A stretch of 64,000 nucleotides of DNA from Jaapia argillacea MUCL 33604 (lineage: Eukaryota; Basidiomycota; Agaricomycetes; Jaapiales; Jaapiaceae): the NCBI GenBank assembly GCA_000697665.1, contig KL197719.1, positions 815,968 to 879,967 on the forward strand, written 5' to 3'. The notes below the pieces were generated by a model. That model was not told where the DNA came from. It was given only the letters and a program-made list of their open reading frames with translations, and made no database searches. A program made the translations under genes and the position numbers. Of this stretch, positions 1 through 64,000 are shown piece by piece (the first letter of the stretch is position 1; every line of letters begins with the position of its first letter).

Positions 1-596
1 CCGTCCTCTTTGTCCTCTTCCCTCGTATTTTATTGTTGTTTCTGTGTGAGTATTATCCGCCCTTTCCCATCTCAATCCCTCTCATACCTGTCTTGTACCC
101 CATTTTTGGCGTCGCAAACGGAGGCAACGCAACAATTTCATGTGCCATGGTCTTCGTGTTTCCCTTACTTGTGTCCGAGAAGATGGAAATGATTTTATTA
201 GGCGGGCTCAGCTCAAGCTTAGCTAGTCGACGGCTCGTCGTCGTCAACAACGACGACCTTTTCAGGCAAAGAGGCCCGGACTCCGATGCCAAAATCGCGT
301 GGCTTAGGCGTCTCGGAACTTTCCACTTTCCTTTTCGAGGGATTTATAAGGCTATTACTCCTCCTAGAATGGCAACAAGACCTTGATAAGACCTTGTGCG
401 CGCGCTAAAACACAGCGCGCGGTGCGAAATAATAAATGTACAAACGGAACATCATAGGTTCGCCTCTGAGGAGAACGAACCCACGAGTCAACTCTGTGTA
501 TCCACACATATATCCTTGAAATTTCCGGTGATGCGGACCATGAGCGGACGATAATATTTCTATAGGCCAATATCGATACACGTTCGTCGAAGGGGG
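1..596. other. Left-edge intergenic stretch, no supported gene
   Basis: No reading frame here resembles a known protein. The open frames on both strands are short, start with non-ATG codons in part, and show no splice-linked continuation. A GC-rich block around 396-424 reads GCGCGCGC followed closely by GCGCGCGG and could form a small hairpin. The right part is probably the 3' untranslated region of the nucleoside hydrolase, whose stop codon is at 597-599 on the minus strand. Confidence 0.4.
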
Positions 597-2283
597 TCAA
601 GCCACCCCACGCACACCCCACACTCGAGTCAAGAGTAATCTGACGATCTCCTCCGGTCCTGGCGTTTCCACAATACAAGCCACCCCTTCAATATCCCTGG
701 CATGCGGAGCCTCTTCGACATCCACTTGGGCAGGGACAGCAGAGGACTCAAAACGTGCATGCTCTACATGCATTCGCTCGAGCTCCGCTTGTACTTGTGC
801 CCGATTAGCGCCTGGTGAATATGCACTCTGCAAATCCTCTCGCCTGTCGACCACCAGCATACCCCTTGTTAGCTCTCCAGTTCTAAAGGAGTGAGCAAAC
901 TCAGTTTGTGTGGGGACGATGTCGAGAAAGGAGACAAACCTTTCCACTTGAAACTTCCTCTTCACAGCATTCCAGCCCTGTCTAAGCCGGGGTATTTCCC
1001 CTTCTCCTTGTGAATGGACAGGGGGATTCTCGATGGCACACCAAATGGCCACTATATCGTGAAGCTCCATAGCATCTTTCCCGAATTCCAGCATCACTTC
1101 TCTCGCTCTCTCCAGAAATGAGCTGGTGAAGTGATGGAGCGGAGGCTTGTCTTCAGCCTTGGATGGAGCCTCTGTGGACTCAAAAGTGTTATCCACCTTA
1201 TCCTTGTACAACGGGAAAGGCAATTCGTGCGGGGTAGTAATGTCCAACGGGAGTAGAAGGAAACGCTCCAATGGTAAGCCCAAAGTCGCCTCAGGAGGAA
1301 GCAAGACTTCTTCGACAGCATGAGGATCGGCAAAGAAATTGACTACGTCGGAGGAATTAGTCTCTTGGGGGGTGAAGGAAAACATAGAAGCACTTACACT
1401 CAGCGACTGGGGAAGTGTTCCCCGGCACGTCCAAAGCACCTCCCATACAAACCACACGACCAATACCGTCCCGCACAGCCGAAACGTTGGCACGCAGTAG
1501 GTATGCAAGATTGGTGAGAGGTCCCAAGGCGACGTACGTTAGCTTCCTTGGGTAAGACGTTATCAGCTCGAGCGTCAGATCAATTGCTGAGCGGTTTGAG
1601 GGTCGGAGGTATGGGTGATCCGTCAATTGATCTGGGAGATTCACATTCAAATCAGGGTGTCGTTCTGTGATGCCGCCGAGCCCATCCCTAACTGATGTTG
1701 GTGCGCTGCAGAGACAGGAAGAATATTGATGTGTAGAGGACCTACCTTCCGTGGAAATATTGTGCGCTGTGGATACTTCCTTCGAGAGGAGCTTCGGCAC
1801 CTTGCACAATGAATGGCTTGTTAGCTGAGGAGAAGTTGGGAAACCGGTCCCTTTCTTGAGGATATTGTTCCAGATGCTTAGCAACAGCTTCGTATATCTT
1901 GAATACGTTGATACTTCAAGCAGTCAATGAGACGCATTTGCCGCACAGCGTCTATCGACAACTCACTACGAGGAGTGAGCATCTGTGTTCCCTAGAGTGT
2001 ACATCGAACTTGTCAACCTTACACTCGCAGCTGGGAACGATTGAATGTTCACCAAAAGATACGATGAAAGCGAGGATTTCAATCTCCGGGGACGCCAGAG
2101 CCAGTAAACTATGAGTGGTAGATAAGTCAGTCGAATGACAGGCATGAGCGAGCGGGGTCCCTCACATTGCCAACGCATCGTCAACTCCAGGATCTGTGTC
2201 AACTGGGGCGATGTGCTATTGAGCATGGATGCGATGGAGACAGGGAGTCAAATCTCACTGATGATGGGTATCCTTTCTGTCAT
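597..2283 (-). CDS. Inosine-uridine preferring nucleoside hydrolase
   Basis: Predicted ribonucleoside hydrolase, which cleaves the N-glycosidic bond of nucleosides to release free base and ribose for purine and pyrimidine salvage in the cytosol. The N-terminus reads MTERIPII, then after a first intron DTDPGVDDALA, the family's calcium and ribose binding motif, then a short segment on SPEIEILAF. Further downstream are GPLTNLAYLLR and MGGALDVPGNTSPVAE, and near the C-terminus ELHDIVAIWCAI, which holds the family's C-terminal HD motif, followed by RGMLVVDRR. The start is the ATG at 2283; its exon ends after about 25 nt at a GTGAGAT donor. Several introns interrupt the gene. The tail of about 70 residues after RGMLVVDRR is longer than in compact bacterial enzymes. 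The start codon overlaps the stop of an upstream leader frame. Family identity is firm; substrate preference is not readable. Confidence 0.88.
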
Positions 2284-2790
2284 CGTGATGGACAGAAGGT
2301 GGCAAGTCTTATCAGATGTTCTTCAAATCTTTCTTTACCAGATTGCCTGTGAACGTTGTCGGGCTTGCAAGAACTCAATGAACCCGACGCGACATTTGGT
2401 ACCCCATTCAAGTTCTGATATATGTAATGAACAAATATAGGACAAGAGGGGTGACACACTACGGTACTAATGTACTTCCAGTTCGCAATACCGTGCTGAT
2501 GCATATGCATGTTGCGTCCAACTTGAACCTGAAATGGAAGGAGTCAGCATTCTACCCAGGTACGTAAGGATGAAGAGTAGGTCAGAGATCTTGGTGGAAA
2601 AATCGTCTCATTGGGTTGCCCCTCTGAAGTAGCAAATATAACACAGTAACATCATACCAAAAGGAAGTGGGCGAAGCGGGATGAATGTAGATACTGGTTG
2701 CGACTTACCATTGTAACTACGTGTCACCAACGACACGTCGAGGTTGAGAGGTGGAGGCACAAGAAATTCCTGAAAATACGGCTCTGTCAT
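2280..2790 (-). CDS. Putative 89-residue spliced leader ORF hosting a U24 snoRNA
   Basis: Three exons can be joined by canonical sites: 2790-2709 (starting MTEPYFQEFL), 2528-2476 and 2414-2280. The donors are GTAAGT and GTACAT and the acceptors are TTTCAG and ATATCAG. The spliced frame is open for 89 codons and ends at TGA, 2282-2280, overlapping the nucleoside hydrolase ATG as ATGA. I do not recognise the protein. The first intron (2708-2529, 180 nt, far longer than the local 50-60 nt) contains a U24-like snoRNA, which supports real transcription and splicing on this strand. Alternatives are that these are 5' untranslated exons of the nucleoside hydrolase, or a noncoding snoRNA host whose open frame is chance. 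A different reading of exon 3 would stop at 2337-2335. Transcription is well supported, translation is not. Confidence 0.4.
2578..2660 (-). ncRNA. SNR24: Box C/D snoRNA U24 (snR24-like), second copy
   Basis: On the minus strand, C box ATGATGT (2655-2649) and D box CTGA (2585-2582) bracket about 70 nt. Internally there is TATATTTGCTACTTCAGA (first guide plus D'), a C' box AATGAGA, and CCACCAAGATCT directly before the D box. From memory, yeast snR24 contains the same guide elements: ATATTTGCTACTTCAGA and CACCAAGATCTCTGA. The guides pair with a conserved LSU rRNA segment containing AGATCTTGGTGG and GTAGCAAATAT, so the RNA should direct 2'-O-methylation there. It lies in a 180-nt intron of the leader region upstream of the nucleoside hydrolase. 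It is nearly identical in its functional elements to the copy in the RACK1 intron, but spacer bases differ. Ends are approximate. Confidence 0.85.
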
Positions 2791-3012
2791 AAGCTCCAGC
2801 TGTTATTGTCGAGACATTGACTGCTCCGGGGCCGGGGGCGACGTTGTGAACGCTTTGAAGATGGTTGAGAGTCTGGTTGATCGCGCCACCAGCGAATATA
2901 AAGGTCGTGACGTGACTAGCTGTATAGTACATGTCACAGTGGCTTCCCGCCTGCGTCCCTTGAACACATTGACCGTCCACCGTCGTTCAACTCATCCCCG
3001 CCCTCAACTAAA
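2791..3012. promoter_or_regulatory. Divergent promoter between the U24-hosting leader and RACK1
   Basis: A gap of 222 bp separates the two divergent starts. A TATAAA element at 2897-2902 lies on the plus strand about 110 bp upstream of the RACK1 start codon and is a candidate TATA box for that highly expressed gene. The minus-strand leader must start transcription from the same gap. Both transcripts carry a U24 snoRNA in an intron, so co-regulation from a shared promoter is plausible, but this is inferred from layout only. Confidence 0.45.
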
Positions 3013-4338
3013 ATGGAGTCGCTGCGTTTCCTCGGTTCATTGACCGGCCACAAGGGCTGGGTCACCGCTATCGCGACCTCATCCGAAAATCCCGATATGA
3101 TTTTGACCGCTTCCCGAGGTACTTGGAACCCCATACACATTACTCCCTGAAAGCTTAGCTGAGTTCAGTGATCACCTCTTCGCAGACAAGACCATCATTG
3201 TATGGCAGTTAACGCGCGACGAGGACACCTATGGTTACCCCAAACGAATTCTCCACGGACACAACCACTTCGTCTCCGATGTTGTCATTTCTTCGGACGG
3301 TCAATTCGCCCTTTCCTCTTCCTGGGACCATACCCTCCGCCTTTGGGATTTGAACACCGGTGTTACCACGAGGCGATTCGTTGGACACACCTCTGATGTC
3401 CTCTCCGTCAGCTTCAGCGCTGACAACCGACAAATCGTCTCTGGCTCAAGGGACAGATCCATCAAGCTTTGGAACACTTTGGGAGAATGTAAATATGATA
3501 TCAAGGATGATGGTCACACCGAGTGGTGAGTTCGCACTCAAGTTTAGTTGCCTGGATCCTGATTGACCGCGAATTCGTTCAGGGTGTCTTGCGTGCGCTT
3601 CAGCCCGAATGTCTTGAACCCTGTTATTGTCTCCTGCGGTTGGGATAAGGTCGTGAAGGTGAGCCCTTTTCTGCGGTCGCTATTCCCGATCTAGCGTTTC
3701 TTCTTCTTGGTATGATGTATTGTGTTATATTCGCTACTTCAGAGGGTTCAGCCCGATGAGACAGATTTTCCACCAAGATCTCTGACCTTCCTTATTTTAC
3801 CTCCCATGCCATCACCCTCTGTCTTCTATTTGTTCTATTTACTGACTTCATCACAGGTCTGGGAACTTTCAAAGTTCAAGCTCAAGACTAACCACTACGG
3901 TCATACCGGCTATATTAACACCGTCTCTGTCTCCCCCGATGGCTCCCTCGCGGCCTCCGGCGGTAAGGACGGTATCACGATGCTCTGGGATCTCAACGAG
4001 GGCAAGCACCTCTACTCCCTCGAAGCCGGTGACATTGTCAACGCTCTCGTCTTCTCGCCCAACCGCTACTGGTTATGTGCCGCTACTGCTAGTTGCATCA
4101 AGATCTTCGACTTGGAGAGCAAGTGGGTCCATTTCTCCGATATCTCACATGCCACCGAGGGTTAACGTTACTTTCGCTCTCCAGGTCTATTGTTGATGAA
4201 CTCAAGCCTGACTTCGTCGAAACCGGCGCAAAATCCCGGGACCCAGAGTGTGTGTCCCTTGCTTGGTCCGCCGACGGGCAAACCCTTTTCGGTGGCTTTA
4301 CAGATGATGTTGTGCGAGTATGGTCTGTGTCTTCATAA
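3013..4338 (+). CDS. RACK1: RACK1/Cpc2/Asc1, WD40 ribosome-bound scaffold
   Basis: Guanine nucleotide-binding protein beta-like scaffold that sits on the 40S subunit near the mRNA exit and links signalling (protein kinase C, TOR) to translation. Exons read as 3013-3118, 3186-3525, 3583-3658, 3857-4122 and 4185-4338 give 313 residues, exactly the usual family length. The start [20 protein letters not shown] is followed by seven WD40 repeats with recognisable GH...WD units, for example [46 protein letters not shown], and the final [15 protein letters not shown]. The third intron (3659-3856, 198 nt) is unusually long and houses a U24 snoRNA. The gene converges with the conserved unknown gene at 4482, with 143 bp between stop codons. 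Identity is essentially certain. Confidence 0.97.
3708..3788 (+). ncRNA. SNR24: Box C/D snoRNA U24 (snR24) inside RACK1 intron 3
   Basis: C box ATGATGT at 3712-3718, C' box CGATGAG at 3754-3760 and D box CTGA at 3782-3785. The guide before D' is TATATTCGCTACTTCAGA and the guide before D is CCACCAAGATCT. A short GG/CC pair closes the ends. The element and its position match baker's yeast, where snR24 lies in the intron of ASC1, the RACK1 orthologue. By analogy it guides 2'-O-methylation of LSU rRNA at the segment containing AGATCTTGGTGG. The D' guide has a C where the second copy and yeast have T (ATATTCGC versus ATATTTGC). Release is expected by debranching and trimming of the spliced intron. 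Confidence 0.9.
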
Positions 4339-4481
4339 GATGTTGATAGCCGGAGGATATTCGTCGAGGATGTTTTGTTTGCTTTTCACTGTTTGTAGCC
4401 CAAAAATTGAGAGCTTGCTTTCACATCCATGTATCATGCCTGCTGCTGGAATGTTAGATTCATCGAAATTAGGCGCAGAAG

Positions 4482-5568
4482 CTATCGGATTGGTTGGAGC
4501 GCCTCTTCTAAATTCCGCACTCTTTCTGTGTAATCCCATCTGTCCAAACCACCAAAGTCAATGGCCATGGCTCCAGACGCCAGGTTGACCTGGAGTTCGC
4601 AGATGTGGCTGACTCGCGCACGCCAACTGTCGGCACTGCAAGACTAGATGAGAATGGCCATCGTTTCGAGGGAAGGAAAGAGACGGACGTCGCGGTCCCG
4701 TACATATCCGCCTTTTGGCTGACCAACCGTACGCACTGGTCAGTATTACTCTTCTTGTCGTATATCCAGACAGTCTTCCCCGTGTAGATCTCTTGCCAAC
4801 CACTATGATCTACTAGTCGGTTGGGTGGCTTCATCGGCTTTGTTCCTTGAGGACGGACAGGTGCTGCACGGATGTCAACATCGTTTAGAAGGCGGAGAGC
4901 GGTGAGATTTGAGATGCTTGTCAAGATTTCTCGCGACGCCGGCGAAGGAGGATTGATAATGGCGAATACGGGAGATGCCTCATCGTCGTCGTCGTCTTCC
5001 TCCTCTTCCTCCTCAAGCATTTCGACGTCTCCATCTGTTTGGGGAGATCTTTCATTTGCCCCCGCCTCCTCAGAATTTTCTGCCCCAAAGTCGGATAGCA
5101 ATTGTCTTTGTGCCTCGTCCAGCTTAGCGCAGAAGTCCGTCCACGCCCCTTCGTCCGAATAATCGGTTCGTAACAGAATCCCCAGACCCTGGGCATCTGT
5201 CGAGAGGTCATCATATGGATCCCGATCCTTGGAGAAGTCTGAACCCGCCACTGTTTCGGAGATTATCCTCTACTCAATAGTTCAATTTTCGTGACCACCC
5301 CAAAATGATGCTCGTACCTGCGCTCCCTGGGCCACTTGCGTCTTAGCATCCGGAGAAGAGGCCCAGAATTCGTCTGCGACACGCAGCTTCCATCGGCGCC
5401 TTCCCTCTCCTGGGTGACTGGCCTTAACGATGGGATATCTATCCTAACCAATCGCAGTCACGGTGATCAGAGGCGAGGGCCTAACACACTCAGCAGATAT
5501 TGGCTAACCAGGCAAAGCTGCGATAAAACTGAAACAGCTGGGGTGACAGATTCGGGCCCGTTATCCAT
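4482..5568 (-). CDS. Conserved fungal protein of unknown function, acidic middle
   Basis: I do not recognise a named family. Exons can be chained from ATG at 5568: MDNGPESVTPAVSVLSQLCL, then DRYPIVKASHPGEGRRRWKL, then RIISETVAGSDF continuing into a long exon, and a last exon ending at TAG 4484-4482. The long exon has GILLRTDYSDEGAWTDFCAK, an acidic run of about 15 Asp/Glu, then SPVFAIINPPSPASREIL and NRLVDHSGWQEIYTGKTVWI. It ends with QCVRLVSQKADMYG, and the last exon has DSWRARVSHICELQVNL and MAIDFGGLDRWDY. The RTDYSDEGAW pattern recalls bacterial domains of unknown function, but I cannot confirm that. The last intron could use GTCCGT or GTACGG as donor. The tryptophan-rich, well-formed C-terminus suggests a globular domain. 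The gene converges on RACK1. Confidence 0.7.
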
Positions 5569-5938
5569 TTCGCAAGGAGGAGATTGTTTTTCAAACAGGC
5601 ACTACTAGGAGAATCGTTGACGCAACGGCTATGGACGGTGAACCCGCCAGCTGCAGTGCTTCCTTCACCAACAAACAACGCCGGCATTTCCCGGACCGTC
5701 AATGCAGGTCATGAGCAGTCCGGTCCTTCACTCCGACGGGACGCTTCCCCTCAGCACAACACTTGATGTCTTGCTCTGGCAAGAAGCAGAGTCACTCCCC
5801 ACAGTGGAGCTTCGACTTCTGTGGGGCATGGACGACATCCATCAACAGATTGGTTCTAAAGTGCCTGGGCGAGGGATTACGCTTTTATAGCGGCATGGGT
5901 CCTGCGAGTTTTCTTCACCCTTCCCCACCCCCAGAATA
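5569..5938. other. Divergent intergenic gap, no gene seen
   Basis: 370 bp lie between the divergent starts of the unknown gene (5568, minus) and the fucose-permease-like transporter (5939, plus). No coding frame with support was found. The last 60 bp before the transporter start are C/T-rich, as is common before fungal transcription starts. It presumably contains both promoters. Confidence 0.4.
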
Positions 5939-8169
5939 ATGTCCCCTCCAGTTGGTACAACAGGTGCGTTTGATCCGTCTTCGATGTGAAGTCACCCCTA
6001 AACTCTCTTTCATTCACGGAATAGGTTCACAATTATCGCGAGGGCGCTGGGCCTTTGCGTTTGCATTGGTCACCTCGTTATTCTTCACATGTGAGCACGC
6101 TTATCCCTCTCATCAACATCTTCTCGTCCCTTACCAAATAATAGGGGGGTTTGCCTATGGTGTAAGGGAAATTGTCGACCATTTGATGACCTCGATCCAC
6201 TGATGGTCGTTGATTTAGCTCCTTGACGTCCTTAATGCCCACTTCCAGACTGTGTTCCACATTACGAAACTTCAAAGCACTCTTTTACAGCTCGCGTATT
6301 TTGTGAGTGGGCTATCTGAGAATTCGTTGGCTTTGACTTAACCTAACTTTACAAGGGTGCCTACTTTGTGTATGCTCCTTTCGCTGGCGTTTTCGTCAGT
6401 AATCTTCATTTTTGCCCGCGAAAATTTCATTGACACACTTTGTAGATGAAACGATACGGGTATAAGGTACATCAAAACGCTCTACCGCCATGACATCCCA
6501 TTCACCCCATATTTACAGCGAGGGATCCATATGGGTCTGGGCCTGTACTCCCTCGGTTAGAACTCAATCTCTCATGTCGCCGAACCACCTTCGACTGACC
6601 TCCAAATTTCAGGTGCCATATTCTTCTGGCCTTCGGCCAAGTTTCAAAAGTACGGCGGTTTTGTCGGATCAACTTTCGTTATCGGTCGGTCGTTCATTTA
6701 ATTCCACCAAGTAGGCATACTCATCTTCACCGGCTGTCTGATTTCAGGTTGTGGCCTTGCAACTTTAGAAGTTGCAGCCAACTCTTATATCGCAGTGTTG
6801 GGTTCTCCCAAGCATGCCGCAGCCCGCCTTAACTTCAGCCAAGGCTTCCAGGGAGTTGCGTCTTTTGCAGGGCCGATGATTGCCTCAAAGTGGTTTTTCC
6901 TCGGGAAAAACGCAACAACTCTTGACACGGTGCAATGGTGGGTTGTTATAAGTTGATATGTTCCAAAACTCATGAGTTGTTGGTCCAGGGTATATCTTGC
7001 CGTGGCAGGACTGGGCGTTGTGCTCAATATACTTTTCTTGTGAGTTCAACGTCTACTGGCATCACTTGGCCAGCTTTCTAATTATGAGTAGCTTCTGTGA
7101 CCTCCCCGAGATCACTGAAGATGCCTTGACTGCCGAAATCGCAGAGGTCGGTATCAAGGACGTTGGACCCTTCTGGAAGCAATACCGGTGTATTTTTGGT
7201 TGGGTGGCGCAGACGAGCTACGTGTATGTCTAATCCTAGTGTCTTGATGACGGCTGATAACCTTACTGTTTTTCAGTGGTGCTCAAGTTGGCGTCGCAGC
7301 ATTCGTGGTCAACTTCCTTGTTGATCAAGGTGTCGGAATCTCTCAGTCGAGAGCTAGTCAGCTGTTCTCGTATTGTCAAATTACATTCACTGGGGGCCGG
7401 TGAGCTCTCCCCCCCTTTTTGTGGGAAGATGGTTTCTGACACGACCCTTCAGATTCATCGGTGTAGTGCTGTTGCACTTCATTGACCCTGCCCTCCTGTT
7501 ATCATTCTACGGCATATGCTGCACGGCATTTGCTATTGGAGTCTCCCAAGCCACGGGTTATGGAGGAGTCGGGTGCCTCTTCTGCCTCTTCTTCTTTGAG
7601 TCAATCTGCTATCCTGTACGTCCAGAAAATATTCTGCGTTTTGATACAAGTCTGCTCATCGATCATCCTCCAGTGTATTTTCACGCTCGGCACCAAGAAC
7701 CTTGGAGTTCACACCAAACGTGGTTCCGGTCTTATTGTTATGGGTGTGGGAGGCGGAGCATGGTACGACAGCCCAGCTCACTTGGTCATGGCTGAGCTGA
7801 TAGTGACTAATTGAAGGTACCCATCCGCTCAAGGCGCCTTGGCAGATGCCGCGAGCACCCGTCGCTCCTACCTCGTACCAGTCTCGGGCTACATTGCCAT
7901 GTCGCTCTACGCAATGTACGTCCTCGCCTTTTCCTCGACTCTATTGATTTGATGTTCATCTCCACCACAGCGGGCTTGTCGTTGATCAAGCCATTAAGAA
8001 TGGCTTCCGGTTCAGAAATGTCGATGAATTTGCTGTTAAGAGAGCAGCGGTATCGGAGGCTTATCCTGCCTCTGGTTTGTTGGAGAGTGGCGAGTCTACA
8101 TACCGAACCAAAACGCCGGACTCGGAGAAGAAAGGATCTGTAGATATGGTTGAGCAAGTGGAAGGCTGA
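5939..8169 (+). CDS. MFS transporter, fucose permease-like (FHS family)
   Basis: Twelve-helix major facilitator of the fucose-galactose-glucose:proton symporter group, expected in the plasma membrane as a sugar importer. The spliced N-terminus reads MSPPVGTTGSQLSRGRWAFA, then the helix ending WGFAYGLLDVLNAHFQTVF, the hallmark of this family. Next come AYFGAYFVYAPFAGVF, MKRYGYKRGIHMGLGLYSLG, CGLATLEVAANSYIAVLG and LNFSQGFQGVASFAGPMIAS. Later parts include FWKQYRCIFGWVAQTSYVGA, FCLFFFESICYPCIFTLG and GGGAWYPSAQGALAD. The hydrophilic tail ends EKKGSVDMVEQVEG at TGA 8167-8169. The gene is cut by roughly a dozen introns, several separating very short exons such as the 21-nt MKRYGYK exon. Sugar specificity cannot be read from sequence; many fungal members are annotated only as L-fucose permease-like. 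Confidence 0.9.
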
Positions 8170-8307
8170 ATCGAAAGCTCATATAGCTCGAGTTGCCTTG
8201 GGCGTGATTATGTAGATTTCTAGGACGTAGTAAATGTTTCAAAGCGCCAACGACTAATGACCAATTATCCATATTTTTTTGCAATGAAGCGTCCTTAACG
8301 AATATAT

Positions 8308-8946
8308 CTAAACGACTGACGTCCTCGATCCTGCCATACGATCCGCAACCTACTCAAGAATGAGTACCATGTAAAACTGAAGTCAAGGGAAGCCTCACAT
8401 CTCGTATATATGGCATAGACAGTAAGTTGCCAATGAAGGGGAGTTGGCGTAGGAACGTGAGGATGACAGGGAAGAAATCTCTGAAAGTCGGGAATATTTG
8501 GTGACCATGAGCGGCTAGAAGTCATAGAAGACGTGAGGAGACTGACCCAAATAAATTCAAGAACCCGAAAGTCTCTACTATCACCCCAACGAATGGCCAC
8601 TTGAAAAAGACGAGCAATATTCCCCCAATAAAGCAGACAGTCCCTCGAAGCTTGTTTTTACGGGCAAAGAAGTAGAACGTCCGCTGAGGACCAATGATCA
8701 ATGTTATGCCCGACAAGAACAAAATCTAAATTTGGGAGGGGTTGTCAGTAATTGGAGGACACACGAGGGGACGGAGCATACGTTTCCGAGTGCTAGGAGG
8801 GCGCCGTCAAAGAACATCATAACACCTAGCAGCATGAATACTCCGCCAAAAGACGTCAAAGCAACGCCGATTTCTATTAAGCTGGTCAGAATATCGGTTT
8901 GGGAGGATGAAGACGTATCCTAACTTTGCATATCCGTCAACCACAT
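8308..8946 (-). CDS. GOT1: GOT1, Golgi transport membrane protein
   Basis: Small tetraspanning membrane protein of the early secretory pathway, involved in ER-to-Golgi vesicle transport. The start is ATG 8946, reading MWLTDMQK, then after an intron IGVALTSFGGVFMLLGVMMF and FDGALLALGN. The core exon has ILFLSGITLIIGPQRTFYFF, RGTVCFIGGILLVFFKWPF and VGVIVETFGFLNLFG. The last exons read DFFPVILTFLRQLPFIGNLL, SMPYIRD and VADRMAGSRTSVV, stopping at TAG 8310-8308. Length is about 140 residues, as usual for the family. All introns are short, with GT-AG ends. It converges with the upstream transporter, with only 138 bp between stop codons. Identity is firm. Confidence 0.95.
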
Positions 8947-9185
8947 TTTTGAGAGAGACTGCAGGAGTAGGACACAGAATTAAGGCACGCTGGTGAGAAG
9001 ATGGTCGAACGAATGGGTTTCCGGTATTATATAGCTGATCCTCCTGAGGAACCTCACGAAGACGTGGTAGACTGAGCAGAGAGACGCCGCAGACGTGTTC
9101 CGAAGTTCGTGTCCATTACAAGCAAACAGGGCACGTGATCACATACTTAATCAGTCAAAAATTCTAGGAAAATCGAGTAATATAA

Positions 9186-10750
9186 TCAATGTGCAGCTAG
9201 ATTGTTGAACAGGGTAGTGATAATATCGAGTGTATGGGGCGCATCGCCTTCCACAATCTCCCTTAGCTTCTCTGGGATGGCATCTAAAACTTTCGGAGAC
9301 TTGTACGATTCGTGCAGTAGCTCTGCTTGCATTTCCAGCACCCTTCGATATCTGACACGGCGAATTAGCTCTCCCACCCCTCAAAAAGGATGTCAGAACT
9401 CACCGAGCGGTGAACTTTGAGAAAGCCTCCTCCATGATGTTCTCCTCTGAAACACTTACTCGGATAGCATCAAAGGCAAGCTTCTCAAGTTCATCGAATC
9501 CGAGCTACGGGTGTGATAGTAAGTCAGGTGACTTTCAATTCCACGAGAACGTTACCTTCTCAGCCAGTCGATACATGGATTTCGGGGAACAAGGGGGAGG
9601 TCGATGCGGGTAATCGTGGTAATACTTTTCTAAGAATTCTGCACGGGATCGGGACCTCTCCGAAGTCAAAGGAAGGAACCCGATATCTCCTGTGTAAATG
9701 AAAAATAATAGAGATTGCCATCTGACGGACAAACTCCATGAGAAATCCCCCCAGAGCGTACATGGCATCGCTCACGTATTGTATGCAATGTCTTTGATGA
9801 CAATAATCTTGCCCTTGGTTGTGGAACTCCGTTCCGAGTCTTCGTTAGGCCTAGTTCTCCGGGCTGTGATAAATCGACGGCACCGTAAGCCCTGCGATCG
9901 TCAACTTCATCTCCAGGGTCGAGCGTACTCACGGCTTGAGACCGATCTAACAACACTGCTTGGCGCAGCACGAGATAGACTCGGTGTTATCTCGTCCTCT
10001 GTAACTTCTAAATCACTATCCGAGTCGTAATCATATGTGTCGACGAATGGTTCCTCGTTTGCAGGGAATGGACTCTGAATATCCACATTGGCAGACTCAG
10101 AGAAGCCGTGGTCCGAAAGCACTTGTGTCAATCGACGATGTCAATGAACAGTCAATGAAACTCAGTGGTGGACACTCACAGGTCTCGAAATACGCAGACT
10201 TATCTTGCAGTAACGTGCTGTTTGCGTACAGTGGCATTGGGAAGCCTACCCTTCCGGATTCCGATCGTTTCGAGAACACAAAGAATTTCGTGTCAATAAA
10301 TGCGCCGTCCCGCAAAGAGTGAGTCAAGAGGTTTTGGATGGACAAAGGCACTGATGCGGGCTTGACATTCGGGATATCAAGGCGAATCTTGAACCACACG
10401 GTAATCACAAGGATGCAGTCCGAGAGCTGTCCCATGTTTGGGGCCATCAAGGTATACGATCCACGTTCAGGTTTCCCGAAGCTCCTCGACTCTCGGCTCA
10501 AATGCTCTCCGTTTTCGGATTGCAGGACAGCCTCAACAGTAACCGCCCCCATCTCACTGTTTGCGCAGTAGCCATCAAAGATGATACTGTTATTCCCATA
10601 GGACCCTCTGCTAACTCCAAATCGCCACCCCAGGCCACACGCAGCTGTGTGAATTGTGGTCTTGTTCTCGAAGCTGTTTTGGACAATCTTCATCTTGAAC
10701 CTGGATATAATACGATCCTGGTACCATTCGTCGTTACCAACCTTCTGCAT
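9186..10750 (-). CDS. BTB/POZ domain protein, paralog A
   Basis: First of six related BTB genes in the window. The start is ATG 10750 (MQKVGNDEWYQDRIISRFKM). The N-terminal region of about 110 residues contains the family signature CGLGWRFGV. The first half of the BTB fold follows: DGAFIDTKFFVFSKR and PMPLYANSTLLQDKSAYFET. An acidic insert (DYDSDSDLEVTEDE) then splits the fold before its second half, which carries the strand-helix unit that in paralogs reads VVKDTAxxT and YTGEI. CSPKSMYRLAEK and the helical C-terminus ending LDIITTLFNNLAAH at TGA 9188-9186 complete it. BTB domains usually mediate dimerisation, often as adaptors for Cullin-3, but nothing here shows a partner. Introns fall at positions shared with paralogs. 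Closest in style to paralog E. Confidence 0.8.
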
Positions 10751-11461
10751 TTTTTGTAGAGGCGGATGCGATAAGTCAGGATGTGAAGGTAAGTGGTTGA
10801 ACGAGAGTGGTCAACACAGCCATTGTCCCAGAAGGGCAGGTGGCCTTCCATTCTGGGTCAAAGCTTAGATTGCCGTCGGCAAGCGTCCCACAATATGTGG
10901 TCGGTACTGGCACATGGACGACAATGTTCTCTTTCCATCCATGCACAAGTACTGCCTTCCAATTTCCACACAAGATGCCTAACTTCCGAATGATCGGATT
11001 GTCGGTGGGCTATCTCAATAACCTCGTATCTCCCCGAACACGATGCAAACCCATGTGATCAGCTTCCAAAATTTGAGGTATGGGTTGGAAGTATAACTTT
11101 AAGATCCGTGGGCTGGGAGTGGAAAGAGAACCAAGATGTGTTAATCGGGGTTAGCGCTGTGATTCGGAGTCCGACGAGGAAGGGATGGAGGAGGGCATCT
11201 ACAGCACAGGTCGTCCACTCAGCCAGTCAGTCGGTTTGAAGGATGGTTCAGAAGGATGATTTGGATGGGTAAAGGTGAATAATTGACGCTTCAAATAAGA
11301 GGTACAAAAACAGAATAGCGAGGATGTGAAGTGATGTCCGTGAACAAAGCATAAACTTGTGTGCAGACACATCTACGGGATTGCCTCAGTAAGGATAGAG
11401 ATCTATGAACTGAGCTTTCGCACAATTAAATAATGGACCCAAGGTGGTAGCATTGGCGGCC
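10751..11461. other. Intergenic stretch upstream of BTB gene A, no gene seen
   Basis: About 710 bp between the start of BTB paralog A and the stop of the TCO89-like gene, both on the minus strand. Open frames are short and none continues through plausible splice sites into a recognisable protein. It should contain the promoter of paralog A and the 3' untranslated region of the TCO89-like gene. Confidence 0.4.
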
Positions 11462-12903
11462 TCATCGCGCCTGCTTAGCCCGAATAACCCTGTCGAACGA
11501 TTCCCTAATGGGACTCCTGTATCTCGACACCGTGAGGTGTGTGGTCAAGTACGGGGGCGGGAGTAGAGGGTGAATGGATTCCAGATTCGAAGGCACGGGA
11601 GGGAAATGGGTGACGAGCTGGGGGGTCGGAGGGCGCGAGATGCCAGGCAGATGAGCGAGGGAGGATAGGGCAGCCATGGAAGATGACGACGAAGTCGACA
11701 TTGTGGATAGGGTCCGGGTACGATCATGCCCGGATCTACTGCCCAACTGTGACTGCGGACCGTTCGCAGGGAGCGTAGCCACGGATCGTGCCGATGAAAT
11801 TGAAGTGCGGCGATTCGACGGTTCTAAAGGAGATAATGACGATTTGGATGATGTAGGGGACGTGGATACCTGCCCAGTAGTAATTCTGGGGGGCGAAGCT
11901 GAAGATGATAGTTTGGCAGGAGCAGCATCAGAAGTGACTGTGAGGGGTGCGAGGGGTGCGGGTTTTGGTGGATATGGCGCGCCCTGACCAAACGAATGTC
12001 CCCGGATCAACGGATGGGGACGAAGAGATGGATCTCCTTTGCTAGCGATGGAATACATGGATGGAGGGCGAGACGCGTCTGAGCGTTTAGAAGATTGGCG
12101 AACAGTTCTAGGAGGCGAAGTGGGAGTTTCGGGGCGCGAACTTGACTGTTGCCGCTGCTGCGACAATTGCGGAGCCTCCGCATGACTCGGAGGCGCAGAG
12201 GGGGCGCGATGGGGCGCTGCAGGCTCATGTAGCTCGGGCGCGGTCGGTCGGACAGTTGGTACTCGCGAGAGTGAAGGCTCTCCCCGAGGGGTCGCTGCTC
12301 CAATCATGTCCCGAGGTATAACGGGTGGCGGCGTGGGTAACTGCTGGGTTGGTTCTGCCATAACGGGTGTTGTCACTTCTTGGGGTTCATCATCATCCTC
12401 TTCCTCTTCCTCTTCGTTGTCCGAATCTTGGCGACTGGGCCCAGCGCTCTCGCTCGACACCCACTCATCTTCGTCCTCGTCGGTGCTAGGACTGGCAATT
12501 GTGAAACCGACTTTGGCTTTGGGCCCTCGAAGTCTGTTGTCATGGGCCGGAGCAGGGGGTGGTGCATGTTTCACCAGTTGAGGGAGTTGTTCCCTCGATC
12601 GAATCCGTTGCTTGCTACTAATTCGAGGAAATTGTGACACGGGTCGTTGTTGTACCTATGATATAGATTTTTGAAGGAGAGAAATGAAGGCCCTAGTGAG
12701 ATTTCTGTGCGATAAAAAATCGATGTTCAATGTTATCATACCTCATGATGAAGTCCGGACTTCTTGGGTTTATCGGCCGGTTTTGTCTGTGGAGGATCCT
12801 TCTGCGTAAATTGTAGGTTCAATGCGAGCTTAGAAGAGCTGCCTGAGGAGGTGCGAGAGTGGGTACGAGTGAGGCCCATCGGGCGTTGGTTTCGGTGTGG
12901 CAT
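11462..12903 (-). CDS. TCO89: TCO89-like TORC1 subunit, low-complexity protein
   Basis: Probable non-essential TOR complex 1 component of the TCO89 family, acting at the vacuole in nutrient and cell-wall stress signalling. Exon 1 starts at ATG 12903 with MPHRNQRPMGLTRTHSRTSS and LALNLQFTQKDPP, a short conserved N-terminal motif of the family, ending at a GTATGA donor. Exon 2 starts VQQRPVSQFPR and carries KAKVGFTIASPSTDEDEDEW followed by VSSESAG, the second conserved block. An acidic run, then long Ser/Pro/Ala-rich disorder follow. A short conserved C-terminal helix reads RESFDRVIRAKQAR before TGA at 11464-11462. There is no globular domain. Assignment rests on the N-terminal and DEWVSSESAG blocks, which I recall from fungal TCO89 proteins, so it is fairly but not fully certain. 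Confidence 0.65.
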
Positions 12904-13060
12904 GTCCAGTGAGAGAGTTGATGATTAGATTGGCACTCCGCTCCTGACCTCTCCTTCTCAACCGGCCACAATATTTCTTTTACGCAAAACGTCGGCTTGC
13001 TCAGAACAAATAAGTATCACAGACCCAGTCTTGGGATTCGAATAATTCTGGTCAGCTAAG
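12904..13060. promoter_or_regulatory. Compact divergent promoter of TCO89-like gene and UTP6
   Basis: Only 157 bp separate the start codons of the TCO89-like gene (minus) and UTP6 (plus). Both 5' untranslated regions and both core promoters must lie here. Pairing a TORC1 subunit with a ribosome-biogenesis factor would suit shared growth control, but this is inference from spacing only. I see no clear TATA box. Confidence 0.4.
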
Positions 13061-15422
13061 ATGGAGAGGGTACAGTTCCAGCAGGAGCAGGTGTGTAGAG
13101 AGACGTTGCCAGTGGTTGATGATGCTGAGTAAATTTGTAGATGCTCGCAGAGCTAAAAGACCTGACGGAGAAGGGAATTTTCACTCAAGTACGTCTCCTT
13201 TGATGGATTCTAGAGGTCAACTTCATGTCATACCGTCAGAGCGAAGTCAAGCAGATCATGAAAAAACGTACTGCATTCGAAACTGCCCTCGTCCGCCGCA
13301 TCCCAAAGAAGGGCGACTTTCTACGTTACGCAGCGTATGAAATGGGACTCGAAGCTTTACGTAGAAAGCGGGTAGAGAGACTCAGTACGTCTCGTTATCT
13401 ATCCTACTCCCGTTGCTCAAACATTTCTCTGAAGGGGACTGGTCATTGTGCTTGCAGACCTACAGAAGACGCCCCCTTCAATATCGGATTACGCTCTTGT
13501 TCGACGGCAGTTCCACATCTTTGAGAGGGCATTGAAGAAGTTCAAGGGTGATGTCGGTCTGTGGATTCAATATCTACAGGTCGCAAAAAAGGAGAGGGCG
13601 AGGGCCTTGGTGGGCAGAATATCCGCACGGTGAGTGAACATTCCTCCCGGAATCGGGGTCTGTATGCTAATCACAAACAATTCGCTTCACTCTGGGAAGT
13701 GCACTTCAACTACACCCAAATACCCCGGCCTTATATGTTATCGCTGCATCCCACGAGCTCGAACATCTCTCACCAGCGTCTGCCCGCACGCTCCTCCAGC
13801 GTGGTCTGCGGCTGAACTCTGATAGTGTGGAATTGTGGCGAGAGTACGTCAAAATGGAGCTTGGGTTCATGGAGAGCTTGAGAAGACGGTGGTCTGTTCT
13901 TGGAATCTCCGTCGGGTCTGTTCAAGACACCGGGAAACCAAAGGCCGACACGCAGTTAGATGATGACTCTGACAAGGGGTCAGGGACACTGGACCTTATG
14001 GAAGTCGACACACATGACAGCGAAGCCGCTCGGCGTGAGGTACTGGAAGGCGCAATTGTCAAGACTGTTATCACAAATGCGGTCAAAGGTGCCTGTCCCT
14101 CCTGCCCGTACCTGACATCTCACACAACTCTAATCCTTATCCTTATCCACCTCCCCCCTCCATCGTGATTTCTGATAGCGATCCCGAAGTTGGAAGCATT
14201 TATCGCTCTGCGAGACCTGTTATCGACGTATCCCTCTCCGCTGCGTTTACGGCAAGCACTACTCGACCATCTCCACGCCTTGTTGCATTCGACACTGCCC
14301 TCTGATCCGCATGCAGTCAAGGTGTACTGCTCCAGGCACCTTACACCTGGCTTGGAAGGGGAGGATCTCATAAGTGCCCTGAAAACGGCCAATCAAGAGT
14401 TAGTCCGTGCTGTCAATGACGCAACAGACAACCGGGAGCCTCTCGCGTCGGCCTATGTGCAGTTCGTGGCCGAATGGTGTCGGAAGGAAATTGACGCCAA
14501 TCTTGTGCGTGTCGATATCTTTTGATGAGAATCGCTGACCTGATCCATAAATTCCAGAGATTGTGCCTTGTGACATGTCTCCAATCTCTGGCAAAACATC
14601 ACCATCGGTCACCCTCGTTGCTCGCGGGCAATATCCAATTACTGCTCACAGGACATCCTTCACCACCTGCTCAAGACAAAATACTCCGCCTTGCGCGGAA
14701 ATATACCGCTAAGCAATGGATGGCGGGTGAGGTGTGGTTCGCAAGGCTCCAAGCCGAGGAACAATATGCTTCCGCAGAGGAAGTAGCGAAGGCATGGGCT
14801 GAGACTCGAGACGCTGTTAAGGATCATGACGTGGAACGCGTGTGGATGTGGGGATTTGAGCAGGCGGGTTGGAGGGCATATCCGTCGGAAGAACGGCGGA
14901 GAATCCTCGAGGTGAGCTCATCGATGTGAATCGCCGGCACCGAAATTAATAGGCGCTGTGATTTTGTAGCAAATGTTGAAAGAGAGCATGCGGGACTCGT
15001 CATTGGCAAGTGTGCATGAGAAGCTCATTATTCAGTACGTTTCAACGCTTCACTCCGATGGCGAGGAGAATTTTTCGAACGTGCTCTCTCACATCGCCAA
15101 GAATTGCCTTCCGACTGAGAAGGTGTGGTCGGAAGTGTTTACACGGCTGGGTGGTTCAAAAGCCGACATCGCCGGACGCAGCGTGGAGGCCGAGAAAATC
15201 CTCTCGGAGGTTTATGAGAAGTGGAAAACGAAAAATGGGTTGGAGGCAAGCCTCGCATGGGCGGCTTGGTTATTGGAGCATGGAAACGGAAAGAAAGCGA
15301 AGGAGGTGATTGGAAGAACGCGAAGCGTGCTGTCCGATGACGACAGAAGCGAGCTCGACCGACGGTGGGCGGAGACACTCGATAAAGGGAACGTTAGCAA
15401 GGCAGGGACCAATGTTGTCTGA
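13061..15422 (+). CDS. UTP6: UTP6, U3 snoRNP component of the SSU processome
   Basis: HAT-repeat subunit of the UtpB complex, required in the nucleolus for cleavage of pre-18S rRNA. Spliced start: MERVQFQQEQ, then MLAELKDLTEKGIFTQ, then SEVKQIMKKRTAFETALVRR and IPKKGDFLRYAAYEMGLEAL, the conserved N-terminal UTP6 block. Next come ISDYALVRRQFHIFERALKK and GDVGLWIQYLQVAKKERARA, the first HAT-type repeats, and ALYVIAASHELEHLSPASAR with VELWREYVKMELGFMESLRR. The C-terminal half is helical and less conserved, ending KGNVSKAGTNVV at TGA 15420-15422. About nine exons are separated by introns of 45-70 nt. The start is chosen because MERVQFQQEQML is the usual family N-terminus. Confidence 0.93.
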
Positions 15423-16954
15423 CTTGCTTTGCAACCTTGTGGTACGTGACAGGAGTTTGGCTTGATCGCGGAGATTTCTAATTGCGGTGTCGTTCCACCT
15501 AATGCAGCACACACAGGAGGCGTGTAGTGTGGTGATCTACATACGTGGCTCGGACGGTCATACATACCTATCGAGCCTGGACGGGCCCTCGGTGCCGAGC
15601 AGCCTCCTTATTTTCACTGGCTCTTGACAGGTTCCTCATGGTATCATACAGCACTGCTGTGGTGCGAAGGCAAAGTGCCGTTGGCTAATGAGAACCGTTT
15701 TGCCTGGAAGGTTTTGGATTGCATTGGGGTCGGCGATTCCATTCGGTGATCATGGCGTGCGGTGTGCCTTGGCACTTGACTGTTGGAATTTGTGAGGCAG
15801 TGTTTTCATAAGAACCTTGGTGCAGTATGGGAAGGGCTGAGACCCATGTCATGCCAATCTAGACTGCAGGAGGTCATGCTGGTCCGAAACAGGCCGACCC
15901 TCGATCAAAAAAAGGATACAAGAGAGACTGCCGGTGATCTTTGCTAATCTTGGGGCTTGCGGAGACAGTTGAGACTATTGGAGAAGGAAATGAGCATGTG
16001 CCATGCGTGTAAGATAAGGGTGCGCGGGAACGACGAGAACAATGGTTGGACTAAAGGATCAGAAAGCGAATGATGGGGAATGTGAAGGATACGGAAACAA
16101 CACGTTCAACAGGGTCGGTGATACGGGGAATGAATTATGAGAGGCTATTCAGGATGATCAGGAATGGGGAAGTGAACGGCAGATATGCTGTATGGTACGT
16201 GATATTGTATGGCTACACACGCGTGGCCCAGAGAAGCCCCGCGATAGCACATGGTCCATCTGAACCAGCGGTTCTTCAACTTCCCTTTTCGAATCATCCA
16301 TTCTCTCTCCTTCCCCCCTTCCTCTTCCCGCCCTCCCCATATCCAACGTCGTTCCCGTCGTTGCTCTCCTTGTTTTCTGTACAGCTTCGCATTTAGTTTC
16401 GACGTGTGGTTGTGCAAGAGAGGTGAGTCAAGAGCCGCCCGTTTCGTAGGCCCAGATACGCGGCTGCGGTTGTTCACCGTGGCTAATTAAATTTCAAACC
16501 CCGACCGCCCCATAGCTTTCCTCTTCCCTCCCACCTCAGGCTATCGGTTCACATAGCATCCTCGTCGTCGACGGGGCGCCTTGCTCTTTCGTTCAAGCTC
16601 TCCAGGAGAGATCCTTCCAGGAGACATCAGCTCCCATTGCTGCATGTATTACGCCTCAAGATAGCTCAGACTTCCAGCCGGTCTCGTCTGAACAGTCTCG
16701 TTGCCGTCGTTCAAGAGCGCTCAGTGCAAGACCGACGTGTTCAGCACAGCAGCTCACTCTAGCACCCTGATTGGTGTTTTTCGTGGCCCATGTTGCAGTA
16801 TACCGTCCAGCCGTTCTCCTCTCCGCTCGGACCTCAATCAAAGCATGCCTCAGCAATCGGTAAAGACCGCAGCGATTACCTTCGCTCTAATGACTCCAAC
16901 CTCTCTTCTACTCGTCCACTTGATCTACCCCGTAATGCATTGAGCAAGCGTCAG
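15423..16954. other. Long intergenic region with likely 5' leader of the kinase gene
   Basis: About 1.5 kb without a recognisable protein. A strongly C/T-rich tract at about 16296-16345 looks like a fungal promoter or initiation region. A canonical donor GTGAGT at 16423 and acceptor CTCAG at 16539, with a CTAAT branch-like site between them, suggest a 117-nt intron in the 5' untranslated region of the Ran1-like kinase gene. The part just downstream of UTP6 shows nothing notable. Confidence 0.4.
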
Positions 16955-19900
16955 ATGGCCGACTCTTTGAGTCCCCCTTACGCATCCCTCTCCCACCCGC
17001 ACACCCTTCCGCTTTCAATTTCGACCAAGTTTCCGCCTTCTCCAGTTCTCCCAACAGCCCCAGCTCTTCCTTCTCCCCAACTCCAACACAAACACATTCC
17101 TCGGTCCCCTTATCTATCTTCTCCCCGTTTGCCCCCCAGTCCAATTCCTCGCTATATTCCCGATACTCCTCCCGCGTCCTCCAGGCAGTTCTCCTCAGCA
17201 TCCTCGGGCATACAGGACATCTTATCACAAGGCGACCTTGTCGGTGAGGGTCTTGAGCTCGAGGGCGAGGCCATCCGTGTTGTCCCGATCCATAATGACA
17301 CCACGGGTGAGGAACGTCCCCGGGAGTTTGAAGTTGTAAGGCGTTTGGGTACAGGCAGTTACGCTGTCGTGTACCTCGTTCGTGAGGTCCTTTCTCGTCG
17401 AACACCATCTCTCGATTCCTATTCGCCAATTGATAGTATCGACATGGACTACACGTCTTCTCACCGAGGAGAACCGGTTGAGTATGGTCAGGAATTCGCG
17501 CTCAAGTGCCTATCCAAAGCAAACCTCGACGAGGAGGCTCTGAATTCGCAGATGTCCGAGGTAAGCTAAGCCAGTTCGATTTCCACCCGCCGCCGATCTG
17601 ATTTTGATTTTCTCAGGCACATATTCATCAATCCTTGCCCTCGCATCCCAACATCGTGACTTTACACCGCACACTCGAGACACGCTCATTCTTGCTTCTT
17701 CTCCTCGAGTTTGTTCCCGGGGAGGACTTGTTTTATTTCTTGGAACAAGCCCGTGATCATTATGAAACAGACCCTTGTTCTACTTCTTCTGAATCTTTAA
17801 CGACCTCCGCTTCACGCACGCCCCCAACTCCTGGTCTCCTTTCCTCGCTCAATGACTCCCAACTCCTCTCCCGCACCCGTCTCAAGCTTATCGCATCTAT
17901 GTTCTCTCAGATGTGCGAAGCCGTCGCGACTTGTCATGCCACCGGGGTCTACCATCGCGATATCAAGCCGGAAAACTTCATTGTTACCGATGGTTGGACT
18001 ACATTGCCTGATGGCAGCTCCAGTCGAAAAGTTGTGGTCAAACTGACCGACTTTGGGCTGTCTACCCGCGATCGAGTATCTTTTGACATGGACTGCGGAA
18101 GTGCTCCCTACATGGCTTATGGTGAGTGGCCGAGCTTTATTCAAAGCCGGACCGCGCTCATCGTACTCCCTCACAGAGTGCAGAAACAACGTTGCCCCCA
18201 CTTACCTACCTCGCGGTGCTGATGTCTGGTCACTTGGTATCGTCCTCATTAACATGTAGGTTCTTACTCGTTAGAGTCTCACTTGAAGCTCACCTATACC
18301 GCCTCAGGCTGTATCACTTTAATCCCTGGACAGACACTACGGAAGGTGCCTGCTCTTCCTTCGAAGATTTCCGCCAGCGACCCGTCACCTTCCTCCTCCA
18401 ACGCTTCACTGGTATGACGCTCCCCGTCGCTGAGTTCCTGGCGAACCGGGTCTTCTGTGTCCTTGAGGACCCCTCGGACGATTTCAGTCGTGTTTCTGCT
18501 CATGAGTTTGGCGTGTGGGTTAAGGATTTACCCTCCCTTCTTGGTGCCCAAGCTGGATCGCACAGCCGTCGTGTATCCATCAGCTCAGTCCAAGGATTCC
18601 CGATCTCCTCAGTTCCCCCTTCTCGCCGCCCCGCTTCCCGCCAGGCGTCCATTTCTGGCCTACCTCTCCGCCCGCCCTCCCGTTCCATGTCACGAGCCGC
18701 TTCACTTGGGCCAACAGCATTCGAGGCCGACGCCTCCGAATTGTCCACGGTTTTGGATCAGGATGAAGGTGTTACAGGTTATATGGAAAGCTTGGAGGAA
18801 GAGACAGGCTCCCGATCGACTTCGACCAAGACTCGGGGCAAGCGCGGTGCACGAAAGAGCAAGGGTGCTACGCAGAAAGACGACACTCTCGAGACGTTGG
18901 CGAGTGCCTCACAATCCTTGGCTCGGGAGATCAGTCGTGCCAAGGCATCATCAGGCCTTACTTCGATGGCCTCTCCGACCGACTCGTATGCGTCGCTACC
19001 ACCCTCCATTGCACCCATCACTCCCACCATCACGCCGACCGTCACCAAGAAACCCTCGAAATGGAAACTGTCCTTTGGCAAGTCAAGTTCAACGGTCAGC
19101 ACCAGTGACCGCACCCCCGTGGAGGAGGTGGTGACAACGGAGAGCGGAAGGATCATGTCCGCGACAGCTAGCAATGTGACTAGTCTCCTCATGGGTCTTG
19201 AAGCACCATCTCATCAAGTTTCATCTCAGGATGAGTGGGGTCGTGGTCGCCATCCGAAGGAACTGTACCCTGCTCCCAATAACACAAGCCAGACTTGGGG
19301 TCAAGTTAACAACATCGAGCGATGGGCCAATGGCGTGGAGCGTCGACCGGAACGAGGTGTTTCCCCAACCAGCACTCGGAGTGGCCGCCCATTGGCGTCG
19401 AGTGCCAGCTCGACTGCGTCCAGCAATTGGCGTAGCTCCATCTCCACCAACTCCAGTGCGGGCGCTTCCTCGTCCGCTTTTACGAAGTACAGCAACGCCA
19501 GTGCACGCAGCGTGTCCACCGTTGCCACGAGTGTTTCCTCCACTAGTTGGCGCAGCCCCGCGCCCAAGCATCCTCCCCCTCCCCCGCCCGGACGATCTCC
19601 CTACGGCCATGATTTCCCTCGCCAGGCTCCTCCCAATGTCAAGCGTGAGCTCTCTTCTTCTTACTAACTGGAGTAATTACTAACCCATATTGTAGTCATA
19701 ACCGGGATTCCTTGGGAGCTCGGCGAGTTCCCCCGCCAACCGAATGACCCCGCCGGTGACATCTTCGGTGCCCCGCCAGTGCGCAAAGCTCGTACGCGCA
19801 AACCGAAGAACCAGCTCGACACAATCAGCGAGCGTCCTGGTGCCCTGAAAGCTCCAGTTCCTCGACTCGACGCATCCACCAGCACCACCGATTTGAATGG

Positions 19901-20006
19901 CGATGGTTCTGCCAAAGACGGGGAGATCAACGAAGCGAGCCCAAAGAAAGTTCAGAAAGGCCAGATAAACGCCCTTGCGAAGATGCTCTCGGCTTTGCGG
20001 CGCTGA
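16955..20006 (+). CDS. Ser/Thr protein kinase, Ran1/Pat1-Sks1 type
   Basis: Protein kinase related to fission yeast Ran1 and budding yeast Sks1/Vhs1, regulators linking nutrients to meiosis or metabolism. The disordered Pro/Ser-rich N-terminus is followed by the kinase domain: glycine loop RRLGTGSYAVVYLVRE, a lysine in FALKCLSK after an insert of about 40 residues, and EFVPGEDLFYFLEQARDHYE. The catalytic loop is GVYHRDIKPENFIV, DFG is VKLTDFGLST, and DCGSAPYMAYEC matches the Ran1-type activation segment. PRGADVWSLGIVLINM ends the core exon, and the lobe continues through LANRVFCVLEDPSDD. A long Ser/Thr-rich C-terminal tail of about 450 residues ends GQINALAKMLSALRR at TGA 20004-20006. The start could also be the in-frame ATG at 16790; I prefer 16955. 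Family placement is good; physiological role is not known from sequence. Confidence 0.85.
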
Positions 20007-20460
20007 TAGCCCCATGTACAATATGCGTGGGTGACCTGAAATGGCATTCGAATGGTACATTGCAATGCGTCCTGCTTTGGAGGACACTTCCGCGACCACT
20101 GGCCTCAATCTCATGTCGTGGTCTATTGGTAACTATGCCGTTCACAAAGTCAAAGCCTTCACGGCAAGTTTCTTGCCTTCGTGTTCCATATTATTATTAT
20201 ACGGACGTCCGAGCCGTGCAGTCACTCCCTCAAATCCTTTTTGACCTTGTGTTTGGACTATTTACTTGACCAACCCTCCTTTGCAACCCATAGATCGCCC
20301 TTTTGAGTCCTAGTGTACAACCCGTCATTGTTCAATCGCCTCATAGTGCAATTGCGCAACCTGTGCTTTAGTTATGGATACAATTCGTGCGATGATGTAC
20401 TACGTGTAATTGATCCGCAATGCTTCTTGCCAAAATGTGGATAACTGTTGCTTTACATGT
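20007..20460. other. Convergent 3' region, no gene seen
   Basis: 454 bp between the stop codons of the Ran1-like kinase (plus) and the PHO80-type cyclin (minus), so it should hold both 3' untranslated regions. One ATG-started frame of 67 codons at 20041-20244 is open on the plus strand but resembles nothing known and lies where the kinase 3' untranslated region is expected. Confidence 0.4.
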
Positions 20461-21527
20461 CTAAGGAGGATCATCGTCCATACGATCTCGGAGGTCTCCT
20501 GCTGCTCCTTCCCTCTCCTGCTGCAGCGCAGCAAAGGCCATATTTTGCTCAATTGTGGGACCCTTTGGTAATTCCGGTGATAGGGTTGCCGTATCGATCA
20601 GTATCGTCGAGGGAGTGGTGACTTCAACTGGCGACATTGGGCGAGACGGCGCACTGTCGATATCGCTGTCGGATGAGATGCTGCTGGCCGATTGCGTCCC
20701 GATGATGATGAACCCCCCTGAACTATGGGTTCGAACGAGGTTGACGTAGTATTCTTGCAAAACATCGCGAGTGCACTGGGAGAGAAGGGGTAAAGAAAAA
20801 GCGACGACCAAAAGGACCGACATAGATTTTAGTCCTGTATGCCCGACAGTTGTGGGTGGCTGAAATGGAGGAAATGAGGGATGACAGAAGGAGGGGCGAT
20901 GCTGACCATTAGTCGCCAATTGATGATGCGCAAGAATTCCCTCTCCAATACATTCAACTCCGCGACAGAGATGCCGCCCACTTTGGCATAATGGTTGTTG
21001 GTGCAAAAAGCATCACAGAAGGCCTTGCTAGACACTGCAACTGATGCAAGGATAAAGCGATGCGCCGTTAGGGAGGAAAGAGTAAAAAGGGGCATCCGGG
21101 AGCATATTTGGTCAATGTAATGCAGAGTAAGGAGAAGGCAAGACCTCTGTAGGACACGCTAAGATGGAGTTCATGCGAATGAGTGATGGAACGCACCTCT
21201 ACATTGGTAAACTTTACGATGCGGCGCAAATATTCGAGGATTGTGATGTTAGGGGCGGATCGCGAGTGGAATCGAGTGAGGCTTTCACTTGTTACGACGT
21301 CAAATTACTCGCAAGCATATGTCAGGCAGGGAACAAGCGTACGGTGAGAGAGGAATCTGGTCATTATGGGCGATTAGTCGTCCAAGCATATCGGCTGGTT
21401 AGGCATGGTCAATATGTAAGATCGGAGAGATCGGAAACGTGAAAAACACACATATAAGCAGGACAAGATGATCTAGGCCAGCATCTTCAAAGTTGGCTGG
21501 CAACTCGACCCTTTCTGAAGGTTCCAT
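20461..21527 (-). CDS. PHO80-type cyclin (Pho85/PCL partner family)
   Basis: Cyclin of the PHO80/PCL group, predicted to bind and direct a Pho85-like CDK in phosphate, glycogen or polarity control. Exons from ATG 21527: MEPSERVELPANFEDAGLDH and LVLLI, then SDMLGRLIAHNDQIPLSP, then ESLTRFHSRSAPNITILEYL with RRIVKFTNVE. The core reads RSCLLLTLHYIDQICSRMPL, TLSSLTAHRFILASVAVSSK, AFCDAFCTNNHYAKVGGISV and AELNVLEREFLRIINWRLM. This is the classic PHO80 cyclin box: RFHSR...PxI...YLRRI, HRFLI, SK..CD and NN.YAKVGGI...ELN.LE. A later exon gives TRDVLQEYYVNLVRTHSSGG and a Ser-rich tail to DRMDDDPP, stop TAG 20463-20461. Which PCL subclass cannot be told. It is divergent from RPL12, 241 bp away. Confidence 0.92.
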
Positions 21528-21768
21528 CCACCCATTGCAGTTTTACTGCCGCAACCAAGGGCAAAGAGCTGGTGAACGACCGAATCAGGTTTGTACGTAA
21601 AATGATATGCGATCAGGATCAAATGCAGGCAAACGCCGTTTAGACTCATCTGGGTGCTGTACAGTTTTCGCGTCGGGGTTCAAACCCATCACAAGCCACC
21701 ACCTTCCTATCTGGACAAACTCCTGATTACCAGTTCTCGAGTCTCCCGACCCTCCATCCGTCTTCGCC
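21528..21768. promoter_or_regulatory. Divergent promoter of the cyclin gene and RPL12
   Basis: 241 bp between the start codons of a PHO80-type cyclin and a ribosomal protein gene. It must hold the strong RPL12 promoter. The 5' flank of the RPL12 ATG is C/T-rich, as is common in ribosomal protein genes. No individual factor site was assigned. Confidence 0.35.
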
Positions 21769-22436
21769 ATGGCCCCAAAATTCGTGAGATTGCTCTCCTC
21801 TCGTTGACTACATATGGTCTGACCGTTTCCGCGACGCAGGATCCCACTGAAATCAAGGTTATCACCCTCCGCGTTACCGGAGGTGAAGTTGGTTCTTCAT
21901 CTGCTCTCGCCCCCAAGATTGGTCCCCTTGGTCTGGTACGCTTCCCCACGAGATTGTCCTCGAGCGAACTGTGACATTGAACGCTGCTGTAGTCACCGAA
22001 GAAGGTCGGTGAAGATATCGCGAAAGCAACCGGAAGCTGGAAGGGTTTACGGGTAACCGTCCAACTCACCATCCAAAATCGACAAGCTGCCGTCTCTGTC
22101 GTTCCCTCCGCCTCCTCCCTGGTCATCAAAGCATTGAAGGGTGCGTTTCTATCTGACTCTACCTGTCGAGTTTCGCATTGTAACTCGGGTTGTACAGAGC
22201 CCCCTCGTGATCGTAAGAAGGAGAAGAACATCAAGCACAGCGGAAACATCGCTCTTGATGAAATCTTCGAGATTGCACGGACAATGAAGGCCAAGTCGTT
22301 AGCAAAGGAGTTGTCGGGTACGGTGAAGGAGATCCTCGGGACTGCACAGAGCGTTGGATGCACGATTGACGGTCAACCACCTCACGATGTCATTGATGGG
22401 ATTAACTCGGGTGAGATTGAGGTTCCCGACGAGTAG
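21769..22436 (+). CDS. RPL12: 60S ribosomal protein uL11 (RPL12)
   Basis: Large-subunit stalk-base protein that binds LSU rRNA at the GTPase-associated centre. Exon 1 is only MAPKF, followed by an intron, then [20 protein letters not shown] and [11 protein letters not shown], then [20 protein letters not shown] and [20 protein letters not shown]. The last exon has [60 protein letters not shown] and ends EIEVPDE at TAG 22434-22436. Three introns of 56-57 nt interrupt the gene; I inspected them and found no snoRNA boxes. Length is about 165 residues, the family norm. The very short first coding exon is typical of fungal ribosomal protein genes. Confidence 0.97.
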
Positions 22437-22594
22437 AGGATTGCTGTTGTTGTATACTGCATTGCACATCATTCTCACCATATTTGCACCATATCCTTTA
22501 CTGTTTTGTGCACCTCGAGCAAGTACCCCAGCCACGTGCACACGAATCGGGAATTGCGATCACGAACTTGACAACGCTGTCTTCTTCCAACAAG

Positions 22595-22961
22595 ATGTCT
22601 CAGTCTGCTCCACCGTCGAAGCTCGACGAGGCTCAGAAGAAAGATTGCTTGACTTGTCGAATAATTGGATCTGGTGCCCTCGGTGCAGTGGGTATCTACG
22701 CCCTCAATCAATCTCGGGCTCACCAACCAGGTTCGGTCGTTGGCAAACGAATAATGGCTGGCGTGGGCGTTTGTGCGTTTTCCATACAACTCGATCCTCG
22801 GTCCTTACTGAGCTTTGCATGCAGGTTTCCTTGTCGGAAGTGTCATACGGTGGTCGAGCACTGCTCCCAGAAGTCAAGTATGATTTTCCCTCGAGCTGTT
22901 ACGCTGCTTGCTGGTCTGACGATGACGCCCACAGGATACACCTGTCCCTCTATCCGTCTAG
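22595..22961 (+). CDS. Small DMAC1-like (DUF4536) membrane protein
   Basis: Small protein of about 90 residues with a CxxC-type motif and two short hydrophobic segments: MSQSAPPSKLDEAQKKDCLT, then CRIIGSGALGAVGIYALNQS and VVGKRIMAGVGVCFLVGSVI, then RWSSTAPRSQ. The layout (DCLTCR, a helix, a basic linker, a second helix ending in RW) matches what I recall of the DUF4536/DMAC1-like domain, linked in animals to assembly of the distal membrane arm of complex I. Intron 1 uses a GTGCGT donor and a GCAG acceptor. A second intron (GTATGA to CACAG) leads to DTPVPLSV and TAG 22959-22961; if unspliced, the frame would stop at 22881-22883 instead. Mitochondrial inner membrane location is inferred from the family. 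Confidence 0.65.
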
Positions 22962-23079
22962 ACCCTTATGATGACTTTGGTCATGGGATGTTCACAGTCC
23001 ATGTAGTAGGCATGCAAAGTAATTCTGCTCCATAAAGTACATTTTACACCCCTCAGCACCTCTCAACTCGACTTTCAGT

Positions 23080-24242
23080 TCAGGAATGGGTCCAGGTGGG
23101 CTTCCTCTTCTCCGCGAACGCAGACATTCCTGTAAAGCCCGTTTAGCGTGGATGGATATACGAGAAGATGACGACCAACCTTCTTTCTGGTCCTTGGTGG
23201 CGAATAGTCCATGGAAAATCCTCCTTTCGAACCTCAGGCCCTCCGCCAAGCTCAATTCGTAAGCTAATATAAATGCCTCAACATACTTGCACATAAATTT
23301 GAAACGAACAGAAAACCACGTACCAGCATTGACGGTCTCCTTTCCAGCCTGGACGGCAACCTTACCCTTGCTCGCGATCACCTTTGCCATATCGATAGCC
23401 TCCTTAACGACTTGTCCCTCACCCTCGCCAACGATCCTACTGACAACTCCCCACTTCTCGGCCTCGATGGCGCTGAAGTTGCGTCCAGTTAGGACGAGCT
23501 CCATGGTTCGTGACTTTCCGATGGCGTGAGCTAGACGTTGGGTTCCACCTCCTCCTGGGATGACACCGAGGTTGATCTCAGGCTGGCCAAAGACAGCAGT
23601 TGGGGAGGCGAGGATGATGTCGCACATGAGAGCCAGTTCACAACCGCCGCCAAGCTTCCCGGTTAAGACGTGAGTATCAGTAGGCTAGTGGGGGAAGGCA
23701 CGAGTGTATGAACTCACTGCGTAGCCGCTGACTGCAGCGATGATGGGTTTGCGAATGTTGGTCATCAAGGCCCAATTCTCAAGGAATTTGTTCTTGAAGA
23801 CGTCGGAATCTGCATGTTCTCAATCAGCATTGACAGCTTTGAGGCTAGTTGACATTCCATGCTTACATTCCTTGTCCTTCATTTCCTTGATATCCGCACC
23901 CGCTATCGCCCGGAACTCTCATTACTGTTGCATCCTCTTCTCATGGGAATCAAGCTCACCTGCAAACGCTTTCTCTGAACCAGTCAAAACGACAGCACCA
24001 ATCGCATCATCTTGGTCGGCTTCCGCGAGAGCTTCATTCAGCTCAATAAACAATGGCGAGCTGAGTGCATTCAATGCCTTCGGCCTGTTGAGGGTAATCA
24101 AAGCGACCGATGGGTCCGGACGCGAAATGAGGATGTTGGCGTATTCCTTGGTCGACATTAAACGGAGAGTGAGGCCGAGACGGGAGTTTGCGATAGAGGT
24201 TGGTGTGCGAGAGACCAAGCTACGAGCAAGAAGTATAGACAT
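23080..24242 (-). CDS. Mitochondrial enoyl-CoA hydratase (ECHS1-like)
   Basis: Crotonase-fold enzyme hydrating 2-trans-enoyl-CoA to 3-hydroxyacyl-CoA in beta-oxidation or branched-chain amino acid breakdown. The start at ATG 24242 gives MSILLARSLVSRTPTSIANS and RLGLTLRLMSTKEYANILIS, a basic, Ser-rich mitochondrial presequence. Core: VALITLNRPKALNALSSPLF, GAVVLTGSEKAFAGGADIKE, FLENWALMTNIRKPIIAAVS and GYALGGGCELALMCDIILAS. The catalytic glutamates are in the FGQPEINLGVIPGGGGTQRL segment, and TGRNFSAIEAEKWGVVSRIV and RIFHGLFATKDQKEGMSAFA close the domain. The C-terminus is KRKPTWTHS, stop TGA 23082-23080. The last intron (GTTGGTC to TTTACAG) joins DQKEG to MSAF. About 290 residues, the usual size. 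It converges on the DMAC1-like gene, 118 bp away. Confidence 0.94.
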
Positions 24243-24921
24243 AGTTTTGGAGCACACCGTCCAGCGCTAGAAGGTAATTCTGGCTGAGGGGAGTTGCTTT
24301 ATGGGGACGGGTAACGGCGAGCCGGTGGCCACGTGGCGGGCTTTACTTGCCGGATTTCCGTTAGGTGGGGAAACGCGGGGAACCGACCATTGCCGGACCT
24401 CCACCAAGGACATCCTCATTTCAATCTGGGTGCTTGACATTACGACTTCAAGGTTCAATATGAGCTCGTACTATTGGTATCAGACTAACTAGAATCATCA
24501 TGCAAAGGGTCTGTCAGGTTGATGCAGGGTGGCTGGAAGATCGTTACTCCATCGTCTCGAAGACGCGGCTGTACTACTTGACCAACGAAACAAGGTGCTT
24601 GGAATCCTATTCAGTTGGCTACTATTTTTTGTAGCCTAAGGCAGATATAAATTGATGCTGCCCTGCCTGTATTTCATTCTTTTATTCTACTACGAGCCCA
24701 CCAAGACACTTCACATGAATTTTGAACGACGACACCTTCCTAGTTGGGATTTGCTTCCTTTTCCAGTCGTCATCTTCAGTGCCCTCCTGCCTCGTCATCT
24801 CTTGCAATGACGTCGCCGTGTTTACCCCGCCATACCTGCCCTTTTTGCGGGTATAAAGAGACAAAATGCATCGCATTGCAACTCTTTCACTCAACCTCCA
24901 CATTCATATACCTCAATCGCC
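24243..24921. other. Divergent intergenic region with WW-like fragment and TATA box
   Basis: About 680 bp between the divergent starts of the enoyl-CoA hydratase and the mitochondrial coiled-coil protein. At 24499-24594 the plus strand encodes MQRVCQVDAGWLEDRY followed by TRLYYLTNETR, which resembles half of a WW domain (GW...YYLNTxT), but no second conserved Trp follows and the frame soon closes. TATAAA at 24852-24857, 65 bp before the downstream ATG at 24922, is a good TATA-box candidate for that gene. Confidence 0.35.
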
Positions 24922-26358
24922 ATGATGTTAGCACGGACACGAGCAGTAGCCTGCCGCCGCGTTGCCACCCGTCGAATTGGCCAGCGATTCCAATCGACTG
25001 ACGCGTCATTCCAGAGTTCCACCGCCTCTCATGTCGCTGCAGGTATGGCAGGAGGCGTTGTTGTCCTTACAGGAGGTACGTCGCGTCATCAATGGTTCCT
25101 ATGGACGCCCAGTTGACGGTTAAACCAGGATATGTATGGTACCGCTCTTCAGGGCTGAATCGCCTGGCAGAAGCGGCCAAGACGACCCAGACCTATCTCG
25201 ATCAAGCTCAGCAGGTGGTCGTCGAGAAAGCAAAGAACCCCAGCGAAGCGCTCTCATATCTGCGGAATGTTTCCAAGTCGTATCTTGGCCTCGTACCTGG
25301 TTTAGCACCATACATCGACTCCACTTTTGATTCGTTTGACGAGCTTGCGGAGAAGCATGGTGATGAAGTCAACGCCATTGCGAGACGAGGGTATGATGAG
25401 ATCCAGGCAATTGTGAAGGAGAGGGGAAAGAAGGCTGATTTGGAGACCGCGACGAAAGTCATGGGGGTAATCCAGAGACAGTCGAGGGAGTTGCAAGAGT
25501 TGGCGAAGAAGGCAGGCCAGGATGTATTTGAGCCCATTCTGGAGAAACACCCAGAAATCAAGGAGAAGTTGGGTGGGGGATATCAACAGTTGAGGGACCT
25601 GGCAGAGAAACAGGGACCTGAGGCTCAGCGCATATATGACGATACAAAAAAGCAGGTATGTGATCGAAAGCCGGTCCTCCTTTCAGTTCGCGTGCCTGAC
25701 TCGCTTCATTCAGGTGATGGAGATCTTCTCGAAAGGCTTCAGCCAGGACGCCGTTTCGCAGGCATCGAGCCTTATTCAGTCGAAAACCTCGGAAGTTCGA
25801 AAGTTGGGCGAGTCTTCCGCTCAAGATGCGTGGAAGAAGGCGATGGATCAAGCACGACCTTACCTCGAGAAGTTACCCGAGGTACGGCAACAACTTGAAG
25901 ACAATTCTGGTAAACTAGTCTCGGCTGCCGTCGCTTTCTCGGGGGGATCGAGCACACAAGAGATCTTTGAGAAGGTCAAGAGCGTGGCGGAGGCGAAAGG
26001 TGGGGTGCAGAAGGAGAAGGTTGATGAGTTGAAGAAGTTCATCATGTCGAAAGTAGATGAGGCTGAGGAGAGGGGGAGTGCTGGTATGGAGAAGGGCTGG
26101 CAAGCTTTGGAGACGTTTATCAAGACCGTCCCTGGCGGCAATGAGGTAAGTTTGATGCTTGTCGAAACATACTATGGTTTCTGAAGGGTCTTAACACAGA
26201 TGCTGGAGAAAACTCCGGACGTTCAGGTGTTGATCAAACTTTCCCAAGAGCGCGGAGAGGAGGCGAAGCAGCTTGCGCAGGAGACCTACCGAGATCTCCT
26301 GAAGGTCCTGGAAGACAAAGCACAGAAGGCGAAGCGACTTGCGGAAAGTACAAAATAG
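24922..26358 (+). CDS. Mitochondrial coiled-coil protein, conserved in basidiomycetes, function unknown
   Basis: The N-terminus MMLARTRAVACRRVATRRIG, with QRFQST, is an Arg-rich mitochondrial presequence. One hydrophobic segment, SHVAAGMAGGVVVLTGGYVW, follows and probably spans the inner membrane. The rest, about 350 residues, is predicted helical and rich in Glu, Lys, Gln and Ala, with heptad-like stretches such as AEAAKTTQTYLDQAQQVVVE and KVMGVIQRQSRELQELAKKA. LVPGLAPYIDSTFDSFDELA is a short non-coiled break. The C-terminus is QKAKRLAESTK, stop TAG 26356-26358. Three or four introns cut the gene, for example the one joining YDDTKKQ to VMEIFSKGFS. Topology resembles membrane-anchored mitochondrial scaffold proteins (MICOS-like), but I find no diagnostic motif and make no functional claim. 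Confidence 0.7.
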
Positions 26359-26642
26359 AGAGGAAGTCTCCATGGTCGGGTGACACGACGATTTTTCGGA
26401 TTGGTCTAGCAAGATTCATTTCCTGTTATATCATAGGTGTGGCTTGGCTCAAGGCGACGAATGCATGAATATCGATGGAGTTGCAGATAGGCGCACAGAT
26501 ACTCTTAATAAGACTGATCTGCGCAACTCAAATGTTCGACAACGAGGGCTGCGCGTGGGCCCCGGGACCTGTGATACTCCAAGGATAAAGGTCGTTGGAA
26601 GAACTGCACTTAGTTCCATCGCCCTTTCTCCTTCAAGTTATC

Positions 26643-28305
26643 ATGCAACAGCAAGGAGAAGACGAGTGGTCTCCTGCTCTCGACTCTGTCACGTCCAGGT
26701 TTCAAGTGCAACTATTAGGCTATGGAAGCTCGACATATTACAGCCCTTTCTGTGGGCTGGGATGGCGGTTTTCATACGCTGAGATCGGCAGCTCCAGCGT
26801 TCGCAAGGCGGTGGCCACAGTGCGACTCGGAACAGATATGTCGGCGGTTCCGCCGCAAAGAGGACCCCTCACTGTGAAGACCATTTGGAGCATCAATAAC
26901 ACACCAAAAGCGGAAAGTTGTGATACGTTGGCACCGGGAGGAGGGGTTCGATATGCTCCGACTAACCTATCCCTCCCGGTGTCAAGTGTGGAAGTCTCCA
27001 TCACAGTCTCATTCAAGCCACTGTCGGTTTCAAGTCCCAATCGATTGTCACCCGCACCGTTGACACGCAGTCTGAAGAAATCGGTTGCTGGCGGAACGTT
27101 TAACGATGTCAAGCTCTATGCTTACTCGCGCCGGGAGGGGGAAACGGGACGAGTCCATTCCCCAACTCCTGTTTTCGCAAACAGTGATTTGCTCCGCGAA
27201 AAGTCTTCTTACCTCGAAACCCGTCAGTCCATTGACCTTCCAATCGCAGAACAATAATTGCTCACATAAAGCTTGACAGTACTCTGTGGAGATGGGTTCT
27301 CTGAGGCAGTCACCGTGGACCTTGATGACGAGTTTCCAATCACGGAGCAGCGCTTCGTGGAGAATTATGACTATCCGTCCGACAGTGATTTGGATGATCA
27401 GGAGATGGAGGTAGACTCGCACTTCGCACAGAGCCATAACGGGGTGGGGACGGAGGGGGAGCAAAATGTGCCCTCAGGCGGACAGGCTCTGGCACGAAGG
27501 ACTTCCACGCAGTATGCGAAACATCCTTCTTGATTAGCCCCATCACTAAAATATAGCAGAGAGGTTGAAAACGGGCGGGTTGCGGGCACTCACAAGAGCC
27601 GAAGAGATCGAGGAAGAGTCATCGTAGTGAAAGACACTGCGTTCAAAACGTACGCAAAAATAGCCACGTAGATCATGGATACTGATCAGGAGATGATACT
27701 AGGTTACGAGCGTTCGTCATATACCTGTACACAGGGGAGGTCTCCTTTCATCGTCAGAAGTCCGACTTGCCAGAAGGAGAGGCTGAAGTTGAGGGAAAGA
27801 AAGGAAAGAAGAAAAGGAGAGGGGGGAAAGAAAGCTCACCGACTGAAGAGAAAGCCGACGACGAGATGAGTATATGCTCACCTAAATCTATGTACCGTTT
27901 GTCGGACAAGGTGAAAACCAACTCTTCTCGCATTAGATCTGTATTCACGGAAGAGTCCTAGGTTGGGCTGGACGACCTGAAAGCGCTTTCATTCAAGGCC
28001 ATCAAGGACTCACTCTCGCCAGCTAACGTTGTGAAGGAGGCATTCAGCTTTTTTACTTCACTGTAAGCCCAGTTCGCACAATTGAGCCTGTGAGATTCTC
28101 ACTAGAATTCGATTGAAGGTATCCAGAGTTGCAGGAAGCCGAAATTGACTACCTCTGCGAGCACCGCTACGATGTCGCTGTTGCAAAAGCGATCCCGGGC
28201 GTTATGAAGAAAGCGGCGATGGGAGAACTAGAGCATTCCGCGGAAGTCCTGGCTTTGCTATTCACTCGACTCGCAGCAATCGGCGCGCCCCCTGTAGAAT
28301 CATGA
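26643..28305 (+). CDS. BTB/POZ domain protein, paralog B
   Basis: Second BTB paralog and first of a three-gene tandem array. The start ATG 26643 gives MQQQGEDEWSPALDSVTSRF, then the family mark FCGLGWRFSYAE. The BTB first half reads GGTFNDVKLYAYSRRE, VHSPTPVFANSDLLREKSSY and LETR. An acidic linker follows (FVENYDYPSDSDLDDQEMEV), then VIVVKDTAFKT, YLYTGEVSFHRQKS with a Lys-rich insert (KGKKGKKKRRGGKESS in outline), CSPKSMYRLSDK, and VGLDDLKALSFKAIKDSLSP. The C-terminal helical region, YPELQEAEIDYLCEHRYDVA, runs to IGAPPVES and TGA 28303-28305. Most similar to paralog C next door. The Lys-rich insert after the YTGEV strand is specific to this copy. Confidence 0.82.
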
Positions 28306-28786
28306 TAGACATAGGGAGGCTACCGACAACAAGTCAGTGATATCACCCACTATGCAATGGTTCGAGGTGTCGAAGGCATTCGTACTTAACGATTGCTGGG
28401 TTTCTTTGCTGAAGTCCTTCGTAAAAGTTGTATGTAAGCAAGAGTAGAGGCCTTTCTGGTCTGAGGACGCGAACATACTTATGGATAAGTAGATTAGGAG
28501 TGGAAAGCGGTGACTCGCGACCCCGACGAAACCGCCATTCACTGGCGAGGATTGGTTCGCGATCTCGTTTGGGCGTCAAAGGGTAGCGGCACAGAATGAG
28601 AGTTTTGGGAAGACATCGATAAGAGACAGATCCGAGTCAGCACCATGATATGCATTGAATAGATTAATTAGGATCTCACCACGCCAAATACACGCCCCTA
28701 GTCTTCATATTTCAAAGATAAAGGATTCATACCTGAGATCGAGGGTTGCAAATTACCCCAGCTCCCACCCGACAGTTCCCTGCACC
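28306..28786. other. Gap between tandem BTB genes B and C
   Basis: About 480 bp that should hold the 3' end of paralog B and the promoter of paralog C. Short frames on both strands do not resemble BTB or other proteins. I see no leftover BTB fragment that would mark an extra, decayed copy. Confidence 0.4.
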
Positions 28787-30381
28787 ATGGACAAATTGGG
28801 AGAGGACGAATGGGCCGTGGATGCAGTTACTTCGAAGTTCCAAGTCACAATAGGTCGGCGGCCTGGTTTTGTTTATTCAACCTGGGGTGGACTGGGTTGG
28901 CGCTTTACATTCTACGACCCTGGCGACCCCAGGATATTCACACTCCTGGACACACCTGAGCTGTTCATTGAGTTGGGATTAACTTATGTGGACAGAGGAC
29001 CACTCAATACTTCGGTCACTTGGTGTGTCTTTGGCAGGCAGATAGGGGTTACCTCGAGAGTGATCCCATCAGGGACGACTGGGAAACAGTCAATAGGGGG
29101 GTCGGGATTTTCGGCGGGATGGGAAGCACCAGTGGATGCGGTGCTCTCTCTGAAAGTTTCCTTCAAGCCATTATTATTTAGGGTTACAGACCCGCCGCAA
29201 CCAGCGCCACCACCATTTCCTGCACGACTTCTGGGAACCCTGGAAGATGCAGTGACGACTGGGTCGTTCAACGATACCAAGCTCTACTCGTATTCGTGCC
29301 GAGACAACGACGGTCGGGTCCACTCTCCTCAAGCTCTGTTCGTTAATAGCCAATTGCTCAGAGAGAAGTCCTCGTACCTCGACACCCGTCAGTATGGTTT
29401 TATGTGGGTCGACTATAGCACCGATTGCCTTCTGCTAGTGTTGTTCGGAAACGGGTTTTCTGAAGCAAACGACGAGGATCTAGACGGAGGCTTTCCCCAG
29501 ACGGGGAAGAAAGTCATCGACGATTACGATTATGGATCAGACAGCGACTTGGAGGAGATGGAAATGGATGTAGACGTCCAATCATCGCTGAGAAGCGGCG
29601 ACGATGGAGCTGGTTCGGGTGCAGCTTCAAGGTGGGGTTTATTTGAGATGCATATATCTGTGGGGAGTCGAAGTAAGTGATCTATATTGACTTGGCAGAG
29701 ATGCAAGCGTATCGCAGAACCAGAATGGGGGTCGAGGGACCACTGTTGGCAGGCGAGGAAGAGTCATTGTTGTGAAGGATACAGCATATACCACGTGAGT
29801 CGCTGTGTTCGAAGGAAATGACCTGGTTGTGACAAAGCAAAACCACAGGTGGAACGCCTTGATCATTTACCTATACACCGGAGAGATATCCTTCACCAGC
29901 CTAAAGTCCCAGACGAGAGTCCAAGCTCAACAACCCGCAGCGAATCGTCCTTCGCGTTCATGCTCACCGAAATCCATGTATCGTTTGGCTGACAAGGTGA
30001 GGCATGTCTCCTATTGAATGGGCGGTCGAGGGTTAAGGAGCTTGACAGGTTGGATTAGACGACCTGAAACGATCGGCTTTCAAGGCGATTAAAGATAACC
30101 TGGCGCCCTCAAATATCGTGCATGAGGTATTTTGCCAGTTTACGTCGTTGTAAGTGGCGAAAAGTGGAACATGAACCCGCTAGACTGACCGTCATGACGA
30201 TGTTAGGTACCCAGATGTGCAGAAATTGACAACTGGCTATTTGTGTGATAACTACCGCAAGCCAGAGGTGGTTCGAGATCTGCCAGTTGCAGTGAGAAGA
30301 GTAGCAGCGGGAGAGCTTGAACATGCGGGAGATGTCATCATGTCACTGATGAACCAGTTGGCCTCTAGAGGACCCGTATAG
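28787..30381 (+). CDS. BTB/POZ domain protein, paralog C
   Basis: Middle member of the tandem array. The start ATG 28787 gives MDKLGEDEWAVDAVTSKFQV, matching the paralog pattern of an acidic residue plus EW soon after Met. TWGGLGWRFTFYDPGDPRIF is the N-terminal domain signature. BTB first half: GSFNDTKLYSYSCRDNDGRV and QALFVNSQLLREKSSYLDTR; linker DDYDYGSDSDLEEMEMDVDV; second half VIVVKDTAYTT, NALIIYLYTGEISFTSLKS, CSPKSMYRLADK and VGLDDLKRSAFKAIKDNLAP. The end helices PDVQKLTTGYLCDNYRKPEV lead to QLASRGPV and TAG 30379-30381. Introns lie at the same places as in B: after LDTR, after the linker, after the VKDTA strand, after RLADK and before the YPDVQ exon. Closest to B; divergence is in the N-terminal domain. 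Confidence 0.83.
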
Positions 30382-30580
30382 ATAACTAGGTATGGATGTA
30401 CGGTTCAATGCAAGGTCGTTGGACTCCGAGTCTCAACTCGCGATGATATGTGGCCGATACACGTGTCAGAATTATGTAATCTCGCCGACGGTGCATTGAC
30501 CGACGGTTCTCGCAAGCACTTGCTGTCGATCCTTCCTTAAAACCTTTCTATCATCTACCTGATCTCGTATCAACTACACA

Positions 30581-32214
30581 ATGGAACCACAAGGAACTGA
30601 AGAATGGTCGACAGCCTCTGCGTTTGTCACCTCGACCTTCCGCGTCCTCCACCGGAACGGCCGACCAGTGGGATGCGAAACCATCGGAGAGAAAATATAC
30701 TCGAGCCCTTGTGGGTTGGGATGGCGGTTCGCGATGGCATTTGACACTTCGGAGCCCGAAGTCGACATCTTTTTCGATGCCGACCAGGCTCGGGAGAAGC
30801 TTACAGGACACTCGGTCAACGTCTCTGTTGAACTCATGTCAGAAGACAATGTCGAAATCGACCGAAGTGGTGTTGAAGACATCTCAATTACTTCTCCTGT
30901 CAGAATCAAATCTTTGAGTCCCGCCGACATCGCCGCGCATCCTCACCTGTCTTTCAAAGTTACCATACCGTTTGTGAAGAGAATATCCATGCCTTCGGAC
31001 GCGCCAGAGCACGTATTGCATCGAACCCTTCTCAACTCCCTTGATGGCAGTGCCTTCGTCGACACTAAATTCGTTGTGTTCACCCGACGATTACCTGATG
31101 GTCGAGTTGTTTCCCCCCGCGCACTATTTGCCCACAGTGTTCTATTGAAGGCAAAGTCGAAATATTTCGATACCCGTGAGTTAAACTCAGGGTTGAGCGA
31201 CATCTTATCTAAAGCTGAGGTTGTAGTTCTCGGCGACAACGGCTTTCTGGAATCTGAAGTGGCCGATCTTGGGGAGGAAGTTCGCGAAGGCATGCTGTTA
31301 GAGGCAGGAGAATACGACTACGAGTCGGACAGTGATATTGACGAGGACAACGGCACTGATGACGGCGACGATGCGCCAGATGGAGTTCCCCGGGCCACCG
31401 GTATGCATGATACCTCGTTTGTAAGGATTTTCAGCGACTTATCACTCTTGCAGCGAGGTGACTGTATGTTTCTGACGAGTGCTTGTGATTCTGACCGAGA
31501 TGCGGCTACAGCGACAACGACAAGACCCCGGAAGCCTCTCTTGTTCAACCTCTCCAAGATTCAACCCATTATCAGGGCCAGAAAGGTCGAGTTGTTGTGA
31601 TCAAGGATGTAGCTTTCAAAACGTATGTGAATCACCAAGTCGCATCCGCGTCGTCTAATCCACGGTCAGGATGAGAGCCCTTCTATTCTATGCTTACACT
31701 GGAGAAATCAAGTTTTTGCCACTTGGCTCAGTAAAACCCACAAGCGGTCTCACTTCTCTCAACGCAGTTCTCGCCCCACAGTACGTCCCGTCTTGTTCAC
31801 CGAAATCTATGTACCGCCTCGCAGACAAGGTATGTCAAGCCTTGCTACACCTTCACTCGCCTCTTCAATTATCACCGTTGACAACCATACTCAGTTGGGC
31901 ATGGAAGATCTTGAGAAGTTAGCTCTGCACGCTATCAGATCCTCTCTGGATGAGCACAATATAGTCCCGGAAATTTTCTCGGGATTCACCTCTCGGTGAG
32001 CAAAACTCAACTATTGAACCGAGTCCACGCCGATATGATTTCCAGATTCAAGAAGGTGAAGGATATGGAGATGGGTATCTTATGTGATCACTTCAACTCC
32101 TCCCTAGTATCTTCTGCGTTGACAGAAATGTCCAAGAATCTGGATCACGAAGGACTCCAGCAGTTTACCCAATTCTTGATATCACTGTATGCTCGTGTAA
32201 GCATCAGGAGGTAG
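30581..32214 (+). CDS. BTB/POZ domain protein, paralog D
   Basis: Third tandem member. The start ATG 30581 gives MEPQGTEEWSTASAFVTSTF. The N-terminal domain includes RNGRPVGCETIGEKIYSSPC and GLGWRFAMAFDTSEPEVDIF, almost the same as in paralog F, 16 kb away. BTB first half: GSAFVDTKFVVFTRRLPDGR and LFAHSVLLKAKSKYFDTR. Linker: EYDYESDSDIDEDNGTDDGD. Second half: VVVIKDVAFKTMRALLFYAY, TGEIKFLPLGS, CSPKSMYRLADK, and LGMEDLEKLALHAIRSSLDE followed by HNIVPEIFSGFTSR. The last exon, VKDMEMGILCDHFNSSLVSS, runs to YARVSIRR and TAG 32212-32214. It converges on MED1, with 145 bp between stop codons. Grouping with F rather than with neighbours B and C is visible by eye over the whole N-terminal half. Confidence 0.83.
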
Positions 32215-32359
32215 ATTCCCCTCTTCCCACATCATCACCGTGGCCGACATGAAAGAACTGTTGGCGTGACTGGTCGTCGCTTTCTGTTTGGGCTGTCGGT
32301 CGCTGTGGTATCGTGGTTTATGTCCCGCTAATGTAAATCGTTCGCTATGCACAATTAGT

Positions 32360-34781
32360 TCACAAAGAGCGATGAGCAATGGCCCAAATTCTCCCAGCCA
32401 ATCCCAAAGTCCCCCCTCGTCTACAAACTTCCTCCAGTACATCCAACTTGAACTCCGTCTCCATAGCACCGTTGATGGACACACTGACACCACGTTCCTT
32501 TTCCGTATCATAGCTAACAGATATCTCTACCAATCCGGATATTGGTGGGCGTTCTGGACAGGTCATGACCAGCTTCGGACGCCTTGGTGGAATGGTCATT
32601 GATTCCAACGAGTTGGAATCAAAGATGTAAACGTTAACCGGGATCTTTTGAGGGGCGGTATTTCCTGATGGGCGTGATGAAAATGTGCCCCGATGATGTG
32701 GAGAATTGTGTTACCGCTTAGCAGATTTTGAAGATCCTCGTCGCTTGCATCTTCATCCGCCTCCGGCTCACGAGTGTCCGTGACATGAAAGATGCCCTCA
32801 GGCGTCCAAGCCCCACATAATAGAGTTTCATTGAGCCAACATTGCTCTTTGATAACCTGCGCAAATTTTCAGTGCCGTCACATCTGGCATTAAGAAGGAG
32901 CTTGCCTCCAAGATGCCCCACACTTCCTTCAAACCCTGAACCTGCACCTTTTCGAGCAGGAACCCTGGTTCTTCTGGGCAAGTTAGCCGTAATTGCAAAG
33001 GGGGATGCAAACCCGTGGGCGAAGTCTGTTAGATATGAGTACGAAATTCACCGACTAGAAGGGGCGGGGTGAAGACCTACGTATACCGCAGTGTACTTTT
33101 GAGGGATCCCGGGATTCATTGGGCTCAGCTGAAATGTAGAATCGCCCGATTAACATGGAGACGAAGGAGGGGACAATCGGCACTCACGAGGAGGTCAACC
33201 CAATTGGCTCCTCCATGGGACATCATAGCGACACCCGGAAGGTGGTCAACCCCACTGAGCGGATTCACAATAATCTCAATCTCTCGCATTCTAGATTGGC
33301 TCACAACAACCCCAGGATATTTCCCTCCTTCCGTAAAGTCAAGAATCCACTTGAATTTACCCGAAAATGTAGCTTCAGGAGCATCGCCATCCTGCATCAG
33401 AATGTCTTGTCCAGGATCTGCGGGGTTCTGGAAAGTCGGTTGTAGAAAACCCTGTTCGGTGGACGGGGATGGCGATGCGAGGTGGAAAGAAGGTCGAGAG
33501 CTCAGGGACGGCATACCCATAGGTGAGGCGTGGAATTGGTCTGCCTCTTCGCTCAGGTGGAGAGTGGCGATGGTAATCCCGCGCGGTCTGGGGTGGGCGG
33601 ATATATATGACCGGACACGAGGGAAAGAAATATCAAGCTGGGGGAGATGAGGACTGGAATTCGAAATTGGGGTGGAATTGGGAATGGCTTTGGATGTGCG
33701 GAGGAGTGTGAGGTAGTGAACCGGAGAGATGTAAGTTAGGAATGACATTGATGGTGACGTTAGGAAAGGAAGGGGGAGGCAATGCGAACGAAGGAGGAAT
33801 ATGTCCAGGGGCGTCTGGGTCAGTGCAAGATTGCTATAATATCCATAAGTATCAGATTTCAGGAACGAATGGCATAGAATGCACCTGGAGATCGCCTCAG
33901 CTTCACTCTTCGCGAAAGGCTCAATAGTAGAGGCAAGTTTGTCGATATGACTGAACCACCTCAATCCTCCATCTCCCTCCTTCGAAGCCAACTTGTCCAG
34001 TGTCATCAAGTATTCAAGGCTATCAGCAACGACTTTCCCAAGACGCGCAGCCTCTAGACAATCTTGCATCTCTTCATCCTTCTGTACTTCCACAAAAAAT
34101 GCCCTAATACTACTAGCCAAGAACCCGTCCAATGAAGTTGACCCATCAGTATTCGTGGTAGCACCAGATGATCCACTCGGCACAGCATAAGACGTTTTAG
34201 CACTCCCAACGTCGATCTTGGGTTTTCGAGGATCAGAACGATCAACGGCCATTTCAATGTCGACCACGAGGACTTTTCCGCCGAGGACGACTGTCATTCG
34301 ACCATCGCGTTCTTCTTCCTTGAAAGATTCCATTCCAGCGGATGTCCCCCATGATTCCACTTTGGCTATGCACCATTCTACCATGGAGGACGCATCTAGA
34401 GGGATGTCTTCGATGTAGTTGATACCCGTGCGTTTTCGAAGAGATGCTACTGTGTGCTTGATGTTGAGGTCGGACTACTGGTAATAAAGTGAGATGCAAC
34501 CAAATGCAGGATAAAAACGGCCTGACAAGGAGTAACGTGTTCGATATTTGAGCATTCTGGCGTAAGAGAGATACGAGCTTTGGATTCGAAAAAGGTTGAT
34601 TGAGATGTAGGTTCAGCGAGTGCGATAATTGGGTGGTAGTGTTCAAAAGTTCACGTAGCGAAGCTGTGGTGACCTGAGAGGAGGAGGCAAATGGGTGGAG
34701 ATCTGTCGAAACGAATTTGTCTGGACCTGTATACTCTTGGATTGTGGATTGTAGAGTCGGGAAAGGAGAATAGCTGCTCAT
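32360..34781 (-). CDS. MED1: Mediator complex subunit 1 (MED1)
   Basis: Middle-module Mediator subunit that helps bridge activators and RNA polymerase II in the nucleus. The start ATG 34781 gives MSSYSPFPTLQSTIQEYTGP and a helical N-terminal region, LRELLNTTTQLSHSLNLHLN. The main exon carries the MED1 domain: MTVVLGGKVLVVDIEMAVDR, LGKVVADSLEYLMTLDKLAS, PLDIFLLRSHCLPLPFLTSP, VHYLTLLRTSKAIPNSTPIS and MREIEIIVNPLSGVDHLPGV. Late exons read LSPMNPGIPQKYTAVY, TSPTGLHPPLQLRLTCPEEP, VIKEQCWLNETLLCGAWTPE and PVNVYIFDSNSLESMTIPPR, and the protein ends AIAHRSL at TGA 32362-32360. The intron before VIKEQCW can be read as GTGTGG...GCGCAG (57 nt). The best matches to the family are the vacant-loop LDIFLLRSHCLPLPF and MREIEIIVNPLSG blocks. 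Confidence 0.85.
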
Positions 34782-37096
34782 GACTTTCAGTTGTTCGATG
34801 CGGTTCGCCGCCAAACACCCCAAAGAGCGTGACCGGGCCGTCATCGGCCACCCCGTGATATCTAGTCACGACCTTGCCCAACGGTCTTGCTTTTCGGATT
34901 CGACTTTGGTAGTCGCACTTAGTGTGGTGCTGAAAGCGCACATGAGCCCTTGCAACGTTTCCCAGAAACGCTGGCAAACCCCAATACTCCCACTGACACC
35001 ACAAGCCAATGGATCGAGTCTAAGGAACGCCTCCGACCCCTAGAACGTCGGAGTGGCGCTATCTTCCATTGCAGTAAGGAGAGCGCTCCGACGAAGAGAA
35101 AGGAGAGCCTATCATCACTTCCAACTATTTCCATCTGATTCTGAGGAATCATGCCCCCCCCCCCACTCCTCGGCTTACCGACCTACCCAAAATAATCCTC
35201 CACTTCTACATCCGCGACGATCGATGACGATCTAACCAACTTTTTTACGAAAGATCTACATGCGTCCACATAGCATCGATCCTCCAGCTGATCGAAGAAA
35301 GAATCCTTTCATTTTGCAAACAAGGTAGATAACGATAATCTATAGCACATGAAGTGCCAGATAAGCTCTGGTCATGCAAAAGAGACGTTCGTTCGAAAAT
35401 CCTTGTGATTCCTGTTGCAACCGCCCACCGAAATGAAAAACTCACCAGTTTGAAATTGAAGTGATCCTCGGGTCGACGTCGTACCAACCACCATTAGCAC
35501 TAATCATCGGAGGTACATACCGTACACCGTGAACGAAGGTTTCGGAACTGGCGTGGCTCAGTCACCCGTCATCCCTAACTAATCGAATTGGGTCTCCCCA
35601 CCGATAATCCGAGCGATTTGTACGCTATACCCAAAGAACGTCGGACTCGTCGGACCAGTGTCAGCGTTGGGGGTAGGATTAACAATGATGCTTGAAGGAG
35701 ATACGGCTCTGAACGGGAGTGCTAGGTACGGTGCACAATGTTGTTCCGAATCTGATGAGAGGAAAGAGGCCGATGCGGAAATTGAACGGAAGCTAAATGT
35801 CGTGTCTGAGATGGAGTGGAGAGCCTTGTTTCCGAACGTCCGTAAGCATACTCCGAGCCTTACTCGCAGCGTACCGTACGTGGCGCAAATGTGACAATCA
35901 AATTGATTCTGTGAACATGCTGTCGGAAGCAATAGAGACCGTCTGGAGGAGCTCCTAGGAGCACTCGTGGAGCAGATTGCACCGCCTCATCAATCTACAG
36001 TGGGGCATGATCGGGTTCACAAAGATAGGTCGTCGGCCAAGAACCTCAAGAACCAATGGCTTCGAAATAGGCGCAGAACGATGGCGAATGATACGACCAA
36101 GCCCAGACTACCAAGTCGAACAAAATTCGAGGGTAAGGAACGAGCTGGAAGAAATCTGCGTAGTAAGTGATGGAGTTAACGTTCCGGGTGAGGGCGTCCG
36201 AGATGGGCCAGATGTGCCAGATATACATATCTTTGGACTATGATAGGAGGAACCAGTCGGGTTTTGTTGGGATGGGGAGAATGCTCGGACCGCGCAGAGA
36301 TGGGCACATGAGGTGCGATATAGCAGCAAGGCAAGGAAAGCTTGTAGCTGGATATGTACGCCAAGGAGCGGTACATCACGGGGAGTCGGAAGAGGGGATA
36401 AACGGTGCGCATGATGCATAGAAACAGGCGGTTGTGGACCGCGCATTAGATCCCGTGCCCTCATCAAACTCTCCTCCAAGGACACGATGTTGAACAGCAA
36501 GTTCACGAGGAGCAGTTCCGCAAACAACGTTCCGGAGGAGTCGTACCAAAATGGCAGCGCCGGAAGGTGATCATGTGGCGTGAGAAACCTAAGATGAGAT
36601 GGCTTCCAGAAGCAGTGCGATCGAGCTACAGCCTAGACCGCTCCAGACGTGCATGGCATCAGAGGGAAAATATTTGGCTGTGAAACCAACGTAAATTTCC
36701 CACTCGGACGAATATATGGGCTCTATTCTGCGTGGTTATCGATAATCCTGATGTCATGGGCTGAGAGCGAGGGAGGACACAGCAAATATGGGATCCATGA
36801 ATCAGCCATATTTCATGGGAGAGCAGCCCAGGAACCTGCGGAAATGCATTTTGTGGGGTAAAGTGAGTTTACGAGAAAAGGGTGAGGAATTAAGATGCGA
36901 TCGACCTGTGCGCTAGCGAAGCCTAAAAAAGAACATGACGAATGGTAACATAAACAGCTTGTCCTCTTTTGAATCGCCGACATCCATCTGTTTTACTACT
37001 TCCACTCAAAGCTTACACCAAACTTACGCCTCTTTTTTTACTGTCATCTGCTCCTGCACCACCCCTCCCCATATTCACCTACTTCTGGCCTGCTGC
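34782..37096. other. Poorly coding 2.3-kb region with protein-like fragments
   Basis: No confident gene. On the plus strand, 34951-35138 reads QRFPETLANPNTPTDTTSQW and SKERLRPLERR, resembling the charged leader seen before F-boxes in mushroom proteins. About 35160-35225, in another frame, reads PRLTDLPKIILHFYIRDD, F-box-like, with stops between. At 35940-36243 a frame reads HSWSRLHRLINLQWGMIGFT, ERWRMIRPSPDYQVEQNSRV and NELEEICVVSDGVNVP before a stop at 36241-36243, which looks like a real terminal exon. These may be parts of one decayed or divergent gene, or unrelated. A run of 11 C near 35153-35163 follows an ATG. Upstream of PDK1 an in-frame ATG at 36935 is an alternative start for that gene. 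Confidence 0.3.
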
Positions 37097-39845
37097 ATGC
37101 TCAAAATTCAAGTCTCTAACCCCTCGTCGGATCCCCCCATCACATCCCTGGCAGATCTTAGCAGAAATGCTTCAGTCATCTCATCGTCGTCCAGTTCTAG
37201 TTCCACCTCATCTCTTGTTCTGAAAACCCCTCGGCCTCGTCCAATACGGACATTTTCGTCTCCTCGCTCCAGGAGCCCCGCGTCCCCCACTACCCCTCGA
37301 GCATCCAAACCCCCTGCCTACCTAGCAAAGGAGCTGGGTATCACAGACGACGATGCCGAACGCCAGCTATCAAAGGATGTCCGGGTAAACTCGAGAGCCC
37401 CGACTAGACCACCCTCAAGGGTACGGGGTTCTCGAAATAACTCTGCAAGTGGTCGGCTGTCTGCGCAGGATTTTCAATTCGGAGATATCCTTGGAGAGGG
37501 CTCTTATTCAACCGTGGGCATCGTTCATTACCGTGTTACATCCCGCTCTTGTTTGGTATTCACCTCGATCACGTACACAGGTAAAACTCGGAACGTATCG
37601 AACCACTGGCCAAGAATATGCCATCAAGATGCTCGACAAGGGCCATTTACAGCGTCATCATAAGCTTCAGACCGCACTAGCGGAGAAGAATACCTTGGTC
37701 AGGTTAGGTGCGGGTCACCCTGGCATCGTTCGCTTACACTGGGCATTTCATGACGAGTGGTGTCTATGTGAGTCATTTTCTCCATCCCTATGCCAGAAAT
37801 TGCTAAGCTTTCCCCGTTCCCCTCCTCGTGGTAGACTTTGTTCTTGACTTGGCTCGCAACGGGGAGATGCAAACTCGAATATCACGCATGGGCTCCTTGT
37901 CGTTACCATGCGCTCGGTACTATGCTGCCCAAATCGTGGATGCCTTGGATTACATGCACTCCAAAGGCGTGATTCATCGGTACGGATCATATCATTCTTC
38001 GCATTCTCCTCCTCTCCTTATTGATTGATGCCATCATGAACGTCACTGCTTTCCACTTTGTTACACACAGGGATTTGAAGCCAGAGAACTTGTTGCTGGA
38101 CGATGACTTTCGGATCAAAATTACCGATTTTGGAACTGGCAAACTGCTTGATTCAGGAGGTCGGTCCGGTTTGTTGTCTCAGCACGTGATGCCACCCCTC
38201 AACCGGCCAATTCTTAGATCAACGAGCAAACTCCTTTGTGGGTACAGCACAGTATGTATCACCTGAATTGCTGGAATCCAGTGAGACGAGCAAAAGGTGG
38301 GAGCATCATTGCTGCGCTTTTGGCTGTTCAGCTAGGCTGACGTGTTCCCAGCTCGGATCTATGGGCTCTCGCATGCATTGTTTACCAGATGATTGCTGGC
38401 CGCTTCACTTTTCAAGGCCTGTCGGATTACCTGACATGGCAGAAAATCAAGCGGTTGGAATATTCGTTCCCGGAGGGATTCGATGAGCAGGCTAAGGACC
38501 TGGTTCAGAAAATCCTTGTAAGTTGTCGTGCACCCACTTACATCCCGATCCTCTTCTCACCCATTGATAGGTCCGAGACCCCACACAACGACTCGGAGCT
38601 GGCCCTCCAGGAACCGCTAATGACATGCAAGCCCTTCGATCACACCCTTTCTTCGGTTCGATAAACTGGAAGACGCTATGGAAGGATCCCGCGCCCAAAC
38701 TTGAACCCGGGCTTATCAAGAAACCTCCACCTCCACCTGGTTCCGTCCAACATTCCCCATGGGACGTCGACGCCTCATGGGACAACATCGTCAATGGCGA
38801 CGGTCATCGCGACGAGGACGAGATTAGCTGGGCTTCCGATGGCGATGCGACAGAATACCAACACTCCCAGAGTTCACACAGCCACGGAGTTCCAAATGGT
38901 AACGGGTATGCTTACCAACACGAGGACGTGGGCCCCATGAACGAAGTTCGATGGCCTGCTGCCCATGTGGTAGACGTTCCTGAGCGTCAAGGCGACGGAG
39001 ATGCTGATACTGATGGTCTTGGTCCCCACGAGGCGCTACGGGAACGCGAGAACGAGTGGGAACGACAACGGAGTTTATTCGGTGGTCGTCCGCTTAGTTC
39101 TCTCCCCGAACCCATCAGTGTTCCCTCTTCCGATCTGGCTGCTCGAGATTCTTATTCGACAGGATCGACGACCAGCTCTTCGGATGGCAGTCCGATCGAG
39201 AAGCTTAGCGCTGCTTTGGAAGCTATGATGTTCGATCGGGGGAGGAATAGGGCACAGACACCGATCCAGGGTAACGGACCTGCTGGTGAAGTAGATTGGT
39301 AAGTTGCTGTGGCCAGCCATCATTTCTGAGACACCATCTGACACGGGTATCGTTCAACTAGGAGTGCCATCCTACTGCCTGGTGAAAGCATCCTCTTCAA
39401 CTCGTCTGTTCAGCCAGGCTCGCTCCGGCGTCGAGCCAGTAGGCTCTTGTCGATGGCCGTTACGCCAAAAGTGAAAACCAGACAACTCGTACTCACCACG
39501 CATCGCCTAGTTTGTCTGAAGCAGCTGAAGGGCAATCGGGGGTTGGGAGTCAAGTCCGAGTTTATTTTACGTGTGCCTGACGAAGAGGGGAAGAAGGATA
39601 CCAGGAGTGTTGTGGTCAGCGTGGAGCCGAAAGGCGAGCGGGAGTTTGTTGTGCTGACGGTCAGCATGCTCTCCCGTTTCATTTTTCTTCATTATGCTCA
39701 TCGGTGTCCACTACAGAACCATAAATCGCATTCATACATCGCAGACACGCCTTCCATTACTTCTCTCTGGATGGAGAAGATTCGTGAAGCTGTGAAACCC
39801 ACGAGCCCCGCCCGTGAAACCCAAGCGTCTGCATCACGGACATGA
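37097..39845 (+). CDS. PDK1: PDK1-type protein kinase (Pkh/Ksg1), AGC master kinase
   Basis: 3-phosphoinositide-dependent kinase 1 homologue, which phosphorylates activation loops of AGC kinases (Ypk, Sch9, PKC) at the plasma membrane. The Ser-rich N-terminus is followed by [19 protein letters not shown], the glycine loop, then [20 protein letters not shown] with the catalytic Lys, [20 protein letters not shown] and [20 protein letters not shown]. The catalytic loop is [18 protein letters not shown] and DFG is [12 protein letters not shown]. The activation segment [20 protein letters not shown] is the PDK1 autophosphorylation type. [20 protein letters not shown] and [20 protein letters not shown] are also PDK1-typical. 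A linker of about 220 residues separates the kinase from a C-terminal PH-like domain ([50 protein letters not shown]), stop TGA 39843-39845. The start could be the upstream ATG at 36935. Identity is firm. Confidence 0.94.
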
Positions 39846-40123
39846 TGAGATGGGGAGCGCTATTTTATTTTATTTTGCTATGGGAGCCGGAGAATGAATC
39901 GCTTTGCATGAGACCTACCACGTAGACTACGACACTTTATAATCATTGCATGTATCTGTATTCGTAGCAAGAACGAAGTTGCTCTGTACCTCAGGAAATT
40001 TGGCACTCAGGATTTCGGTCGGCGGGAGTGATATTCAAGATAGATCCATGTAAATTTTCAGAGGCAAGCAGTAGCAAGACTATCCAGAACTGCAAGCTCA
40101 TCTCCTCGACTTCGTGGCACCAA

Positions 40124-41329
40124 TCAGCCAGGGGGCAAAAGACTGGCGTCAACGGGGCCCGAGAAATCGTCCGCCTCGTCGTCTTCTCCAGAACGAGCGA
40201 TTGGTGTTCGCGGCATTACCATCAACCCTACAATAGGGCATTAGATAGAAACGGGTACCGAAGACCTTAACTCGTACCTGACCGAGCTGATTCAAGAACG
40301 CCGAAAGGCTTCAACAAACTCAAGAAAGCCTCCACTCGACTTGTTTTCCCGGTTAACTCGACAATCACGCTATTGTCACTGACGTCCACAATCTTGGCCC
40401 CAAATTGCTGGGAGAGGGTGGAAATCGAGTTAAGATGCTGGTGTTTGTTACGAAGTGCCTCGGAGGGTGTAAGAGGGGGAGGATGGTGGTGAGAATGATC
40501 AACTTGTTCGTGGTGATGGAAGCGGTCAGGGTCGGGGTGCGGGTGGCTGCTGTGCTCGAAATTTTGAGCCAATGCCATCTCCCGTTCCAACTTGTGATGG
40601 TCGTCACTTTGTCTTCTGGGTTCATGAGAAGGCCCGCCGACGAGCTGCTCCTCCAGGTATTCGGGACCTAAGATGGAGACTTTGACGAGGAGTAATTCTC
40701 GCTCAATGCTTTTGGTCTCTGTGTAATCCAAGACAGCCCAAACAGGGACCTACGAAGTCGCTCGTCAAGGGCGGATCTTGACAAGACCAGGAAGCACTCA
40801 CAAGGTCCTCGAGCTGTCTCCGAGCCTGCTCCACAACTCCATCTTGTCCGTTGAGGATAATACACATCCTACTCAGATCGCGAATTTCTGTGCGACACAC
40901 AACCAATGACTCGATGTTGAATCCCCGAGCAGCCAGAATACCAGAAACACGGGATAAGACACCAGGTTCGTTCTGCACAAGGCAGTTAAGGATATGTCTA
41001 TTGGCCCCATGAGCTTGTTGACTCGTCTATTCATTTCGGACAACTCACCTTTTGAATGGCTGGAGACTAGGAGGAGGCGTATTGTAAAGAATGTTGGTGA
41101 CAGCCTCTTCCGCGGTCCTTAAACGAGGGAGGTCCATCGCAGGGAGAGGGGGAGGACGTCCTCGCTGGAATTTTTTGTAGTCGAGAGCAGACGTAGAATC
41201 ATCAATTGGAGGAGGGGGTCTGGGGGGGCTGTCGGATTGAGGAGCGCGCACACATCCCGTCGATGACAAGAGGCGAAGCGCAAAGGGTCTACTTGCCGCG
41301 CGCAGGCAAGAAAGCGACAAAGTAGCCAT
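40124..41329 (-). CDS. ILV6: Acetolactate synthase regulatory (small) subunit, mitochondrial
   Basis: Regulatory subunit of acetohydroxyacid synthase, which controls the first step of valine, leucine and isoleucine synthesis and confers valine feedback. The start ATG 41329 gives MATLSLSCLRAASRPFALRL, a mitochondrial presequence, then SALDYKKFQRGRPPPLPAMD and EEAVTNILYNTPPPS. The ACT domain reads HILNCLVQNEPGVLSRVSGI and LAARGFNIESLVVCRTEIRD. The second domain has VPVWAVLDYTETKSIERELL and LVKVSILGPEYLEEQL. An insert of about 75 residues rich in His (HHHEQVDHSHHHPPPL) is followed by LRNKHQHLNSISTLSQQFGA and DNSVIVELTGKTSRVEAFLS. The last intron leads to SGLMVMPRTPIARSGEDDE and a terminus VDASLLPPG at TGA 40126-40124. 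Without that intron the frame would stop at 40267; the conserved end argues for splicing. Confidence 0.95.
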
Positions 41330-41626
41330 AGTGAGTGGTACGGTGCAGCTCCAATGAATGTGATAACGTTGTAAATTTGTAGGAGAAGAAGGATCTGAGC
41401 CCGAGTCACAGCTCAAGCGCTCAAACTTCAAATCCGCAAAAGCCGACGCCACTCGGACGCTTTGGGGAATCCACACGTGGAAGGAAACTCCCTGCACATG
41501 ACCAAAGCACCCTTGCCAATGATTTCACTCCAGCGATTCATCATTCTACCTATATTGCTACAGAAGCAGCTGCGAAGGATGATTCGGAGGATTAGATTCC
41601 AGAAAACGGTGACTCTCCGTGATATT

Positions 41627-43180
41627 TCAAACCTCATGTTTATTCATCGGCAACCACATGAGGGCAGACGGAACAGGAGCACACTGGCAGTGAGGAACCT
41701 TCCCAAGTGCGACCTCATTTGTGATCTGTCCAAGCCGCTGGGAGACTTGGGGAGACTTGATCTTACTCCACAGAATATCAATTTCCACCTCTTGGACTTT
41801 CTTGTGACTACATATTTTATGAGATTTTCTTTCGGACCCCAAGATGACCGAACTGACCTGCAAGTAAAGGTGGAGAAAACTTCGTCCACGATATTCTCTT
41901 CGCTCAGGCCTTCACGAATAGCCTCTAAGGCCATGTATTCCAATTCTGGAATGCCCAGCTTAGAAACGGATAAGCAAGGATAAGCCAGCTAACTGAACGA
42001 AAGAGGCGAAGATGCGAGCTCACTTTGTGGGCGGCCCGGTATAGCGACTTGGGTGAACATGGCAGTAACTTGTTCGGTTGACCCTCAGTGGCCAGGTTGT
42101 CGTCCAGCGTAGATCTCGACCAGGAGAAGGCAACTTCACCGGTGTAGATATACATGACGACGGCGTGCAACCTGACGAAGAACTGAATCAGATTATTTTC
42201 CCTGTCATCCAAGTGAGCCCCTTACGTTCTCCAGGAAATGTCTTTGATCAACACTGAATGTGTATGGTCAGGTTGACGAGAGCTAGGCGATTAATGTCGT
42301 AAATAATCACTGCTTGAAATGCAGCGAATTTACCTCCTAACGCCATTAAGCTTCCCATCTTCACCGTTTTCTTCTGGGTCAAAATCACTGTCAGTGGGGT
42401 AATCATATTCATCTGAATATTCGTCTCCCAGTATAGGTTGCGGTGGTTCGACAGATCCCCCTGAAGACAATACTGATGCAACGCAATTAGCCAGCTGAAT
42501 GGTCGACTAAACAAAAATGGCTCACAGGAGTACAGATACTCTGATCTTCCCTTGACGATGGCACTGTTTGCATACACAGGCTTCGGGTGATCAACACGCC
42601 CACCTCTCAGCCTACGAGAGAAGGCGTAAAATGCGACATCCACGAAGCGGCCAGTCCGAATGGACGATGTGACCGCAGATTGGACGTGATTGCTCGGGAT
42701 TTGTCTCGTGATCCTATCCAAAAATGCAGAAGTCACAGAGAAGGATAAGATCAGAGTGCCCGATCCAGATCCACTGTCGTCGAGGTCGACGACCGGTAAG
42801 AGTGACAGAAGCGTGGTCATAGACCCAAAGTTTGTCACGTTGAGCTGGAGGGGCGGTTCACCAGTTTCTGGGACGGGGAGCATGCCAGCACCGACTCTCA
42901 GCTTGCCCACCGTTCTTTGTGTCACGGAGATGGTCAACGGAGCATACTGCTGGTGAACTCGAATTGGATCGAAGATAATGCCCACTATGGGTGGACGCCC
43001 GAGCGTATGACTACCCGGAGAGGTAAATTTGATTCCAAAGCGCCAACCCAACCCCGTATGCTTGGTAAACACTTGTGCGTCAGGTTGCAGAGCAGGGATC
43101 AGATAGCCTTTCTTGAACGACATCTGGAACTGGGACATAATCCCCTCCCGGGTCCATTCGTCCCACCCAATTCTGTCCAT
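41627..43180 (-). CDS. BTB/POZ domain protein, paralog E
   Basis: The start ATG 43180 gives MDRIGWDEWTREGIMSQFQM, fitting the paralog pattern; an in-frame ATG at 43378 would add 66 residues but lies outside the pattern. The N-terminal domain has HTGLGWRFGIKFTSPG. BTB first half: GRFVDVAFYAFSRRLRGGRV and KPVYANSAIVKGRSEYLYS. The linker DEYDYPTDSDFDPEEN-like segment is read on the minus strand at about 42350-42425. The second half includes VVMYIYTGEVAFSWSRSTLD, CSPKSLYRAAHK, and MALEAIREGLSEENIVDEVF. The terminal exon KVQEVEIDILWSKIKSPQVS leads to WLPMNKHEV, stop TGA 41629-41627. In this copy the linker is shorter and the key CSPKSMYRLADK motif has changed to CSPKSLYRAAHK. The gene is tail-to-tail with none of its relatives. 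Confidence 0.78.
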
Positions 43181-43522
43181 GATATGCGATTCGACGAGCG
43201 ACACAGGTTGAGACCTCGGAAGATGTGCCAAATACGACCACGCCAGTCGCAAAAAAGGATGGGAGACGAAGAAGTTGGAAATTGATTGCAAATCAAAGTT
43301 TGCTTGTGAAAGAAGATTCAATGCACCGCCACAACATCGCTGCTTCGGGCATTGGGTTGAAATGCTTGTACCAATCATTCCAACAGGCTACTTAAGGAGC
43401 CTGGTGAAAGGCAATCAGTCGTACACATTGACTTGCATGGTCAATTACAATAGTTTAACTTCTACTTGAACAACTTCTCAGAACAGGTATACACACAACT
43501 CTCGCATCTAAGTTGTACATCC

Positions 43523-45833
43523 CTAATCAGCATATTTCGACAACTTGCGAATCCTTCCACCATACTACGAGGCAGAAAAGTCAACGCGAGCAAGCAAATG
43601 AAAGGTCATATTGACGAACCTTGTAAAGAACAAATGGAATGGGTATCATTAGAATGCTGATGAAGCCAATAAGTGAGCTGCCCCATGCAACGCCGCCACC
43701 GCCTCCGAGGTTCTTGTACATGGCATTGGCGAACAACGGGAAAGCGGCTCCAAAAGAGGAGCGGAAAAAGTCGTTTCCGGCGAGGACTGACGCGGCGTAT
43801 CTAGGATACGCATCACCAAGATAGTTGAGGACGGCTTGGAATAGCCAAAATGTCCCGAGACCGAAGAATCCAGAACCAATGATGGGGACAATCCAATGTC
43901 TAAGCAAAGCGGTCAGAAAGTAATGACAGGCCTGGTCAACAAATGGCTCACATTGAAGCTTGACTCGTCCACCCAAACCAGAAAAGCTGTGGGGCCGATG
44001 AAGTCAGATAGACAAACTTTACAGGGACAATAATGGCAACATACACAGATAGGAATCTAAAACGAACGCGAAATTAGGCACTAGCCTCAATAATCCAGCA
44101 GATCACACGCACCATAAAAGCACCAGCACAAGCAATTGGGAGACGTTTCTCAGGAACGATATAATTACCACCATCTTCAAACTGCTTCTCCAAGACGAAG
44201 TAGCAATATAAGCAGAACAAGAAGTAGCTGTGACACAAATCGTACCCGTTAGCCACGAATATCGCTGAGACACAATAGAACAAACCTGAGTAACACCCCG
44301 ACGAAGATGCCCATGAACGCCAAGCCTTGCTCGCCCAAGTTGAACCCATAGATATCAACGAATACGAGAGGGAAAGCCTGGGAAAAGTCGTGAGTATCCC
44401 ACTCGAGGCAAGTGCTCAATGACGGGACTAACCTCGAACCAGAGGTACAGCAACCCATAAACGAGGGCAATGTACAGGTTCAAAAAGAACACAACAGGCT
44501 CCATAACGCTCAACACGAACGGTCGAATAAGCGTCATCATCGCCACTTCCTTAGCGGTCATATGAGCTTGTTCAATCTCTCCCGCCGAACGTAAATTGGG
44601 GTTTCCAGTGAGTTTACGAAGCCTCCGAGCGCGTTTTACGAGGATGTGGGAGGCAGATGTTTCCGGGAGTGTGAAAATGAGAATGACGAGGGAACTACCT
44701 GAGAGCCAAAGGAGGATCCAGATCGTCCAACGCCATCCATGGGCTTGGGCGGCGAAGCCTCCGACGAGAGGGCCTGAAAGCGGGTAACGACATGAGGGCA
44801 ATGTAGAATAAAGAATCAGACAACACTCTTACCGAGAACGGGACCGCAGACGGCTGCGATGCCCCAAATTCCAATTGCATATGCTCGCTTCGAGGGTATG
44901 TACTGAAGCCAAGTTTCGGTAAGGATATATACCAACATAAAAGCGAAAGACACTCACGATGTCAGCGAGACTTGCACCTCCAGTTGCAAGTACTGGAGAT
45001 CCTACAAAACCGGCGAGAAACCGCAAAGGGAGCAAAGCTCCAAGGTTGTGCGCCAGCGCGGTCGGGACCTGCAGTATAACGAACAAAGCCAGGGTAATGA
45101 TGTAGATCGCATTTCGGCCAAATGCAGGGATTTCCGACAAAGGAGCCAAGAACTAAATTAATATATAATTCATTAGGGTTAACTCAGGTGGCTGACCGAG
45201 CGGACTAACCATTGGTCCTATACCATATCCCACGACGAACAATGTCAGTCCCAAGATGGCTGCGGTATCAGACACCCCAAACTCCCGCACAATGGAAGGA
45301 ATGCCGGCGGTGTAGATGGACGAGCCGATGTAAATCGAGAACGTCAACAAACATAGCTGCGAAGTGACAAAGGCTTTCTTGAAGATGCCCCAATTTCGAG
45401 GGTTCTCTGCATCATCGGGGCCATACCAATCAACTAGATTTGGATCAAACCCTCCCTCTGCCTCTTTGAGCGACCCTGGGTGAGCGGTATGCTCGTGCTG
45501 CGGTGGTTCGTCAGGTTGATCAAGATGGTCTGGTTGACGCTTCTCGTCGACAGCTGTGGTGATGACAGTCTCCGTTGCCTTCTTTGTCAAATCTCGACTC
45601 CCCTGACTCGGTCCCACTCTAGTTCGAGTCGATTCCGATGAGATGGAAGAGCGTGAAGTGATAGGATCTCGTGAGGGGGGAACAGTGTCAGCCACGTCCA
45701 AGTCAGAAGTTTTTTCGAGGAAGAATTGTGGAGGGACCTCGAAGTCGGGTCGTTCCTCGGGGTATGGGGCAATACGACCACGTGAAAAGAAGTGGAGGAC
45801 TGTACCCGCTACAGTTTCGCGGAAAAGTTCCAT
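43523..45833 (-). CDS. MFS drug/polyamine:proton antiporter (DHA1 type)
   Basis: Twelve-helix exporter of the DHA1 group (Tpo/Flu1/caf5-like), expected at the plasma membrane. The start ATG 45833 gives [21 protein letters not shown] hydrophilic N-terminus of about 130 residues is followed by [20 protein letters not shown], the typical entry to helix 1, then [20 protein letters not shown] and [29 protein letters not shown] is the A-type motif (PLSExxGR). Next come [39 protein letters not shown] and [20 protein letters not shown] with FTLPET, motif C of this clan. The central loop has [20 protein letters not shown], and late helices have [20 protein letters not shown] and [21 protein letters not shown] last intron (GTTCGTC to TCGTAG) joins FVLYK to [13 protein letters not shown], stop TAG 43525-43523. 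Substrate is unknown. Confidence 0.9.
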
Positions 45834-47090
45834 TGTACAGGCGGGGGAAGAGGAGGAGAGAGGGTGAGTGAACACCTTGTTGGAACTCGAATTTATTCAG
45901 TTTTGACATGAGGCTGACGCGGAAAGCAGAGATCGGGGTGACTGAGTGATGACTCTGGGCCTTGGGTTTGGTTGGTCAGGATTAAACCAAAGCAGAGCAT
46001 CGGTGCTCAGAATCGGATGCAAGCTCTTGTCGTTCCCTGCGGCTGACTGCAAACGGACGCGTATCCTCGATCAACCTCCGCGTGACGTCATGGATAACGA
46101 TCTGTGTTAGAATATCCCTGGTTGTTCGGCTATGTCGAAGGGGGGCTCTTTGATGATTAAGGGCAAAGCGAGTTAACGTGAATCAGCTGGTGATTCAGCA
46201 CATTCGGTGGGCAATTGGAGTAATATGAAATAACGTTTAATGTACACTACATGATGCATTGAGTCGTGATAGTTCAATAAGATTCTCTCAGAGATAACGT
46301 TGGTGACTCACCTGCATAATGCTGCGCTCCCATCTTTCAGAGATGTGAGGTGTACGCGTCGAAACGGCATTTGAGGTGTCCTGCCATCATTAAGGTTCGT
46401 GATGACTGAGGTTGATTTGAGATAAGGGCGGGCAGTCTCCATTCGGCCTTCACGGACAGCACGACGTTAGAGCCCAACAGTTGGACCAACGTGTGCATAG
46501 AAACTTCAAGTAACCAAAAATCTCGGAATTGGAGCTTGCTCGAGTCCTCCCTGGCGTATTTCAGCGCGTCGACTCGGAGTCGAGGATAATTTGCCAAGCG
46601 ATTGATAAGTAGGCTCATCCAGTAGCAGGCTCCGCGAATGCCGAGTAGTTTCGTAGGGACGAGTCGAAGATTCAGTGGCACAGTAGGTTGATTGCGCAAT
46701 GTCCACAGAACAATGCATGTGACATGCACACTGGCAGGTGGCAAAAACACTGCGATGCCATCAATTCCCGCACTGGCACTTCGCGAGCGGCTATGGATCC
46801 AATCGAGGAGCCAATGCACTCAACACATATCAGTTTCCTGATATCACGTTTCTTTGACTGGGAGCACAGAGTTGCAATACCGTTGGTCGCGAATAGTAGT
46901 AGTACATACTACATGCATGCAGCAGAATTTTTGGTACCGATCCATACATTACCGTGACCCTGTGGGTTGATCTGCTCCGCAGTCATCCAGACTTCTACGA
47001 GACACAGTAAGAAGGTAATCGAGGTTCTCAGGCTGAACTGATACGAGGGACGAAGCAGGATGCTATCAAAAGGAGAAACGTCCTTTCCCC
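45834..47090. other. Intergenic region of 1.26 kb with one orphan minus-strand frame
   Basis: A minus-strand frame is open from 46819 to 46337 (about 160 codons) but begins at GTG, not ATG, and I recognise no family in it; segments such as LANYPRLRVDALKYAREDSS and LLGSNVVLSVKAEWRL look mildly protein-like. It could be a chance frame, an exon of an unsupported gene, or a relic. The right part near 47091 belongs to the 3' end of BTB paralog F. The left part should be the promoter of the DHA1 transporter. Confidence 0.35.
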
Positions 47091-48750
47091 TCAAGAATCC
47101 TTCCTCACCACAAGTCGGCCAAACAGAGTTGCCAAAATGTCGCTGGAGTGCTGAAGTTCCCCGCTGGTTAGTTTAGCGGAGAAATTTCGAAGCCCTGATG
47201 ATACTTCGGGTGTGTGGAAGTGGTCGCACAATACATCAATCTCCAGTTCCTTCACCTTTTGATACCTAAGAGTCGAAAGGCCGCGTCAGAACGATGACGG
47301 ATTCAAGCACAATGACATGGCGACTCTTGGAGCGGACGTGAAAACGAACCTGGAGGTGAATACTGAAAAGACTTCCTCCACGATGTTGTGCTGATTCAGA
47401 CTGGCACGAATGGCTTCTAATGCTGGCCTTTCCAACTCCTCCAAACCTAACTGTTCGACTCGTTATCACAAACCAGACAGAAGTCGGATAAAGAAACCCC
47501 ACTGACCTTGTCGGCAAGACGATACATGGATTTTGGTGAACATGAAGGGATGCGCTTCGGTATATCCGGCGTCACCGAGATCTCAGGTCTCGCTGAGCGC
47601 AGAGGCAAGAATGCAAAATTCCCAGTATACAGGTAGAACAAAAGAGATCTCATCCTACCGAGGCTTAGTACAGAGAAAACGGCGGAGGTGTTCCAAGAAA
47701 CACTTACGTTTTGTATGCGGCGTCTTTGATGTGAACAACACGACCTTTTTGACCACGGTAGACCATGGGCTTCATCATATCACTGCGACAAGAGCTTATC
47801 AGGGGGGGGGTGTATTTATGGGGAGGTAGGGACTACCTGGCTGTTACAGCACGCAGAACTATCAATATCTACCTCGGGGCATATTGAACTAGACTTACCA
47901 AACGATTGACTCGACGTCGTCCCGCGCCGCGTAATATCGCACTCCTCTTCCTCCTCCAAATCGCTGTCAGACTCATACTCATAGTCCGCTAGCCGGAGGT
48001 GCATATCATCCGGAACCTCATCACCTAAATCTACTAAGGCTGCTTCAAGGAACCCATTGTTTCGTAACACTAGGAAAGCATCATCACCAATGGACGCATC
48101 GATGCAAACAGGGACTCACAAGTTTCAAAGTACTTTGACCTTGCACTCAGGAGAGTAGCGTTGGCAAACAGTGTAACAGGGGAATTAACCTCGCCGAGAA
48201 CAGAAGATCGTCGAGAGAATAAGACAAATTTGGTGTCGACGAATGATGCACCGTCAAGGGAGCCAAGCAGTGTCTGATTGAGCAACTGCACTCGCTCATT
48301 TGAGTCTGCAGCAGCAGTCTCCCCCAATTTCTTGATGTTTGGAGCAGTAACGCGGGCGAAGAGGAATGGTTTTGCCATGATGTTGGCGGGTAGCCATGAC
48401 TTCAGTCGGACAGGGCTCGGACCAGAGACAGGTAACAGTCGATCTTCCGTCTGGGAGCCTGAGACTGGAGCCTTTTCCTCTGAAATGAGAGCGACGGACA
48501 CTTGCAGAACGTCACTGGGCTGGAGCTTCTGCCCAGCAGTATGGAGGTCGAAGAATACATCAACCTCTGGGGGATGACTGTCAAATGCGATTGCAAACCG
48601 CCATCCCAGGCCGCAAGGGCTCGAGTAGACTTTCTTCCCTGTGGTCTCGCATCCTATGGGTCGGCCATTGTGATGGCGGATTCGGAGGATTGTCTGTATC
48701 TCCGAGACGGATTTCATCATCCATTGCCAATCACCGCCCATTACATCCAT
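47091..48750 (-). CDS. BTB/POZ domain protein, paralog F
   Basis: Sixth BTB paralog. The start ATG 48750 gives MDVMGGDWQWMMKSVSEIQT; a few residues earlier an out-of-pattern Met is possible. The N-terminal domain has HNGRPIGCETTGKKVYSSPC and GLGWRFAIAFDSHPPEVDVF, nearly identical to paralog D. BTB first half: LDGASFVDTKFVLFSRRSSV and VTLFANATLLSARSKYFETC. Linker: LADYEYESDSDLEEEEECDI. Second half: RSLLFYLYTGNFAFLPLRSA, CSPKSMYRLADK, and LEELERPALEAIRASLNQHN with IVEEVFSVFTSR. The terminal exon YQKVKELEIDVLCDHFHTPE leads to ILATLFGRLVVRKDS, stop TGA 47093-47091. D and F share the terminal motif ILCDHF/VLCDHF, which also separates them from A, B, C and E. Confidence 0.82.
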
Positions 48751-49163
48751 TGTGATGTGTGGCAAATTCAAGAGGAGGTGTAGACTTGGAGTGGTGGCTT
48801 CTATGAGTCAATGGCTATGGGGAGCAGGTGTACCGAGGCATCGATAAATTAAGCTCTTGAGTACTTGAGTGCCCAGTTATCGTCCAGCATATCTAAGTCG
48901 AACTTGATTGGCTTTTGATTGGGTGGCATCGCGCGTAACGCGTTATGTGTCAAATCCTCGTGACTTTGTGACCACTGCGTCGCGGCTAGTTCAACAATTT
49001 GCCTCAGCCTGCCTGAGCTCGTGGGCTGTTTCTTGTTCACTCCTCAGGATATCCACTGCTATTTTATGCGACACCTATCTAGGAATTGTCTACTGGTATA
49101 CACGCTCCCCAGTTCTTCACTAGGGCTGTGAGACCCTAAGCTGTTAGACGCGACAAATTACAG
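48751..49163. other. Divergent gap between BTB gene F and the unknown acidic protein
   Basis: 413 bp between the start of paralog F (minus) and the start of the unknown gene at 49164 (plus). It should contain both promoters. A short plus-strand frame at 48908-49123 is not recognisable. Nothing else seen. Confidence 0.4.
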
Positions 49164-51764
49164 ATGCCATCTCCTCCGCCTCCAGAATCCGAGTTGACAA
49201 TATCAAGGATCAATCGATTTCTACGCCCTCTCCGAGCCAAGTGTACCACCCTATCTACTTTCACTCCTTCTATCCCCAAGCCTCCTTTCCAACAGAAGCT
49301 AACGACTTATTCTTCCCGTCGAGCTCCTTTCGCCGTACAAATAAACAATGCTCCCAAGCCGAACTTGGAGGATCCACCCCTCTGCGTTATCCCTCCACCT
49401 AGATCCCTCGGATCGAGGGTTCATATCGACAAACATGGAATCTGGAATCTGGAACTGAGTCAGAGAATATACTCTGTTACCGAGTGTTTCAAGAGCTTGT
49501 TACATACGTTGTACGATGTCGATGATGATGATGAAGAAGACGGAGAGGTCAAGACGAATCCCTCGCACGACGGTGAAACTGGCGATGGGCGCACCCCTAG
49601 CCTGCGAGGTCTATGCTGCGTTGTCATAGGTCGACATATGCACTTGGAGTCCTTACACGACTCCGACGAGTCAAACGAGTCCGATGAGGACGAAGACCGT
49701 GACACCGTTCCTCACGACGAGGAAAACGAAATTCTCAATGAATTATACGAAAGCATTTTACCACAATATCGAAGGTAGGTCTCTATACATTTGACGTCCA
49801 CGCAGTTGGTTTTTTCGTCTAATTGTGCATGCTTATTTTGCGGTTGGATGACTAGACCCACCCTCGTCTCACACGCGTTATCCCTGATATTATCATCATG
49901 TCCACATCACCCCACACTCCTCCAAGTCCTTCTCGACCTATCCCTCGTGTATGCGCCACAAATCAAAGCCCACGTAAACCTACGGCCAGAAATGGAGGTC
50001 ATCCTGCGAGCCTTGCTTCTCAAAGCCCTAGGTGGCAACGAACCACCCATCTGTCATCCGGGTCATACCACTTGGTTGACTGAGCTTAGCTCTAGATGTT
50101 CGGGCAGTGGCGTGTCGATTGGAGGCTCCGTTCAAGGCGGGTCGGAAGGCATTAATCGGAGATCATTCATTCGCATCCTTGTCGATGTCCTCGCCTCGCC
50201 GTCTTCGTCGCAAGCGATTGGCGATGAGGCATGGTCCTCTAAATCCCTCTCAAATTTCTCAAAGCAGCTGAAGATGACAGATTTTCCATCATTCCTACAG
50301 CTTATTCGGGGATTATCCCAGGTGGGGGTATCGGGTACCGGACTTCGAACTCAGTCGAACTCCCGAGGTTCACCCCCCGCATCACTCTCGTCTGCCTTGG
50401 CAACAAGATTATCTAGCTGGATCCATGAGATCGTCGCCTACCTGACATCTACCACAAATCCCAACTTGGAGGAGGATTTCGACGACGTCGTCGAACTTCT
50501 GGCCGACATAAGAGCGTTGAACATCCACATCCTATCCCCCTCTTCGGATTCTGGGACGCTTGGGTGTATACGAGATTCAATGATTTGCCTGGCGACGTTT
50601 TGTTTGGCCTCTCCCTCGTACTCTCGCCCTGGTAGAAGCATCCCCACCATCCTGGCATTTTTACGAGAGTCGACAGCCCAACTAGAATCGTCTAGTCTCG
50701 ATCACCTCATCGACTACATGGTTCCCTCGCCGCTGGCCACCTCCCCATCTGATCTCGCAGATGCGTCTTCGGTCGCTCTTAGCATCCTCGACCAATATGC
50801 AAACAAATTGAGAAGCCATGAGCTTGTAGGTCTGGAAGTCTGCTTGTGGGGTAGTGCGCTAAGGTGGCTTGACGGCTCGGCTTCCACTTCGAGTGAACTA
50901 CCGTCTCGACATCATGGTTCTCAGCCGTCAGGTGGTAGCTGGTCGGCTTCGCCTTTCAGCACCTCGGTGGCTCATTGGCTCCGTACCCTACGAGACAAGG
51001 TAACTGGAGGAGAAGCGGTCAGAATGATCCTGGTGGAGAAAGTTGAAGGCGCCGAGGGAAGACAATTTGGCGGACTGCTCCCATCGGGGCTCTACCCGTG
51101 CGATAGCAGAGGGAGCACAGACGGGCAGTGGGAATGGGAGGAGATGGTTGGGTGTTGGGTTCGCAAGACCCCCGGTGACGATAGCGATGTTGAAGAGCGC
51201 AACCTGGGGCGTGGCTCCAAACGACAGAGGTTGCGAAGTAACATTGGTGATCCTGGACATGGACAGACTGTTCGTCGGGTTCATCCAGCCAGCAAGGCGC
51301 AGATTGTTATTGGGTCCACGAAACAGAAGGCGAGAAAGCCCCTGTCGAGATCGTCCCAATCTGGGTCCTTCTCCTCTGCGTCGGGTTCCCAACCATCCTC
51401 TCGTTTCAAGTTCATATTTTCGCCAACAAACCCTTCGTCCTCTGTCTCGCCCTTAGTTTCACCCACCAACCCCTCGTCGCCACCGCCACCGTTTTCCAAC
51501 CTAGATGACGAGGACGAAGAAAATGGATCCCGCTCCCCTACCCGTACTCTCAAACGGCGCAGGACCATGACAAATTTTACCACTATCCTGCAAGATGTGG
51601 CACATAATCGAGTGGAATTGCACCCAAAGACAATCTATCTTCGGGCGGCTTCTGTGGTCTACGGTGCAGGCCATGGAGACAACGATCCATCTTGTCGGTT
51701 GTCTTCGGACGACGTCCTCGACTTGTTTGCTTACGACACGGAACCATCTTCACCTGGGCGGTAG
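49164..51764 (+). CDS. Large conserved fungal protein of unknown function
   Basis: Two exons. Exon 1 starts at ATG 49164 with MPSPPPPESELTISRINRFL and RPLRAKCTTLSTFT and ends at a GTAGGT donor after YESILPQYRR; it contains two Asp/Glu-rich runs (DVDDDDEEDGE and DESNESDEDEDRD). Exon 2 continues PTLVSHALSLILSSCPHHPT, LLQVLLDLSLVYAPQIKAHV and a helical region of about 400 residues, including WIHEIVAYLTSTTNPNLEED and LLADIRALNIHILSPSSDSG. A basic Ser-rich segment (KRQRLRSN, KQKARKPLSRSSQSG, TLKRRRTMTNF) probably holds nuclear localisation signals. The end is DDVLDLFAYDTEPSSPGR, stop TAG 51762-51764. Total is about 830 residues. I recognise no domain. The repeated hydrophobic helices suggest an alpha-solenoid, and the basic tail suggests the nucleus; both are inference. 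Confidence 0.7.
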
Positions 51765-51991
51765 ACCCTCTGCATAACTCACTGGCTGAACGACCTTTAA
51801 TCCTAGCATTGTATTACCACGATCCCCACATCACTGATCTTCATCTTTCGAACCATACTATTAGGACATCGCAATTGTATTTCTAGAATACCAAAGCATT
51901 CTACGTCTATTACAATAATTCAGGGCATTGGGAGGGAAGGGATTGTATTGAGGGGTCCGACTGGACAGAAAGAAGGGACGCTCCGCGTGCA

Positions 51992-54900
51992 CTATGTCTT
52001 ATCCTCCTCGTCAACCGGACCCTTCACTTTCGAGGTTCTCTCGAACAAGAAGGATATCGTACCACCAGGAACATCCCGTGGAGCAAACTGCTTGTCCTTC
52101 TGTTCCAAGGAATTGACATTCTCCAGGTCAACTGCTTCAAGCAGGGAATCCAAGCGCGACTTGGGCGGAGCAGCTCCGTCGTCATCACTGGCGTCATCAT
52201 CCGCGCTGTAAATCATTTTGCGTAAGATATCGTCGTGGATGTTGTCCCGTGCAGAAGACTTCAGACAGTTGATGTGCTTCCACTCTCCTAGGGCAGCGAG
52301 GGCAGCTTTCTTTTTCTTCAGGTACTATCCGAAAAGTCAGTTTCAGGGATGGTAACGGCATTAAGATATGCTCACAGCTTTGTCCATCTTGTTCATCTCC
52401 TCAGGCTTGAGCTGGGAAGCAACGACGAAGCCCTTCTCGCTGACGTCGTCGTCGTCACTGTCCTCTTCGTCGATGGAGCTGATGTTGTTCTCCTTCCCAC
52501 CCCCATCGACCTCCCCACATGAGCATTCCAGGAGGTCGTGTGTCTGGCAGCCAGTATGAGGATGAATGCTGAATATATCTCGTAACTACTTGAATATCAG
52601 AAACAGGACATCGTGCAGCATCCGATATGCTCACGTCTTTGTGCGAGAATGAATCGGACTTCGACTGGGCCTTTCCCTGAAGAGCGAAGTCAGCAGGGGC
52701 AAAAGGCCATACAAGTACGTCAGAGTATCACCGTGCCCATGAGAGCTATGGGCGCAGCATCAGTTTCTCAGACGATCGAGAAGGAAGAGGTTCACTCACA
52801 GTCACTCAGGCCAAGTTTTGTGACTTGTCGTTGATATATTTTCTCTACATACCAAGTAAATTTCGCAAAAACAGAGCATGAAGCAAATCTCGCACCATCG
52901 ATTGTCCCAGCTGTCAAAAACCGGTAGATGAAGACAGGACGTTTCTGCCCATCTCTGTTATACGAGTCGTCAGAGGCTTGAGGTGCCCAGATGAGGTGAT
53001 GCTCACCGATGTATTCGCGCCATGGATTGGAGATCATGACTGCACCACGGTCACCTCTTCAGTTGATAGCCAGAAGAATCCTCACAGAAACACTCGCCTT
53101 GGATTCCAATCGGAGTCTATCAGACATAACCGTGACGCCCCAATGAGATTCAGACCAACGCCTCCAGCTTTAGAGCTCAGCAAGAAAAGAACTGAGGATG
53201 GTGTGAGGGGATATGACAAACCAATTTGCGACACAGTACTTACACCGTGATGCTTGCGAAGACTTATTGAAATCATTCACGTATTCCTGTCTCTTGTTCT
53301 GCGGCGTTTGGCTGAGTGACCATAAGGTCAGTTTGCCGAAGATATTCCAGGCAGTGATCGCTCACCCGTCCAGTCGGTGGTACGTATAGCGCTCCTTTTT
53401 GCAAAACGCTTCCAGGATGTTGAGCGTGGAAGTGTAATGTGACACGATAATGCACTTTTCCTCGGTACGCTTTATGGAAAAGTAAGCTCGATGCAGACCC
53501 CACAATGTTGAATCTGACCTCGCGTAAGATCTGGAGAAGAGCGGACAAGGCCTCGAGTTTACCTATGAATTGAGTATGTTGTTAGTGGATGCACAAACAA
53601 GGGCAAGCTGAAATGCTGTACTCGCCGCTTAACGACACATCTTCGATGGACGCTCGCGGGGGTAAGAGTTTGACCGCCTCTTGAACTGCAAGGGTTCGCG
53701 CATTTTGAGTCATGAGGTCCGTTGATGATGCTTTTGCCTTGTCAATCACGGCTTTCAATAAAATCGGGCTGTTGCTGATCTTCGTCAGCATGTTGATCAG
53801 TGCCAAGGATTCGGCAGTTGAGCCGCGAATCAGGTTATCGAGCTTGTCTACATTGAGAATCTTGGCGAAGATGGCCAGTTGCACCGCGGTGGGTGTGACA
53901 AACACCACATATTCGAATTTCGGGGGCAAGTAGTTCCCCAAAAGGCTGGCGTCTCGCCGCAGCACGAAGCTTTTCGCTATGGTGAGGAGCTAGGGAGTCT
54001 GAGCATCACGCAAGGCAGCTGACAAAGTGGACTGAGCACCTGAGCAGAGCGCGCCTTTCCGATCTCTGCCTCTTTCGCAGTGCAACCGGGAGCCCGACTT
54101 TTCAGGATAGGTTGCTCGTAAACACGGCGGAAAGTACTGTAGTCGTCTGCATGGAGATCCGATCAGTGGTATCGTTGTGCATTGAAGAAGTGTACGAACC
54201 TAACAAGTCAGGATTACAAAAATCAGCCTGCAAACCCATTAGTAAACATGTCAGATCATAAAAGACAGTAGGTACCATGGCATGGAATTCGCTGAGGTCG
54301 TTCTGAATCGGTGTACCAGAGAGAATTATCCGTCTTGGAGTCTTCAACGCATCGAACATCATTGAAGTCTTATTGTTCGCGGATTTGAGCCTGTGACCTG
54401 GCAAACGGTCAATGTGTCAAAACGGAACATCACGAGAAGCTGGGGCCATCAACCTTCGTCGCAGATAATTAACCCAATGGGGGGGCTGTGATGCGAGTCA
54501 TTAAGCAACAAACTAGGCGTCAATGTATCAGCAAGCATGCTCACTTGCAGTAGGCCAAGTCCCCGCTATCTCATCGTCAGCAATCGACGTCCAGTGATCA
54601 AACCAACGGGAAGCTCACATCACAGTCCGAAGTCTCTCGTACCCGATCACCAACACCTGATGGATTCTCCTACGTTTGGGGTATGTAAAGGCGAGTGTCA
54701 CGACAGGTGGAAGCTCACGAGTTAAGAAACTGCTTGATCACAGTCTTATCCTTGTCGCCAACAAAGACACCAACTCGATCTTTGCCAAGCCTAGAGGAAG
54801 TATTACAAAATTGAGCATCCAAACTTTCAAAAGACACACCATTTGTGAAACTCCGCCTTCCAGTTCTAGCCTTTCCGTCAGTGAGCGCTACGGATGGAGG

Positions 54901-56785
54901 CAGAAAGATAAGCAGCGTACATGGACAAGTGACACGGGGCAAACGATCAACGCTTTGCCTATGATTGGCCCAGCGCCGCTATACGGATTTTGCTCTGGGT
55001 AAAGTCAGCGAAAAGCCGTCAAGAGCTAGAGGGACATACTCAAAAGTGTCCACACAAGTGCGATAGTCTGCCGAATTCGTTAGAAGCATGTAGCGAACTC
55101 CACAATTCTATGGTACCTGGAGTGTTTTGCCCAAACCCCTTCAGTGCAAATAGCATTAGCGAAGTGACTCCCCGAGGGTATGTCGAAACTACCCACATCT
55201 CATCCGCGAGAATACATCCTTGACCTTCGTGCTTTCGCAACCCCATAACACACTCGTATAAAAACCGCACGCCCTCGCTTTGATGGGGCCTCAAGTGGCG
55301 TCCGAGGACTGGATCAACGACGACGGGGATGATAGGCAGATTCCTGGAGGGAACGGAGACGCGAGATCAGACACCAGGAAAAGGAAGATCACTGTTGTCA
55401 TTACTTTTTATTGAACTTGGCTATATGCTCTTTGGTGGGAGCCTTCATCACGATCGCGCCTTCGGCGTCAGGACTATGCCTGTCAAGGGCTTATCAGAGT
55501 GATAGCGGCCAAATAAAGAGACGAAACGAACAGTGGTGTGTTCTTCGGTTTCTCTTTCTTGCCATAAAAGTTAGCCAGGGGAACATACTTCTTTGATGCT
55601 AATGGCGAGTTTCGCGGAGATGGCACCGTGGTGCTGGTGCTAGGTACGGTGGATGAGGTCTGCAGAGCATATGAGCTGACGGGTTGTGAAAGTTGAACGC
55701 TTGATGGGTCGTATTCAGGGTCAACCGCGGGCTCGTCCACATGGCCGGCAATCAATGGCATCTGAGAAGATGCAATCTCCACGTCAAGTTCGACCTCTCG
55801 TGAGCCGATATATGTGTGATAACCACCGCAAATGGTCTCCTTGCAAGGCTTTGTTCCGAGACTGAGCAGGGTAGCAATAAGCATAGGGGAAGGAATAAAT
55901 GAAGAGAGACGTAAGTACATTTTCCCAGCTTCCGACACCAGTGTCAGTTTCTCATCCTTATGCATCACAAAGGCGTCGCCATCCCAGGTCTTGTGTTTTC
56001 TTTGTTGGGGTTTCCGCCTAGCAAGCCTCAGCATAAATCATTCGAAGTAAATTTACCAATGTCAATATGTACCAGTTGGCCGTCCAGTACGACTCCCGGG
56101 TAACCGATGTCGACACGTTTCCTTTGAGTCGAGTATCCGCTACATCTATAATGTCTCTTGTGAGAGCGCCAGCTGTCCTTGCCGTCGACGTTGAGGGATA
56201 ATATGTGGATTTGCCTGGATTCAGCGGGACGGGCCTCAAAGGAGTGAAATGTTTTGAGACTTTGCTAGTGCTAGCAGGAGCAGGAGCCGGAGAAGCGATA
56301 GACGATCCATTTCCGAAGCACGATCCCGATAGAAAATCCCCGCGCACGATAGGGTGATCGACCTCCAACTCCTTGCCACCCAAGCGGAGATTGGTACCGA
56401 CGGCGAGAGGTTCACTGACAGTACCCCAACCTAACCTGTGGAGTCATTAAGCAGCGAGAATTTGAACGAAACGGGCGGCACGAACGGCTTTCCCTCCAGA
56501 TCGGACAAAGTGCCTCTCGACCCGGTGACGGTCAGAACGGCATCGCCATCCCATGTCTTGTGCTTCCTCTGTTGCGGTGCTCTCCTTGGTAGCATACACC
56601 ATATTACTAAGAGAAGTGCAATTGTGAGCAAATGCGACAGACCATTGGACCATCCAGCATTGCTCCGCAGCCATTCTCGGTTGACCACTGTCGTCTTCCA
56701 CCGCTTGTCTCTTGCGAACGTCGAGTGCATCATGAGAGTCAGACTTGCGCTTTTGTCCAGCAGCCGGATTTTGAAAGGCTGGCAT
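51992..56785 (-). CDS. RDH54: RDH54/TID1 (RAD54B-type) SWI2/SNF2 DNA translocase
   Basis: ATPase that remodels Rad51/Dmc1 filaments on DNA in homologous recombination. The start ATG 56785 ([20 protein letters not shown]) is chosen because the frame is closed by TAA just upstream; the family N-terminus is poorly conserved. Two tandem copies of a short module follow: QCWMVQW then [16 protein letters not shown], and YWTANW then [16 protein letters not shown]. The motor has [20 protein letters not shown] and [15 protein letters not shown] (motif I), [19 protein letters not shown] (motif II as DEGH), [20 protein letters not shown] and [20 protein letters not shown]. Motif V is [20 protein letters not shown] with DSDWNP, and motif VI is [20 protein letters not shown]. 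An acidic C-terminus, [20 protein letters not shown], runs to [10 protein letters not shown], stop TAG 51994-51992. About 20 short introns. DEGH rather than DEAH is normal for RAD54. RAD54 itself is less likely because of the WDGDA modules. Confidence 0.9.
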
Positions 56786-57014
56786 CGAATGTCCTCTTGG
56801 TACACGACGTTGTGCGTGAACAGAAGGTGTTGACACGACGAGTTACGTCGACGCGTCGAGTCACACTTTACATGGACGCGTTCAGTCACACAAAGGCACA
56901 GAGTTATACAGTTGAATGGCGAGCTGGACTGTGTACAAATCTAGTAAACTGCAGTAGGCCTGCTACATGCAGAAACCTCGTAAGCTCAATCCATCTCCCC
57001 AGCCAACAGTAATG

Positions 57015-59695
57015 TTAGATTTCCCCATACGCAGGACGTCCATCAATCACGGTAGCGAGTACCTTCGTATCCAAAATCTTATTCTCAGCAACGACCATAA
57101 TGTCTTGAGAAAGAACCACAAAGTCTGCCCTCTTCCCCGGTTCCAAAGATCCAAGTTTCGTCTCGGTGAAGGACGCGTACGCAGGATCGATAGTCATTCC
57201 TGGAATTTCAAAGTCAGAAGGAGTTCCCGAGTGAAACCTGGCGAAAGACACGCACCCCTCAAAGCTTCAGTTCGGGTCAAACGCTGGTCCGGGAACCTAC
57301 ATATCCATCAGGAAGGGGACGAATAAGATAAATATTAGAATACGCACCATCCTCCTGGGCCATGAGGCGATTCACCGCGAGGAGAAACCCGAGTAACAGC
57401 AGCATAGAAACCAGAGAGGGGATTCATATCCTCGACAGGGAAATCGGATCCAAGTGTGATCCGGCCGCCATGATCGATAATGGAGCGGAAGGCATACAAT
57501 CCCTTAACTCGCTCAGGACCCTAAAGCCCAACAGTCAGATAACAAGTAGCAGCGGTACAACGCGACCCGAATCATACCAATCGATCTTGCGCATACCACA
57601 TGTCACTGATACTAAACGCGAAATCAGCACGCAATCTTATGATCATCGAGAAGATGAGCTCACGCATGGGTTGGTTGCACGCTGGCGATCACTAGAAGAC
57701 AAACAACTCAGCGCTTATCATCTATCGATGCAAAGGAATCAAACATACCACCGAGCTTCCCGATCCTCGCCATATCGGCCTCAGTGAGAATCTGGGCGTG
57801 TTCAAGACGAGGTCTCAATGCCGAGACGTTGACGCCTTTGAGAGCCACTTCGAATGCATCCAGGACGATTCCGTTGGCCCGGTCACCAATGGCGTGGACG
57901 TTCTAATCACGAGTCAATAGGACTAATCGTAGAAGACGCCCGAGTAGCACTTACAACTTGCCAACCATCGCTGAGGAACTTCGGAATGATTGAATTCAGG
58001 AGTTCCTCAGATAGACGCATGAACCCGTTGGTCTCAGGGTTGTCTGTATACGGTTCGTAGAGCTAAAAGCACAAGGTCGAAGCTTAGACGGGGGGCTAAA
58101 CAAATAGGTGGAAAATATACCGCAGCACCTCCGGATCTCAGTGCACCTGACGAGGTCATGAGGGAATGATTTCACAGATCTGAAAAATGGAAATATCCTA
58201 CCATCGGCAAAGATTTTCACGCTCCGAGCAGCCAATCTCCCAGTTCCGTCGTGAACAAGCTTGTCAGTCTGATTACCCCAATATTCAGCATTTTCGTCGA
58301 AGAACGTCATGCCATAGACTCGAATCTGTGGGAAGCAAAATACGTAAATGAGACAGGATCTTGATAAGTCTGTGCTCACCGGCATATTCCCTTCATCAGC
58401 TTGTCTACATTCACACGAGATTAACAAATGATTCGGAAACTGATCGTGTGCCCCAACCTTTTGAAGAACGCGAGAGACTTGGGACTGAAGCCGGCATCGT
58501 GGACAGAGGTGAGACCGTTGGCGACAGCGTCCTGTACAGCAAAGCTGAAACGTCTGATTAAGTCCTTTTCCGTCGGCGCCGGTCGAATAACGAGATCTTG
58601 CGCATTGTCAAGGAAAACCCCTAAGATTAGTTTGTGAGATTGATGTCGGCGTGGGCGTAAAAGTCACCAACCAGTGGCTTTCCCAGCCTCGTTGCGGACA
58701 ATAACACCGCCTTCGACGAACTCAGGCAATGGCCCCATGGCTTCGAGCACTTTGGTGGACACCCAAAGGGCGTGTCCGTCCTTACTTTGCAAAACGACCG
58801 GCCTCCCACTGAAAAGCGGGTCTGCCTCGAGATCAGCCTGAAAATCACGTCAGTTTGGTTAATAATCCCTATAAGCAGGTATGCGAACAGCGGTTGGCCA
58901 CTCTGCTTTGGGCCAAGAAGTATGATCCCATCCCCAGCCCTCCACGAATTTAGATTTGTCTTGAAGAAAGTCGGGATTTGCCTTTATGTACTGGTGGACG
59001 AGACCCACAGCAGCTGCAAACCGACAACCCTAAGATACCTCGAGATCTATTTGCAACGTCAAGACAGACCTTCGACGCTCTTTGCACCTTCCAGAGGGAG
59101 TTGGCGACTGGAACCATATTCCAAAATATGGGCGTGGGAATCTGTTTGAACTGTCAGAGGCTTGGATAGTGCGGATGGCACTGGGTTGCAAACCGCTCAG
59201 GCCAGGAACGACGATGGATCCTGGATTAATGAATCTAATCTCCAAGTTTGCACTGGACGCATCGGTAACCTGACCACGCTTGACAGCATTTTTCCAGCGC
59301 AATTTCACATCATCTTATGCGAGTAAGCAGTGGGAAATGAAAGGTTACGTTGGTATGAAGGAGACAGAGTCCGTTAACATACCTAATGAACCACGATCGA
59401 AAACTTGGGCCTGGTGAACAACCAAGCACTGAACTCGGGAATCTTCCCCGTCAACGGTGTAGATCCCGTCCTCTTCATGAGAACACAAGGCGTAGGACTC
59501 GGGAAGAGTCTTGGTAGAAGAGCGATATGAAACCAAAACGAGTGAGATCAGCACAGAGCCTAGCAGGACGAGCACAATCGTTTTCGGGGACTTGGTGTCA
59601 GTCTTGTCCACTGAGTGGTGACCATTGGACTTGACCTGTGGAAGGTCACCATCAGGGTTGGGTTTGGTGGACGGGCGCTGGCGAATGGACGACAT
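57015..59695 (-). CDS. YtcJ-like amidohydrolase 3 with N-terminal membrane anchor
   Basis: Metal-dependent hydrolase of the amidohydrolase superfamily (YtcJ/N-substituted formamide deformylase group). The start ATG 59695 gives MSSIRQRPSTKPNPDGDLPQ, then one membrane segment TIVLVLLGSVLISLVLVSYR, which predicts a type II membrane protein with the enzyme in the lumen or outside. The barrel includes VVPGLSG, YIKANPDFLQDKSKFVEGWG with WDHTSWP, GRPVVLQSKDGHALWVSTKV and VANGLTSVHDAGFSPKS. IRVYGMTFFDENAEYWGN, NVHAIGDRANGIVLDAFEVA, LRPRLEHAQILTEADMARIG, VIASVQPTHAISDMWYAQDR and ITLGSDFPVEDMNPLSGFYA follow. The end is LGSLEPGKRADFVVLSQDIM then VIDGRPAYGEI, stop TAA 57017-57015. Metal ligands appear as SKDGHA, HAIGD and GSDFP. 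Many introns. Substrate unknown. Confidence 0.9.
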
Positions 59696-60377
59696 CTGTG
59701 TGCAGGGGTGCTGGTGGGTAGAAGAATGGGCTTCTAGCTGGCAGTGACTTAAATATTGGATTATCAGAATCCGTGTGACACCGCCTCGTAACAGATTTAA
59801 AAACGCGGCTGTCATTCGAATCGCAAAATTTGAGATAGAGGAAAGCAATTGCCCACAAAAATACATGGAATGCTGGCAGAAGGAAAAACTCGAATGAGCC
59901 CGTAGGCGCCCAACTGCACGAGGTGGGAGAATCCTGTTGGGGAAAAAAAAAGATAAAGATCTGCATGAGTCCAACATGGGGCATCGAGCGCTAAAACGCG
60001 ATTTAGATTCATGTGGGCGTCAATCGCAGGATCAGAATCGGCAAGCCATCAGAAGAACAAGCATCCCAAGGAAACATAGGGACTCCTGATTGCCAGAGAA
60101 CGGAATGACAAGATGCGCAGCTGATTTATCCACAACAAAGTTGAGAAGACGCACAGGAAAGGACGGCCGAAACAGCGTAGATGAGAGGAGCTGGAAACTT
60201 GGAACCGGGGTAACGTCGCGACCTGGTTCGGAAGCAATTACTTCCCAATCCGGACGCCCACGTGGCACCTCTGCCGACCACGTCACTTGGTTAGGCGCGA
60301 TTCACCGCTGCAGACCTCGAGCACCGTATCTTGCTGCACTCATTTCGAACTGGGTTCACCTTGGTCTGTGGTCGGCC
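59696..60377. other. Divergent intergenic region, amidohydrolase and HRD1
   Basis: 682 bp between two divergent starts. It contains a run of A (59941-59949 region) and short open frames with no recognisable product. It presumably holds both promoters. HRD1 is usually induced by the unfolded protein response, but I could not identify an unfolded-protein-response element here with confidence. Confidence 0.35.
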
Positions 60378-63300
60378 ATGCCAATCCATGCTTTCATTCG
60401 ACAACGAGTACAACCAGCCGTATCTGCGCTGACCTCCTATTTCTTCCTCTATGCCATCATATCCTGCGGCGCCGTGGTGGCAGCAATCCTGAATGCACTC
60501 AAGTATCATAGTAACTTCTACTCTGTGGCCATATTTATGTCCAAGAGTAGTCGAAGTGTCTTGGTGTGTGCTGTTTCTGACTCGCGTAAACCGTCAACTG
60601 AGCCAGTCGAAGATACTGGCCAACTTTGGTTTCTTGATTGCTTTGCTATGTGGCAGGGTAATGCAGCAGATTTTCTTAGGTTCGTTGCAACCTAGAGAAG
60701 TGGAGGTGAGTGACTACACTATGATTGGGACGCCGTTACTCACTTGTCTTCAGCGTCTATATGATCGAATGTGGTTCTTTGTCACAGAGTCTCTGTTGGC
60801 CTTCACCATCTTCAGAGACGAATTCGACTTTCCTTTCGCGTTTATGTTCGGTTTCCTGTTGTTCGTCAAATGCTTCCACTGGCTCATGGCCGACCGGATC
60901 GAGACAGTAAGCACACACCTGATCAAGCTCTGCATATTCTGACCCTCCATATAGATGGACCAAGTACCCTATCCCGGTCCCCCTTTGCTATTCCACATAC
61001 GGATGAACTGCTTGTTTGCTATTCTCAGCTTGACAGATTTTGTCATGTTTGTTTTCGCTGTCGAAAGCACCCTAGCTCACGGGGTGGGGGGTACTCTCCT
61101 ATTTGCCAGCGAGGTTCGTCCGATTTGGCGCTCGAGACTCCTTTTTTGGTTTCAAACGTTCACCCCAATCTCCAGTATGCCATCCTCATGGCCAGTGCTC
61201 TGAATGCCATGGCCAAGTATATCCTTTCGGTGATCGACTTGCGGAGAGCTCGATCCCGCGGCGGAGTAAACGCACCCCCTTGGGAGAATAAAAGCATGCA
61301 TGTCTTCTATATCGAGCTAGCAACAGGTACGTCGAAACGAGAATGATATAAAGTTCACAACTAGAAGAATAGCCTAGACTTCCTCAAGCTGAGCACCTAC
61401 TTGGCCTTTTGCGCCTTGATCATCACGTTCTACGGCCTTCCGCTCAATATCCTCCGTGATGTTTACATGACAGCAAGTTCGTTTATCACGCGGCTTCGCG
61501 CGTTGAATCGTTATCACACGGCCACCCGCAATATGGACCAGCGCTACCCAAATGCGACCGAGGAAGAGATGGCCACGATGAGCGATAGGACTTGTATCAT
61601 ATGTCGTGAAGAGATGGTTCTCCCAACAGCCGCTCAGGCCACGGTACCGGATGGAGGCACTCAGGCGCAAGCGCCCGCGATGGATGGACCCAACACCACC
61701 CCAAAGAAGCTTCCCTGTGGGCATATTTTCCATTTCCATTGCCTGCGTTCATGGCTCGAGCGCCAGCAGAGTTGTCCGACTTGGTCCGTTCATTTTTCAG
61801 GAAGTCGCTGATTTTTCGCTGCTAAATTTACATTCTTGGTTCAATAGTCGCCGGACAGTTTTAGAGACTACCCCGTCAGCTGGACGCCAAGGAGCGCAAG
61901 TAGGTGGACGCGCTGCGGCCCCTCAGCCAGGTGCTGCTCCTGCCCCTAATCTTTTCAACTTCTTCGGGCAACAGCCTCAGCCAGGTCAACAACCCCCAAA
62001 TCAACCTGTACAGCAACCCGGTAATCCAGGTGGATTCCTTGGTCGGCTCTTTGGAATACCCCCACAGCCTCAGAATGCTGGTGGTCAATTTGCACCACCT
62101 GGTGCTCCACCCGCAGCAGGAATTGTGCCGGGTCAGATTCCAGCCGATCTGGGATGGCAACATGTGCCCCAGATGGTACATCACCAGCCCGTTTTACACG
62201 CCCCTCCTATGTTTCAAGGATTTTATGGCCCTGGCGGCATTTGGCAGCCGTGGGGAATGGACGCCCAATGGTTTGCACAAGCTCCGGGGCAAGTGCCACA
62301 AGGTCTCGGACAAGCACAGCGTCAAGGGACGGAAGCACCCCCGGCGACATCTGCCAATCCCCCTGCCACGTCAGCAGTCGGTGTTTCCATGACCCCGACG
62401 CCCACACAAACCGCACCTGCCGGATATTCGTCAGCTACCACGGACTCGGCACCGCAAATGAACGCAAATGACGGGACCTCGACTCCAAGAGATGCCGCAG
62501 CCCTTGCGGCCATGCGTCGTTACAATTCTTCCCGACCTGCAGGCCTATCTTCCGATTCACGCAGTACCTCCTCAACCTCAGTTGGAAAATCTACATCGGT
62601 TGAGATATCAAGCTCAACTTCTGCTGCTTCTCAACCCCAACCAAATATATCGACGTCGACCTCTGATCCCTCTACTTCTCAACCACCTCCTCCGGCCAGT
62701 ACATCGGCACCGAATGGAATTCCTCCGTCAACAGATGTCAACCACGAAATGAGACCAGAAATCCCTCCACTAATCCCTCTTTATGATTTTACGCCCTACC
62801 CTCGCTACGCTCAATCCCCCTTCACACCCCCTCCTTATGGAGGTCCAATGCCATCTCAACGACCAACTACTACAGCTCATGGACAACCAGGGACATCCCA
62901 AACACAAGCTGGTCCTGGATCCGGTTTTCGAACACCGTTCCGTGCCCCTCCAGCATCATACTTTTCGTCATCTCGACTACTGAACGCTGTCCAACAGCGA
63001 GCCGCTGGCACAGCTCCAGCTTCCAGACCCTCCTTGTCTCGATTGCCCGAAACACTTACCGACGAACAACTCGGAAGGTTGGATTCGCTGACAAGAGACG
63101 CGATCGACGAGAGAATCAGGGTGCTTGAGGGAGTATCGGGGGCGGTTTCTCGGTGCGTTGAAGAATTGATGAGGGTCAGGAGCATTTTGCCTCCCAGAGC
63201 AGATTCACGGGACTTCACTCGATCTCGAGCTGGTTCCTCAAGTTCCCACCCTAATCCCACGGCGACCACGCAGGCCGACCCCGCGGCTCCGAGGAGTGTA

Positions 63301-63513
63301 GCATCCCCACCTCCAGAACACGAGGGGAACGGAATCATTGGGACAGCCGAGCTGGATGATCTGTTGGCGACTGCCCGGGAAGCTTTACGAGAGGCGAAGC
63401 TTGATGAAGCCATTCAAAGTACTGCGGACCTGACGGTTGGTGAGTCCTCGTCGCAAGCTGCACCTGTAGCACAGGATGAGGCCACCGGCGATTCCGAGGA
63501 GGGTACAAAATAG
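60378..63513 (+). CDS. HRD1: HRD1/synoviolin ER-associated E3 ubiquitin ligase
   Basis: Polytopic ER membrane RING-H2 ligase that forms the retrotranslocation channel of ER-associated degradation. The start ATG 60378 gives MPIHAFIRQRVQPAVSALTS, then hydrophobic helices including YFFLYAIISCGAVVAAILNA and VLANFGFLIALLCGRVMQQI. Next are WFFVTESLLAFTIFRDEFDF with KCFHWLMADRIETMDQVPYP, the conserved HRD1 block, and CALIITFYGLPLNILRDVYM. The RING reads DRTCIICREEM, then KKLPCGHIFHFHCLRSWLER and QQSCPTCRRTV, with an intron between SCPT and CRRT (GTCCGT donor). A cytosolic tail of about 530 residues is Pro/Gln/Ser/Thr-rich, ending ATGDSEEGTK at TAG 63511-63513. An insert of about 35 residues between the CIIC and CGH parts of the RING (TVPDGGTQAQAPAMDG) is unusually long. 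Confidence 0.95.
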
Positions 63514-63610
63514 AGTTGAGCGGTAGCGATCGTATTGCTTTGTGCATTGTTTTCGTATTAGCAAGATCTGTATACTATGCAAACATCCCATTGGCTGCAC
63601 CCCGGTATAA

Positions 63611-64000
63611 TCAACTGCGTGGGACGGGCACCGACTTCTTGAGTCGTTCCAGTCGTTCCCTCACTAAATATCCATCAACCATTGCCCGGTCGGTGGTTGA
63701 GTAGAATCTGGGATAGATGTTCTTGAAGGCGACTTCGGAGTTTCGGCCGTGCTTAACCATAAGATCGTCGTAGGCTTCTTTCAGAAGGACGTCGATTTGT
63801 TCGGCGGAGAGACGAGGGGGGAAGAATTGAAGGAGAACTTCGGCCTCCTTGGTTTCTTTCCCTGCCAGTTCAGTTCGCGAAGCTTTTGTGAACTCCTCTG
63901 CAGCCTCCACCTACAAATTTTGAGACTATTGTCAGTGCGATGTGCCGATAGCGACAGGAAGTGGACGCACTCGGCGGAAGTATGCTCCACGAATCACCGA
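63611..64000 (-). CDS. AIM41: AIM41/GatB-YqeY domain protein, 3' part only
   Basis: Mitochondrial YqeY/GatB C-terminal-like protein; the 5' part lies beyond the right edge. From the edge: SVIRGAYFRR, then a GTGCGT donor and TTTGTAG acceptor, then VEAAEEFTKASRTELAGKET and KEAEVLLQFFPPRLSAEQID, followed by VLLKEAYDDLMVKHGRNSEV. The SxIRxAxxRRxEAAEEF start and AEVLLQFFPPRLS are the YqeY hallmarks: a helical pair that resembles tRNA-binding tails of amidotransferases. The C-terminus LERLKKSVPVPRS ends at TGA 63613-63611. Compared with bacterial YqeY, the end after the FFPPRLS block is divergent. It converges on HRD1, with 97 bp between stop codons. Confidence 0.85.

Follow-up and report, generated by a model that had tools for sequence, protein, structure and literature searches.

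The locus described here probably encodes two paralogous box C/D snoRNAs of the U24/snR24 family, borne in introns as inverted local copies of one another and guiding 2'-O-methylation of the LSU rRNA. It lies in a 64,000-nt stretch of DNA (the window) from Jaapia argillacea MUCL 33604 (KL197719.1:815,968-879,967, forward strand; GCA_000697665.1, an assembly of 43.7 Mb). The sequence, the boxes, the intron signals and the presence of both copies within the assembly are matters of direct observation; from them we infer expression of the RNAs, splicing of the minus-strand intron, methylation of the rRNA and the direction of copying.

Two U24-like elements on opposite strands

Each copy aligns with the Rfam model RF00069 (SNORD24, U24/snR24) over its full length (model positions 1-76 of 76), and the two are mutually inverted, with 5' ends 1047 bases apart. 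The first-pass annotation had proposed two U24-like C/D elements on opposite strands at a spacing of about 1 kb, and this holds (Table 1). The minus copy scores 36.9 bits (E = 0.0016 with 8 kb searched and 0.013 with the whole window searched); the plus copy, in RACK1, is the lower scorer at 32.2 bits (E = 0.022 and 0.17, respectively). Neither attains the family's curated gathering score, 41 bits, so that the check set out in the first-pass annotation, a score above the Rfam threshold, fails for each of them, and for that reason both are termed U24-like. No Rfam family reaches its gathering score anywhere in the window, and the RF00069 cut-off appears to be a strict one for fungal members. 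In the full-length alignments the consensus features of the family (C box, D box, D' and D guides) are present in both copies, a single D' base of the plus copy departing from them. It is the occurrence of two copies together, more than the RF00069 E-values, that excludes chance.

Table 1. Features of the two U24-like elements and their surroundings (window coordinates)
Feature	Position	Strand	Basis or remark
U24/SNORD24-like C/D box snoRNA, minus copy	2578..2660	-	RF00069, 36.9 bits
C box ATGATGT, minus copy	2649..2655	-	sequence, alignments
D' guide ATATTTGCTACT, minus copy	2628..2639	-	alignments, predicted duplex; base 2634 is the family consensus
C' box ATGAGA, minus copy	2606..2611	-	sequence, alignment
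D guide CCACCAAGATCT, minus copy	2586..2597	-	alignment, predicted duplex
D box CTGA, minus copy	2582..2585	-	sequence, RF00069 alignment
U24/SNORD24-like C/D box snoRNA, plus copy	3707..3789	+	RF00069, 32.2 bits
C box ATGATGT, plus copy	3712..3718	+	sequence, alignments
D' guide ATATTCGCTACT, plus copy	3727..3738	+	alignments, predicted duplex; C at 3732, consensus U
C' box ATGAGA, plus copy	3756..3761	+	sequence, alignment
D guide CCACCAAGATCT, plus copy	3770..3781	+	alignment, predicted duplex
D box CTGA, plus copy	3782..3785	+	sequence, RF00069 alignment
Predicted 180-nt host intron of the minus copy	2529..2708	-	GTAAGT, CTGAC branch site, CAG
First coding exon, nucleoside hydrolase	2259..2283	-	own ATG 2283; next exons from 2202 and 2108
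RACK1 gene, 313 aa	3013..4338	+	coding exons 3013-3118, 3186-3525, 3583-3658, 3857-4122, 4185-4338
RACK1 third intron, 198 nt, host of the plus copy	3659..3856	+	donor GTGAGC; phase 0 after residue 174 (VVK/VWEL)

When almost the entire minus intron (2540-2720, minus strand) was searched as DNA against the assembly, the only matches were the query's own location and the copy in RACK1 (E = 1.6e-21, 87% over 89 nt). The RF00069 search of the same assembly, in which the best 59 of 8297 first-look candidates were scored and whose counts are lower bounds, gave at least four matches: the two copies and weaker ones at 27.6 and 21.7 bits. No other credible U24 copy is found among the best candidates scored. 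The third-best match (C81:21384-21447, 27.6 bits) carries most of the D guide without the CTGA D box and is probably due to chance; the fourth was absent on re-search at E up to 1. At a loose RF00069 threshold 11 of 14 control genomes also give matches, none of them above the cut-off.

Predicted host introns

The first-pass annotation placed each copy in an intron, and each does lie, in the sense direction, within a predicted one. Strict donor signals surround 12 of the 18144 background positions; the minus copy passes this GTAAGT rule, which was set post hoc, once the minus intron was known, and the RACK1 copy, with its GTGAGC donor, fails it. Both copies pass with a relaxed donor (63/18144) and under loose intron rules (835/18144), and none of the three rules is satisfied by either copy on the antisense strand.

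The plus-strand host is RACK1; the best solved match of the encoded protein is Gib2 (4d6v_A, E = 3.4e-180). The snoRNA lies in the sense orientation in an intron that, lined up by eye, falls at the position and in the phase of the yeast snR24 intron (yeast residue 179), the Asc1 protein being split, on the sequence and exon length that we take it to have, at MVK/AWNL. This agreement in codon and phase argues that the RACK1 copy probably occupies the ancestral locus. Yeast snR24, alike in family and in host gene, is intronic in ASC1 (PMC4848094).

The minus-strand host is less straightforward. The predicted intron had been assigned to the leader of the nucleoside hydrolase, which has its own ATG; the first three coding pieces of this gene, once spliced together manually, align with PF01156 starting at profile position 1 (E = 1.1e-09), and frames further downstream match this family too. 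The region 3012-2283 contains 14 upstream ATGs; 10 of these lie outside the minus intron and precede the hydrolase start, so many that a simple leader of that gene is doubtful. A transcription start located further downstream would leave fewer upstream ATGs, and a separate noncoding or short-coding host on the minus strand appears as likely as a hydrolase leader. Peptides from the minus exons match no Pfam family (searched at E up to 1 and at E up to 0.001), and such a peptide matches only its own place in the assembly. If the minus intron is spliced out, 83 codons within 2284-2711 (ATG/GTTCAAGTTGG...) come into one open frame, which stops just short of the start of the hydrolase and matches no Pfam family. 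The 222 bp formerly described as a shared promoter are the gap between ATGs at 2790 (minus strand) and 3013 (plus strand), not a mapped promoter; a TATAWA box occurs between 2700 and 3020 on the plus strand only, at 2897.

Conservation between the copies

In a gapped alignment of the two copies, 75 of 85 columns are identical. All of the elements had been said to match; this is correct for the C box, the C' box, the D guide and the D box, and incorrect, by one base, for the D' guide. In the box and guide columns (C box, D' guide and box, C' box, D guide, D box) 1 of 46 differs, against 9 of the remaining 39, 5 of the 9 being substitutions (one-sided Fisher, 0.003). When one copy is modelled as neutral since the duplication, the probability of finding no more than one difference in 46 is 0.025 if indels are counted as differences and 0.20 for substitutions alone. 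The earlier claim of selection on both copies is favoured by these figures, not proved by them: the boxes and guides are held more tightly than the spacers, and on substitutions alone a single neutral copy would be compatible with the data. Between D' and C' both copies have a GGG/CCC stem, whose loop has changed. With this stem counted as constrained, an addition made post hoc after inspection of the data, the comparison becomes 1/52 against 9/33 (Fisher, 0.0007; P = 0.0045 for the model with one neutral copy).

The D' guides and pairing with rRNA

The one base by which the D' guides differ is T at 2634 in the minus copy and C at 3732 in the RACK1 copy. Duplexes were calculated against LSU rRNA target letters that we take to be correct. 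With these assumed letters the D' guide of the minus copy is predicted to form a 12-bp duplex of -14.4 kcal/mol, and that of the RACK1 copy a duplex of -10.2 kcal/mol with an internal mismatch; the D guides, being the same, each form a predicted 12-bp duplex of -20.1 kcal/mol. In this calculation the C at 3732 weakens the predicted D' pairing of the RACK1 copy with 25S rRNA.

A box C/D guide selects as its target the base paired to the fifth position before the D box, and applying this rule would assign each guide to its site: the D guide presumably to the equivalent of yeast C1437, and the D' guide to those of A1449/G1450, in the rRNA numbering and letters that we assume. The numbering and the letters vary in print, the three yeast sites being given as C1437, C1449 and C1450 in PMC4848094, and the sites of yeast U24 as Cm1435 and Am1447 in a table of PMC3511168.

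What stands opposite the variable D' base in the fungus itself bears on this argument. In one eukaryotic LSU fragment the base is A; the pattern by which the fragment was found left this critical base free and specified the remaining 25 of its 26 positions. The contig that carries it is filed as viral in IMG/VR (L048:4115-4503) and ends in eukaryotic LSU rRNA (RF02543, 324.6 bits), from which it follows that this end is not viral. The rDNA of J. argillacea gave no match in the assembly by pattern or by similarity, searches that were both run without a positive control. With G at this position in its rRNA, pairing would favour the RACK1 copy (-16.2 kcal/mol, and -14.1 kcal/mol for the minus copy); as the assembly yielded no rRNA of this fungus, such a compensating change opposite the D' difference is possible.

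Proposed mechanism and origin of the pair

Each snoRNA would be spliced out with its host intron and trimmed to about 80 nt, and the trimmed RNAs, bound by C/D proteins, would guide 2'-O-methylation of the LSU rRNA at the sites just named. The plus copy lies in the conserved RACK1/ASC1 host intron, and the minus copy would be an inverted local copy set into an intron of a divergent transcript. The D guide is retained in both and the full D' guide in the minus copy, with the RACK1 copy mismatched at D' and possibly in the course of losing that guide; such a mismatch is as expected if duplication relaxed one of the guides.

The age of the pair is a separate matter. That both copies are old, the pair being ancestral in a fungal group with one member lost elsewhere and no recent local duplication involved, is a tentative alternative that we consider less probable; it differs from the preferred reading on age only, and the two are not mutually exclusive. 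The intron flanks outside the snoRNA are no more alike than shuffled sequences (P = 0.40 on the 5' side and 0.91 on the 3' side, with a minus intron of 178 nt, two bases short, in this test). There is consequently no trace of a recently duplicated segment, and, the introns being dissimilar outside the snoRNA, either the copying involved the snoRNA alone or it took place long ago. Two U24-type snoRNAs also occur in N. crassa and S. pombe, which speaks for an old pair; the N. crassa genes are on different chromosomes, however, with one site listed for each, which speaks against it (PMC2780460). So does Pleurotus ostreatus, for which one SNORD24 is reported (PMC5040776, Table 2; located with BLAST+ and Infernal against Rfam), although a second could have been missed.

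Whether the minus copy works at all is the other question. It might be a recent, non-functional copy or an unspliced leftover that has yet to decay, with only the RACK1 copy working, and we regard this as unlikely. The minus-exon peptides without a Pfam family, the 10 ATGs that precede the hydrolase start outside the intron, and the neutral model that is not rejected on substitutions alone are all compatible with a dead copy. Against it, the minus copy outscores the RACK1 copy, its D' guide carries the consensus base, the intron predicted around it is a strong one with strict signals of a kind rare in the background, and its boxes have stayed intact against the 9 differences in the spacers of the pair. 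That its host is a former protein gene with a Simiate/ABITRAM-like start, decayed and kept only to carry the snoRNA, is very improbable: the idea came from a by-eye resemblance to a human protein sequence that we assume to be right, and local alignment to that protein scores no higher than with shuffled sequences (P = 0.19 and 0.44), the protein has no match in the assembly (a search without a positive control), the minus-exon peptide matches only its own place, and GCV_H, the domain that the assumed protein matches, gives two nearby matches on contig C2 and none in the window.

Relation to known U24 genes

The two U24 guides are combined in budding yeast and plants, and other lineages have them split: S. 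cerevisiae has a single U24 with both guides, and N. crassa CD50/CD51, S. pombe U24/U24b and human U24/U76 are pairs of U24-type snoRNAs between which the guides are divided (PMC2780460). J. argillacea resembles these pairs in having two U24-type RNAs in one genome, and differs from yeast in its second copy, which lies on the opposite strand at a distance of about 1 kb. Its guides are nevertheless not divided as in U24/U24b and U24/U76, since the D guide is perfect in both copies and the D' guide is weakened, not lost, in one; the N. crassa pair, with one site each, differs from one in which both D guides are kept and one D' guide is changed. In P. ostreatus, also a mushroom, SNORD24 is likewise intronic, its host gene being named only as g3964 (PMC5040776, Table 2).

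PMC3596301 and PMC3511168 describe, respectively, fungal introns that carry snoRNAs and turn up at new positions, and the mobility of eukaryotic snoRNAs; compared with such intron-to-intron movement, the Jaapia copy is inverted, adjoins its likely parent, and the parent has been retained. The layout is unusual; its parts, and the way in which such copies move, are already known. A duplicated U24 beside RACK1 had been thought undescribed. Two U24-type genes per genome are in print (PMC2780460); an inverted U24 pair flanking RACK1 is not described in the titles and abstract openings of the literature matches listed.

It is conceivable, though doubtful, that the locus records a guide RNA in the process of splitting in two, the RACK1 U24 losing D', the new copy having taken it over, and both serving the D site. 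If this were true, the rRNA marks would depend on two different host transcripts, and a pair consisting of an intact and a weakened D' guide would make the intermediate step of a guide split directly testable. The locus would likewise be a case of a snoRNA that has reached a neighbouring intron and is still present in its conserved RACK1 host. A dead second copy would make the case an ordinary one.

Searches of other sequence collections

A U24 pattern that includes D' and D parts has no match in the viral contig collection. A looser pattern picks out 6 stretches in viral contigs and 32 in genome contigs, and among these 38 only one (L041, by script and by eye) also shows a D' guide; it was the only one of the 38 given to Rfam, where it passes RF00069, and its contig, filed as bacterial, is no help for dating. 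Three pattern matches for the RACK1 protein in viral contigs include no relative, and the searches of the viral and genome contig collections brought up no fungal relative for comparison. The one U24-bearing contig, from a Verrucomicrobiaceae metagenome-assembled genome (JAIYDP010000141.1; L041:5760-6432), has SNORD24 at 41.1 bits, above the gathering score, together with sub-threshold matches to snoU83 and SNORD88, all on one strand and within 700 nt, and is probably a eukaryotic snoRNA cluster that was binned with a bacterium.
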